A DNA stretch of 47,024 bases from Pseudobdellovibrionaceae bacterium (GTDB lineage: Bacteria; Bdellovibrionota; Bdellovibrionia; Bdellovibrionales; Bdellovibrionaceae): the NCBI GenBank assembly GCA_021731025.1, contig JAKFYD010000017.1:1-47024 (forward strand). Direction: 5' to 3'. Position 1 is the stretch's first letter. Each line of letters opens with the position of its first letter. Positions 1 through 47,024 of this stretch are shown one piece after another. The position numbers and the translations under genes were made by a program. The notes beneath the pieces were generated by a model that did not search any database, had not been told where the DNA came from, and saw only the letters and a program-made list of their open reading frames with translations.

Positions 1-1
1 A

Positions 2-133
2 GTTACACTTGTCTTGGCGCCCAAGAAAACTTATATCAATAACACTGGTTACCGTTACAAACCCTCCATCAAGAAAGCTCAGGGGACTGAACTTTCTCTT
101 AAGACTGCCCCATATATCTCTGCTTTAAGATAA
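2..133 (+). CDS. C-terminal end of an unidentified protein (cut by window start)
   Basis: An open frame runs from the window edge to a TAA at 131-133 and encodes about 43 residues that are rich in Lys, Tyr and Thr. It ends only 3 bp before the stop codon of the convergent minus-strand gene at 137. No domain can be recognised from this fragment. Basis: open frame only. It could be a chance frame, but tight convergent packing is common in this window. Confidence 0.45.
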   Translation, partial: VTLVLAPKKTYINNTGYRYKPSIKKAQGTELSLKTAPYISALR

Positions 134-136
134 TAT

Positions 137-1078
137 CTACTGTTCGTTGAGAACCGGCAAATCAAGCTCTTTAAAAGGAATCTCCTTCAAGTAACTAGCT
201 CTCTTGATCCGATCGGGCAGTTTCGAATTCAACCGATTCAGAGTCGAACCCACCGGCAAAGCAGAGTAGCCCTCATCAAATTCTTCGCTAGTAAGCAAAG
301 CTTCAATCAGCGCCAAGCTCGTCGAACGCTGAGGGCTGTTGTTCGGTACGGCCAAAGAAAATACAAATAAAGGTTTTTTGTTGATGGCGCCAAAATTTGC
401 ATTGAGAAGATCTTTGCTTTGATGAAGCGGAATCTCGATCACCCTATCTTTAATTTCTGGCGAGGGCTGCAGTTGAATCTCGGCGCTCAGCTGAATCTTC
501 GATTTTATTTTTGGGTAATTCCAAGGCTCTTGAACCAAGCGGGACTGCGCATATTCGGGATCATGATAAAGTTGGATCGAGCGAATCTTTGGGTGATCCA
601 GAACACTTTCCAAAGTCTGATCTTTAAATTCGTTAGGAGTAGCTAATTGAAAGATGGTCCAGAATAGGGGAACTTCGTAAAGTTTTTCTGTCGTGACCGA
701 ACGAAGCTCGGGGGCAATTTCTTTTTCAATCACTGATTTCATCGAAGTCACAGTTCGCAGTCGACCCTCGCGAATCAGTGGGGGAATCCAGTGAGAGGGA
801 AGAAAAAGTAAGTGGACTCCCGGATTCAGTACGGTTTTAAGGCGAGCTTCTTGCCAGGTTTTTACTTCTTCAATTTGAATTTCGGTGTGAGTCTGTTCCT
901 GAAGAATTTTGACAAGGTTCGGGCCAAAGAGGGATCGTTCAAAGACAACGACACGAACTTTCTCGGCCCCTGAAAAAAGAAATTGCAGGCGGACTTCAGG
1001 AAGATGACCATGAAGATAGCCCGCGCCAAAGCAAACACATAAAAAACCCAGCCACAGGCTAAACTCCTTCCAACGCAT
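137..1078 (-). CDS. Periplasmic solute-binding-like protein coupled to nrdB
   Basis: A 313-residue protein with a hydrophobic N-terminus (about residues 7-23), which suggests export or membrane anchoring. The rest reads like a type 2 periplasmic-binding fold of the spermidine/putrescine or iron binding type (bacterial SBP families): a beta-alpha start around residues 41-60 and a late segment listing Leu/Glu-rich helices. This is fold-level resemblance; no ligand can be named. Its ATG shares its A with the TGA of nrdB (TGATG at 1076-1080), so it is translationally coupled as the third gene of the nrdA-nrdB operon. No permease or ATPase lies nearby. What a binding-like protein does with ribonucleotide reductase is unknown. 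Confidence 0.7.
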   Translation of the reverse strand: MRWKEFSLWLGFLCVCFGAGYLHGHLPEVRLQFLFSGAEKVRVVVFERSLFGPNLVKILQEQTHTEIQIEEVKTWQEARLKTVLNPGVHLLFLPSHWIPPLIREGRLRTVTSMKSVIEKEIAPELRSVTTEKLYEVPLFWTIFQLATPNEFKDQTLESVLDHPKIRSIQLYHDPEYAQSRLVQEPWNYPKIKSKIQLSAEIQLQPSPEIKDRVIEIPLHQSKDLLNANFGAINKKPLFVFSLAVPNNSPQRSTSLALIEALLTSEEFDEGYSALPVGSTLNRLNSKLPDRIKRASYLKEIPFKELDLPVLNEQ

Positions 1079-2076
1079 CAGAAGGTTTCGTCGAAGGCCA
1101 CCTGTCCAGAGACTCCCATTTGATAAGCAGAAACTCTTCTTTCAAAAAAGTTAGCTAATTCCTGCATGTCTTGAAGTTCCATGAATGGGAAAGGATTTTT
1201 AACCCGGTATCGGGGAGCAATGTTTAAAGATTCAAGTCTTTGATCAGCAACAAACTCAAGATACTGACGCATATCTTTCAGGGAAAGACCAGCGACTCCA
1301 TGTTCAAGAATGTCTTGAGCAAAACCCATTTCGCAGTCAATGGCGTCTTCCATCATTTGCACGACCATTTCATTCATTTGCTCATTCATCAATGCAGGTT
1401 CTTCTTTTCGAGCTGTGTGAATCACCTGATTCGCAAAAGCAATGTGCATGCTCTCATCACGGAAGACCCAATTTGTTCCCGTTGCTAGCCCAGCCAACAA
1501 ACCTTTGGAACGCAAAAAGTAGACATAAGCAAAGGCCGCAAAAAAGAACAGACCTTCAATGCAAGAGGCAAAGCAAGTCATGTTCATCAGGAAGCGACGT
1601 CGATCTTCAATGGTCTTTAAAGTTTTGAGATTGTTGATCGAATCCATCCATTTGAAACAAAACTGAGCTTTCTTTTTGATCGAAGGAATATTATCGATCG
1701 CTGAAAAAGCTCGCACTCGTTCTTCGGGATCAGGAATATAAGTGTCCAACAAAGTCAGATAGAACTGCACGTGAAGAGCTTCTTCGTAAAGCTGACGGCT
1801 CAAGTAAAGTCGTCCTTCCGGAGAATTCACGTGAGTGTACAAATTCACCACCAGATTATTACCAACGATGGAATCGCCCGTCGCAAAGAAAGCCACCAGG
1901 CGATTGATCAGATGTTTTTCTGAGGCCGTCATTTTGGAATTCAGATCCACAAGGTCCGTTGAGAAATCCACTTCATCAACGGTCCAGGTGTTTTTAATCC
2001 CGTTCTTATACATTTCGTAAAAGATGGGATACTTCATCGGGCGTAAATTTAAATTAAAACCAGGATCTAGTAACAT
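1078..2076 (-). CDS. nrdB: Ribonucleoside-diphosphate reductase beta subunit (class Ia)
   Basis: The small subunit of class I ribonucleotide reductase; it houses the di-iron centre and tyrosyl radical used to make deoxyribonucleotides. The 332 residues carry the expected ligands: Asp68 (GDSIVG), Glu99 and His102 (EEALH), Glu174, Glu208 and His211 (RDESMH). Tyr106 sits four residues after His102, the position of the radical tyrosine (Tyr122 in E. coli), so this is the tyrosyl-radical type and not the Phe-containing class Ic. The gene starts 15 bp after nrdA stops, and its own stop overlaps the start of the next gene. Identification is secure; iron against manganese use cannot be told from the sequence. 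Confidence 0.96.
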   Translation of the reverse strand: MLLDPGFNLNLRPMKYPIFYEMYKNGIKNTWTVDEVDFSTDLVDLNSKMTASEKHLINRLVAFFATGDSIVGNNLVVNLYTHVNSPEGRLYLSRQLYEEALHVQFYLTLLDTYIPDPEERVRAFSAIDNIPSIKKKAQFCFKWMDSINNLKTLKTIEDRRRFLMNMTCFASCIEGLFFFAAFAYVYFLRSKGLLAGLATGTNWVFRDESMHIAFANQVIHTARKEEPALMNEQMNEMVVQMMEDAIDCEMGFAQDILEHGVAGLSLKDMRQYLEFVADQRLESLNIAPRYRVKNPFPFMELQDMQELANFFERRVSAYQMGVSGQVAFDETF

Positions 2077-2091
2077 AATACCTCCGTCGAT

Positions 2092-4515
2092 TTACTGACA
2101 AGCTTCGCAGGCTTCAGGGTTGTCCAGACTGCAGGCAATGATTTCATTGTCAGAGTAAGATTTTTTGGATTCTTCGGTGGCCGAAAGTTCTGAGCTCATT
2201 GAGATTTCACTTGAGCCTGCCGCTTTCGTCGAGGACACCGTTGTTTTCGCTATGCTCGTTGCCGGCCGAGAGCGTAAATAATAAGTTGTTTTTAAACCTT
2301 TTTTCCAAGCGTACATGTACATGCTCGACAATTTACCAATGGTTGGGCTGTCCATAAAAAGATTTAAGCTTTGGCTTTGATCAATGTAAGCCCCGCGTGC
2401 AGCTCCAAGATCAATCAGAGATTTCATCGGCACTTCCCAAACTGTTCGGTACAGACTTTTAAGTTCAGGTGGAATCTCGATGATATCTTGAATCGAACCT
2501 TCGTTCGTTTTGATCTGATTGCGCAGACCTTCGTTCCACAAAGAAAGAGCTTTCAAATCCGAAACTAAGTAGCGGTTAATTTGCAGGAATTCCCCGGAAA
2601 GTGTTTCGCGTTTGAAAAGATTGCTGATTTGCGGCTCGGTGGCTTCGTAGCATCCCACGATGGAAGCAATCGTCGCCGTTGGAGCAATAGCAATCATCAG
2701 CGAGTTTCTTAAGCCATGCTTTTTAATTCTTTCTTTTAATTTATTCCAACGAGTTTGATCTTTAGGAGTGATTCCCCACAGGTCAAATTGCAAAACGCCT
2801 TGGGCTGCCTTGGTGTCGGCAAAATTTTCGTGAGGACCCACTTTTTCAGCAAGGTCACAAGAAGTCGAAATCGCATTGAAATAAATTTCTTCTTGGATTT
2901 GGGTGGATAGCTCGAGAGCTTGTGGGCTATCAAAAGGAAGTTTCAACTGAAAGAAAGCATCCTGCAGACCCATAAGCCCAAGACCAACCGGTCGCCATTT
3001 GTGATTTGAATTTTGCGACTGAGGAATTGGGTAAAAATTAATATCAACGACGCGATCAAGATATTTCACGGCTGTCTTTACACTGCGAGCAAGTTTTTCA
3101 AAATCAAAGCGCCCATCAATGATGTGACGAGATAAATTGACCGAACCTAAGTTGCACACGGCAGTTTCCGAATCCGAAGTTACTTCCAGTATTTCAGTGC
3201 AAAGGTTAGAGAGATGGATCACATTCTCTGGTTTTCCGGTTTGATTCGATTTTAAGTTCGAAGCATCCTTCCAAGTCATCCACCCATTTCCCGTTTGCGC
3301 TAAGCTCTTCATCATACGCATATAAAGTTCACGGGCTTTAATTTGTTTAACGTAGGTTTTTTGAGACTCGGCTTCGAGGTAATGCTTCTCAAACTCTTCG
3401 CCATAGGTGTCTATGAAGTGAGGAACGATGCGGGGATCAAAAAGAGACCACACCCCATCTTCTTCCACACGTTTCATGAACAGATCGGGAACCCAGTTGG
3501 CAAAATTTAAATTGTGAGTGCGCTTAGCTTCGTCGCCAGTGTTGTCACGCATTTCTAAAAATTCTTCAATATCGGCATGCCAAGTTTCCAAATAAACACA
3601 AGCCGCGCCTTTGCGTTTTCCACCTTGATTAACAGCGGCCACAGAGCTGTCCAAAGTTTTTAACCAAGGAATGATTCCATTCGAATGTCCATTTGTTCCT
3701 TTGATCAAGGAACCCCGCGAGCGCACGCGGTGGTAAGCGACACCAATGCCTCCAGCAAACTTCGACAGCAAGGCGATATCCATGTATTTTCTGTAGATGG
3801 ATTGCAAATCATCCTGCGGTGAATCCAAAAGATAGCAAGAGCTCATCTGCGGGCGCAAAGTGCCCGAGTTAAACAAGGTTGGCGTCGAAGGCATATAGTC
3901 ATGAGAAGAAATTAAACGATAAAATTCAACGGCCTCTTCAGGGGTTTCCGACAGGCCACAGGCAACACGCATAAAAAAGTACTGTGGAGTTTCGAACACC
4001 TGACGGGACTGAGGATTTTTCAATAAATAACGATCATAAACCGTGCGTAAACCAAAGTATTCAAAGCGGTCGGTGCGGAAAGGTTCAATCGCTGCACAAA
4101 GGGTCGCTTTGTTAGCCATAACAAACTGGAAAAGTTTTTCCGACATCAATCCATTTTTAAAACCAAAATTAACGGCATCGGCAAAGGACTGAATTTTTTG
4201 CGAGCGAACTTCTTCATCAATGTAAATTCCAAGAAGGCGGGAAGCCAAGCGCGAATACTCGGGCTCTTCGCCAATAAGTAATGAAGCTGTTTGGATACAA
4301 AGATTGTCCAACTCGTTGGTCGAGGCTCCATCATAAAGTCCACTGATGGCTTTCGTGGCGACCCTAAGAGGATCAACCTGGGAAAGACCCTGGCAACACC
4401 GGGTCACCCTTTCAACAATTTTAGTGACGTCAACGGGCTCGAGACTGCCGTCACGTTTTTTAACTCTCATCACATGAGGCATTCCGTCCATAGCTTGATT
4501 CATTTCGTTTTGCAT
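2092..4515 (-). CDS. nrdA: Ribonucleoside-diphosphate reductase alpha subunit
   Basis: The catalytic large subunit of class I ribonucleotide reductase. An ATP-cone domain occupies roughly the first 95 residues (VMRVKKRDGSLEPVDVTKIV onward), followed by the ten-stranded barrel with the redox cysteine in PQMSSCYLL, the Asn-Cys-Glu active-site triad in SNLCTEI, and the partner cysteine in AVCNLGSVNL. The C-terminus ends in a CEACQ motif, the mobile Cys pair that passes electrons from thioredoxin or glutaredoxin. Two ATGs are possible. The one at 4545 has no SD, whereas the one at 4515 has GAGGGG about five bases upstream, so 4515 is preferred (807 aa). First gene of the operon with nrdB. Confidence 0.96.
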   Translation of the reverse strand: MQNEMNQAMDGMPHVMRVKKRDGSLEPVDVTKIVERVTRCCQGLSQVDPLRVATKAISGLYDGASTNELDNLCIQTASLLIGEEPEYSRLASRLLGIYIDEEVRSQKIQSFADAVNFGFKNGLMSEKLFQFVMANKATLCAAIEPFRTDRFEYFGLRTVYDRYLLKNPQSRQVFETPQYFFMRVACGLSETPEEAVEFYRLISSHDYMPSTPTLFNSGTLRPQMSSCYLLDSPQDDLQSIYRKYMDIALLSKFAGGIGVAYHRVRSRGSLIKGTNGHSNGIIPWLKTLDSSVAAVNQGGKRKGAACVYLETWHADIEEFLEMRDNTGDEAKRTHNLNFANWVPDLFMKRVEEDGVWSLFDPRIVPHFIDTYGEEFEKHYLEAESQKTYVKQIKARELYMRMMKSLAQTGNGWMTWKDASNLKSNQTGKPENVIHLSNLCTEILEVTSDSETAVCNLGSVNLSRHIIDGRFDFEKLARSVKTAVKYLDRVVDINFYPIPQSQNSNHKWRPVGLGLMGLQDAFFQLKLPFDSPQALELSTQIQEEIYFNAISTSCDLAEKVGPHENFADTKAAQGVLQFDLWGITPKDQTRWNKLKERIKKHGLRNSLMIAIAPTATIASIVGCYEATEPQISNLFKRETLSGEFLQINRYLVSDLKALSLWNEGLRNQIKTNEGSIQDIIEIPPELKSLYRTVWEVPMKSLIDLGAARGAYIDQSQSLNLFMDSPTIGKLSSMYMYAWKKGLKTTYYLRSRPATSIAKTTVSSTKAAGSSEISMSSELSATEESKKSYSDNEIIACSLDNPEACEACQ

Positions 4516-4590
4516 TTTTCCCCTCGTTCTAAAGTTCTCATTCATTGAGAACTGAATTCCAACGGCCCCCTCAGACCCCTGGTTTGTGTC

Positions 4591-4611
4591 TTAAAAGTCT
4601 TAAACTTTTAA
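4591..4611. promoter_or_regulatory. Inverted repeat upstream of nrdA
   Basis: TTAAAAGT and ACTTTTAA form perfect 8-bp arms around a 5-bp AT-rich spacer, 76-96 bp upstream of the preferred nrdA start. The position fits an operator. I see no NrdR-box pair here. The arms are A/T-rich, so chance is possible. Confidence 0.3.
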
Positions 4612-4869
4612 AACGATCATTCTGTTAAGATCTCTAACCGAAAGTCCAGTTCCGATTAAGGATGTTATTTTTTATTTACCTAGCCCTCATTATCTGGCTC
4701 GGCCTTTGAGCCTGCTCTTAATTCTTTCCTTCTTTATGACTCCAGCCGTCGACTACATCTAGTGGCTGCGCAGAGATGAAAAGCATCTATATAGCAATCT
4801 CTTGAGTTCAAGCTTGCGGAGGAATTTTTTTCCGGTCAAGTCGGATTCGCTATTTTTTATTATTTTTTT

Positions 4870-4992
4870 TCAATGCTGCTGATCAAAAGGGCAGTGAATA
4901 TCACCTTCTTGACAATATCTTTTTGCGTTTTGTTTTTGCATTTGGATCCCATTTTCCGAGCAAGACGATGGTCGAGAAACGGCAAAACCCAT
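4870..4992 (-). CDS. Candidate 40-residue cysteine-containing small protein
   Basis: A 40-codon frame from ATG at 4992 to TGA at 4870 encodes a polar peptide with three cysteines (11, 27, 34), ending ...RYCQEGDIHCPFDQQH. The composition looks protein-like rather than random, but there is no clear SD and no known family. The same frame continues upstream across a TGA at 5011-5013, so this may be the tail of a degraded gene. It lies downstream of the radical SAM gene on the same strand. Low confidence. Confidence 0.3.
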   Translation of the reverse strand: MGFAVSRPSSCSENGIQMQKQNAKRYCQEGDIHCPFDQQH

Positions 4993-5061
4993 CACATCAA
5001 TAGCTTGCCGTCAGGGACAGAGTGGAAATTCTGAAACAATCTTAAATGGAGAAAAATTCCA

Positions 5062-6054
5062 TCACAGTTGCTGAATGCGAGAAGCCCAAACATTCTTCAG
5101 GGAAGATGATTTTTCATCCTGCGCAGCAAAGCTTTTGCTCTGAAAACTTTTTTGCTCGCGCAAATGATCAACAAGTCTTTGATGAGTTCCCATTTTATCA
5201 GAGGTCCACCGAGGAGCAACGAGCTCTTCCCAGCGAGGAGCAAATGCAGCTAAGCGATGAAGAGCAATATCTGGGCGCAAATTTTCGATAAATAATTGCA
5301 CGCGGTCGGCGTAATCTTGAAATTCAATTGGAGAAAACGCACCCTCATGAAACATTTTTTCCAAAGGAGTGTTGGTCAGCACGTGAAGATTGTGAAGCTT
5401 CACATTGGTGATCGGCAAATCATTAACGATTCGCGCAGTCTCAAGAATGTGTTCTGTCGTTTCGCCGGGAGAGCCAAAGATCAAATGAATTCCTAGGTCG
5501 ACCTTTGTTGCTTTAGAAATTTTTCCGATGGCCTTCAAGGAATCCTCAGCAGTGTGACCCCGACGCATAAACAAAAGTTGATCATCGAAAAAACTTTGAG
5601 CTCCCAATTCAACCGCAACAAAAGACTTTTCGTGATACTCTTGCCACAGATCAAGGACAGCCGGAGAAAGACAATCAGGTCGGGTTCCCACCACAAAACC
5701 TAAAACATCGTCAAACGAAAGAGCTTTGTCAAAGTTCGCTCTTAAAGCCGAAATTTTTGTGAAGGTGTTGGTGTAAGCTTGAAAATAAACTAAAAAGCTC
5801 TGAGCTTTGTATTTTTTTTGAATTGCCGCGCGATACTTTAAAATTTGCTCTTCGAGCTGCATCAGTGCAGCGTCAGAATTTGCCGCTGATCCCCAGACGT
5901 CACAAAACACACAGGTTTGCATTCCTTTAAGCCCGCGACGGTTCGGACAATCATCGACAACACTCACGGGAATCTTATAAACCTTTTTCGCAAATAGGCG
6001 CTGGTAATGTTCCGCGATAGTGTGATAGGGAAGTCCTGACCAGCCTTTTTCCAT
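5062..6054 (-). CDS. Radical SAM protein, YhcC/TIGR01212-like
   Basis: A 330-residue radical SAM enzyme. The cluster cysteines are spaced as in the YhcC family and not as the common CxxxCxxC: Cys36 in DDCPNRRGLKG, then Cys48 and Cys51 in TCVFC, which would hold the 4Fe-4S cluster that cleaves S-adenosylmethionine. The core barrel motifs follow (VELGAQSF, GIHLIFGSPGET). The substrate of this widespread family is not firmly established to my knowledge. It starts at ATG 6054 with AAGGA eight bases upstream. Its start lies only 28 bp from the divergent methyltransferase gene. Confidence 0.88.
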   Translation of the reverse strand: MEKGWSGLPYHTIAEHYQRLFAKKVYKIPVSVVDDCPNRRGLKGMQTCVFCDVWGSAANSDAALMQLEEQILKYRAAIQKKYKAQSFLVYFQAYTNTFTKISALRANFDKALSFDDVLGFVVGTRPDCLSPAVLDLWQEYHEKSFVAVELGAQSFFDDQLLFMRRGHTAEDSLKAIGKISKATKVDLGIHLIFGSPGETTEHILETARIVNDLPITNVKLHNLHVLTNTPLEKMFHEGAFSPIEFQDYADRVQLFIENLRPDIALHRLAAFAPRWEELVAPRWTSDKMGTHQRLVDHLREQKSFQSKSFAAQDEKSSSLKNVWASRIQQL

Positions 6055-6082
6055 AGATAAATTCCTTTGAGGTCGATGTGCG

Positions 6083-6871
6083 ATGAATAACGAACAAAGT
6101 CAATTGTCGGATTGGTGCAGTTTCGGTTTTTCTGTTGAAAACACTTTAGATGGAAGCCCGACCTTAAGATTAATGCCACAACTTCAGTTTCAAAACGAAC
6201 GACGTGAGTCCATGCACCATTCCGGGGGAGCTTTTAGCGAAAGCCTTTACATTTACGGTCAGATCATCGACGAAGCTATGAAAAAATTACGTTTGGATTC
6301 GGTGCCTGTGCGCACACTGAGTTTAGGTTTGGGCCTAGGCTATAATGAATTGCTCACAGCCGCCTTTGCTTTAAAACATCAACAGGAATCGACCTTCGAG
6401 CTCGACAGCTACGAAATTGTTCCCGGCTTGGTGCAAAGTTTTCTTTCTTTCTGCCGAGGCGAGTCCCTGTCTTCGGAAATTTCCGCAACTTATCGGCAGT
6501 TGCTCACTCATTACGAAAATCATTTTCAGATTGAAGGGCAAAAACTACTTCAAGTTCTTGTTGCGGCTTTAGATCAGGGGCGTTGGCAAATTAAGGAAGA
6601 TTTTATTTCGTCCAGCAAGACGCCCTGTCATGTTTTACTTTATGACGCCTTCAGCGGAAAAACGGATGATCGGTTATGGACAGAAGAATTTCTTGCTGAA
6701 AATTTGCAGACTTGTTCTTGCGAAAATGCGCTCTTTGCCACTTACGCTTGTCGGGCTTCGCTGAAAAAATCCCTCACCGCAGCTGGGTATGAAGTTGTTG
6801 TGCGCGATGGATTTTTAGGAAAAAGAAATTCGACTCAAGGACGTCGCGGCTGTTTTCAAACAAAAGCTTAA
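6083..6871 (+). CDS. mnmD: MnmD-like tRNA (5-methylaminomethyl uridine) methyltransferase
   Basis: A 262-residue SAM-dependent methyltransferase resembling the MnmC N-terminal (MnmC2/MnmD) domain, which completes 5-methylaminomethyl-uridine at tRNA position 34. Matching features are DGSPTLRL and ESMHHSGGAFSES near the N-terminus, the glycine-rich SAM loop LSLGLGLGYNEL (about residues 74-85), YDAFSGKTDDRLWTEEF (the family's DxFxPxxNPxxW region) and a final TYACRASLKK...GYEV..RDGFLGKR segment. The FAD oxidase half found in E. coli MnmC is absent, so it is a stand-alone enzyme. It starts at ATG 6083 with GAGG 11 bases upstream. Its stop codon overlaps that of the convergent PilZ gene. Confidence 0.75.
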   Translation: MNNEQSQLSDWCSFGFSVENTLDGSPTLRLMPQLQFQNERRESMHHSGGAFSESLYIYGQIIDEAMKKLRLDSVPVRTLSLGLGLGYNELLTAAFALKHQQESTFELDSYEIVPGLVQSFLSFCRGESLSSEISATYRQLLTHYENHFQIEGQKLLQVLVAALDQGRWQIKEDFISSSKTPCHVLLYDAFSGKTDDRLWTEEFLAENLQTCSCENALFATYACRASLKKSLTAAGYEVVVRDGFLGKRNSTQGRRGCFQTKA

Positions 6872-7554
6872 GCCAGTTTTTCGAATTTATTAACATAATC
6901 GATGATCACGCTCGAGTATTCCGCAGCGAGACTGTCAAACTCGACGCCGACATAACCATTTTCTTTGATGTAAGTGACCGAGCAATCACAGTGAATCGCC
7001 GTCGGAAGGTGGGGACTGGTGAGTAAGCCTTTAAATGTTTGACCTAAACCCAAATTTTTTGCGCTGTTCAAGCCGACTCCACCTTCACTGATAGATATAA
7101 CCCGAAAAACACCTGTTTCGCCAGAAGGAAGCTCGGCTTCGAGTTGCCCCATGATAGGAACGCGCAGGTGTCGACGGCGAGTGATCCCAAGGTGATCAGC
7201 AATTTTGGGCAGCATGAAAATACTTTTCCATTCATTCGATTCGGCTGAGCAAATTTCTAAATTTTCGTAATCTTGAATTTTTTTAAGCTCAAAGAGCATG
7301 TCCTCATAGTGAAGTGGGCCATGAATGTCAGGCCCCACCTTGTATTTCCAATCAGGATGTAAGCTTGATGTTGGAGAATCTTTCTGAAAATTTTGACTTT
7401 CGGTTTTCCATTCGGAAAAGGTCAACCACTCTTTCATACCATGGCCCCAAATGTAGCACATGGGATCTGCATCCAGCTTTGAGGTGGCCTCGGTTTCGGT
7501 AAAGGGTCCCGAAACACGGTCATCCTTCATGATAAACCAACTTTTTTCATTCAT
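6868..7554 (-). CDS. GYF-like/PilZ domain protein (probable c-di-GMP effector)
   Basis: A 228-residue cytoplasmic protein. Two GYF_2-like repeats come first (WFIMKDDRVSGPFTETEA at residues 6-23 and WKYKVGPDIHGPLHYEDML at 69-87), then a C-terminal PilZ domain from about residue 125. The c-di-GMP arginine motif RxxxR is present (Arg127-Arg131 in RRHLR). The second motif, normally [DN]xSxxG, reads SISEGG (Ser154-Ser156-Gly159), so its first residue is substituted. PilZ proteins relay c-di-GMP signals to motility, secretion or envelope machinery. The partner is unknown. No strong SD is visible. Convergent overlap with mnmD. Confidence 0.82.
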   Translation of the reverse strand: MNEKSWFIMKDDRVSGPFTETEATSKLDADPMCYIWGHGMKEWLTFSEWKTESQNFQKDSPTSSLHPDWKYKVGPDIHGPLHYEDMLFELKKIQDYENLEICSAESNEWKSIFMLPKIADHLGITRRRHLRVPIMGQLEAELPSGETGVFRVISISEGGVGLNSAKNLGLGQTFKGLLTSPHLPTAIHCDCSVTYIKENGYVGVEFDSLAAEYSSVIIDYVNKFEKLA

Positions 7555-7597
7555 AGACTTATTACAGCGTCGAGAAGAACAAGGGTCAATCGAATTT

Positions 7598-8278
7598 CTA
7601 TTTCACCAAAGCTTCTAAAGCTTTTTTATCTTGATCTTCCACTTTCGGAGTTCCATGCAGATGGTGGGACAAAGCTCGTTGGGTGCGCTCGAGCAAAACC
7701 GAATCTTTCAATTGCTTGGCCAATGAGTTCAAACTTTTTACAGCCTGCTCTTTATTTTCGCGATTTTGCAAACCTTCGATAGCTTGGGCCCGAATGATTT
7801 GTTTGAGTTCAACCGATTCCATCGAGTCTTCAGAGTCAGCCAGAGCAATTTCTTCGAGAAGTGTGACTGAGTGAGGATGTTGTGAAAGACTCAACAAGTA
7901 AACCGCCAGCATGCGATCGTCACCATTATTTTTTCGATCAAGAGCTTTTGATTTCAACTGCTGAAGTTCAGACTCTTCCAGAGAAAGTGCCACATCCTTA
8001 AGCTTTTGTTCTGTTTGGTCCGGATGCTCATCCAACTGAGAAATGGCGTAAGCTTCGTCAGAAATGATGGAACTGGGATCTCGATCCCCTGGAGTTAAAA
8101 TCAGAGGAGTGTTTTGTAAGTGGGCATTCAGGTTTTTCTGCTGATGAAAAGAAGGTGAAGGCGGCGAAGCCTCTTCCTTGTTCTGCATAAAGGATTGTCT
8201 GCCATTGAAGATGGAAAACTCGGCAAAAATCACACCGAACAAAATAAAAGTAAGGATCAACCATCGATGCTTGTGCAT
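7598..8278 (-). CDS. Membrane-anchored helical-repeat protein of unknown function
   Basis: A 226-residue protein with an N-terminal hydrophobic helix (about residues 6-22), which probably anchors it in the inner membrane with the rest in the periplasm. The middle is a low-complexity linker (residues 35-60), and the remainder is helical with HEAT-like pairs (LAVYLLSLSQHPHSVTLLEE, IIRAQAIEGLQ). I do not recognise a family. Its ATG directly follows the TAA of the upstream gene (TAAATG), so it is translationally coupled to the metzincin-like protein at 8279-9631 and probably acts with it. Confidence 0.7.
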   Translation of the reverse strand: MHKHRWLILTFILFGVIFAEFSIFNGRQSFMQNKEEASPPSPSFHQQKNLNAHLQNTPLILTPGDRDPSSIISDEAYAISQLDEHPDQTEQKLKDVALSLEESELQQLKSKALDRKNNGDDRMLAVYLLSLSQHPHSVTLLEEIALADSEDSMESVELKQIIRAQAIEGLQNRENKEQAVKSLNSLAKQLKDSVLLERTQRALSHHLHGTPKVEDQDKKALEALVK

Positions 8279-9631
8279 TTAAAGAACAACCTCGAATCCA
8301 TCATACAAAGGAACTGAAAGCATGGAGCTAAAATTTTCCTGGGGAATTGAAGACACTTCTAAATTTCCAGAACTTGATTTTTCGTAAACTTTCCCATCGG
8401 TTTTTAAGAAATAAAGACGCTGATTGATTTTAGCAATACTAACAATATCGGCGTTCCATTTGCGACCTACCGGGGATACCTGATGAGTCGTTGGATCATA
8501 TTTATGAATCGAGAGTTGATCGTCGATTAAGAAATAGCCTGTTTCGCCATTATCCAGAGCTGTGCTGCTTTTCACAGGATTTAGATTCAATACCACTTCA
8601 GATCCCCATTTTCCCGTCGGGAAATCAAAGGAAATCAGTTTATTGGTGTTGGTGATAGCAACGGCATAGCGTTTAAGATTAAAATCAAACTCTTCAAAGT
8701 CTTTAACTTGTATGGGAAAGGAAAGTAAAAGTTTGAAGTAAGAATAAGTGTCCAATAATTCGCTCGGACCACCGGTCGTTCCGTACATCTCGATCGCGTA
8801 AGCTTTCTGCCCGCTAAAAAGGGATGCGCCAAAAGAAGTTCGCTTTAATAAACCCTCAGAAGTAGGCACTTCGCGAGCAAAAGTTTTTACATTGTCGATC
8901 AGCAAACCTTTTTGTCGAGCTTTGTCCAAAGTGAACAGGCCTTCGCGAAGGCGAATCGGTGTCGAATTGAAAACAAAATTACTTCGAGCAATCGCCATTA
9001 AGCGGGCCATGGATTTGTAAACCGGATGGAAGTTTTGGCCTTGGGTGGCGACTCGAGCATAATATTCCATTTCGATGGCATGAGAACCACCATAGGTATA
9101 ATTTTCGTCGCAACCTTGCATGCTGGAATTCATGTAAGGGCCTTGGTGACAGGGAATGTGGCGATAGTTTTCGGTGTGACGAGCTTCATGCAGAACAGTG
9201 CCGACGCGGCCCAAAGTTGACAGCTTTGCCCAACCTTCTTGCATGGTGAAATATCCGGAGCTGTTGTAAGCAGTGGCCGACGGGATCTCGTTTCCACGGC
9301 GCATGCCTCGAGTCATTGACTTCATCCAATCATAGTAACGTTCAGGTGGAATAAAATTCCGAATAAAAAGATTTGCTCCACTGGCGGAAAATTTGCCATT
9401 TTTAATAATGACCAGATCATTGAGAAGTTTTTTGAAATCAATTTGAGCGTTGCACAGCTCAAGTCCCCCAAAGGATTTCACATCGATATTCAGATCGCGA
9501 GCGACGCCCTGGGCTTCTTCTTGGGTGCTGCACGAAAATTGTTGATCCAAATAAGGCAAATTATCAGCAAGGGCCGTAGAGTCTTCGGCGAAAGACGAGA
9601 GAAATACCAGAGACAAGAAAATCATTTTCAT
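8279..9631 (-). CDS. Exported protein with metzincin-like zinc motif and C-terminal propeller-like region
   Basis: A 450-residue protein with a signal peptide (about residues 1-22). Residues 148-158 read HEARHTENYRH, which fits the extended zinc motif HExxHxx(G/N)xx(H/D) of metzincins, with His148, His152 and His158 as candidate ligands and Glu149 as catalytic base. Two Cys follow (161, 174). The C-terminal half (about 300-450) has repeated short beta-strand units (KLISFDFPTGKW, QLSIHKYDPTTHQ, RLYFLKTDGKVYEKS) that suggest a beta-propeller. It is probably a periplasmic or secreted peptidase, or a structural relative. The start at 9631 has GAGGGG about seven bases upstream. It heads a two-gene operon. 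Confidence 0.72.
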   Translation of the reverse strand: MKMIFLSLVFLSSFAEDSTALADNLPYLDQQFSCSTQEEAQGVARDLNIDVKSFGGLELCNAQIDFKKLLNDLVIIKNGKFSASGANLFIRNFIPPERYYDWMKSMTRGMRRGNEIPSATAYNSSGYFTMQEGWAKLSTLGRVGTVLHEARHTENYRHIPCHQGPYMNSSMQGCDENYTYGGSHAIEMEYYARVATQGQNFHPVYKSMARLMAIARSNFVFNSTPIRLREGLFTLDKARQKGLLIDNVKTFAREVPTSEGLLKRTSFGASLFSGQKAYAIEMYGTTGGPSELLDTYSYFKLLLSFPIQVKDFEEFDFNLKRYAVAITNTNKLISFDFPTGKWGSEVVLNLNPVKSSTALDNGETGYFLIDDQLSIHKYDPTTHQVSPVGRKWNADIVSIAKINQRLYFLKTDGKVYEKSSSGNLEVSSIPQENFSSMLSVPLYDGFEVVL

Positions 9632-9725
9632 GTGAGCCCCCTCATCTCAAACGATAGTCGAGGTGGCAGGAATGTAAAGTAGAGATTATGACGCAGCTCT
9701 AAATGTCCTTGAGAGAAAAGGAGAT

Positions 9726-9746
9726 ATGAAGTTAAGATGTCACTGA
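9726..9746 (+). CDS. Possible 6-codon upstream ORF before kup
   Basis: ATG at 9726 preceded by AAGGAG (only two bases of spacing), six sense codons, then TGA at 9744. It is in frame with kup and ends 27 bp before the proposed kup start. Either a regulatory leader ORF or chance. Confidence 0.25.
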   Translation: MKLRCH

Positions 9747-9773
9747 TCATCAATCTCTAAAACGGAGAGCTTC

Positions 9774-11675
9774 ATCGTCGCAGCTACAGCTAGTCATTCC
9801 AATGATTCCCATAAAAATATTCTTTGGCTTTCGTTAGGTGCGCTGGGGGTTGTCTTTGGAGATATCGGAACAAGCCCTCTGTATGCTTTGCGCGAATGTT
9901 TTATTCCCGAACATGGAATAGCTGTATCAGCTGAAAATGTTTTAGGTGTTCTGTCACTGATTTTTTGGACACTCATTCTTATTATTTGTATCAAGTACAT
10001 GGCTTACGTTCTTCGTGCTGACAATAAAGGTGAAGGTGGAATTTTAGCTTTGATGGCTCTCGCTGTGAGCACGAAGCCTACGGGCCCTCTGGGAAAAAGA
10101 AAATTGGTTATGCTCACCCTGGGATTGTTTGGCGCGGCTTTGCTTTATGGCGATGGGATGATCACTCCGGCAATTTCAGTATTATCTGCCGTTGAAGGAC
10201 TGAAGTTTATCACTCCTGTTTTCGAGTCTTACGTAGTGCCGTTAACAATCTTTATTATGAACGCTCTTTTTTTGATTCAACGTTTTGGTACGGCTCGTAT
10301 TGGTGTGGTTTTCGGTCCTTTGATTATGATTTGGTTTTTAGCCTTAGCTCTTTTGGGTATCCATGGAATACTTTTAAATCCTTCCATTTTAAAAGCCTTG
10401 TCTCCTGATTATGCTCTTCAGTTTTTCTTCGATAACAATTTCAACGCCTTTTTGGTGTTAGGCAGTGTTGTCCTTGTGGTCACAGGGGGCGAAGCTCTTT
10501 ACGCAGACATGGGTCACTTTGGGCGCCGGCCCATTCGTTGGAGTTGGTTTACTGTCGCATTGCCTGGCCTCGTACTGAATTATTTTGGTCAAGGTGCACT
10601 TTTGCTGAACGATCCAGAAGCCATTGCTAATCCTTTTTATCTCTTAGCTCCGAAATGGGCCCTTGTGCCCTTGGTGCTGCTTTCCACTGCAACTACGGTT
10701 ATTGCGTCCCAGGCTTTGATCACGGGAATTTTTTCACTCACACGACAAGCGATCCAGTTAGGGTTTTGGCCGCGGTTAACCATCATTCACACTTCGCGTT
10801 CTGAAATCGGTCAGATCTATATTCCATTTATAAACTGGTCTTTGTTTGCAGGGGTTATTTGGCTCGTACTGACTTTTAAAAGTTCTACTAATTTAGCGGC
10901 TGCCTATGGAGTTGCCGTAACAGGAACAATGATTATCACCACCATGCTGGCCTATGTGGTTGCTCGAAATAAATGGCATTGGCGGGACAGCAAATGTTTG
11001 CTTGTTTTTGGCGGGTTCTTTTTGCTGGATTTGGCTTTCTTTGGAGCCAATATTTTGAAAGTCAAAGACGGGGGTTGGGTTCCGCTTTTGATTGGTACAA
11101 TTATTTATATCTTGATGATCACTTGGCAAAAGGGGCGGAAGGTTCTTTATCAACGCCTTAAAGAAAGGTCCATTTCAACGGAAGTTTTTTGCCAAAGACT
11201 TTTGCAGAAGCCTCCGTTGCGTATCTCAGGAACCGCCATCTACATGGCCGGTGATCCCTGGGGTGTGCCGGTGCCCTTGCTTCATAACATTAAACACAAT
11301 AAAGTTCTGCACGAGCGCGTCGCTATCTTGACTATCATCACTAAAGAGTTTCCCTCGATCTCGAAATCTTCGCGGGTTGAGATTCAGGAAATTATTCCTA
11401 ACTTTTACCGCATTCTGGTTTATTACGGATTTATGGAAACTCCGAAAATGAAACATATCCTTGAAGCCTGTCGGCAGAATAACATTCACTTTAATGTGAA
11501 CGAAACCACTTTCGTCTTGGGACGAGAAACCATTTTGCCAAGCAATGATCCTTCGCTTTCGTTGTGGCAGGAAAAATTATTTGCCTTTATGTCAAGAAAT
11601 GCTCAGCGGCCGACGGCCTTCTTTAAAATTCCACCAAACCAAGTGATCGAAGTGGGCATCCAAATCGAAGTTTAA
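9774..11675 (+). CDS. kup: Kup-family potassium uptake protein with apparent AUC start
   Basis: A Kup/HAK/KUP proton-coupled potassium transporter of the inner membrane. The first transmembrane signature GVVFGDIGTSPLYALREC is intact, followed by about eleven further hydrophobic segments and a soluble C-terminal domain. Only TTG 9888 is a conventional start in frame, but it would delete the first transmembrane helix. The frame is open upstream to the TGA at 9744, and at 9774 an ATC codon sits six bases after GGAG (9764-9767). Starting there gives 633 residues, close to the usual 620-630. The AUC start is inference; a sequencing error or ATG-to-ATC mutation is the alternative. Confidence 0.9.
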   Translation: MVAATASHSNDSHKNILWLSLGALGVVFGDIGTSPLYALRECFIPEHGIAVSAENVLGVLSLIFWTLILIICIKYMAYVLRADNKGEGGILALMALAVSTKPTGPLGKRKLVMLTLGLFGAALLYGDGMITPAISVLSAVEGLKFITPVFESYVVPLTIFIMNALFLIQRFGTARIGVVFGPLIMIWFLALALLGIHGILLNPSILKALSPDYALQFFFDNNFNAFLVLGSVVLVVTGGEALYADMGHFGRRPIRWSWFTVALPGLVLNYFGQGALLLNDPEAIANPFYLLAPKWALVPLVLLSTATTVIASQALITGIFSLTRQAIQLGFWPRLTIIHTSRSEIGQIYIPFINWSLFAGVIWLVLTFKSSTNLAAAYGVAVTGTMIITTMLAYVVARNKWHWRDSKCLLVFGGFFLLDLAFFGANILKVKDGGWVPLLIGTIIYILMITWQKGRKVLYQRLKERSISTEVFCQRLLQKPPLRISGTAIYMAGDPWGVPVPLLHNIKHNKVLHERVAILTIITKEFPSISKSSRVEIQEIIPNFYRILVYYGFMETPKMKHILEACRQNNIHFNVNETTFVLGRETILPSNDPSLSLWQEKLFAFMSRNAQRPTAFFKIPPNQVIEVGIQIEV

Positions 11676-11695
11676 ACATCAACTTGTTTATGATG

Positions 11696-12838
11696 TCAAT
11701 CTTCTTTGAACATCGAGAGGATTTCGTGACGTTGTTTCATCCCGTCTTGAAAACCGATATCGATCAACTGAGTGCAGAAGTCGGGATCAAATAATAAGTA
11801 ACTGATGATCTCGTTGGCCTCTTCCAGAGTTCCTAAGCCTTTAATAAAGTAGCGTATCATCCGCGGCAAACGGTGAGCCTTCGCTGAAGCTAATTCACCA
11901 ATGTCGACGGAAGGTGAGACCGAAACATAATCGATTGTTTTGTAATTAATGGAGGTCGTCAGATCATGGGGCACACTGCGAACAAATTCATTAACCCGTT
12001 CGAGCCTTTCAATATCAAGCTCAACGCCATCCAATAAAACAGCATTCAGCAAAACGTTAAGCACCCGAGCCACGCTGGGCGCTCGTGTTAATGACTGTCC
12101 ACGCTCGGTTGCCACTGTTGTTAAGCTTCGGACTCCAACGACGATGAGCTTCTGACATCCTAAATAAATGCTAGGTCCACAGGGGTGAGTGTTCCGCAAA
12201 CAGCCATCACCGTAATATTTTGAATTCACTTTAACTGGAGGAAAGAGCAAAGGGATCGCCGAAGAAGCCATAATATGTTCGGTCGAAATTTTTGCGGGCT
12301 CGGAAAATCTTCGCGCCTTCTTCCAGCCTTTTTCCAAATGAGATTGGATAAAGGTGATTGCGGAAGAGTCTCGGTAATCAATGGCGGTAATGGCCAAGGC
12401 TTTAAAATGACCCTCATCCAGATTGGTTTGAATTTTGTCGTAAGCGATATTGTTTTTCAGCAAAGTCGTTAGCGGTGTCGTGTCTAAGAGCGCGCGACCG
12501 GGGGTCGAGCCCGAGAGTCCACCCAAGGACAATTCGCTCATCCATTTTAAACCTAATTTTCCAAGACGAAAGGGATCAGTGTAAAAAACTTGATCTGCCG
12601 TGATCTGACTCCAAAGATCGGCCAGGCGCTTTGCTGCTGAATGAAAATCTTGAGCCTGTGAAGCTAATAAGGCCGCGTTGATCGCTCCGGCGCTGACGCC
12701 GGTGTAGACATCGAAGGAACGCTCAATTTTTTCTTCGGCCAGAATTTGTGAAATGGCGCTCAGCACGCCAACTTGGTAAGCGCCGCGGGCGCCACCACCA
12801 GAGAGCACGAGTCCTATTTGTGATTTAGGCGTTTTCAG
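11696..12838 (-). CDS. Patatin-like phospholipase with apparent CUG start
   Basis: A serine lipid acyl hydrolase of the patatin family. From CTG 12838 the numbering gives the oxyanion motif SGGGARG (residues 13-19), nucleophile Ser49 in GVSAG, and the dyad aspartate at about 211 in YYGDGC. The conserved first strand (QIGLVLSGGG) is lost if the only conventional start, GTG 12808, is used. CTG 12838 has GAGG six bases upstream and no ATG/GTG/TTG lies between it and an in-frame TGA. There is no signal peptide, so it is cytoplasmic unless exported by another route. Patatins in predatory and pathogenic bacteria can act on host membranes; that role is inference here. Confidence 0.88.
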   Translation of the reverse strand: MKTPKSQIGLVLSGGGARGAYQVGVLSAISQILAEEKIERSFDVYTGVSAGAINAALLASQAQDFHSAAKRLADLWSQITADQVFYTDPFRLGKLGLKWMSELSLGGLSGSTPGRALLDTTPLTTLLKNNIAYDKIQTNLDEGHFKALAITAIDYRDSSAITFIQSHLEKGWKKARRFSEPAKISTEHIMASSAIPLLFPPVKVNSKYYGDGCLRNTHPCGPSIYLGCQKLIVVGVRSLTTVATERGQSLTRAPSVARVLNVLLNAVLLDGVELDIERLERVNEFVRSVPHDLTTSINYKTIDYVSVSPSVDIGELASAKAHRLPRMIRYFIKGLGTLEEANEIISYLLFDPDFCTQLIDIGFQDGMKQRHEILSMFKED

Positions 12839-12887
12839 AATTGACCTCGGTTTGCACTTTCTTCACTATAGTTTAAATGGAGATCTT

Positions 12888-14066
12888 ATGAAATCACAAT
12901 TTCTTTTTTCAGCCTTGGTCTTGGTTTTTGTTACGATAACTTCTTGCTCGCAAGAACCAAAAAAAGAAGATGCTATCGTGCAAATTGATCCTGCAAAACC
13001 CGGCAGTACAAACTGGAAAACGCAGATGAAATCTTTAGAATCCGCGCTGAACGAACTTTATCCCCTGGCTTTCGACGCCAGAAAATTCAGCGCTCCTGAA
13101 AATGAACAAAAGATTCAAAAGAGCTTAACCCAGCTCCGAGATTTAGCCCGGGATGTAAACCACAGTCCCATGACCCAGATGTCGGATCCCAGCTTGCAAT
13201 TCATTTCGATTGATTTTAAAGAGCAAATGGATTTAACCTGGTCTAGTTTTGTTGACAAAAAAAAGGAATTTGCTCGTTTCAATGTGCTTCATCTTTCCTC
13301 GTACTGCATCGAATGTCATACGCGAAATTCTAATGGCCCTTCCTTCGGTTACGAAAAGTTATCCCAACAGTTGCAAACCTTAAGTGTTCTCGAGCGGGCC
13401 GAGTATCTGACGGCAGTGCGAAGATTTGATGAAGCCTTGAGTTTGTACAATGAATACTTCAAAGACTCCAAAAATTCTTACAATGATTTTTTTAAAGGCG
13501 AAAAGGCAGCTCAAGAGGCCTTAAGCATCACGATACGCTTTCAAAAAAATAAAGAGAATACTGAAAAGTTAATCAAATCCATGCAAAGCGCGAAGAATCT
13601 ACCACTGTACTTGAAGCGATCTTTAGATTTGTGGATGAAAGATTTAGAAAGTTGGAAAAAAGAAAAAAAGGCCAATTTGAATCCAACAGTGATTCGTAAG
13701 CGACTTGATCAAGCCAATGTTCGTCGCTTCGAAGGCGGGGGCCTTGCTAGTGAAGTGCTTGTCCTGCGCAGTCTGAGTGACTTGCACGAATTGTTATTGA
13801 AACCCTTGAAGCCCAATGAAATGAGCGAGGTTCTGTATTTATTAGGTCTGGCTTATTCGCAAACAGAAAACAGTTTATTTCTGAGTCTTGATGAAAAATA
13901 CTTCGAAACTTGCATTCGGCGTCATCCTCAAAGTCCTTGGGCTAAAAAATGCTTCGAAAAACTGGAAGAGAATTTAGCCATGGAATATTCGGGCAGTGCT
14001 GGTGTTTTTATCCCTGTTGAAGTTAAAAAGCGTCTTGAAGATCTTAGAAAGATCGGGAATTTTTAG
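12888..14066 (+). CDS. Lipoprotein with a c-type haem motif (CIECH)
   Basis: A 392-residue lipoprotein. The start is ATG 12888, with GGAG five bases upstream; a longer frame from TTG 12852 would spoil the signal peptide. The signal peptide ends in the lipobox TITSC (Cys20). Residues 140-144 read CIECH, the covalent haem attachment motif of c-type cytochromes, inside a helical first half that resembles cytochrome c' or diheme peroxidase-like helical bundles. The second half has TPR-like helices and a segment resembling tetratricopeptide outer-membrane lipoproteins (QTENSLFLSLDEKYFETCI...HPQSPWAKKC). No distal Met ligand can be assigned. Divergent from the patatin gene across 49 bp. Confidence 0.75.
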   Translation: MKSQFLFSALVLVFVTITSCSQEPKKEDAIVQIDPAKPGSTNWKTQMKSLESALNELYPLAFDARKFSAPENEQKIQKSLTQLRDLARDVNHSPMTQMSDPSLQFISIDFKEQMDLTWSSFVDKKKEFARFNVLHLSSYCIECHTRNSNGPSFGYEKLSQQLQTLSVLERAEYLTAVRRFDEALSLYNEYFKDSKNSYNDFFKGEKAAQEALSITIRFQKNKENTEKLIKSMQSAKNLPLYLKRSLDLWMKDLESWKKEKKANLNPTVIRKRLDQANVRRFEGGGLASEVLVLRSLSDLHELLLKPLKPNEMSEVLYLLGLAYSQTENSLFLSLDEKYFETCIRRHPQSPWAKKCFEKLEENLAMEYSGSAGVFIPVEVKKRLEDLRKIGNF

Positions 14067-14230
14067 CTTAAGCTCGATGTTAAAAAAAATTGCAGATGCA
14101 GCCCTAAAACGTCAATTCCTGTCCTAGTCTTGTTCTGAAGCACTAATATGAAATCTCATTTCGAGATTCACCAGGGATTTCTGCGTCTTGCAAAGTCCAC
14201 AAATTAAAAAGTTGGTGTGCATCTTGGACT

Positions 14231-14247
14231 ACCTCTTTGTAAGAGGT
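14231..14247 (+). promoter_or_regulatory. Hairpin burying the Shine-Dalgarno sequence of the next gene
   Basis: ACCTCTT (14231-14237), a three-base loop, and AAGAGGT (14241-14247) form a perfect 7-bp stem that contains the whole SD AGAGG of the gene starting at ATG 14253. This could be an RNA thermometer or translational switch. Basis: seen in sequence; function inferred. Confidence 0.5.
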
Positions 14248-14252
14248 GATTT

Positions 14253-14612
14253 ATGAAAAAATTCTTTTTATTACAAATCGTCATGTTGATGATCGCAGGT
14301 CCCGCCTTCTCTGCAACTTATATGATGGTTACGCCCGAGGAACTGGATTTACAAATCCCATCCCATGCGGTGATGTGGCAAGAAAAGGAAAAAAAGAATA
14401 TTAAGACTGAAGCCTTTTTTAGCTGCGATGAAAATTCAGCGAAGCTCAGCACCATCCACCTTGATCACTTTTTTCCCAATGTTGATTCCTGCGAAAAAAT
14501 GCAAATCATGTTAAGACTGGCTACACCGCAGTGTCCGCTTCAGGTGACAACGGATAAATTCACAGAGAAGATCACTTCCTTTCGTTTAGAGTGTGATCGT
14601 CTTAAATTATAG
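14253..14612 (+). CDS. Small exported protein with cysteines, unknown function
   Basis: A 119-residue protein with a clear signal peptide (MKKFFLLQIVMLMIAG..AFSA). The mature part has four cysteines, suggesting one or two disulfides in the periplasm. No family is recognised. The SD AGAGG lies six bases before the ATG but is locked in a 7-bp hairpin (14231-14247). The 186-bp gap upstream (14067-14252) holds its promoter, which I could not place with confidence, plus a short hairpin near AATCTC/GAGATT. Confidence 0.72.
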   Translation: MKKFFLLQIVMLMIAGPAFSATYMMVTPEELDLQIPSHAVMWQEKEKKNIKTEAFFSCDENSAKLSTIHLDHFFPNVDSCEKMQIMLRLATPQCPLQVTTDKFTEKITSFRLECDRLKL

Positions 14613-14649
14613 TTTGCATTTTCAAGCGGCCAACAGTTAGTCTCGACCT

Positions 14650-15291
14650 ATGAACACTATTCTTGATTATTTTTTACACCTGGATGTCCATTTGGCCGAG
14701 CTAACTCTTTCCTACGGCCCATGGATTTATTTAATTTTATTTTTAATTATATTTTGCGAAACGGGCTTGGTGGTGACGCCTTTTCTTCCCGGAGATTCTT
14801 TGCTCTTCGCTGTTGGGGCTTTAGCCAGTATTCCAACTTCGGGCATTGATGTGACGAGCATTTGGATTCTTTTAATTCTTGCCGCAGTCATCGGTGATAA
14901 TGTGAATTATCAAATCGGGAAGTTCATAGGACCGAAGATTTTTAGTCGTCCAAAGTCTCTTTTTTTAAATCCTGAACATCTTCAAAGAACTCAAAATTAT
15001 TATCAGACCTATGGAGCAAGAACCGTGATTTTTGCACGCTTTATGCCGATCTTTCGCACCTTTGCGCCCTTTGTCGCAGGGGTTGGGCGAATGTCTCTTA
15101 AAAAATACATTCTGTTCAGTCTTTTTGGCTCGTTCCTGTGGATGACTAGCTTCATAGGGGCGGGATACTTTTTCGGTAATATTCCTCAGGTTAAACGTAA
15201 TTTTCACCTGGTGATTGTTGCTGTTATCCTTATTTCCTTCCTGCCGGTGCTAAGAATGGCACTTCGTAAGCAGCCTAAACCTCAGGTTTAA
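14650..15291 (+). CDS. DedA family inner-membrane protein
   Basis: A 213-residue polytopic membrane protein of the DedA/SNARE-associated (VTT domain) family, thought to act in lipid carrier (undecaprenyl phosphate or phospholipid) flipping and in envelope homeostasis. Signature segments are present: ETGLVVTPFLPGDSLLF (about residues 37-53) with the acidic Glu and the PGD motif, GDNVNYQIGKFIG, and the re-entrant FARFMPIFRTFAPFVAGVGR (about 131-150) with the conserved arginines. The length is typical. There is a short spacer after the upstream small exported protein gene and no evident terminator between them. Confidence 0.9.
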   Translation: MNTILDYFLHLDVHLAELTLSYGPWIYLILFLIIFCETGLVVTPFLPGDSLLFAVGALASIPTSGIDVTSIWILLILAAVIGDNVNYQIGKFIGPKIFSRPKSLFLNPEHLQRTQNYYQTYGARTVIFARFMPIFRTFAPFVAGVGRMSLKKYILFSLFGSFLWMTSFIGAGYFFGNIPQVKRNFHLVIVAVILISFLPVLRMALRKQPKPQV

Positions 15292-15325
15292 TTAAAGCTC
15301 TCCTGAAGCTGCGTAAGAATTCAAG

Positions 15326-15390
15326 GGCGCGGTCTTTTCCGACTTAACGATTGAATTCCAATTTATTTAGTGCAATAAAGGCGCGGTCTT
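15326..15390 (+). repeat. Pair of 11-bp direct repeats upstream of an outer-membrane protein gene
   Basis: GGCGCGGTCTT occurs at 15326-15336 and again at 15380-15390, 54 bp apart, in the 126-bp leader of the gene at 15418. They could be regulator-binding half sites. Confidence 0.35.
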
Positions 15391-15417
15391 ACAACGAAAA
15401 ACTCAAGGAGAGTCCCC

Positions 15418-16377
15418 GTGAAAATTTCAAGTTTATTAGCGATAGCCGCAGCCACTTTGCTTTTGCAAGGAAATGCTTTGGCTCAAGAAGAAAGCCAATC
15501 ATCCAACGAATCCACCATCAATCAATCTGAAGTGAAGCCAGCCCAATCAGAAAGAAAAGATATCGACGATGAAATCACTAATAAAAAATTGCGCGCCGAA
15601 CTGGGATCAAAATCAAAATGGAGTATTCGTACAGCGCTTTCTTATTCAGGTGGATCTGTTGAAAGACCTATGGATAAAGTTAGACCAAATTACCGCGATT
15701 CAGCTGCTACAGAGGTCGATGTGAGAAGTGTTGCCAGCGTTGCTTTGAAATATCGCGTAACTGATCGTGACAGCATTGGCTTAGGCACAGGTCTTAAAGT
15801 TAAGAAACCTTTTCATGGCAGTATGGAAGACGCAACTTCAAGAAGCCGAAATTTTTCAGTATCAAACCCCTACATTGATTACACTCGTCCTTACCGCGTG
15901 AATGATATCCAAATGTACACCACAGCTATTCTGACAGGCTACACAAGTGCTTTTGACGTCGATGTTGTAGGCGGTCGTGGTGATGTGACTTTGGTTCAAG
16001 TGATGATGAAAGAATTTGGCAAACTTTCAGCGGGTTTAACTTTGCAAGCAACTGGCTTTGTTTATTCGGACAGCGAACAAACTTACCTCGACAGAGGCGT
16101 TAGATCTCCACGTCCCGATGTAATGTTGGGTGCTTTTCCTGTGGCTGAATACTCTTTCACCGATCGTTTATCAGCACGAACTGTATTTGGTTACTTTAGC
16201 TATGATAAATTAAGAACATCTCCGAATTTCGAAGCTGGAGTTCCATATCAATCTCTCGGCCTGGGAGTCAGCATCACTCGTGATGTTTATCTCTATCCCA
16301 ACGTTCAGTTTGTTCCAAATGACATTCGCGCGGAGAGAACTAACGTTGCTCTTTCGGCGAATATCAATATTCTGTAA
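15418..16377 (+). CDS. Probable outer-membrane beta-barrel protein
   Basis: A 319-residue protein starting at GTG 15418, with AAGGAG seven bases upstream. It has a signal peptide (residues 1-22, ..GNALAQ), a charged Ser/Glu/Asn-rich spacer (about 23-55), then alternating hydrophobic/polar strands with many Gly, Tyr and Arg (SIRTALSYSGGSVERPM, DSIGLGTGLKVKKP, RTVFGYFSYDKL, PYQSLGLGVSIT), as in outer-membrane barrels. No specific porin family is recognised. It appears monocistronic: its own leader upstream and a terminator at 16402 downstream. Confidence 0.75.
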   Translation: MKISSLLAIAAATLLLQGNALAQEESQSSNESTINQSEVKPAQSERKDIDDEITNKKLRAELGSKSKWSIRTALSYSGGSVERPMDKVRPNYRDSAATEVDVRSVASVALKYRVTDRDSIGLGTGLKVKKPFHGSMEDATSRSRNFSVSNPYIDYTRPYRVNDIQMYTTAILTGYTSAFDVDVVGGRGDVTLVQVMMKEFGKLSAGLTLQATGFVYSDSEQTYLDRGVRSPRPDVMLGAFPVAEYSFTDRLSARTVFGYFSYDKLRTSPNFEAGVPYQSLGLGVSITRDVYLYPNVQFVPNDIRAERTNVALSANINIL

Positions 16378-16401
16378 TTTAGAAAATATTTAAATTCTTA
16401 A

Positions 16402-16436
16402 AAGGCCCGCGTTTTCACGCAGGCCTTGTTATTTTT
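16402..16436 (+). terminator. Rho-independent terminator
   Basis: Stem AAGGCC-CGCG against CGC-A-GGCCTT (9 pairs, one mismatch) with a 6-base loop, followed by GTTATTTTT. It ends the outer-membrane protein transcript and separates it from the convergent M23 gene. Confidence 0.8.
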
Positions 16437-16491
16437 AAGTATCCTTAAGGTGAAGCGATTTCCACTGCCACCCTGGCGGTAAAGCCTGTTC

Positions 16492-17070
16492 CTAATTCTC
16501 ACTTGAATTTTTGTTAGCAACCTTGCGCGCGACTCTCTCGCCGTGGGGGAGTAGGGGAAGCGGATCCACGGGGCCTTTGTTGCGACGAATTTCAAAGTGC
16601 AAATGCACGCCGGTCGAGCGTCCTGTGCGGCCCATCAGGCCGATGGTTTCGCCTTGGCGAACCATTTGTCCTTCACGCACGCTGATTTTATCTAAATGCC
16701 CGTAGATGGTGGCCCAGCCGTAGCCAGACTCTAGCAAAATCATTTTTCCAAAGCCTTTGAAATCACGGCCAGCGTAAATCACCATGCCATCGTGGGAAGC
16801 TAAAATCTTTGTTCCTTTAGGCGCGGCCAGATCAATCCCTAAATGAGGACGACGTTTCTTGGGAAGAAATCCTCGGGTCAAGCGGGCTTCATTCACCGGC
16901 CAATCAAAAGCAAAACCTTTTGAAGAATTGGTCGAGCTCTCCTTAGTAAATGAGGGGATGCTCGCGTCTTCCTCTTCAGGGGCCGCAGTTCCAATCGTGG
17001 AACTGTTCGAAGCGCAGGCGGAGATGATCAAAGCAAAAAGCGAAAGCAAAATCAGATTTTTTTTCTGCAT
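16492..17070 (-). CDS. M23 family peptidase lipoprotein
   Basis: A 192-residue exported protein starting at ATG 17070, which has AAGGA eight bases upstream. An earlier ATG at 17088 lacks an SD and would lengthen the signal peptide. The lipobox is ALIISAC. The C-terminal two thirds is an LytM/M23 domain with the zinc ligands His and Asp in PHLGIDLAAP and the HxH motif in GVHLHFEIRR, so it is predicted to be active or at least zinc-competent against peptidoglycan cross-links. The order (lipoprotein anchor, short linker, M23) resembles NlpD without its LysM domain. Its partner and cellular role (division, prey wall remodelling) cannot be told. Confidence 0.9.
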   Translation of the reverse strand: MQKKNLILLSLFALIISACASNSSTIGTAAPEEEDASIPSFTKESSTNSSKGFAFDWPVNEARLTRGFLPKKRRPHLGIDLAAPKGTKILASHDGMVIYAGRDFKGFGKMILLESGYGWATIYGHLDKISVREGQMVRQGETIGLMGRTGRSTGVHLHFEIRRNKGPVDPLPLLPHGERVARKVANKNSSEN

Positions 17071-17122
17071 ATTTTCATTCCTTTCCATAGAATTATTTTG
17101 AAGGACAAAGTCCCAATTAAAT

Positions 17123-17140
17123 ACTCGCCCCAGGTCGAGT
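17123..17140 (-). terminator. Weak terminator candidate after glyA
   Basis: A 5-bp stem ACTCG/CGAGT with an 8-base loop, just past the glyA stop. On the minus strand it is followed by ATTTAATT. Weak; it may simply be the end of the long operon. Confidence 0.3.
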
Positions 17141-17163
17141 TTTCCTTCAGGGCGAAATGAAGT

Positions 17164-18414
17164 CTAATACAGTGGAAAATTTTGTCCCAAAGTTTTGACT
17201 TCGGCCTTGATTTTTATTCTGAGTGTTTCATCTTCGGGATTTTTTAAAATTTTTCCGATCCATCCGGCGATGACTTTCATTTCCGAAGCTTTCATCCCTC
17301 GTGTCGTTAATGCCGGAGTTCCGATGCGAATCCCGCTGGTCACGAAAGGCGAGCGTTTCTCATTGGGGACAGTATTTTTATTTACCGTGATACCGGCTTC
17401 ATCCAAAATAGTTTCTGCCATTTTTCCCGTAACCTCAGATTGACTGAGATCCATCAACAACAGGTGATTGTCAGTTCCGCCAGTGACCAAACTGAAACCT
17501 TGAGATAAAAGTTCTTCAGCAAGAACTTTTGCGTTTTGCACAACATGCTCAATGTAATTTTTAAAATCAGGCTGAAGCGCTTCACGAAAAGCCACAGCCT
17601 TTCCCGCGATCACATGCTCTAAGGGCCCACCTTGAATGCCAGGAAAAATGCGCGAGTTCATTAACTTCGCTCGCTCTTCAGAATTCGTCAGAATCAAACC
17701 ACCGCGTGGGCCACGCAAAGTTTTATGAGTGGTGCTTGTCACAAAGTCAGCTACAGGAAAAGGAGAAGGGTGATGCCCTGTCGCCACCAATCCTGCAAAG
17801 TGAGCCATGTCGACCATCAGCACAGCGCCAACTTCGGTGGCGATTTCTTTAAATTTATTAAAATCTAAAAAACGGGGATAAGCGCTGTAGCCAGCAATAA
17901 TCAATTTGGGTTTAACTTCCTGAGCTGTTTTTCGAATGATGTCGTAATTTAAGCGGCCTGTTTCAGGATCAAGCTTATAGGAAGCAGCTTTGTAAATCAG
18001 ACCGCTCATATTGACCGGAGAACCATGGGTCAAATGCCCCCCATGAGAAAGATCCATTCCCAGCAAAGTATCACCAGGTTGCAAGCAGGCCATGAAAACA
18101 GCTTGATTGGCTTGCGACCCACTGTGAGGTTGGACATTGGCAAACTGACATTGAAATAATTTTTTGGCTCGCTCGATAGCTAAAGATTCAGACTCATCAA
18201 CGTTATGGCAGCCACCGTAATAGCGTTTACCAGGATAGCCTTCAGCGTATTTATTAGTTAAGACCGAGCCCTGAGCTTCCATCACCGCTTTTGAAGTGTA
18301 ATTTTCAGAAGCGATCATCTCTAAACCTTCTCGTTGTCGGGCCTCTTCGTGTTGAATAATTTGAGCAATTTCAGGATCAGTTTCAGCCAGTGGCAAAGAT
18401 AATGAATTTTTCAA
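17164..18414 (-). CDS. glyA: Serine hydroxymethyltransferase
   Basis: A PLP enzyme that interconverts serine and glycine with transfer of a one-carbon unit to tetrahydrofolate; it supplies glycine and folate one-carbon units. The 416 residues are standard for the family. Lys231 in [14 protein letters not shown] is the PLP lysine. The N-terminal [10 protein letters not shown] and [14 protein letters not shown] substrate segments, and the VDMAHFAGL Asp/His that hold PLP, are intact. It is the last gene of the fab operon, 91 bp after rpiB, with an inverted repeat in that gap. Confidence 0.97.
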
Positions 18415-18431
18415 AACGGAATTCCTATCTA

Positions 18432-18490
18432 GAGCCTATATTAAATTTAAAATTAAGGTCGCCGCAGCGAAGGCAACAAAGGATAGGCTC
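18432..18490. repeat. Inverted repeat in the rpiB-glyA gap
   Basis: GAGCCTAT (18432-18439) and ATAGGCTC (18483-18490) form 8-bp arms 43 bp apart across the rpiB-glyA gap. It may form an mRNA stem that separates expression of glyA from the fab genes. Confidence 0.3.
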
Positions 18491-18505
18491 CTAAAATATT
18501 CGTAT

Positions 18506-18949
18506 TTAGATAGAATTATGAGTGGCTTTATTGATTTTAGCAACCCTTTGACTGTGGCGTCCTTGGGAAAATGCTGTTTTTTGGAAAATATCAAAGCAGG
18601 CAAAGGCTTCTTGCGGCGAGATAAAACGCCCCGGAAGACAAAGCACATTGGCATCATTATGTTCGCGTGAAAGTTGAGCAATCTCACGATTCCACACCAG
18701 AGCAGCGCGAATATGAGAATACTTGTTCGCTCGCATCGCCATCCCTTGTCCTGAACCACAAACAAGCACACCAAAATTCGTCGCTGACCAGGGCTCAGTA
18801 ACTTTTTTGCAAACCAAATCCGCAAAATCAGGAAAGTCGGTCGAGTCACTGTTGTAAGTGCCTAAATCTTCCCAAGGTAAGGAAGGATAATTTTTCATCA
18901 GTTCTTTTTTTAATTCGATGCCAGCGTGATCAGATCCAATGTAAATCAT
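18506..18949 (-). CDS. rpiB: Ribose-5-phosphate isomerase B
   Basis: A 147-residue RpiB/LacAB-family isomerase interconverting ribose 5-phosphate and ribulose 5-phosphate in the pentose phosphate pathway. The phosphate/substrate motif GSDHAGIELK is at the N-terminus, and the catalytic base Cys64 lies in VCGSGQGMAMRANK. The ATG lies three bases after the fabF stop, so the two are co-translated. The C-terminal tail after about residue 130 is basic and variable. Identification is secure. Confidence 0.95.
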   Translation of the reverse strand: MIYIGSDHAGIELKKELMKNYPSLPWEDLGTYNSDSTDFPDFADLVCKKVTEPWSATNFGVLVCGSGQGMAMRANKYSHIRAALVWNREIAQLSREHNDANVLCLPGRFISPQEAFACFDIFQKTAFSQGRHSQRVAKINKATHNSI

Positions 18950-18952
18950 AAG

Positions 18953-20221
18953 CTAACTCAACTTTGAAAAGATAAGAGAGCCATTCGTCCCGCCGAAACC
19001 AAAACTGTTATTCAACACGTGATTGATTTTTCCCGTGCGAGCTTCGTTGGGAACATAATCCAGATCGCAGTCTTCACTGGGATTATTGAGATTGATTGTT
19101 GGTGGGACAATTTGGTCACGGATACTCAAAATACAGAACACACTTTCCAAGGCTCCAGCAGCGCCTAGTAAATGTCCCGTCATTGATTTTGTTCCCGAGA
19201 TCCAAACTTTTTTTGCAGCCTCACCAAAAACTTTTTTCACCGCTAAACTTTCAAGACCATCCCCAATCGGAGTCGAAGTGGCGTGAGCATTGATATGATT
19301 AATATCTGCCGGCGATAATCCCGCATCTTTAAGAGCCAAAAGCATAGCTCGCTGCCCCCCTTCATGCTCGGGAGCAGGGGCCGTGAAGTGATTCGCATCC
19401 GACGAAGCACCATAACCCGTGAGTTCACACAAAATTGGTGCTCCACGCTTTTCAGCATGCTCGAGAGATTCTAAGCAAAGAATTCCGCAGCCTTCACCCA
19501 GAACAAAACCATCGCGGTCTTTATCCCAAGGACGGCTTGCCGTTTCCGGAGAATCATTGCGAGTGGAAAGTGCTTTCATCGCCGCAAATCCAGCAATGGC
19601 CATCGGGCACACCGTGGCTTCAGAACCTCCGGTGATCATCACATCACAGATTCCACTGCGAATGTAATTGTAAGCTTCACCAATAGAGTGAACTGCCGAC
19701 GCACAAGCGGAAGTGATCGAGTAGTTAGGACCTTTAGCTCCAATGGCAATGCTCACCTGGCCCGCAGCTAAATTTGTGATCACCGCAGGAATAAAGAAAG
19801 GACTGACTCGGCCGGGTCCTCTTTCTTTTAATTTTGAATATTGCTCTTCAATAACGGGGAGACCACCCATACCAACACCGATGATTACACCAACTTTTGG
19901 CGCAAGGTCTTCCGATATTTTCAGCTGAGCCATTTCCATGGCCATCTTGGTTCCAGCCAAAGCGTAATGGATAAAGGTATCCATTTTCTTCTGCTCTTTT
20001 TTCTCGATCCACGAGTCAGGAGTAAAACCCTGAATTTCTCCCGCAAAAGTGACGTCGTAGCCTGCAGTATCAAACTTCGTAATTTTTTTGATACCACTTT
20101 GGCCACGCAAAGCATTTTTCCAAGTCTCTTCGCTGTTCAGTCCCAAGGGACTGATAGCGCTGACACCAGTAACGACGACTCTTTTATTAGGGCGAGGACT
20201 TCGCTCAAATCGAGAGTTCAT
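18953..20221 (-). CDS. fabF: 3-oxoacyl-ACP synthase II
   Basis: A condensing enzyme that elongates acyl-ACP with malonyl-ACP. The 422 residues include catalytic Cys173 in ITSACASAVHS, and the two active-site histidines in INAHATSTPIGD and STKSMTGHLLGAAG, followed by the C-terminal NNSFGFGGTNGS glycine loop. The first ~12 residues before VVVTG are a short basic extension. The start is five bases after the acpP stop; it is followed by rpiB three bases later. FabF controls thermal adjustment of unsaturated chains in E. coli; whether that holds here is unknown. Confidence 0.97.
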   Translation of the reverse strand: MNSRFERSPRPNKRVVVTGVSAISPLGLNSEETWKNALRGQSGIKKITKFDTAGYDVTFAGEIQGFTPDSWIEKKEQKKMDTFIHYALAGTKMAMEMAQLKISEDLAPKVGVIIGVGMGGLPVIEEQYSKLKERGPGRVSPFFIPAVITNLAAGQVSIAIGAKGPNYSITSACASAVHSIGEAYNYIRSGICDVMITGGSEATVCPMAIAGFAAMKALSTRNDSPETASRPWDKDRDGFVLGEGCGILCLESLEHAEKRGAPILCELTGYGASSDANHFTAPAPEHEGGQRAMLLALKDAGLSPADINHINAHATSTPIGDGLESLAVKKVFGEAAKKVWISGTKSMTGHLLGAAGALESVFCILSIRDQIVPPTINLNNPSEDCDLDYVPNEARTGKINHVLNNSFGFGGTNGSLIFSKLS

Positions 20222-20226
20222 AAAAT

Positions 20227-20463
20227 TTACGCTTTGCCTTTTTTCTCGAGGTAAGTCGCAACGTCTTGAACCGTTTTTAACTTCTCGGCATCTTCATCAG
20301 GAATTTCGAGATCGAACTCTTCTTCCATCGCCATAACAAGCTCAACGATGTCCAAGCTATCTGCGCCAAGATCGTCGATGAATGAAGCTTCTGCTTTAAC
20401 TTTCTCGGGATCAACGCCCAATTGCTCGACGATGATATCTTTAACTTTTGGGTGAATAGACAT
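20227..20463 (-). CDS. acpP: Acyl carrier protein
   Basis: The 78-residue acidic carrier that holds growing fatty acids on a 4'-phosphopantetheine arm. Ser36 in [11 protein letters not shown] is the attachment site. The start is ATG 20463, with AGGAGG five bases upstream; a longer frame to 20526 would overlap fabG and is rejected. The very strong SD matches the high expression expected of ACP. It sits between fabG and fabF as in many proteobacteria. Confidence 0.97.
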
Positions 20464-20503
20464 TTTTTCCTCCTGGTTTCCGGTTTCTGTTTTCATTATA
20501 AAA

Positions 20504-21247
20504 TTATTCCATATACATTCCACCATTCACACTGAGAGTGTGACCGGTGATGTAACTTGACTCTTCACTCAGTAAAAAACGAACAGCCGAGGCAACCTCT
20601 TTGCTTTCGCCGATGCGATTCATCGGGATCTGAGCAAGAATTTTTTCTTTGGTTTCTGGTTGTAAAATTCCTGTCATTTCTGTTTCGATAAATCCTGGAG
20701 CCACACAGTTAACACGAACTCCTCGTGACGCCAATTCCAGCGCGATGGATTTCGAAAAACCGACCGTGCCAGCTTTACTAGCGGCATAATTCGCTTGGCC
20801 CGCGTTTCCAGTTTGTCCAATGACAGAAGTGATATTCACGATGGAACCTTTGCGAGCCTTCATCATGGGCTTAGCAACAGCTTTAGTAACCAGGAATGTT
20901 CCACGCAAATTGGTGTTTATGACTTGATCAAAATCGTCCGTCTTCATGCGAACCAAAAGTTGATCCTTCGTGATGCCCGCGTTGTTAACAAGGCCATCAA
21001 CTTCACCAAACTTTTCGAAAATTTCACCCATGGCTTTTTCAATCGAGGCTTCATCGCTGATATTCATTTGTAAAAAGATATGGCCGCTTCCGGGTAAAGA
21101 ACGAGCCACTTCAGCAGCAGCTTCTTCTTTCGAAGAATAAGTAAAGGCCACTTGAGCGCCGCTTTCGGCAAGGTGTTGAACAATGCGGGCACCAATGCCG
21201 CGACTGCCACCTGTAACAATAATTTTTTTTCCACTCAGTGAACTCAA
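20504..21247 (-). CDS. fabG: 3-oxoacyl-ACP reductase
   Basis: An NADPH-dependent short-chain reductase that reduces 3-oxoacyl-ACP. The 247 residues have the cofactor loop GGSRGIG (residues 13-19), NNAG (88-91), and the catalytic Ser141, Tyr154 and Lys158 (YAASK). The start is TTG 21247, with AAAGGA six bases upstream. It follows fabD by 62 bp and precedes acpP by 40 bp. Confidence 0.97.
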
Positions 21248-21309
21248 ATTTTATCCTTTATCAAAAGCTTGGTGAATATTGATGAAAACGGAATGGCCAT
21301 CAACATTTT

Positions 21310-22278
21310 TCAATGACCCATTGCCTTCAAGTCACCAGTTAAACTTTTTAAATCATCAAGAGAACTTAAGCTATAAACTTTAAAACCTTCATCAATCTTT
21401 TTGAGCAATCCCTTAAGAACCGTGCCATGACCGCATTCAATCATTGTCGTTAAATTTTTTAACTTCATGGTTTCGATACTTTGAGTCCACAGCACCGGCG
21501 CTGACACCTGCCGAATTAAGTTTTCACGCAAAGAATCGGCTTTCGAGACAGGCTGTGCAGTGAAGTTTTGGTAAATAGGAAATTTGGAGTCCTTAAAAGT
21601 CATCGAAGTTAAAACATCACGCATAACGTCTTCAGCGGGTTTCATCAACGAACAGTGAAAAGGAGCTGAAACATTCAAAGGAATTAATTTGGCTCTTTTC
21701 GGAGAACCAGGAACAGACTCGGCTTTAAAATTTGTTTTTAACCAATCAATCGCTTTTTGCGATCCACTGATAACGACTTGACCAGGACTATTAAAATTAG
21801 CTGGGCTTAAAGGCTTAATGCCAGATTCTTTTTCAACCCATTCGCACATCCAACGAACTTGAATATCATCAAGTCCTAGGCATGCGACCATTCCACCTTC
21901 ACCGCGGGGAACTGCCGACTGCATGGCTTGACCTCGGCGACGAACGGCTTTCATAGCCTCGGAAAAATGGATGGATTCCGCAGCAACTAAAGCCGCGTAT
22001 TCACCAATCGAATGTCCTGCGGCAGCCAAAACGGGAACCGAAGTTTCTTGGCGAAGAACTCGCTGTGCAGCTGTCGAAACACAAAGTAGAGCTGGCTGAG
22101 TATTTTCAGTCAGAGCCAAATCCGAATCGGCAGAATCGAAGCAAAGTTTTTTTAGATCCAGGCTGATAGCTTCGCTGGCTTCTTCGAAAGTTTCTTTAGC
22201 GATTTTAAAATCACTGTATAAAAACTTTCCCATTCCGGAAGCTTGACTGCCTTGCCCTGGAAAAAGAAGAGAAACCAT
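21310..22278 (-). CDS. fabD: Malonyl-CoA:ACP transacylase
   Basis: Transfers malonyl from CoA to ACP to supply all elongation steps. The 322 residues carry FPGQGSQ at the N-terminus, nucleophile Ser90 in GHSIGEYAAL, the arginine in the RGQAMQ segment, and the catalytic His in SAPFHCSLM (about residue 209). Its ATG overlaps the fabH stop by one base (TAATG at 22276-22280), so it is translationally coupled. Confidence 0.97.
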   Translation of the reverse strand: MVSLLFPGQGSQASGMGKFLYSDFKIAKETFEEASEAISLDLKKLCFDSADSDLALTENTQPALLCVSTAAQRVLRQETSVPVLAAAGHSIGEYAALVAAESIHFSEAMKAVRRRGQAMQSAVPRGEGGMVACLGLDDIQVRWMCEWVEKESGIKPLSPANFNSPGQVVISGSQKAIDWLKTNFKAESVPGSPKRAKLIPLNVSAPFHCSLMKPAEDVMRDVLTSMTFKDSKFPIYQNFTAQPVSKADSLRENLIRQVSAPVLWTQSIETMKLKNLTTMIECGHGTVLKGLLKKIDEGFKVYSLSSLDDLKSLTGDLKAMGH

Positions 22279-23273
22279 TAAAACCTCAACAGGACGCTGC
22301 CCGAAGTGAGACCAGCGCCAAAGGCAGCCAGCAAAATCAGCTGACCACGTTGAATTTTTTTCTCTTGAACAGCAAGATCGAAGGCGACGGGAATTGAAGC
22401 TGCTGAAGTGTTTCCGGTTTCTTGCAAACTGAAGATCACTTTCTCTTTTGGAAATTCAAAATATTCAGCAACACTTTCAAGAATGCGAACATTGGCTTGA
22501 TGAGGAACTAACCAATCCACTTCATGAGATTTGACATTATTCGCAGCTAAAGCTTCATGACAACATTGAGTTAGTGTTCGAACGGCATTTTTAAAGATCT
22601 CTCGACCTTTCATTTTCACGTAGTGATTTCCTGAATCCAGAACTTCTTGTGAAAACGGCATACGAGAGCCACCACCAGGAAGAACAAAAAGATCACCCAG
22701 GCCGCCATCGGCATGAAGGTGAGAGCTCATGATGGTGTTAGGATCATTGGCTTCGGCGCGACTGACAATCCATGCACCAGCAGCGTCGCCAAACAGAATG
22801 CAAGTTTCACGGTCTTTGTAATTCACTAATCGATGAAGAACTTCGCCACCCACAACCAGAATATTTTTATACATTCCCGTGCGAATGAACTGATCAGCAA
22901 CCGAAAGCCCATAAACAAATCCCGAGCAAGCGGCTGAAAGATCGAAGGCCATAATGTGTCTTGCGCCTAAACGATGCTGAAGCACGCAGGCGGTTGAAGG
23001 CATCACTTGATCACCGCTCACGGTAGAAACAATGATCAGATCTAAATCTTGAGCGGTAAGGCCCGCATCTTTTAAGGCTTTTATTGAGGCTTCATAACAA
23101 AGATCCGAACAGGCTTCATGAGGAGCAGCTTTATGACGGCGCTCAATGCCTGTGCGTTCAATAATCCACTGATTGTTGGTTTCAACCATTTTTTCGATGT
23201 CAAAATTCGTAATGACACCTTCGGGAAGGTAAGAACCTGTTCCTGCAACACGTGATCGGTAAATGCCCGACAT
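22278..23273 (-). CDS. fabH: 3-oxoacyl-ACP synthase III
   Basis: Starts fatty acid synthesis by condensing acetyl-CoA with malonyl-ACP. The preferred start is ATG 23273, with AAGGA five bases upstream (331 residues). An ATG 21 bp earlier (23294) has no SD. Catalytic Cys116 in LSAACSGFVYG, His in VPHQANVRI and Asn in ETGNTSAAS are all present. The gene directly follows rpmF; the plsX gene commonly found between them is missing. Confidence 0.96.
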   Translation of the reverse strand: MSGIYRSRVAGTGSYLPEGVITNFDIEKMVETNNQWIIERTGIERRHKAAPHEACSDLCYEASIKALKDAGLTAQDLDLIIVSTVSGDQVMPSTACVLQHRLGARHIMAFDLSAACSGFVYGLSVADQFIRTGMYKNILVVGGEVLHRLVNYKDRETCILFGDAAGAWIVSRAEANDPNTIMSSHLHADGGLGDLFVLPGGGSRMPFSQEVLDSGNHYVKMKGREIFKNAVRTLTQCCHEALAANNVKSHEVDWLVPHQANVRILESVAEYFEFPKEKVIFSLQETGNTSAASIPVAFDLAVQEKKIQRGQLILLAAFGAGLTSGSVLLRF

Positions 23274-23307
23274 GGTATTCCTTGTAGCGGTCATAAACAG
23301 TAATTAA

Positions 23308-23496
23308 TTAACTGTTCGTAGCGCTAATTTGTTTGCCTTTGTAATAGTAGGCACCGTCAGCACCTTTGTGGGCGCGGTGAGGGCGAACTAATTCACCTGA
23401 TTTTTTGTCGATCGCCATTGATGGAGCTTCAAGTCCATCATGAGAGCGGCGCATGTTACGACGTGAGCGTGACGTTTTCTTCTTTGGAGTTGGCAT
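23308..23496 (-). CDS. rpmF: Ribosomal protein bL32
   Basis: The 62-residue large-subunit protein bL32, recognised by its basic N-terminus [17 protein letters not shown]. The zinc-binding cysteines found in some bL32 proteins are absent: the region reads [14 protein letters not shown]. It lies between the DUF177 gene and fabH, a conserved link between ribosome and lipid synthesis genes. Confidence 0.96.
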
Positions 23497-23556
23497 GTTA
23501 ACCTCGTTAAATGTAGATCCAGCAAATTGTTACAAAATCGGTAAAAAATCAACCTC

Positions 23557-24114
23557 TTATTGGAGTTTGATATTCTTCAAAACAGCAAAAGGGTTTGGTT
23601 TATCTTCTTTGGGCAGCTGATCCTCGTAACTGAACTGCTTTTCGTGCACAGGAATTTTGCATTCAATGCAATTTCCCTTGGCGTCCTCGATGGGAGCGGG
23701 ATTAAAGGGCACCGCCAAAGCTATAACTTCGTGGATGTATTCGCCGATATCGAACATAAAATTGCTTGGATATTCGGCAACGGTGGGACCCACTTCAATG
23801 GATTCAGAGATGTGATTGACACGAGCGTACTTTCCATTTCGATCCTGAGGTTGTTCGGGAATCAAAATAGAGTGAAATTTTTCCACGATATCAAATTTGA
23901 ACTCGATTCCACATCGAGAGCACTGCTCTTTCGAAGCAGCCTTGAGGTTCCCAGTCAGTTCAAAATCACGGCTGTTCATAGGTCGAACGTGAAACTCAAC
24001 TTGATAGGGATTGTTGTCGATCAAGTCACTTATAACAGCATCAAGTTCTTTGGTTTTTCGGTTCCAATGATAGTCGCGACCATTTTCGGGAATGTCTGAT
24101 AAATTGATTTTCAT
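23557..24114 (-). CDS. DUF177/YceD family protein
   Basis: A 185-residue protein of the DUF177 (YceD) family, which is almost always next to rpmF and is implicated in 23S rRNA maturation or stability in E. coli and plants. It has two CxxC pairs, CSRC in the middle and CIEC near residue 150, so it could bind zinc. It starts at ATG 24114 with GGAG five bases upstream, and appears to be the first gene of the rpmF-fab operon, after the promoter and palindrome at 24135-24168. Confidence 0.9.
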   Translation of the reverse strand: MKINLSDIPENGRDYHWNRKTKELDAVISDLIDNNPYQVEFHVRPMNSRDFELTGNLKAASKEQCSRCGIEFKFDIVEKFHSILIPEQPQDRNGKYARVNHISESIEVGPTVAEYPSNFMFDIGEYIHEVIALAVPFNPAPIEDAKGNCIECKIPVHEKQFSYEDQLPKEDKPNPFAVLKNIKLQ

Positions 24115-24134
24115 AAAAACTCCGGCAAAGTCCT

Positions 24135-24163
24135 GTGATAGACGTATTGATTCACAGAGTCAA
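24135..24163 (-). promoter_or_regulatory. Promoter candidate for the DUF177-rpmF-fab operon
   Basis: On the minus strand: TTGACT (24163-24158), a 17-bp spacer, then TATCAC (24140-24135). The -35 matches 5 of 6 and the -10 matches 4 of 6. It lies 21 bp upstream of the DUF177 ATG. Confidence 0.4.
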
Positions 24164-24168
24164 TACGT
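24142..24168. promoter_or_regulatory. Perfect palindrome overlapping the fab operon promoter
   Basis: ACGTATTGA (24142-24150) and TCAATACGT (24160-24168) are perfect 9-bp arms around a 9-bp centre. The repeat covers the candidate -35 and most of the spacer of the fab operon promoter, the usual place for a repressor operator. It has no U-tract and is a poor terminator. Confidence 0.5.
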
Positions 24169-24198
24169 GTTCGCTGTCCTTATATTCTCATGAAAAAT

Positions 24199-25158
24199 CT
24201 ACTTTTGCAGAAGATAACTCTCAGCAGGAAGTTTGTTTTTGATTAATCCTAATTCAAACAATTGGTCCTGAAGAGTTTTCCACCGTTCGAGCTTCATTTC
24301 GCCCAGTGTCTCGCCCGGAAGATCAATAAGCTTTTTCTGACGATCCGACGATTTTTGTAAAACGCTTTGGTCCATGACTTTATTCAGTGAGGCCAAATGT
24401 TTATTCGTTGAAGCTGGTGAATTTAAATAGGCCTTCCAACCGGATTGAACGGCCTTCTTCATATTTTGAACTTCCTGCGGAGAAGTTTTAAGTCGCGATT
24501 GCTGTGTCGCTAGAACGGTGGTGTAGGGATTAAAACCAGACTCGGCGACAAGAAATGTTTTAATTTTCAGACCCGCCTTTTCGGCCAAGAGATCTTCCGA
24601 GTTAATGAAACCTTGCTGAGAATATTTTTTGTCGGCTTGGAAATTTCCAACTCCTCCCAGGTAGGGGACAAATGCAACTTTAATAGGAGCATAGAGCTTC
24701 GTTAAAAATTGAACATAGGAAAGTCCCTGTTGCAAAGCCAAACGTCCCTCACTTTGAAAAACATCCTTTAAATTTTTAAAATTTCTTTCCGCATGGGTCA
24801 TGATCATCTGGGGATTTGTTTTGTAAACGGTATAAATTGCAACGAGAGGGGATTTGGGGTTTTTCTCGTTGGCCACAATCAATTCTTCAGCACTGATGAT
24901 GCCGTAATCAATTTGGTTGTGCACCAGCATTTGCACGGTTGGAGTTCCCGAACCACCTTCAATGATTTCCACTTGTAAATTTTCTTTTGAAAAATGCCCT
25001 TGTTGTTGAGCTTCATAAAATCCCCCGAACTGGGGTTCAGCTTTCCAGTTGAGTCCTAACTTTAAACTGACTGACTTTGGTAAATTTTCTTGAGCAAATA
25101 CAAACGAAGAAGGAAGGGTCAGCGCTAAAATTAAAAATTTTACTTTTTTTAAAAACAT
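24199..25158 (-). CDS. ABC transporter substrate-binding protein, NMT1/THI5-like
   Basis: A 319-residue periplasmic binding protein with a signal peptide (residues 1-22, ..SFVFAQ). The family signature LKLGLNWKAEPQFGGFYEAQ (residues 32-51), with VQMLVHNQIDYGIISAEE downstream, places it with NMT1/SsuA/ThiY binders of thiamine precursors, sulfonates or aromatic acids. The ligand is not determined; no TPP riboswitch precedes the operon. It is the last gene of a four-gene operon (oxygenase-like, ATPase, permease, binding protein), four bases after the permease stop. Confidence 0.88.
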   Translation of the reverse strand: MFLKKVKFLILALTLPSSFVFAQENLPKSVSLKLGLNWKAEPQFGGFYEAQQQGHFSKENLQVEIIEGGSGTPTVQMLVHNQIDYGIISAEELIVANEKNPKSPLVAIYTVYKTNPQMIMTHAERNFKNLKDVFQSEGRLALQQGLSYVQFLTKLYAPIKVAFVPYLGGVGNFQADKKYSQQGFINSEDLLAEKAGLKIKTFLVAESGFNPYTTVLATQQSRLKTSPQEVQNMKKAVQSGWKAYLNSPASTNKHLASLNKVMDQSVLQKSSDRQKKLIDLPGETLGEMKLERWKTLQDQLFELGLIKNKLPAESYLLQK

Positions 25159-25162
25159 AAAT

Positions 25163-25942
25163 CTAATCCTTTAAATAAAATCCGTAGTGAAAAATTTTTC
25201 TGATAAAATAGTTGAGGAGTTGAAGGCCGCCAACTAATAAAAGACCAAGCACGGAAAGCAAGAGCAAACAGACAAAGACCATATCAATTCTTTGTTGAGT
25301 TCGAGCCGAGTCGATCAAAGCGCCTAGGCCGCCTCCGGCAACAAACTCTCCGGCAATGGCACCGATAACAGCCAAACCGCAAGCGACTTTCAGGCCCACG
25401 TACAAAGAGTCGTAGGCCGATGGCCAACGCAGTTTCCACAATTCTTGCCAAGGGCTTGCTTGATAAATGCGAAACAAATCCAGCTTAGTTGCGGAAACAC
25501 TTTCCAGTCCAATCAGGGTGTTCGCAATTACTGGAAAAATCGCCACAATGAGGGACGAAGCCACCACTGTCGGCGGACCGAAGCCAAAATAAATAACCAG
25601 CAAAGGGGCAATGGCGATAATGGGTACGGTTTGAAAAAATATGGCAAAGGGCAGTATGGCGCGACGAAGGATCTCTGATAAGGAAAAGATCAGTGCTAAT
25701 CCAACTCCTAAAACCGCACTAGATCCCCAACCTAAGAGAACACAACCTGCGGTGCGAAGAAAAGCCTGATAAAACTCAGGAAAAGACTCGAGAAAGGTCG
25801 AAAGTAAGGTTGAAGGTGGAGGTAAAAGTTGAGGAGAGACGAAACCCCAACGGTTTAAAACTTCGAGAAGCAAAAAGACAAGGACAAAAGCTATTGCCGG
25901 GGGAGCAAAACGTCTGAGAAAGTGCGTAATCTTAGATTTCAT
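25163..25942 (-). CDS. ABC transporter permease (SsuC/TauC/ThiX type)
   Basis: A 259-residue inner-membrane permease with about six hydrophobic segments and the cytoplasmic EAA-type loop around EAA-equivalent residues SASPWQELWKLRWPSAYDSL, where it docks on the ATPase. A following GLKVACGLAVIGAIAGEF segment is typical of the nitrate/sulfonate/taurine permease family. Its start overlaps the ATPase stop by 11 bp. Confidence 0.9.
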   Translation of the reverse strand: MKSKITHFLRRFAPPAIAFVLVFLLLEVLNRWGFVSPQLLPPPSTLLSTFLESFPEFYQAFLRTAGCVLLGWGSSAVLGVGLALIFSLSEILRRAILPFAIFFQTVPIIAIAPLLVIYFGFGPPTVVASSLIVAIFPVIANTLIGLESVSATKLDLFRIYQASPWQELWKLRWPSAYDSLYVGLKVACGLAVIGAIAGEFVAGGGLGALIDSARTQQRIDMVFVCLLLLSVLGLLLVGGLQLLNYFIRKIFHYGFYLKD

Positions 25943-26675
25943 AAACTGAATCCTGTTTAGCAGACTTCATCATTCGACTAAGTTCTGTAACATAAGCATT
26001 GTATGCAAAGCCTGTTCTGATTTCATCTTTTCTTTCAGCACCTAAATCAATTACTTTTTCTCCAACCGAACAGCCTTCGCGAGCAGAAAAAACCTGAATG
26101 CGATCGCTCAGATAAACTGCTTCTGTGATCGAATGAGTGACGAAAACAATGGTTTTATTTTTGATTTTTTTTAATTTAATCAGCTGGTTTTGCATTTCGA
26201 AGCGGGTGGTTTCGTCCAACGACGAGAAGGGTTCATCCATCAATAATAAATCAGGATCAGTGATCAAGGCTCTTGCGATGGAGACACGCATTTTCATTCC
26301 GCCCGAAAGCTGATGGGGATAAAGTTTCTTAAATTTTTCCAGCTGCACCAAGGTAAGAACAGAATGAACGTGATCAGCATCCAGATTTTTTTTCTTAAGC
26401 TCTAAAGGCAGCAAAACATTTTCTTCGACATTGCGCCAGGGAAGAAGTTCGGACTCTTGGAACACATAGGAAAGATTTAAATTCGAATTTTGTGGACCAA
26501 GCCATTCACCCCGAGTTGGAGTTTCGAGCCGCGATAAAATTCGCAGCAGCGTGGATTTCCCGCAGCCTGATGGGCCCAGAATCGTTAAGAACTCACCGGG
26601 CTTTATTTCCAAATTCACATTTTTAAGAACAGCGTGGGACTGAAATTGTTTGTCGACTCCACGGAGTGAAATCAC
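25932..26675 (-). CDS. ABC transporter ATPase (SsuB/TauB/ThiZ type)
   Basis: A 247-residue nucleotide-binding subunit. Walker A GPSGCGKST (residues 34-42), Q-loop VFQESELLPW, signature LSGGMKMRVSIARAL, Walker B LLLMDEP and the switch histidine in FVTHS are complete, so it is predicted active. The start is GTG 26675, which overlaps the TGA of the oxygenase-like gene (GTGA). Membership of the nitrate/sulfonate/taurine importer class follows from its partners. Confidence 0.93.
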   Translation of the reverse strand: MISLRGVDKQFQSHAVLKNVNLEIKPGEFLTILGPSGCGKSTLLRILSRLETPTRGEWLGPQNSNLNLSYVFQESELLPWRNVEENVLLPLELKKKNLDADHVHSVLTLVQLEKFKKLYPHQLSGGMKMRVSIARALITDPDLLLMDEPFSSLDETTRFEMQNQLIKLKKIKNKTIVFVTHSITEAVYLSDRIQVFSAREGCSVGEKVIDLGAERKDEIRTGFAYNAYVTELSRMMKSAKQDSVYEI

Positions 26676-27289
26676 GGACGAATCCAGTCGTAGTTAAAAC
26701 TGATTGAAATGCGTTCTTCAGCTGAAGAATTCATCGGCACTTCGTGTTTCATCCAACTTTCAAAAAGCACCACTTCACCCGAGTTAGGTTTTAACTCGAC
26801 AAAATGACGATTCTGCAAGCGCGCTTCTTTCTTTCGAGGAGGCGAAGCCATAAACTGAGCCAAGCGAGGATCTTCGAATTTTATCCCGCTCGCATTTTTG
26901 GGTGTCTTTATGTAAAAACTTCCACTGACAACACTAAGGGGATGAAGGTGCATGCTGTGCACGACTCCTTTGGGCATGACATTAACCCAGCAGCTCGTCA
27001 TTTGTAATTCTTTAGGCTTAATCTCCATATCCAAATCTTTTATGAAAATCCGAACGTGTCGATCAATTTCAGTTTTTAATTTTTCGAAGGTCGATGACAG
27101 CTGGTGAAGTTGATCCAAAGATCCGTAAGAAGTGTAGCCGCCGGGATAATTTTTTTTTGACCAAATTTCTCCTTCTTGGTCGGAGCGACGAATTTGCCGG
27201 GTTTCGATAAGGAGTTCTGAAATTAAAGACGAAGGCTTTTGGTTCAGGCGCGCCTGATAAACAAGACTGGGAAAAAGGATGTGCTTCAT
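26672..27289 (-). CDS. 2OG-Fe(II) oxygenase-like protein (TIGR02466/PF13759 type)
   Basis: A 205-residue protein resembling the putative 2-oxoglutarate-Fe(II) oxygenase family. The iron site fits His-x-His in VVHSMHLHPLSVVSGSFYI (about residues 128-146), a distal His in FESWMKHEVPMN and the 2OG arginine in EERISISFNYDW. It is the first gene of the importer operon, and its stop overlaps the ATPase start, so it is co-translated. TauABCD joins an importer to a different Fe/2OG dioxygenase, which suggests by analogy that this enzyme processes the imported compound. No SD is visible at ATG 27289. Confidence 0.78.
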   Translation of the reverse strand: MKHILFPSLVYQARLNQKPSSLISELLIETRQIRRSDQEGEIWSKKNYPGGYTSYGSLDQLHQLSSTFEKLKTEIDRHVRIFIKDLDMEIKPKELQMTSCWVNVMPKGVVHSMHLHPLSVVSGSFYIKTPKNASGIKFEDPRLAQFMASPPRKKEARLQNRHFVELKPNSGEVVLFESWMKHEVPMNSSAEERISISFNYDWIRP

Positions 27290-27509
27290 TCGTTGAATTT
27301 ACTCTTTCCCGTGAGGTCGAGCAAGCGCAAGCTGAGGGATTTGGCCGAATTCAAGAATCCGAAGTGATATCAAAAGGATGTCTCAAATTGAGAACCCGAT
27401 TCCCTAAAGCGTCCCCTGTCAAAAAATTAGGCAAATTTTGAACTCCAAAATCAATCTGTTGGTCGTCTTGCTGGTTGATCGATTGCTCTAGATCAGTGCA
27501 GGAGGATTT

Positions 27510-27845
27510 ATGAAAACAAAAATTTTCGCCCTGGCTTTGGTTCTTTTCGGAAGCTCTTTATCATGGGCTAAGGTTTCTGATTTTAACAATCTGATCAGTG
27601 AGAACATTAAGGCTCAGGACAATCTTCACCGCGATGTTAAAGGCAGTGTGAACTTGGTTAAGCAAGAACTTCGTGCCAAAGCTGCCGAAGGTAAAATCAC
27701 CGTGGTCGAGACGGGTGGAACTTACTACAATTCTCCTTCGCGAAAAATGAAATTTGGTAAAGAAGTAAAACACTACCGTCCTTCAAACCAAAAACAAATG
27801 GATCGCATCGCTACAGAATTTTCTGAAGCCGAGCAGGATTTTTAA
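27510..27845 (+). CDS. Small exported protein of unknown function
   Basis: A 111-residue protein with a signal peptide ending SLSWA (residues 1-20). The mature chain is basic and helical early (QDNLHRDVKGSVNLVKQELR), then Gly/Tyr/Lys-rich. No family is recognised. GGAGG lies five bases before ATG 27510, so translation should be strong. It is followed four bases later by another small exported protein gene. The 220-bp gap upstream (27290-27509) holds its promoter and small AT-rich repeats, but nothing I can name. Confidence 0.7.
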   Translation: MKTKIFALALVLFGSSLSWAKVSDFNNLISENIKAQDNLHRDVKGSVNLVKQELRAKAAEGKITVVETGGTYYNSPSRKMKFGKEVKHYRPSNQKQMDRIATEFSEAEQDF

Positions 27846-27849
27846 TTTT

Positions 27850-28314
27850 ATGAAAAAGCTGATGTTGTTTTTACTTTTAACAGTTCAAACTCAGGCTTTC
27901 GCTTTGAGTGGGAAAGCTTCCACGAGTAACAACAATTTGCTTCAGAAAGCCAGTTTATCTCTGTTGCAATCAACTCAAGATGTGCGCTTATTGAGTGAAC
28001 GCCACTTGGATAGGGTGGTCGAGGTGAAACCGGAGCTTCCTCAGTTGTCTTGCGCTGATGTGAAGGATACTCTTTCTCAGTTTTCAGCTCGCAGGGCTGC
28101 CTTAAAAAATGATTTTGAAAATGCATCGTCCAAGTACGATTCCCAGTTCGTTAAATCCTTTAATGTAAAATTAAAAAGCTTGGATTACCTTACAGAAAGA
28201 TCCTTAAATAAATGCGCCGACCCTGAAGTCGGGTGGCTTTTAGATCTTTTACGCAACGAGCTTATGTCGACCGGATTTTTAATCCAAACCTATCAAAGCA
28301 GCCAGTCCATCTGA
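27850..28314 (+). CDS. Small exported helical protein of unknown function
   Basis: A 154-residue protein with a signal peptide (residues 1-19, ..QAFA). The mature part is almost entirely alpha-helical by composition, with two cysteines (in QLSCADV and LNKCADP) that may form one disulfide between helices. It lies four bases after the gene at 27510 and is probably its partner. No family is recognised. Confidence 0.7.
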   Translation: MKKLMLFLLLTVQTQAFALSGKASTSNNNLLQKASLSLLQSTQDVRLLSERHLDRVVEVKPELPQLSCADVKDTLSQFSARRAALKNDFENASSKYDSQFVKSFNVKLKSLDYLTERSLNKCADPEVGWLLDLLRNELMSTGFLIQTYQSSQSI

Positions 28315-28407
28315 ACTCGACGTTCAGCGAGTTTCCTTTTCTTTCGGCAAAAGGTGACCCCACTTAAGCGTTGCGGGAATTTCCCATTAGTAGTTTAATT
28401 GAATCAC

Positions 28408-28965
28408 ATGGAAAATGAACGCCCTCAAATTGTTCCTTTTAAAACGATCAACACGGTTGAAAAATTTCGTGGCAAGACTAGCTTGCGATCTTCCTATGAA
28501 GATCAGGTCGAGCTGATTAAAGTACAAATTGGCGATTTGGAAAAAGTACGAATGGATTTGGGCCTGTCTCAACGCCAGATATCTCGACTGCTGATGATTG
28601 ATCCTTCCTCGTGGACTCGTTGGACCAAGCATGGAGCTGCGGCACCTCCTCATATATATAGAGCACTTCAGTGGCTGATGATCATTAAAGAAAAACTTCC
28701 AGGTCTTTCAGTTATCCCCGCGCAAAATCAATCGAATGCCCATTTGGCTTCCCAGCTCGATGCCCGATTTTTCGAGCAGCAAATGAAAGAAGAAGTGAAG
28801 AAACGGGAAGAAGGACTGGATAAAATGCAGCTAACGGTTTTGGAAATGCAGAATCGCATGCAGGGACAAAATCAGTTGATCAAGACATTAATTTTCGCGG
28901 TATTGCTGTTGATTGGTGTGATTATCGGTCGCTTAGTTAAAGCTCTATTTATTCCTTCGATTTAA
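28408..28965 (+). CDS. Membrane-tethered helix-turn-helix protein
   Basis: About 185 residues. An N-terminal region (about 33-80) has an HTH resembling phage Cro/XRE repressors (MDLGLSQRQISRLLMIDPSS), followed by WTRWTKHGAAAPPHIYRALQ, as in small DNA-binding regulators. A long coiled coil follows (QQMKEEVKKREEGLDKMQL...), then one C-terminal transmembrane helix (LIFAVLLLIGVIIGRLV). The DNA-binding domain would therefore face the cytoplasm while tail-anchored. The start is uncertain: ATG 28408 is chosen over TTG 28399; neither has a good SD. A terminator follows at 28972. Confidence 0.75.
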   Translation: MENERPQIVPFKTINTVEKFRGKTSLRSSYEDQVELIKVQIGDLEKVRMDLGLSQRQISRLLMIDPSSWTRWTKHGAAAPPHIYRALQWLMIIKEKLPGLSVIPAQNQSNAHLASQLDARFFEQQMKEEVKKREEGLDKMQLTVLEMQNRMQGQNQLIKTLIFAVLLLIGVIIGRLVKALFIPSI

Positions 28966-28971
28966 AACAAA

Positions 28972-29000
28972 AAAAACGCCCAGTTTATCTAGGCGTTTTT
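28972..29000. terminator. Bidirectional rho-independent terminator
   Basis: Perfect 9-bp stem AAAAACGCC/GGCGTTTTT with an 11-base loop. On the plus strand it ends the HTH gene. On the minus strand it ends in eight T residues, so it also terminates any transcript coming from 29300 downward. Confidence 0.85.
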
Positions 29001-29027
29001 GATTTCCGAATTATTTTTTTCCGAGAC

Positions 29028-29099
29028 TTACTTTGGGGGCCCCCTTTCGGGCACATCTGTTAATTCCAGCAGCTGAGGTCTTCGGATGTCTCTAACCAC
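29028..29099 (-). CDS. 23-residue ORF inside the structured RNA
   Basis: GTG at 29099-29097 follows AGGAGG with a four-base spacer. The ORF encodes VVRDIRRPQLLELTDVPERG and ends in PPK before TAA at 29028. The frame is open upstream to a TAA before 29183, but the only conventional start is this GTG. It may be a leader peptide or an accident of a structured RNA. Confidence 0.35.
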   Translation of the reverse strand: MVRDIRRPQLLELTDVPERGPPK

Positions 29100-29182
29100 G
29101 TATCCTCCTAGTAATTGATCTGCAAGAGTTTCGAACCTCTTAACGCCAGCCCTGATATTCAGATAGCGGCGGCAGATACTAG
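29028..29182 (-). ncRNA. Candidate structured RNA: three-way junction that buries an SD
   Basis: Read on the minus strand, CTAGT-ATCTGC (29182-29172) pairs with GCAGAT (29123-29118) and ACTAG (29112-29108), with a 5-base bulge between the two 3' segments. Inside it are exactly two hairpins, 29171-29144 (CGCC/GGCG plus an inner CTGA/TCAG) and 29141-29124 (AAGAG/CTCTT), separated by two bases. The outer stem covers two bases of an AGGAGG SD (29109-29104) that precedes a 23-codon ORF, and the strong terminator at 28972 follows. This arrangement fits a riboswitch-like or leader RNA. I cannot assign it to a known class, and the strand is inferred. Confidence 0.5.
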
Positions 29183-29318
29183 ACCATCGGCCTTAATCGG
29201 GGAAGCTTGAGAGTGAAAAGCCGTTTATTATCGCGACTCAATTCGAAACAGCTTAAAGCGAGGAAATGTATAGGAATGTTCATTTCAAGAAAAAAAAATT
29301 TTCTGCTTGTTCGATATT

Positions 29319-29339
29319 TCCTCTCGAAAGAGGATTTTT
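29319..29339 (+). terminator. Short hairpin with T-run upstream of the dehydrogenase gene
   Basis: TCCTCT/AGAGGA, 6-bp stem with a CGAA tetraloop, followed by TTTTT (29335-29339). It is about 100 bp upstream of the dehydrogenase start and could end a plus-strand leader RNA or act as an attenuator. Confidence 0.45.
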
Positions 29340-29438
29340 CAGACTTATTTTGCCCTGCATAAGAGCTCGTATTTTGAAAATAGATGGAAGACACTCCGCG
29401 AACACTGAATGTTGTTTTATCATTTTCTGGAGGTAAAG

Positions 29439-30554
29439 GTGGGTCCTTTTGAATTGATTTCCAAACATGGCGAACATGAGCAAGTGCTTTTCTGCCATGA
29501 TCCTAACGTTGGTCTTAAAGCTATCATTGCTATCCATAACACGGCACTGGGGCCTGCTCTGGGTGGAACTCGCATGTGGAATTACAAAAATGAAGAAGAA
29601 GCTTTGATCGATGTTTTGCGTCTTTCAAAAGGAATGACTTACAAAGCCGCAGCTGCAGGTCTTAATTTGGGCGGGGGCAAAGCCGTAATTATTGGGGATT
29701 CTAAAACTCAAAAAACAGAAGGCCTTTTCCGCGCCTTTGGACAATTTGTTAACTCATTGAATGGAAAATACATCACTGCGGAAGACGTTGGAACTTGCGA
29801 AGGCGATATGGAAAACATCTTTATGGAAACTCCGTGGGTCACGGGAATTCCTAAAGATTTTGGGGGATCGGGTGATCCTTCTCCCTACACGGCTCATGGT
29901 GTTTTGATGGGGATAAAAGCGGCAGCTCAAAAAAAATTGGGATCAGACAGTTTGAAAGGAATGAGAATCGCAGTTCAAGGTCTAGGGAACGTCGGTTCTC
30001 ATTTAGTGAAGTACCTTGTTCAAGATGGAGCAAAACCTATTGTCGCCGACATCGATCAAGACCGAGTAAAGCGGCATGTGGATCAATATAAAATTGAGGC
30101 TGTTTCTCCTGATCAAATTCTTTTCCAAGAGTGCGAAATTCTAGCACCCTGTGCTTTAGGCGCGATCATCAACGATCAAACAATTACAAAACTCAAATGC
30201 AAAGCCGTTGCGGGTGGAGCCAATAATCAGTTGGCAGAAGCTCGTCACGGAGATCAGCTGAAAGAGCTCGGTATTTTATACGCTCCTGATTACGTTGTTA
30301 ATGCGGGGGGTTTGATGAATGTCTTTGTCGAACTTGAAGGTTATTCAGGGGATCGTGCCTTTGAAAAAACCCGAAAGGTTTATGATAATGTCTTAAAAGT
30401 TTTTGCTCTTGCTGAGCGTGATGGCATTGGAACGCATCGCGCAGCGGATCGACTTGCTGAAGAAAGAATCACAACCATTGGCCGTTTGAAACAGCGACAT
30501 CAGGGTAAATCCAGTCGGTCTTTCACGACGATGCGAGAAGTTCACAACCGCTAG
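29439..30554 (+). CDS. Leu/Val/Phe-type amino acid dehydrogenase
   Basis: A Glu/Leu/Phe/Val dehydrogenase family enzyme that deaminates branched-chain or aromatic amino acids oxidatively with NAD, giving 2-oxo acids for catabolism or branched fatty acid primers. The start is GTG 29439, with GGAGG five bases upstream (371 residues); the ATG at 29409 has no SD. Motifs: ALGPALGGTRMW, the catalytic-lysine segments GMTYKAAAAGLNLGGGKAVI, the active-site Asp in TAEDVGT, and the NAD fold VQGLGNVGSHLV. Leucine or valine preference is likely from its length and GGGKAV context but is not proven. Confidence 0.93.
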   Translation: MGPFELISKHGEHEQVLFCHDPNVGLKAIIAIHNTALGPALGGTRMWNYKNEEEALIDVLRLSKGMTYKAAAAGLNLGGGKAVIIGDSKTQKTEGLFRAFGQFVNSLNGKYITAEDVGTCEGDMENIFMETPWVTGIPKDFGGSGDPSPYTAHGVLMGIKAAAQKKLGSDSLKGMRIAVQGLGNVGSHLVKYLVQDGAKPIVADIDQDRVKRHVDQYKIEAVSPDQILFQECEILAPCALGAIINDQTITKLKCKAVAGGANNQLAEARHGDQLKELGILYAPDYVVNAGGLMNVFVELEGYSGDRAFEKTRKVYDNVLKVFALAERDGIGTHRAADRLAEERITTIGRLKQRHQGKSSRSFTTMREVHNR

Positions 30555-30615
30555 AGCTTCTTGACTTTCGTCAGCGGCGCTCAAACAATAAGTCCATCGA
30601 TAGAAGGAGTCAGCT

Positions 30616-31473
30616 TTGAGCAAGAAAATTGAATTTTCGAAAAAAGATTTAAAAAATCCTGATGCCGTTTTGGCTAACTTAAAACAAGGATTCGAGTGGT
30701 CAGCTGCGCACAGCAAAGCTGTGCTGACCTTCTTGGTTTTATTTATTTTTCTGGGGGGAGCTTGGGGTATTTACTCGATGGTTCGCCAACAGACTGATGA
30801 GAAACTTCAAGAAAAATTCTATCTCGCAGAAAAAAGTTATTTGGAACTTCGTAAAAAATTAGAAGATGCTCAAAAACCTAAAGTTGATGAGACCAAGAAA
30901 GCCAAAGATAAAGCGCCCGCAAAAGTTCCAGATGTTGCGGTCAAACCCAGTGCAAATCCCGATGCTGATTACGCAGATCCGATTAAACAATTTCGCGATT
31001 TGACAGAGGCTAGCCCCTCTTCGAAGGCCGGTTTGTTAGCGGCACTTTATTTAAGTGATATCTACCGTCAGTCGAACAAGTTAGAACAAGCGGCCCAAGC
31101 CTTAGAGCCTGTCACTAAGGATTCAAAACCAAGTGGTTTACTAGGAGCTTTAGTCTTCAAGACGAAAGGAAACTTACAAGCCGACTTGAATAAATGTCCC
31201 GAAGCTATTGAAACTTGGCAAAAGCTGAACCAAACTTCAGAAAGTTTAGCTTTCTTAACTTCGGATGTGAAATTGAAGATGGCACTTTGTCACGAGAAGA
31301 TGAACCAGCCTGATCAAGCTGAAGCTATCTATAAGGAAATCATCGATCGGGTGAAAAACCCATCTCAACAAGTAAATAAGACCCAAACGACAGCCAATGA
31401 TCAAACTGTTAGTCGTGAAGCTGAAAAGTTTTTAAGGTTACTTAAAATCAAAAAGGAACAGCGTGGTTCATAA
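30616..31473 (+). CDS. YfgM-like membrane-anchored TPR protein
   Basis: A 285-residue protein starting at TTG 30616, with AAGGAG six bases upstream. One transmembrane helix (about residues 37-57, VLTFLVLFIFLGGAWGIYSM) is followed by a Lys/Pro/Ala-rich linker (75-120) and TPR-like helices (GLLAALYLSDIYRQSNKLEQ, LLGALVFKTKGNLQADLNKC, MALCHEKMNQPDQAEAIYKE). This layout and its position directly before bamB match YfgM of E. coli, a periplasmic chaperone-network protein that is also encoded next to bamB. Its stop overlaps the bamB start. Confidence 0.82.
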   Translation: MSKKIEFSKKDLKNPDAVLANLKQGFEWSAAHSKAVLTFLVLFIFLGGAWGIYSMVRQQTDEKLQEKFYLAEKSYLELRKKLEDAQKPKVDETKKAKDKAPAKVPDVAVKPSANPDADYADPIKQFRDLTEASPSSKAGLLAALYLSDIYRQSNKLEQAAQALEPVTKDSKPSGLLGALVFKTKGNLQADLNKCPEAIETWQKLNQTSESLAFLTSDVKLKMALCHEKMNQPDQAEAIYKEIIDRVKNPSQQVNKTQTTANDQTVSREAEKFLRLLKIKKEQRGS

Positions 31474-32632
31474 ACTCAGTTTAAAAAAATTTCTTTTTTT
31501 AGGGCCAGCCTTTTGTTTGCTGGGATCCTGTGCCCACATGGGCGACACAAGTTCTTCCACAAATCGAGTTTTCACAGTGAGGCCGGTTTGGGTTCAACGA
31601 ACAACAGTGAATGAAAATTTACGCTACCGAAAAATCAATCGCATGACTCCCGTGCTTGTTAATAATCTTATTATTCAAGGCAACGCGATTGATGGCTTAT
31701 CAGCTTACTCTCGGGAATCAGGCCAGCTTCAGTGGAGAAAAAAAATCCACGAAGGCGTCGAGCCTTCCGTTTACGAATTTAAAGGACGTCTCTACGTCGC
31801 TGCGAGCGACGGTTATTTCTATTCGCTGGATGCTAAAACCGGAAATGAAATATGGAGTGCGAGCACCAAGTCTGAAAATTTATCAGAGCCTCTCTTCGAC
31901 GATCGCCAAGGAACTGTTTACTTTGTTTCAAGCTCCAATGTTGTCTATGCCTACGAAGCTGATTCGGGAAAACAACTGTGGATGCATTCGCGACAAGACA
32001 CTTCTCAGTTCTCGATTCGCGGCGGAGGTCGTCCCGCTTTAAAGGATGATCGTTTGTTTGTCGGTTTTAGTGACGGGTCGTTGGTGGCATTTAATGCAAA
32101 ATCGGGGAGTGTGATTTGGGAAAATCATCTCAATAAGAATAAAAAATTTCGCGATCTTGACACTTCTCCTTTGATTGATGGGGATCGACTTTTTATCGCG
32201 GGATATGATGACCGTCTTTATTGTCTCTCTTTGCAAAAAGGGGATGTTCTCTGGAGAGTGGAAGCTGGCGGTTACGGTTCGTTCACTGTATTAGGGAATA
32301 AAATCTTCTATCCCACCAGCAATGGCGAGCTTTTAGCTTTAAATAAAGACAATGGTGATAAGATCTGGAACTTCAAGTTGGATGAAGGACTTGCGACTCA
32401 GGTGAAGGCTTATAAAGGATTGATCGTCTTCGGGGAATCCCAGGGGCGTTTGGTTTTTGTGGATCCAGAAACAGGAAAAAAAGTAAATCACTTTGAACCA
32501 GGCCGAGGCATTTTAGCTTCGCCAGCCATTGATGAAACGAACTCTCGAATTTATTTTATTTCCGGAGAAGCTAATTTGTACGCTGTGGACGCGCGCTGGA
32601 ATTGGGCTTCTTTGAATTCTTATATTCCCTAA
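31463..32632 (+). CDS. bamB: BamB-like outer-membrane assembly lipoprotein
   Basis: A 389-residue lipoprotein with lipobox LLGSC, predicted to form a beta-propeller from PQQ-like repeats. Repeats with the AxxxxGxxxW pattern are plain: GLSAYSRESGQLQW, YFYSLDAKTGNEIW, VVYAYEADSGKQLW, SLVAFNAKSGSVIW, LLALNKDNGDKIW and a final LVFVDPETGKKVN. BamB assists BamA in inserting barrel proteins into the outer membrane. The start is GTG 31463, with AAGGA five bases upstream and an 11-bp overlap with the YfgM-like gene, as in the conserved yfgM-bamB pair. A different PQQ-repeat lipoprotein remains possible but unlikely. Confidence 0.88.
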   Translation: MVHKLSLKKFLFLGPAFCLLGSCAHMGDTSSSTNRVFTVRPVWVQRTTVNENLRYRKINRMTPVLVNNLIIQGNAIDGLSAYSRESGQLQWRKKIHEGVEPSVYEFKGRLYVAASDGYFYSLDAKTGNEIWSASTKSENLSEPLFDDRQGTVYFVSSSNVVYAYEADSGKQLWMHSRQDTSQFSIRGGGRPALKDDRLFVGFSDGSLVAFNAKSGSVIWENHLNKNKKFRDLDTSPLIDGDRLFIAGYDDRLYCLSLQKGDVLWRVEAGGYGSFTVLGNKIFYPTSNGELLALNKDNGDKIWNFKLDEGLATQVKAYKGLIVFGESQGRLVFVDPETGKKVNHFEPGRGILASPAIDETNSRIYFISGEANLYAVDARWNWASLNSYIP

Positions 32633-32656
32633 TCTGTTATTGAAGCGGGGGTTAGA

Positions 32657-33073
32657 ATGAAAATTCTTTTAGTGATTTTGGCGGCTTTTTTAGTTCAAGC
32701 TTGTGCGTCCAGGCATTGTCGTCATTTGCGCGATGAAGAAAACGCTCAAAAAGCATCCAGCGCCGGCGGCATAAAAGTACCTACAAGCGAGGAATTGCCT
32801 ATGGACAAAATCAAACCCAGCAGCGCCGATCGAGTTCGGGTTTTTAGATTTGATGGCAGTTTACAATGTGGCATGGGTCGGGGGCAATCTCTCAGCGAGA
32901 TGCAAAAGGATCTTAAAAATATCCCCGTTCATCAAAGCTGGAAACGCCATGATGGGATGATGAGAATTCAACTTTGCGGTTCTCCAACAGGTCAGTCCAA
33001 TGTTTACGAAATCGATCGCAAAGACCTCGAGGCCGCTCTGAAGCTGGGTTTTAAAGAATGGACTGTGGATTGA
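32657..33073 (+). CDS. Lipoprotein of unknown function
   Basis: A 138-residue lipoprotein with lipobox FLVQAC (Cys16) and a His/Cys/Arg-rich start after it (CASRHCRHLRDEE). The mature domain from about residue 60 is compact (VRVFRFDGSLQCGMGRGQ, RIQLCGSPTGQSNVYEID) with two further cysteines that may form a disulfide. No known family is recognised. GGGGG lies five bases before the ATG. It lies 24 bp after bamB, probably in the same transcript, and a terminator candidate follows. Confidence 0.72.
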   Translation: MKILLVILAAFLVQACASRHCRHLRDEENAQKASSAGGIKVPTSEELPMDKIKPSSADRVRVFRFDGSLQCGMGRGQSLSEMQKDLKNIPVHQSWKRHDGMMRIQLCGSPTGQSNVYEIDRKDLEAALKLGFKEWTVD

Positions 33074-33077
33074 TCTT

Positions 33078-33109
33078 AACTTGAGGGTTTTAAAATCCCC
33101 AAGTTTTAG
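33078..33109. terminator. Convergent terminator candidate
   Basis: AACTTG (33078-33083) pairs with CAAGTT (33100-33105) plus two inner G-C pairs, followed by TTTT on the plus strand. It lies between the convergent genes ending at 33073 and 33090. Confidence 0.45.
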
Positions 33110-33842
33110 GATCAAAGAGCATAAAAAATAATCCTGGCAAGGTTCCCCATCTGGGAAGATCTTTTAAAACCACATCGGCTTTTTTATTCAGAGAGTAAAC
33201 TTCAACATCAACCTTTTGTTCTTTGTGTCCATAAAGCCCGCGATTAACAATAAAATTTATTATTTCGGACGGGAACCATAACTCATCCTTTGGTCCTTTG
33301 ATCAATTTGGCTTTTCCAAAAAGAACATGACAAGCCACGGTCACGCAGGTCATTCCACGAACAGAATCCGCAGAGCTAGCCCATTCCATCAATTCCCTTT
33401 TATTTTTTTCAGGAAGATTTTTAATTCTGAAAAAAAGTCCGTTGCTCAGCGACCAGTTTTCAGTTCTTTCGGTTTGAGCCGCATACAGAATATGACCATC
33501 AACGCGTTTGTTATTAACAATCATGTAAACATGGCCCCGGGTGTATCCCGTAGTATCAATGCCGATAATGATATCCGAAGTGTCGCTGAAGAGATCACTT
33601 TCTTTAATATTCGTTCTTTTCTTTGTTTTTAGATAAATATAATCCAAGCTTTTTTGACGAGATCGATCTTGCTTGATCAGTTCCATCGGAAGTTTCGTTT
33701 TTTCCCAACGAACAAGACTTTCAGTACGAAGTTGAGGCTGGGCCGATAAACCTGAAAAAAGACCAGCACAAGTATTGGCGTAAGCATTAAAAGCAAAAAT
33801 AAATATAAGAAAAGAAAAAATACCTTTACGCAAACACAGCAT
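33090..33842 (-). CDS. Exported protein, possibly a permuted NlpC/P60-like fold
   Basis: A 250-residue protein with a signal peptide ending AYA (residues 1-22). The mature protein begins NTCAGLFSGL, a Cys-x-x-hydrophobic-Phe start shared with the genes at 43890 and 45896. A candidate catalytic pair is a His in TRGHVYMIV (about residue 124) followed by a Cys in RGMTCVTVAC (about 187), which is the His-then-Cys order of circularly permuted NlpC/P60 (LRAT/YiiX-like) hydrolases. This is suggestive only. The start has GGAG seven bases upstream. No family can be named with confidence. Confidence 0.65.
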   Translation of the reverse strand: MLCLRKGIFSFLIFIFAFNAYANTCAGLFSGLSAQPQLRTESLVRWEKTKLPMELIKQDRSRQKSLDYIYLKTKKRTNIKESDLFSDTSDIIIGIDTTGYTRGHVYMIVNNKRVDGHILYAAQTERTENWSLSNGLFFRIKNLPEKNKRELMEWASSADSVRGMTCVTVACHVLFGKAKLIKGPKDELWFPSEIINFIVNRGLYGHKEQKVDVEVYSLNKKADVVLKDLPRWGTLPGLFFMLFDPKTWGF

Positions 33843-33991
33843 TAGTTATCTCCGTGAAAAAGTTTCAGCAGTATAAGCGAACGAATCCACGAAAACGATT
33901 GTCAAAAAATTTGACAGGTAAAAAAGACAAAGCAAGCTGATATGGATTTAATGATACATAATATAACTTATCGGAACTTTCGTAACCAAGC

Positions 33992-34101
33992 GCCTTTGGA
34001 TTTGGTTTAAAACTTTCCAAAGACCTCGGCGAGCCAGGATGGCGAAAGCCGGCAACCACGGAGGGTGAGTTTTTGGAAGGTTTTAAACCAAATCCAAAGG
34101 C
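33992..34101. repeat. Variable-arm palindromic element, copy 1
   Basis: Left arm 33992-34021 and right arm 34072-34101 are 30-bp inverted repeats with one mismatch (C/T, which would be a G-U pair in RNA). Between them lies the core 34022-34070, starting GACCTCGGCGAGCC and ending GGAGGGTGAGT. The core contains a GGC-GAAA-GCC tetraloop hairpin. The arms are unrelated to those of copy 2, while the core is 47/49 identical. Confidence 0.9.
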
Positions 34102-34130
34102 TTAGTTCAGGGAATGTTCACGACTTATTT

Positions 34131-34421
34131 CTACAAAGTTTCGATAACGGCTTCTAATCGAGAGATTAAAGCCGTTTTGTTTGGATCCTGCTTTAGCTTT
34201 TCAATCTGTCCAAAACGAATCAAATCATTATCCTTAATCCCAATTCGCGATAGCAGATTGTTTTGGGAATGAAAGCACACAATCCATCCCGTATTATCCC
34301 TAAAAAGAGAAACCTCTTTTTGAAGATCAGAAAGATTTTCTTCCATTTCGGTAATCTGTTCTTCAGGAATTAAAGCTATCCTACTGCTAAGAATAGCTGA
34401 TCCAGTTAGTTGGAGTTTGTC
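34131..34421 (-). pseudogene. Remnant of a PDZ-domain (GspC-like) gene
   Basis: A 96-codon frame ends at 34131 and is open back to a TAA at 34422-34424 within the arm of hairpin element 2. The encoded sequence reads like the C-terminal part of a type II secretion GspC-like protein: a beta-strand LTGSAILSSRIALIPEE, then FRDNTGWIVCFHSQ and a PDZ-like NLLSRIGIKDNDLIRFG with a closing helix. The only ATG (34346) lies inside the domain and has no SD, so the 5' part is missing. It sits between the two hairpin elements, which suggests that their arrival and the loss are connected. Confidence 0.55.
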
Positions 34422-34516
34422 TTATTTCCTCTTTGCAGACCTCGGCGAGCCAGGATGGCGAGAGCCGGCAACCATGGAGGGTGAGTCTGCAAAGAGGAAA
34501 TAAGACAAACTCCAAC
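34409..34516. repeat. Variable-arm palindromic element, copy 2
   Basis: Left arm 34409-34439 and right arm 34486-34516 are perfect 31-bp inverted repeats (GTTGGAGTTTGTC...). The shared core occupies 34438-34486 and differs from copy 1 at only two positions: A to G in the tetraloop (GAAA to GAGA, both GNRA) and C to T in CCA[C/T]GG. It lies 14 bp past the stop of the M28 peptidase gene, so it could also act as its transcription terminator. Confidence 0.9.
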
Positions 34517-34530
34517 CCACGTTGAGCCAC

Positions 34531-37446
34531 TTATTCCTTAGCTGTGGGTGTGATCTTCAATTCCTGAGTTGCATCCCCTCGCTTTACCTTGATCGAGGTT
34601 TCAACGGAAGGTTTACCTGTTTGCAATTGGTAGACGTAATCGTAGATGTTTTCGATTTTGGTTCCGGAAAATTCGACGATGACGTCTTTATCTTTTAATC
34701 CTGCTTTTTCGGCGGGGCTGCCTTTGCTGACTCCTGATATACGAACGCCCTTAACACCTTCTTGCGAGTAGTCGGGAATAGTGCCTAGGTACAATCGGTA
34801 GGATCTTTGCGCTCCCCGATTGACCGCTTTTCCCTCGACCTTTCGGTAGTTCACCAATCGGGTGGAAGAATCGGCAAGAAGTTGAGCGTAAGTTTTTACA
34901 ACCTCAACTGATTTTTGCCAGCCTTCGTAGTTGATCAAATTTTCGGTATCACGAGGGCTGTGATATTCCGAGTGCGCGCCTGTAAAAAAAGTGATTGAAG
35001 GGATTTGGCCACCCACATAGATCGTCATTGAATCTGAAGGAACATAAGGATCGTCTTGAAGTGACATTGGCATTGCCGTTCGCAAAGAAACTTCTTCAGA
35101 AAGTTTCGTCCAATGATCTCCAGAGCCTACGCCTTGAACGTAAAGTCGTTCACGCAATCGACCAATCATATCCATATTTAAACCCGCTTCAAAGGTCTTG
35201 TTGAATTTAGGGCCCCAGTCTTTCACAAACTGAGACGAACCTAAAACTCCAACCTCTTCCCCCGACCATACGGCAAAGTACAAATCCTTTTTCAACGATC
35301 GAGGATTGGCTTTCTTTTGCGCGGCAAAATGATGGGCCAGTTCAAGAACGCCGGCAACGCCTGAAGCATTATCATCAGCGCCGGGATGAAATTGTCCTTG
35401 TTCATTTCCTTTGGCCAACGAAGCGCCAAACTGTCCTGTACCCAAATGATCCCCATGGGCGCCAATCAAAATCGCGGACTTAGAAGCTTTTCCTACAGGC
35501 AAGCGGGCGATCACACTGTGACCTTTAGACTTTTGCATATTGAGTTCAATTTCTGCTTTAACTTTGACTCCGGGGATATCAAAACCCTCGACCGCGACAT
35601 CGGGATTATCCGGTTTCTCGTAAGTTTTAAGATTGTGTTTATCGATCATCTTTTCAAAGATCGCCGTTTTAACTTTTAAAACGGGAATCGAGTTATCACT
35701 TAAAGTTCCTTCGAATTTCAACTGGCTGAAATTTTCTTTTAAACCATTTTGATAACCGTTTACAAAGATCACACCCAGCGCACCTTCGTTTTTCGCAACG
35801 GTTACTTTATGTTGGGGAAGTGAAAGATTCAGCATCTGGTGACGAAGATCGGGGTTGGCCTTTTCAGGAAAGTCGCGAAGCAATGCAACCCACTTCCCTT
35901 TCACATTCAGATTTTTATAAGAATCATAAGCCGGTCGATCTTGAGTCGATGGAATCTTTAAACCATATCCCGCAAAAACAATCTCTGTTTCCGGAAAATT
36001 TCCACTGGCTGAAGTCGAGGTCGGGATAAAATCACGAGTGATTTCTAAAACCACCTCTGGTTTTTTTTCGCGGAGAATCCTCATTGAGTTTTTGCCACCC
36101 AGACTTACTCCTGAAGTGAATTCAAACTCGTGGATGAATTCTCCTTTTGGGCTTCCGCCTTGAAGACCCCAGGCTTTAAATAAACTGATCAAAGCTTCGG
36201 TGAAAGCTTTTTCTTGGGGACCTGAAGTGGGTCGACCACCCAGTTCTGGCGAGCTCATGTAGCGAATGATTTTTTGAGCGTCTTCAATTGCGATTTTGGG
36301 ATTCAGTTCCTGAGCCTGAACCATGCGATGAGGCAATCCTAAAAGTCTTCGCGCTTCCGTATCATTCCACGAGGCCAACATGATTTGGCTTTCGCCCTTG
36401 TCATTGCGATGGGTCCAACTCAGCTGATCTCCTCGGGGGTGAAATGCGGGTAAGCCATCAAAACCATCGTCGAAGGTCACACGTACGGGTTGATGCTTCC
36501 CTTCTGTATCAATCATAAAAAGTTCAAAGTTTTCATGACCTAAAATGCTGCTTCCAAAAATAATGTAATCTCCCGACGGATGAAAGAAAGGAGCCCAAGA
36601 CATCGCATTCATTTGCGTGATTTGTTTTTGCGCACTTCCATCAACATTCATGGTGTAAATTTCAGCTGTCATTCCATTGGGTGAGAATCGACGCCAAGTG
36701 ATTTTTTTTCCATCAGCGCTGAAAAAAGGTCCACCGTCATAACCTAAAGTGGTGGTTAAGCGTTTCTTTCCTTGGCCGTTGGATTTCATGATGTAAATGT
36801 CCATTTGGCCGGAAGGATCTTGCTCGAAAACTTTTTTATCTTCATCGCTTAAGGTCGAGGTGTAAGCGTGGGCATTCGAAGCGTAAGCAATCCAATTTCC
36901 ATCCGGAGAATAAGAACCTTCAGCATCATAGCCCTTTTCTTTAGTTAATTTTTTAACAGATTTTCCCTTAAGATCGGATTCGTAAATATCGTAAGTCTCA
37001 TCGAAATTCCAAGAGTACTTGGCTTTCACTGCCTTCTGGCGATTCGCGAGCTCTTCCTCTTTTTTCTTTTTCCACTGAGGGTCTTGATGAGTTGAAGACC
37101 ACATGGCCTTTTTCATACTGGGATGAATCCACCCACAAGTTGTCTTACCATTTCCTGGTGAAAGTTGAGTCACCTTTCCCGTTGGAAAGTCGAGAAGAAA
37201 CATTTGGTAAAAAGGATTAGCTTCGGTTCTTTCGCTTTGGAAGATCATCTTGCTGCCATCGGCGCTGAAATAACCTTCCCCCGATTTCGGCCCCACAAAA
37301 GTGATTTGCCGTGGACTGCTGATCACCGTATTTTTGGTGGAGTAAAGATCTGCAGCGGATGATTTTCCGTCGGCTTTATCAGCAGATCGAGCTTGAAATG
37401 AAAGTGACGTAGCAACTAGGATGGGGAATAATATAATTTTTTTCAT
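34531..37446 (-). CDS. Exported M28 metallopeptidase with TolB-like propeller and PDZ domains
   Basis: A 971-residue exported protein (signal peptide about 1-21). Order: TolB-like PD40 beta-propeller repeats (about 45-370, e.g. GYFSADGSKMIFQS, GSYSPDGNWIAYAS, PFFSADGKKITW); a PA-type inserted domain (about 470-620); an M28 aminopeptidase domain (about 645-860) with di-zinc ligands His664 (GAHGDH), Asp691/692 (ADDNASG), catalytic Glu730 and Glu731 (SGEEVG), Asp759 (NMDMIG) and His829 (HSEYHSPRD); and a C-terminal PDZ domain (about 895-965). All ligands are present, so it is predicted active on periplasmic or prey peptides. No clear SD; its start is 34 bp from a divergent gene. Confidence 0.92.
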   Translation of the reverse strand: MKKIILFPILVATSLSFQARSADKADGKSSAADLYSTKNTVISSPRQITFVGPKSGEGYFSADGSKMIFQSERTEANPFYQMFLLDFPTGKVTQLSPGNGKTTCGWIHPSMKKAMWSSTHQDPQWKKKKEEELANRQKAVKAKYSWNFDETYDIYESDLKGKSVKKLTKEKGYDAEGSYSPDGNWIAYASNAHAYTSTLSDEDKKVFEQDPSGQMDIYIMKSNGQGKKRLTTTLGYDGGPFFSADGKKITWRRFSPNGMTAEIYTMNVDGSAQKQITQMNAMSWAPFFHPSGDYIIFGSSILGHENFELFMIDTEGKHQPVRVTFDDGFDGLPAFHPRGDQLSWTHRNDKGESQIMLASWNDTEARRLLGLPHRMVQAQELNPKIAIEDAQKIIRYMSSPELGGRPTSGPQEKAFTEALISLFKAWGLQGGSPKGEFIHEFEFTSGVSLGGKNSMRILREKKPEVVLEITRDFIPTSTSASGNFPETEIVFAGYGLKIPSTQDRPAYDSYKNLNVKGKWVALLRDFPEKANPDLRHQMLNLSLPQHKVTVAKNEGALGVIFVNGYQNGLKENFSQLKFEGTLSDNSIPVLKVKTAIFEKMIDKHNLKTYEKPDNPDVAVEGFDIPGVKVKAEIELNMQKSKGHSVIARLPVGKASKSAILIGAHGDHLGTGQFGASLAKGNEQGQFHPGADDNASGVAGVLELAHHFAAQKKANPRSLKKDLYFAVWSGEEVGVLGSSQFVKDWGPKFNKTFEAGLNMDMIGRLRERLYVQGVGSGDHWTKLSEEVSLRTAMPMSLQDDPYVPSDSMTIYVGGQIPSITFFTGAHSEYHSPRDTENLINYEGWQKSVEVVKTYAQLLADSSTRLVNYRKVEGKAVNRGAQRSYRLYLGTIPDYSQEGVKGVRISGVSKGSPAEKAGLKDKDVIVEFSGTKIENIYDYVYQLQTGKPSVETSIKVKRGDATQELKITPTAKE

Positions 37447-37480
37447 GGGTCTAGGCTAGGACAGAAGAGAGTAAGGGTCA

Positions 37481-38614
37481 ATGAGCTTTGTCGAAGAAAA
37501 TTTGAATCTGGAATCGACACGGCATTGCCCGCAGAAAGAATTTTGCTCGGGTTGTCAGTTTCTGGGGCAAAGTTTGTCGCAGCAAAAAGATTTCAAAATC
37601 AAAAAACTTTCCGACGCGCTAGCGAGCTTGAATTTAAATCCAAAGAAAGTGGAATTTATTTCTCCGGGAGATTTTGGATTGCGGGATCGATTGGACTTTG
37701 TCATTGAAGAAGGCCGCTTCGGTTTGTTCAATCCAACAACAAAGAGAATTGAAGATCTGGAAAATTGCGGCCAACTCTCCCCCACTCTTCATAATTTCTA
37801 TTTGGAATTTCGAAAAATTTCCTGGCCCATCAAAAAAGGATCTTTTCGTTTGCGAGTTGGTCCCGATGGTTCACGAGGGGCCTGGTTGGATTTTGCCAAT
37901 CAGGACATTAAAGCTTTACTTGAAGAACAGACTTCCTTGCGTCAACTGATGAAAATGGCCTTCGTTGAAATTGGTCAAAAAGGAAAAGCTCTGATTGAAA
38001 AAAATGGCGGGTTAAAATTAGCAGATCCTCAGTTTAAGGAATGGTTCGCGACTCGCCTTCAAGGAAAAGATTTTCCTTTAGTTTCATCCGTTTCTTCTTT
38101 TACTCAACCGAGCCTTCAGGCAAATCTGATGTTAGGGAAAATTCTTGAAGATCATTATCGTGATCAAAAACTTTCGAAGGTCATTGAGTTCGGCGCGGGC
38201 ATCGGAAATTTAAGTTTTGTTTTTTTAAATCAGTGCGAAAGTTTTCAAGCTCTGGAATTTGATTCTTTGGCGGTCCAGGCCTTAAAGGAAAACTTGAAGC
38301 GTTCAGGGCAAGCCAAGAAAGTCGAAGTGTTAACGGGAGATTTTCAGAAGAAAAATGATTTCCATTTGGACAATGCAGATTTGCTAATCTTAAATCCTCC
38401 CCGCTCAGGTCTAGGAAAATTTTTAGAACCTTTGGTCAATGGACCCACTGGACCCAACGAGATTTTTCTGATGTCTTGCTTTTTGGAGTCGTGGAAAAAA
38501 GACGCAGAAACTTTAAATAAAAAAGGCTACCTCTTACAGAGAGTAGCCCTTTTCGATCAGTTCCCCCAAACTCAGCATTTTGAAATCCTGAGTTTTTGGA
38601 GAAGGTCTATCTAA
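37481..38614 (+). CDS. RNA m5U methyltransferase family protein (RlmD/TrmA-like)
   Basis: A 377-residue SAM-dependent RNA uridine-C5 methyltransferase-type protein. The iron-sulfur cysteines of RlmD are present as Cys16, Cys22 and Cys25 (CPQKEFCSGC) plus Cys96 (ENCGQ). SAM-binding motifs are VIEFGAGIGNLSFVF and the catalytic Cys333 in LMSCFLES. Motif IV reads NPPRSG (residues 305-310) where the family usually has DPPR. There is no N-terminal TRAM domain, so it is shorter than RlmD (about 430). The target base is unknown. AAGGG lies three bases before ATG 37481. It converges on, and overlaps by 8 bp, the next gene. Confidence 0.85.
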   Translation: MSFVEENLNLESTRHCPQKEFCSGCQFLGQSLSQQKDFKIKKLSDALASLNLNPKKVEFISPGDFGLRDRLDFVIEEGRFGLFNPTTKRIEDLENCGQLSPTLHNFYLEFRKISWPIKKGSFRLRVGPDGSRGAWLDFANQDIKALLEEQTSLRQLMKMAFVEIGQKGKALIEKNGGLKLADPQFKEWFATRLQGKDFPLVSSVSSFTQPSLQANLMLGKILEDHYRDQKLSKVIEFGAGIGNLSFVFLNQCESFQALEFDSLAVQALKENLKRSGQAKKVEVLTGDFQKKNDFHLDNADLLILNPPRSGLGKFLEPLVNGPTGPNEIFLMSCFLESWKKDAETLNKKGYLLQRVALFDQFPQTQHFEILSFWRRSI

Positions 38615-40715
38615 TACCACCTGCTCCTGGAGAGAACGCACCGCCAGAACCTTCAATAGGTGCCGGAGGAGTTGGAGCCGGTGTTGAAGTTGGTATAGTT
38701 GTTGATTGTGGTGGGACATAAGGAGGAACGGATTTAGCTTTATTATTCTTTCTATCCCAGTATCCTGAACGCCAAAGCCCGAAAACCACTGCGCTCCCAA
38801 TTGCCGCGCCAAACAAGCCAATTTTCGCCCATAAAGGCAGGCCGCTACTTTTCTTTTCTTCTTTTTCTTTCTCGGCAACTACAACGCCTTCACCTTCACA
38901 GGCACTTGCGCCGCCGCAGTCAACAACTGCCGCAGCAACGATAGGCTTTTTACAGGTGTCACGCTGTGAGCAGCATTGAGGCAAAGCAGTTTCTGTCGGC
39001 ACAACAGTACGAACTGGAACAGTTTGTATTGGCGCCGTGTGCACCACAGGTCGTTCTTGAACTGGACCTGTATACACAACTTCCGGCGCTGTTGGTGGAC
39101 AAGGATCTTCGACAGCTGGAGAAGGAGCTGTAACCACTGTAGCTAAGGCCGTCTGTAAATTTATTGTGCGTTTTAATAAAGCTGCGCAAGCTTTAGTTTG
39201 TTGACCGTTTGGAGAGTTAAGCTCGTAGGCCGACGGATTTTTTTTAATTTCGCCGCAGACGTCATCCGCGAGGTTTTTTTCTTCATCAAATTTTTTAAAA
39301 ATTCCGTGTTCACCCATCATAAGATCGTTATAGGCCTTCTCATCAACTTCCACTTTTTTTCCATCTTTAGAAATTTTAAACAACTGACTATATTCATCTA
39401 GCTCCATTCCTTTTTCTTTATGTAAGATGGAGTAGATCATGTCGTAGGTGTTTTTCGGATTGTTTTCACCCAGGGGAGATTTTTTTTCACAAATACCGTT
39501 AACTGTAGTTGCGACTTGGGTTTCCCGATTATTAATATCATAATCTAAGCAGATGGGCCCGCTCTTTCCACCAGGTGTTCGATCATAACCATAGAGAACC
39601 GGGTTACATGAGATTTGTGGCGTCTTTCCCTGTCTCGAACAACCGTTTACAAATCTGTCATCAAGCTTTCCGCCTTCGCTTAAGGAACAAATTGCCGCTC
39701 CTGTCGTTTTTCCAGCGACTATTTTTCCATAGGGATAACCGCCGACGATACAACCTTTACCAACAGCAATCTGACGCTCGTACTTTTCGACTGGAGAAGA
39801 TTTTTTTTCTACTTTATCCGGCTTGTGAGCCGTGTTCTTTTTAACAGGTTGCGATTTTTTTTTCGGCGCTGTTGATCCCGGCACAGTATTGTCTGCGCCT
39901 AAGGTTGATTTCTCTTTTTTGCCGACCTTTTCTCGCGTAAGCCCTTTTACATTTCCTTTATCTACTTTCGGCTTTTCGCCTTCAACAGCTTCCGCATCTT
40001 GTCCAAAAATCAGTTTCAAGTAAAGTTCGTAATCTTTTTCCAGTTGAGAAGACTTGATTGGCTTCTTTGTATTTTCATGGATAGCAAGAACATTGTCCAC
40101 TTCTCTCATCATTAAACGCACTTGAACCATAAAGTGAGCGCGTTCATAGGGACTCATTTTTTTCCACATTTCGTAAGTAGGAAATGTAGGCTGCTTTTTA
40201 AGACCTTCAGCATATCTTTGATGGTCTTTTTTAATGATTTGTTCATCTTGGATTTTCGCGAAGAAGCCTTCGATGCCTGCAACATCTGCTTCGCTGATGG
40301 TTTTACCGTTAAACTTCATGAAGTTATTTTCTTTGCCCGCGAGTTCAACTCGTACAGTGTCTTTACCGTCATTTACGTTTAAAGCAACAACGGCTTCACC
40401 TTGAGAGTTCTTTACTTCAGAAAGATCGATGCGAGGGAATTTTTCGTCTTTGTATATTTGGAAAGATAAATCCAATTGCAAACGGACTGATGGGGGAAGT
40501 TTGTGTCGGATTTTTTTCCAGACCTCACCCATGGTGATGTCTTTATTTTCGGCGACTCCCATTTCTTTAAGGGCCGCAGCCATCATTTCCTTGTTCAGCT
40601 TCTTGGATTGTTCGGCCATCGCTAAGGGCGAAGTCACAATCACTAAGGCTGCGATCCAGGATAAGAAAAATCCGAAGCGTAAAAAACTGAATTTGTTCAT
40701 TTTAAAATCTTTCAT
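38607..40715 (-). CDS. Large exported cysteine-rich membrane protein, unknown family
   Basis: A 702-residue protein with a signal peptide (about 1-34), a helical N-terminal domain (about 40-235), a Lys-rich linker (about 240-315), a cysteine-rich domain (about 320-420: GKGCIVGGYPYG, VNGCSRQGKTPQISCNPVLYGY, GPICLDYD, GICEKKS) and a Val/Pro/Thr-rich segment. A short CC...C...C patch follows, then one transmembrane helix (about 638-660, LWAKIGLFGAAIGSAVVFGL) and a Pro/Thr/Gly-rich tail. I do not recognise it. The paired cysteines suggest oxidised periplasmic folding. It starts at ATG 40715 with GAGGAG five bases upstream. Monocistronic by context. Confidence 0.75.
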   Translation of the reverse strand: MKDFKMNKFSFLRFGFFLSWIAALVIVTSPLAMAEQSKKLNKEMMAAALKEMGVAENKDITMGEVWKKIRHKLPPSVRLQLDLSFQIYKDEKFPRIDLSEVKNSQGEAVVALNVNDGKDTVRVELAGKENNFMKFNGKTISEADVAGIEGFFAKIQDEQIIKKDHQRYAEGLKKQPTFPTYEMWKKMSPYERAHFMVQVRLMMREVDNVLAIHENTKKPIKSSQLEKDYELYLKLIFGQDAEAVEGEKPKVDKGNVKGLTREKVGKKEKSTLGADNTVPGSTAPKKKSQPVKKNTAHKPDKVEKKSSPVEKYERQIAVGKGCIVGGYPYGKIVAGKTTGAAICSLSEGGKLDDRFVNGCSRQGKTPQISCNPVLYGYDRTPGGKSGPICLDYDINNRETQVATTVNGICEKKSPLGENNPKNTYDMIYSILHKEKGMELDEYSQLFKISKDGKKVEVDEKAYNDLMMGEHGIFKKFDEEKNLADDVCGEIKKNPSAYELNSPNGQQTKACAALLKRTINLQTALATVVTAPSPAVEDPCPPTAPEVVYTGPVQERPVVHTAPIQTVPVRTVVPTETALPQCCSQRDTCKKPIVAAAVVDCGGASACEGEGVVVAEKEKEEKKSSGLPLWAKIGLFGAAIGSAVVFGLWRSGYWDRKNNKAKSVPPYVPPQSTTIPTSTPAPTPPAPIEGSGGAFSPGAGGIR

Positions 40716-40844
40716 AAAGACTCCTCACCTGTACTTCATCCGTAAAGATCGGTAAAGCCCCAGAAAACTCAAATAACTTCCTTAATTTAGTCTCATTTTT
40801 TTAAGGTACCCTGGACTAAAGAGTAACACAACTGGACCATTTTC

Positions 40845-41942
40845 TTGGAAGTGAAAGACAAAACCTGGACCTTATTCCAAGTTCCTGCTTCAATGAAATC
40901 CATGGACGATAAAATTATTCAGACAGAGATACTTTACAGTTTGTTGGGATTCGAACCCTACGTTTTGATTTTTTCCTTGGTCGTAGTCACCTGGCTTTTC
41001 TACAAAGTCTTTTTGCAAGAAGTGAGTGAAGAACGACACAAAATTATCCAAAATCACTTTCGTGGACTTTTCCGCAACTTCATTGGCTTGACCATTTTAT
41101 TTTTAATTTACATGGCCATGCATGAATCCCAGGAACTCTGGAGTGGATTTCTGCGCATTAAACCCTACGTAGCCTTGGTGACATTTTTTTGGGGATTACT
41201 GACTTTCGTTAAAACCTGTCGACAGCTTGTCTTGCTTTATATGTTTATGAGCTCCATGCAGGCCGGCGTTCCCATGCTGATCGTTAATATTTTTTCTTTG
41301 CTCTTATCAACCATTCTGCTTTTCTGGAGCGGCTCTCGTTTGTTCGGTTTGCAACTAGGACCACTGCTCGCCACTTCCGCCGCGTTTTCAATTATTCTGG
41401 GGTTGGCATTGCAAGACACTTTGGGAAATTTATTTGCAGGCATCAGTTTGCAAATTGATAAGTCCTTTGAAATTGGCGATTGGCTCGAGATCACTCAGGG
41501 AATGCAAAAAACCATTGGCCAAGTGAAGGAAATTTCGTGGCGCTCGACAACCTTGGTCGGGATTTCCGATGAATTAATTACAATGCCGAATCGAGCCGTT
41601 GCGACCGCGCAACTTTCAAACTTTTCTCCACCCGAACAGCCGATTGTGCGCACCCAGACTTTTCGCGTGAAATTAGATGCCCCATTAGAGCTCACCAAAG
41701 AAGTGCTTGAACGTTCCATCGCCGATATCTCTGATGTTCGGGGCCTTCCAGCTCCCTATGCTTATGTGAACGATACCAATGAAAACTACATCTCTTTTAA
41801 GATTGTGTACTTTATTGATTCCTATGGTTTACAGAATATTGTTGGCGACAAGGTTTTACGAAAAGGCATTGAAGATCTTCAGAAAAATGCTATATCGCTG
41901 GCTCGTCCCTACGTTGAATATGTGAATAAAACCGAGGTCTAG
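40845..41942 (+). CDS. MscS family mechanosensitive channel
   Basis: A 365-residue channel protein with about five transmembrane helices, ending in the pore helix region LLATSAAFSIILGLALQDTLGNLFAGISLQID (positions about 182-212), then the beta domain with FEIGDWLEI, the GQVKEISWRSTTLV segment and ITMPNRAVATAQLSNFS. It releases solutes during osmotic downshock. The start is uncertain: TTG 40845 is used, because no ATG near the N-terminus has an SD. ttcA begins six bases after its stop. Confidence 0.9.
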   Translation: MEVKDKTWTLFQVPASMKSMDDKIIQTEILYSLLGFEPYVLIFSLVVVTWLFYKVFLQEVSEERHKIIQNHFRGLFRNFIGLTILFLIYMAMHESQELWSGFLRIKPYVALVTFFWGLLTFVKTCRQLVLLYMFMSSMQAGVPMLIVNIFSLLLSTILLFWSGSRLFGLQLGPLLATSAAFSIILGLALQDTLGNLFAGISLQIDKSFEIGDWLEITQGMQKTIGQVKEISWRSTTLVGISDELITMPNRAVATAQLSNFSPPEQPIVRTQTFRVKLDAPLELTKEVLERSIADISDVRGLPAPYAYVNDTNENYISFKIVYFIDSYGLQNIVGDKVLRKGIEDLQKNAISLARPYVEYVNKTEV

Positions 41943-41948
41943 TCGCCG

Positions 41949-42725
41949 ATGAATCTGGAATCTGACAAAGCTAAAAAATTGAGGAAAGACATTGTTCGTG
42001 CTCTTTCTGATTTTCAAATGATCGAAGATGGCGACAGGGTTTTGGTCTGTGTTTCTGGCGGAAAAGATTCCAGCTTGTTGCTGATTCTTCTGCAAGAAAT
42101 TCAACGCCGGGCTGAAATCAATTTCACTATCGAAGCCGCAATCCTAGACCAGAAACAACCGGGATTTTCTTTAGCAGAATTCCAGCCTTGGGTGGAAAGC
42201 TTCGGAATTAAGTTGAATGTTATCCACCGCGACACTTATTCGATCGTGAAAGAAAAAATCACCGATGGTTCGGCCTACTGTTCACTGTGTTCCCGTCTTC
42301 GTCGGGCTATCATTTATGATTTCGCCAGCGACAATGGCTTTACGAAAATTGCTTTAGGTCATCATCGCGATGATTTGATAGAAACGACTTTGTTGAATAT
42401 GTTTTACACTGGCAGCATAGCCAGCATGCCGCCAAAATTAAAATCGGATGATGGTCGCAATATTTTGATTCGGCCTTTATGTTATGTTTCAGAAAAGGAA
42501 ATTATCGAGCTTGCCACTGAATTTCAGTTTCCCATTATCCCCTGCAATCTCTGCGGATCGCAGGACGGCTTAAAAAGAAAACGCATTAAGTCCCTGATCA
42601 AAGATTTGGAAAAAGAAATCCCCCATATTGGGTCGTCGATTATAAATGCTCTCGGAAATGTTAGAACCACTCAATTGCTCGATCATAACCTGCGCAATTT
42701 TAAAGAACTAAAAGCTGACTCTTAG
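41949..42725 (+). CDS. ttcA: tRNA 2-thiocytidine biosynthesis protein
   Basis: An ATP-dependent tRNA thiolase that makes 2-thiocytidine at position 32. The 258 residues carry the PP-loop SGGKDS (36-41), the iron-sulfur cysteines Cys111 and Cys114 (YCSLCSRLRR) and a third in IIPCNLCGSQ (Cys199 or Cys202), plus LGHHRDDLIETTLLN for adenylation. The order and spacing match TtcA and not TilS. The start follows the channel stop by six bases. It overlaps the next, convergent gene by four bases. Confidence 0.94.
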   Translation: MNLESDKAKKLRKDIVRALSDFQMIEDGDRVLVCVSGGKDSSLLLILLQEIQRRAEINFTIEAAILDQKQPGFSLAEFQPWVESFGIKLNVIHRDTYSIVKEKITDGSAYCSLCSRLRRAIIYDFASDNGFTKIALGHHRDDLIETTLLNMFYTGSIASMPPKLKSDDGRNILIRPLCYVSEKEIIELATEFQFPIIPCNLCGSQDGLKRKRIKSLIKDLEKEIPHIGSSIINALGNVRTTQLLDHNLRNFKELKADS

Positions 42726-43705
42726 AAAGTCATTTGAAACCGTGGCATGATGACCAACATCTGGTCTTCAGCAACGTTAGCAATTCCCCGTTTTTTAGTC
42801 ATATTTGTTAAATAAGAAACCCAGGGAACTATATCCATCTGACCAAAACTGGCGTTGATGGGAAAGCGCATGTACAGTGATGCAGCTAATGTTGTTGTGT
42901 TACCAAAAGGTAACCGCGACCCTCCCGGAGTTAGCAGAGAGATCGCTTCGTAACGATCTTCCATGATGTACTCGAGCTCGGCTCCAAAAGGATAGCTGGT
43001 CTGAATTTCGGTATTGAGCACAGCCTTAATTATATTTCCTGGATCAAGCCGCAGGGTCTCAGAACCGGCGCTGCTGACGTAGCGAATTTCGCGGCTCATG
43101 TGATAGCGATAGCTGGCTCCACCACCAATCAGTACCGAACCTAAAGCCATGCTCGCGGCGACCTTGGGCTCGAAGTAATACCCACCGCTGTTGTTTGTGG
43201 ATTCCCCGCTCACCGTGTTGTATTCAAATTCACCGGTCTTAATTCCGCCGACCACTGATAAGTAAATCAGTAAACTGCTGGGAGCTATTTTTGCTGTCGC
43301 GAAAATTTCAGCGTCACCCAGACCTGATTTCGTGGCACTGGCGCGACTCGCACTCGCCACTGTTCCACCGCTGGTGAGATTCAAGTAAGATCCACGAGCC
43401 CCTAAAGAAAATAAGTCCGATAATCCAAAGCTTGCTGAAAAAACTGTTTGCAGGCCTTCAACCCTCTGAGTTTGGGTTTCTGTCGCAAAACGAAGACTGC
43501 CCGTCTGCAGTCCAAGATCGATGCGAGTTTGCAGTTCCATCGCGTTCGGAGTTTGAAAGCTGTACACTTCAGCTTGAGGCGGTTGAAAATTATCAACGAC
43601 AGGTTGTTGCTGCCGTCGAACCGGCGCTTGCCGCTGGCGAGGTTGCTGGGCCATTACGTTAAGGGATAAAAGTCCTAGTAAGGTAAAAGCTAAATATTTT
43701 TTCAT
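42722..43705 (-). CDS. Outer-membrane beta-barrel-type protein
   Basis: A 327-residue protein with a signal peptide from ATG 43705 (MKKYLAFTLLGLLSLNVMAQ). A GTG-started extension to 43741 would disrupt the signal and is rejected. An Arg/Gln/Pro-rich spacer (about 22-45) is followed by alternating strands (TRIDLGLQTGSLRF, SLGARGSYLNLTSGG, VLIGGGASYRYHMS, TTLAASLYMRFPI) and a C-terminal Phe, the hallmark of Bam-inserted barrels. No substrate or family is known. It looks related in style, not clearly in sequence, to the gene at 15418. Confidence 0.78.
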   Translation of the reverse strand: MKKYLAFTLLGLLSLNVMAQQPRQRQAPVRRQQQPVVDNFQPPQAEVYSFQTPNAMELQTRIDLGLQTGSLRFATETQTQRVEGLQTVFSASFGLSDLFSLGARGSYLNLTSGGTVASASRASATKSGLGDAEIFATAKIAPSSLLIYLSVVGGIKTGEFEYNTVSGESTNNSGGYYFEPKVAASMALGSVLIGGGASYRYHMSREIRYVSSAGSETLRLDPGNIIKAVLNTEIQTSYPFGAELEYIMEDRYEAISLLTPGGSRLPFGNTTTLAASLYMRFPINASFGQMDIVPWVSYLTNMTKKRGIANVAEDQMLVIMPRFQMTF

Positions 43706-43889
43706 ATCCCAATGATAGGTGAGCTCTTTTTGAAAGGTCACTGGGAATTTCCATTAGCAAAGCGCGGCATCTCCTTTTGCTGTCCAAACTTTAGACAACT
43801 GCTTAACAAGGCACTTTTAGTAGCCTGCTAGAAACAATAGGCTTTTCTTAATCCGGACAAAGCTTTGCAACTTCCCCCTTCGAGGTCCA

Positions 43890-45899
43890 ATGCGCTCAAT
43901 TCTGTTTCTATTTTTATTAGGCTTTTTCGCCCCGTCATCTTGGGGTCAGCTTCGTTGCGAAGGAGTATTTGCCGATCTCCGATCCGGCTCTGTTCTTGAG
44001 CAGCTTCAGTCAGCCACTGACAATCGCCTTAAGCAAGCTTTCCGGTTGCGAAGCACGGATAGCGATAAGATTCCCCTCCAAAGTGAATTCTATAAAGAAG
44101 CTAAATTTAAAGTAGCCCTTGAACCTGTAGAGCCAATCCCCGCAAACGCCCAGGTGTTTCGAAATATCGAGTTCGGTTACGTTACCGGCACCGATGGTGG
44201 CTACCGTCGTTTAGGAACTTTAAATTATTTGGTTTTATCAGCAGAAGGAAAAGTTCTCGAGATCGGTGTTGGATCAAGACAGCTGATCATCGAAGCTCGG
44301 TCCCATATCTTTGGTCGAGTTTTAAGTGCTGAAGAGCTACAAACAATTTCAACAATCAATAAGAAGCTGATCACTGTCCTAAGAAATCATCCCGAAGCGC
44401 AAAAAAAATTAAAAGAGTTTGCCCGTAAGCGCCAGTGGCCCGAAGGCTTAGAAGATAAAGCTCAACTGGCTTATTACAGTGAAAGCATTCTTTCCATTCC
44501 GCGATGGGCTCAAGAAAATGGTTATTCCTTATTTCAAATGCGTGACGCTGGTTGGGGATTAGTGAAATTTAATCAGTCGGGCCAAGCCATTTTTGACTTT
44601 CCCAAAGAAGAATCGATCAAAATCCCCTATTTCTCGGATGCTGATCAATCTGGAATTCCGATTTGGCGCACTCGCAATATTCAAAAGCGAGATGATGGAA
44701 AAAAATATATCGGGTGGCAAATGGACCGTTCGATCGACAGGACTTACACGCCTAACGAAACATTGTATAACGGATGGAAGCTGAGCAAAGCTCAAGGAAA
44801 AACCATTGTTATCACCGAAGGTGAATTCAAATGCTTGGTCGCTCAAGAGGCCACAGGAATTTTAACTTTAGGAATTCCAGGAATCACCCAGTTCGGTCCT
44901 GATTTAGCAAGAGCCATTGTGGAGGCCTCTCCCCGTGAAGTTATCGTGGTCTTAGATCGCGATCCTAAAGGCAAAGGTCTTGCGAGAACTGATGGGATCA
45001 CGGATAGCCAAAGAGCTGCTTACTCGATCTCTCAACAATTGATTGCGGCAGGGATCAAAAATGTAAAAGTTGGAGTTTTGCCAGATGCTTTCGATGGAGG
45101 AAAAGTCGGGATCGATGACTTGATTTTAGCTCGTGGAACAGACCCTTACTTACAAACCTTAGCTCAAGCCCTGAGCCCTTCCGATTACGCGCAAAAAATT
45201 TCTTTGGATCCTGAATTGAATCGTCTTCAAGTCAAGCACCAGGCGCTATCCAAAGCTTGGGAAAATTATTTAAAATCAGTTCAACGCGGGGGAAGAGTCT
45301 TGCCAGAAGCCGAAACTTCTCGAGCCCAAATCGAAGTGCAAAAAGCAAAAAAAGAATACCTCGATTATTTAGCTCGCCGATATAAAGGAGCCAGCAATTT
45401 AAATCAAACGAGCAAAGAATACCCTTCAATTTTCGATGGCCAAAATGAAATCCTTGTCATGGACTTTGTCCCCAAAGAAAAGTCCCGAGAAATTTGCAAG
45501 CCCGGACCATGCTCCTCACTCGATTTCACTGAAAAAGATCTCACCGAATTTATTGCTGGCCGTAGGACATCACCAGAACTGACTCAGATTTTTGAAAAAG
45601 GACAGCAAACCGCGGCTGAAGCAGGTTTTATTGCCACCACTCCGTCGGAACTATCCACAGTTTTGTTAGCAGGACTTTTAAGACATGATTTCCCTGCTGA
45701 AGATTACAAAATGGAATTTAATGTTAAAGTTCAGTCTCGCGTGCAAAAAGACGTTAGCGAGGTCATCCCTCTAGTGATTTCACGATCATCAAAGGATTCC
45801 GTTGTTACTGTCGCTCGCTTGCGCCCTTCGACGAGCTCCAACTCGAATGATGTTCAAAATTATCTGTTCGCTCGAATAGGAAATTATTTAAAGCCATGA
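43890..45899 (+). CDS. Exported protein with a TOPRIM/DUF3854-like domain
   Basis: A 669-residue protein with a clear signal peptide (residues 1-20, ..SSWGQ). Residues about 290-415 strongly resemble the TOPRIM-like DUF3854 domain of mobile-element primase proteins: YNGWKLSK, ITEGEFKCLVAQE (Glu310, Glu312), a glycine turn TLGIPG, VVLDRDPKGKG (Asp356, Asp358) and KVGIDDLILARG (Asp409, Asp410). The acidic metal-binding residues are all kept. Flanking regions are unassigned; 440-500 is coiled-coil-like. The mature protein starts LRCEGVFADL. GAGG lies four bases before ATG 43890. It overlaps the exported nuclease-like gene by four bases (ATGA). Confidence 0.78.
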   Translation: MRSILFLFLLGFFAPSSWGQLRCEGVFADLRSGSVLEQLQSATDNRLKQAFRLRSTDSDKIPLQSEFYKEAKFKVALEPVEPIPANAQVFRNIEFGYVTGTDGGYRRLGTLNYLVLSAEGKVLEIGVGSRQLIIEARSHIFGRVLSAEELQTISTINKKLITVLRNHPEAQKKLKEFARKRQWPEGLEDKAQLAYYSESILSIPRWAQENGYSLFQMRDAGWGLVKFNQSGQAIFDFPKEESIKIPYFSDADQSGIPIWRTRNIQKRDDGKKYIGWQMDRSIDRTYTPNETLYNGWKLSKAQGKTIVITEGEFKCLVAQEATGILTLGIPGITQFGPDLARAIVEASPREVIVVLDRDPKGKGLARTDGITDSQRAAYSISQQLIAAGIKNVKVGVLPDAFDGGKVGIDDLILARGTDPYLQTLAQALSPSDYAQKISLDPELNRLQVKHQALSKAWENYLKSVQRGGRVLPEAETSRAQIEVQKAKKEYLDYLARRYKGASNLNQTSKEYPSIFDGQNEILVMDFVPKEKSREICKPGPCSSLDFTEKDLTEFIAGRRTSPELTQIFEKGQQTAAEAGFIATTPSELSTVLLAGLLRHDFPAEDYKMEFNVKVQSRVQKDVSEVIPLVISRSSKDSVVTVARLRPSTSSNSNDVQNYLFARIGNYLKP

Positions 45900-46912
45900 A
45901 TTATTTAAAAAATATTTTCTTATTTTTAACTTTAATTTTTGTGGTTCAATCTCAGGCCCAGACCTGCCGCCAATTTTTTTCCATGCGCAATCTGAACCAG
46001 GTGAAGCAGGTCAGAGTGATGACATTGAATCCTCGAGATTTATTTCTAAAAGAGGCTTCACTGAGTGACAAAATCACTTCAGAAATGATTAAACCCGAAC
46101 TCGAAATTCAAAAGATTGTAGAACTGATTCGAAAGTCAGATTCGGATGTGATTATTCTCCAAGAAACAGACTTAGGATCCCTACAGCACTTGGCTGAAAA
46201 TCAACTGCAGGGAAAATGGAAAGCCCATCTTGTTAAGGGTAACGATGAACGCCATATCGGTTTTCTGGTTAAATCAGATTTACCTTTAGAGGTCACGGTT
46301 GAAACTCATAGCACGACACTCTGGAAGGTCTCTCGACTTTTTGCGAGGGACGTCCCCGCTTTGATTTTAAAACGAAAGGGGGAAGATAGGCCCGCACTCA
46401 TAGTTCTGGGAGTTCACGCGCATTCAAATGGTGGATATAACAATAGAAACTTTGCCGAGTTAAAAAAAGCGGAAGTTGATGCCACAGCTCAAATCGTGCG
46501 CAAATTTAAAAATCAATACGGCGAAGACATCCCATTGTTACTGGGGGGAGATTTTAACACGAAAGTCCGCCCCGATGGGGAACTGGCACCTATTTTTAAA
46601 GAGCTGAAGGAAAGCTTTGATGTTTTAAATTTACCTTTTTCACGCCGTATCACTCATTATTTTATGGGCGCCGAGGGCGCAAGAATTCTAAGGCAAATCG
46701 ATGCTATCTTTACCAGCCCATCTTTAGCAACCTACATCAAACAAGCTTTCGTTTACCCCTACTCCCACGCACAGAACCGAAATCTACTCCCAACGGATAC
46801 CCCGCCAGAATTCATCCCTAACAACCCATCGGATCATTACGCAGTAGTAGTAGACATTTCCACAGAACGAATTTTCCCAGAGGCTTATAGGCTAGGCACT
46901 AAATATGAATAG
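45896..46912 (+). CDS. Exported endonuclease/exonuclease/phosphatase family protein
   Basis: A 338-residue protein with a signal peptide (about 1-22, ..QSQAQ). The EEP (DNase I-like) fold residues are complete: Glu90 in VIILQETD, His173 and His175 in GVHAHSNGG, Asp219 and Asn221 in GGDFNTKV, Asp269 in QIDAIFTS, and Asp313/His314 in NPSDHYAVV. It is predicted to be a metal-dependent hydrolase acting outside the cytoplasm on nucleic acid or another phosphoester; an EEP fold alone does not prove nuclease activity. The mature start is QTCRQFFSM. It is translationally coupled to the TOPRIM-like gene. Confidence 0.85.
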   Translation: MNYLKNIFLFLTLIFVVQSQAQTCRQFFSMRNLNQVKQVRVMTLNPRDLFLKEASLSDKITSEMIKPELEIQKIVELIRKSDSDVIILQETDLGSLQHLAENQLQGKWKAHLVKGNDERHIGFLVKSDLPLEVTVETHSTTLWKVSRLFARDVPALILKRKGEDRPALIVLGVHAHSNGGYNNRNFAELKKAEVDATAQIVRKFKNQYGEDIPLLLGGDFNTKVRPDGELAPIFKELKESFDVLNLPFSRRITHYFMGAEGARILRQIDAIFTSPSLATYIKQAFVYPYSHAQNRNLLPTDTPPEFIPNNPSDHYAVVVDISTERIFPEAYRLGTKYE

Positions 46913-46924
46913 GAAGGATTACAT

Positions 46925-47024
46925 ATGAAATTTTATGCTTTAGCCAGTATATTTTTTATAGTTACGTCCATCTCTTTTTATGGGCAATCTGAAAATGTTC
47001 TCTATTTTGGAAAATCGCTTCCAG
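46925..47024 (+). CDS. N-terminus of a third exported protein (cut by window end)
   Basis: ATG 46925 with AGGAAGGA seven bases upstream begins a frame encoding a signal peptide (MKFYALASIFFIVTSISF..) and about ten mature residues before the window ends. It lies 12 bp after the nuclease-like gene, so it is probably the third member of the same operon. Function cannot be judged. Confidence 0.65.
   Translation, partial: MKFYALASIFFIVTSISFYGQSENVLYFGKSLP

Follow-up and report, generated by a model that had tools for sequence, protein, structure and literature searches.

Two palindromes close together in the window, as we call the whole 47,024-nt stretch of DNA that was analysed, are probably strand-specific folded elements resembling the TwoAYGGAY motif. 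We were more confident of this than of the full statement, by which they would be copies of a repetitive TwoAYGGAY-like RNA, each with a stem of its own and all with the same kind of GGA-looped tip, a docking site for CsrA or a similar protein; on the latter our judgement was evenly balanced. The data support a fold of one strand only and selection that keeps the GGA strand paired. They also support a spread to as many as about 30 copies in a genome, with cores passing from locus to locus while the arms stay in place.

The two palindromes and their cores

The contig that forms the window belongs to a genome of 3.49 Mb, and Bdellovibrio bacteriovorus HD100 is among the relatives of this genome. 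The window contains a core direct repeat at 34021-34070 and 34437-34486, which is 96% identical with the identity ending at the arms. Each 48-nt core lies inside a locus-specific inverted repeat of 32-33 bp. Copy 1 has a left arm of 33 nt (33992-34024), which forms the 5' side of the stem on the GGA strand and is 94% complementary to the right arm at 34069-34101. Its conserved core at 34025-34068, defined by repeat comparison, covariation and the family alignment, carries hairpin 1 at 34027-34051 with the loop AGGAT (34036-34040) and hairpin 2 at 34055-34066 with the loop ACGGAG (34058-34063). Copy 2 has a left arm of 32 nt (34409-34440) with 100% complementarity to the right arm at 34485-34516. 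The core at 34441-34484, defined by repeat comparison and covariation, holds hairpin 1 at 34443-34467 (loop AGGAT, 34452-34456) and hairpin 2 at 34471-34482 (loop ATGGAG, 34474-34479). All of these features are read on the + strand.

Shuffles of the window yielded no core match by chance, and other non-overlapping inverted repeats of at least 16 bp within 150 bp were absent from the 47-kb window. The folding z of the two copies was -9.3 and -12.2. The similarity between the arms of copy 1 and those of copy 2 was no higher than in shuffles. On the minus strand, the stop of an open frame at 34131-34408 is 29 nt from the right arm of copy 1, while the right arm of copy 2 ends 14 nt before the stop of a convergent M28 peptidase-PDZ gene (34531-37446), to which the GGA strand is antisense. 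The sequence-only reading was right about two near-identical cores in unrelated long inverted repeats, arms without resemblance between the copies and a position of both copies 3' of minus-strand frames. What it had called a gene remnant between the copies is more exactly an open frame, 5'-truncated where copy 2 begins. The last 71 residues of this frame gave no confident Pfam match. The cut in the frame and the outer edge of copy 2 fall together, so that the element edge looks like the end point of a deletion.

On the + strand the core reads AC-CTCGGC-GA-GCC-AGGAN-GGC-GARA-GCCG-GCA-RCC-ANGGAN-GGY-GA-GT. In hairpin 1 (GCC-AGGAN-GGC) the GGC pairs with the upstream GCC to expose the AGGAN loop, and in hairpin 2 (RCC-ANGGAN-GGY), which has one compensatory A-U/G-C change, the loop is ANGGAN. 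The segment GAAA/GAGA, variable between the window copies, faces GA in an internal loop of hairpin 1 when the alignment is read by eye. The earlier assignment of one core change to a GNRA tetraloop was dropped, as the comparatively supported structure places these nucleotides in the internal loop opposite GA. An alignment of four sequences had 97.8% paired cells and 12 two-sided pair changes, 11 in the stem and 1 in hairpin 2. In this genome hairpin 1 has the pentaloop AGGAN; the loops of hairpin 2 are ACGGAG, ATGGAG, AAGGAT and, in one copy, ATGGAT.

The core of the relatives is larger, with a variable third hairpin in its middle, and covariation is seen in the core helices, e.g. CCGTCG/CGACGG with CCGTGG/CCACGG. 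In many copies ACGA takes the place of GGA in one loop. Both loops could be read in 76 copies; each of these had at least one GGA loop, and the combination of CGA with CGA did not occur (Fisher p = 0.0012, an optimistic value given that the copies are related to one another). Shortened cores were seen at L104 (1778-1828) and L108 (1212-1262), where an internal deletion has apparently joined hairpins 1 and 2 at the sequences in which they resemble each other. A module of about 70 nt ending in CAAAAATAGC-AGGAT-GCTATTTTTG or its complement was noticed in genome G068 (L131, about 10083-10145; L133, about 7080-7160). It is apparently inserted in the hairpin 2 loop at one locus and in hairpin 1 at another and is absent from the orthologs in G070.

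Dispersal, arm pairing and core exchange

DNA and covariance searches of the same genome recovered three further copies, at C5:17470-17541 (-), C5:74917-74988 (-) and, more distant, C34:16730-16803 (+). All three have long arms of their own. With five copies here and many in relatives, the palindromes belong to a dispersed family in which the core is constant and the arms are particular to each locus, as the sequence-only reading had anticipated. Core identity among the four close copies was 88-96%, while their arm identity was at or near the shuffled level. The likeness between the arms of copies 2 and 4 (0.57 ungapped) was not significant (P = 0.14, dinucleotide shuffles with gaps). The arms measure about 27-47 nt in this genome and have a median of 56 nt in 49 loci of relatives, as determined by gapped extension. 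The idea that the arms serve as antisense guides was rejected after a whole-element search of the genome gave no further arm match.

A covariance model of the four copies detected relatives in the family. A model built from genus g7 gave hits in 29 of 66 family genomes at E <= 0.1, the highest number being 32 copies in one genome. At E <= 1e-4 it gave hits in 35 of 325 genomes of the phylum. HD100 has about 14 related elements; some Bdellovibrio-type relatives have about 30 copies per genome, nearly all of them long-armed. A strict two-hairpin DNA pattern matched 50 loci in 84,980 species genomes, where by a rough estimate about 2 or fewer were expected. These loci, roughly half of them long-armed, are found in Xanthomonadaceae, Planctomycetota, Kuenenia, Ozemobacteraceae, Clostridia, Pantoea and others. 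One metagenome-assembled bacterium (JAHJRI010000xxx contigs; L175, L180, L189, L195, L202) carries a dozen copies or more. Where these were folded, the inner arms look alike and the outer ones vary, which may reflect a more recent burst of the same element. A phage origin was discarded since two patterns had no match in viral_contigs, and matches to miRNA families in Rfam were taken as chance matches to long hairpins. Recurring neighbours of about 480 aa, considered as a conserved partner gene, proved to be an artefact of flank length.

An ordinary MITE or REP palindrome would likewise be multi-copy and intergenic. Yet the terminal repeats are not common to the copies, with arm identity at or near background, and structure and strand bias are conserved across phyla. 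We consider such an origin, or a chance palindrome, hardly credible.

The strand bias became apparent from the non-Watson-Crick positions in the arms. Read on the GGA strand, the arms of 85-87 elements had 204 G·A vs 6 C·U and 102 G·U vs 15 A·C. Because genus g7 has conserved G·A mismatches beside the core, the recount was limited to positions more than 11 nt from the core in 49 non-redundant loci; it gave 132 G·A vs 11 C·U (p ~ 2e-27) and 74 G·U vs 31 A·C (p ~ 3e-5). Arm mismatches in other phyla had the same direction with 47 vs 14 for G·A vs C·U and 57 vs 26 for G·U vs A·C. The bias would not arise from DNA copying because copying has no preference for pairs that are tolerable in one strand only. 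Thus the stem appears to be kept by selection on one strand, most simply as RNA, and arm pairing maintained by selection on the GGA strand is supported by the data. A separate observation concerns unrelated loci of several g7 genomes (L029, L036, L031, L073, L090, L092), whose arms have a CTGxCTTGGxCxC-like pattern in common. The G-A mismatches in it are similarly spaced, with peaks at about 23, 27 and 32 nt from the core.

Sister species have related arms at the same site, which diverge with matched two-sided changes. Between orthologous arms, 53 changes were paired on both sides; of the single changes, 17 left a G·U pair and 31 broke the pairing. Two-sided changes are about as common as single ones (53 vs 48), which leaves room for some templated arm-to-arm correction that may help to keep the arms perfect.

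The frequent matched changes in both arms could also be expected if the core inserted and made its own arms by inverted duplication of local sequence. Cores that are alike between loci with unrelated arms agree with such a process, as does the gene-side arm of L003/L019, which holds the last codons and the stop of the neighbouring gene. On the other hand, the mismatches are strand-biased, diverging arms are retained long-term at orthologous sites and coreless remnants keep arm sequence. Sites without the element were compared between G068 and G070. At L126 and L132 a deletion seems to have begun within the element and to have spared arm sequence, and L134 is possibly also a deletion from inside the element; at four sites the element interval is replaced by other DNA. 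Remnants with arm but without core are best read, from such alignments, as deletions starting inside the element. A single clean absence was seen (L129; L077 site), which does not tell the ancestral state. No fresh insertion with a newly made arm was found among the G068/G070 sites compared. For the locus of the window itself, the same-genus genome had no DNA match that could represent an empty site. The M28 gene is present in 53 of 66 family genomes, and no R1-type element was near it in the 11 relatives' loci examined, which are too diverged to align. We regard insertion with arm duplication as very improbable. The dedicated insertion or templated inverted-duplication mechanism of the sequence-only reading is not supported, in view of the long retention of orthologous arms, their two-sided compensation and the strand-biased mismatches.

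Cores behaved differently from arms. In the sister species G068 and G070 a paralogous core of the same genome was closer than that of the ortholog in 18 of 30 elements, a count that favours paralogs as one ortholog competes with the best of about 20 paralogs. The arms of these elements had an identity of 0.78 to the ortholog and of 0.56 to that paralog, with a random background of 0.54. Furthermore, L066 and L067 of G068 have a rare hairpin 2 (GGCAAGGATGCC) in common and no common arms; their partners in G070 (L084, L044) kept related arms and have other cores. Two inverted copies in L089 share their inner arms, not their cores. We infer that cores are exchanged by recombination between copies. 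We tentatively raise the possibility of a repetitive class that crosses phyla, in which the tip would be a copy-exchanging cassette spread by conversion or homing onto private paired stems; each genome might then hold tens of RNAs or ssDNAs with different stems and the same tip.

Neighbouring genes and transcript ends

With the GGA strand taken as +, the neighbour on the 3' side was antisense in 62 of 85 copies (p = 2.8e-5) with its stop at a median distance of 69 nt from the core. This holds for both window copies and the two close copies on C5, but not for the copy on C34. Divergent arrangements were rare (6/87). Nearby pairs of elements in relatives were all oriented <- ->, whereas the window pair is oriented -> ->.

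The arrangement raised the question of an orientation-specific 3'-end element, whose GGA-strand hairpin would stop transcripts or yield processed ones and shield the opposite neighbour from antisense transcription. Besides the gene context, the published APsRNA6 of HD100, a FliA-driven attack-phase sRNA, is in line with this idea. We identified genome G036 as HD100 because its c-di-GMP-I riboswitch agrees in strand and coordinates with the published merRNA. APsRNA6 (1,338,787-1,339,441, +) runs through the copy at 1339150-1339245, which it reads antisense to the GGA strand, and its mapped end is located inside the copy at 1339427-1339477, which is read on the GGA strand. The overlap is a single case, and the second of these copies has a shortened core.

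Several results spoke against a 3'-end element. A T5 run within 15 nt after the arm was present in 1 of 49 loci, ordinary terminators are often near the element, and the orientation of the window pair does not fit. There was no orientation bias in other phyla, and the conserved GGA loops are not needed by a terminator. This explanation appears rather doubtful to us. Of the family of terminators with a conserved apical RNA that had been suggested from the sequence, the apical RNA is retained, whereas the signature of a terminator is missing by the T5 count. The arm ends of the 49 loci had no promoter motif and no conserved flank or terminal motif; the lack of a promoter motif or U-tract with the element in these loci also weighs against an RNA reading.

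Likeness to TwoAYGGAY and proposed function

A search of Rfam matched copy 2 at 34398-34527 (+) to TwoAYGGAY (RF01731, clan CL00106) with 34.0 bits and an E of 0.0029. On the GGA strand, whole elements scored 34.0 and 25 bits in the window, 35.7 bits for the L004 copy and at most 42.3 bits in the phylum. The gathering threshold of 43 bits was reached in none of 320 phylum genomes, and the genus g7 copies scanned gave no match at E <= 1. We know of no function reported for the TwoAYGGAY motif since 2010.

The likeness consists in a long external stem of unconserved sequence, in weak matches on the same strand and span and, less clearly, in two adjacent hairpins with (AY)GGA(Y)-type loops. TwoAYGGAY has tandem GAs in its stem; in hairpin 1 of the window copies GA faces GAGA/GAAA, as read from the alignment. 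Unlike TwoAYGGAY, one loop here is a pentaloop or ACGA, and a third variable hairpin is common in relatives. The elements are also many per genome with near-perfect, locus-specific stems, and the score is below the cut-off. The element is, as judged by these sequence features, TwoAYGGAY-like and not a member of the family. For TwoAYGGAY itself a poorly conserved external stem and tandem GAs have been described and binding of CsrA has been proposed (PMC4333381).

A CsrA gene was found in 59 of the 60 related genomes searched. Since relatives that lack the element have the gene just as often, its presence has no discriminating value. To our knowledge, an ACGA loop is not bound by CsrA. The sponge RNAs CsrB, CsrC and RsmX/Y/Z likewise expose GGA in hairpin loops, and clan CL00106 includes PrrB_RsmZ. 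In contrast to these one to few dedicated sRNA genes with many GGA sites, the elements are many dispersed copies with 2-3 sites each and a long stem.

Strand-biased mismatches would also be compatible with a folded ssDNA. Integron attC sites are strand-specific hairpins located just after gene stops, on the antisense strand. The elements resemble them in their strand-specific fold, variable arms and position next to gene 3' ends on the antisense strand, yet attC is conserved at the base, while here the tip is conserved and no cassette arrays were seen. Multi-copy long stems have been filed in a 2024 survey as possible ssDNA mobile motifs (PMC11109978). Our elements are similar to MRSC-65-2 and other mobile or repeat stem motifs of that survey in having dozens of copies per genome, a long covarying stem and an occurrence in diverse phyla; MRSC-65-2 differs in being a single long stem with a UYCCGG repeat (PMC11109978). 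An attC- or REP-like folded ssDNA element acted on by a recombinase or transposase, where the bias would mark the active DNA strand and the core exchange would be recombination, would also account for a repetitive element whose cores exchange between loci. However, no transposase or integrase recurred as a neighbour among the loci compared, and the positions in HD100, G066 and G067 had by eye no obvious leading/lagging bias. Moreover, the conserved part is at the tip and many orthologous sites stay occupied across species. We think an ssDNA element unlikely.

We favor the view of a protein-binding RNA. Each palindrome would encode a structured RNA on the + (GGA) strand, with a free-sequence stem of about 30-60 bp capped by the conserved core of two or three short hairpins. 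Their loops are predicted to expose NGGA, sometimes ACGA in one, and CsrA/RsmA, or a protein that recognises such loops in the same way, would dock at the GGA loops. The stem may both display and protect these loops, and the copies, distributed over 3' intergenic regions, may together serve as an RNA that binds or sequesters protein. Recombination between copies would homogenise the cores, while the arms would drift because only their pairing matters.

Taken together, exchanged cores, private stems and strand-biased mismatches trace the evolution of a repeated structured nucleic acid in a way that is unusual for natural sequences. HD100 is a tractable predator with about 14 such elements, one of them overlapping APsRNA6, so that transcription, CsrA binding and the formation of transcript ends can be tested directly. 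A published but unproven idea of a protein-binding RNA thereby becomes testable.
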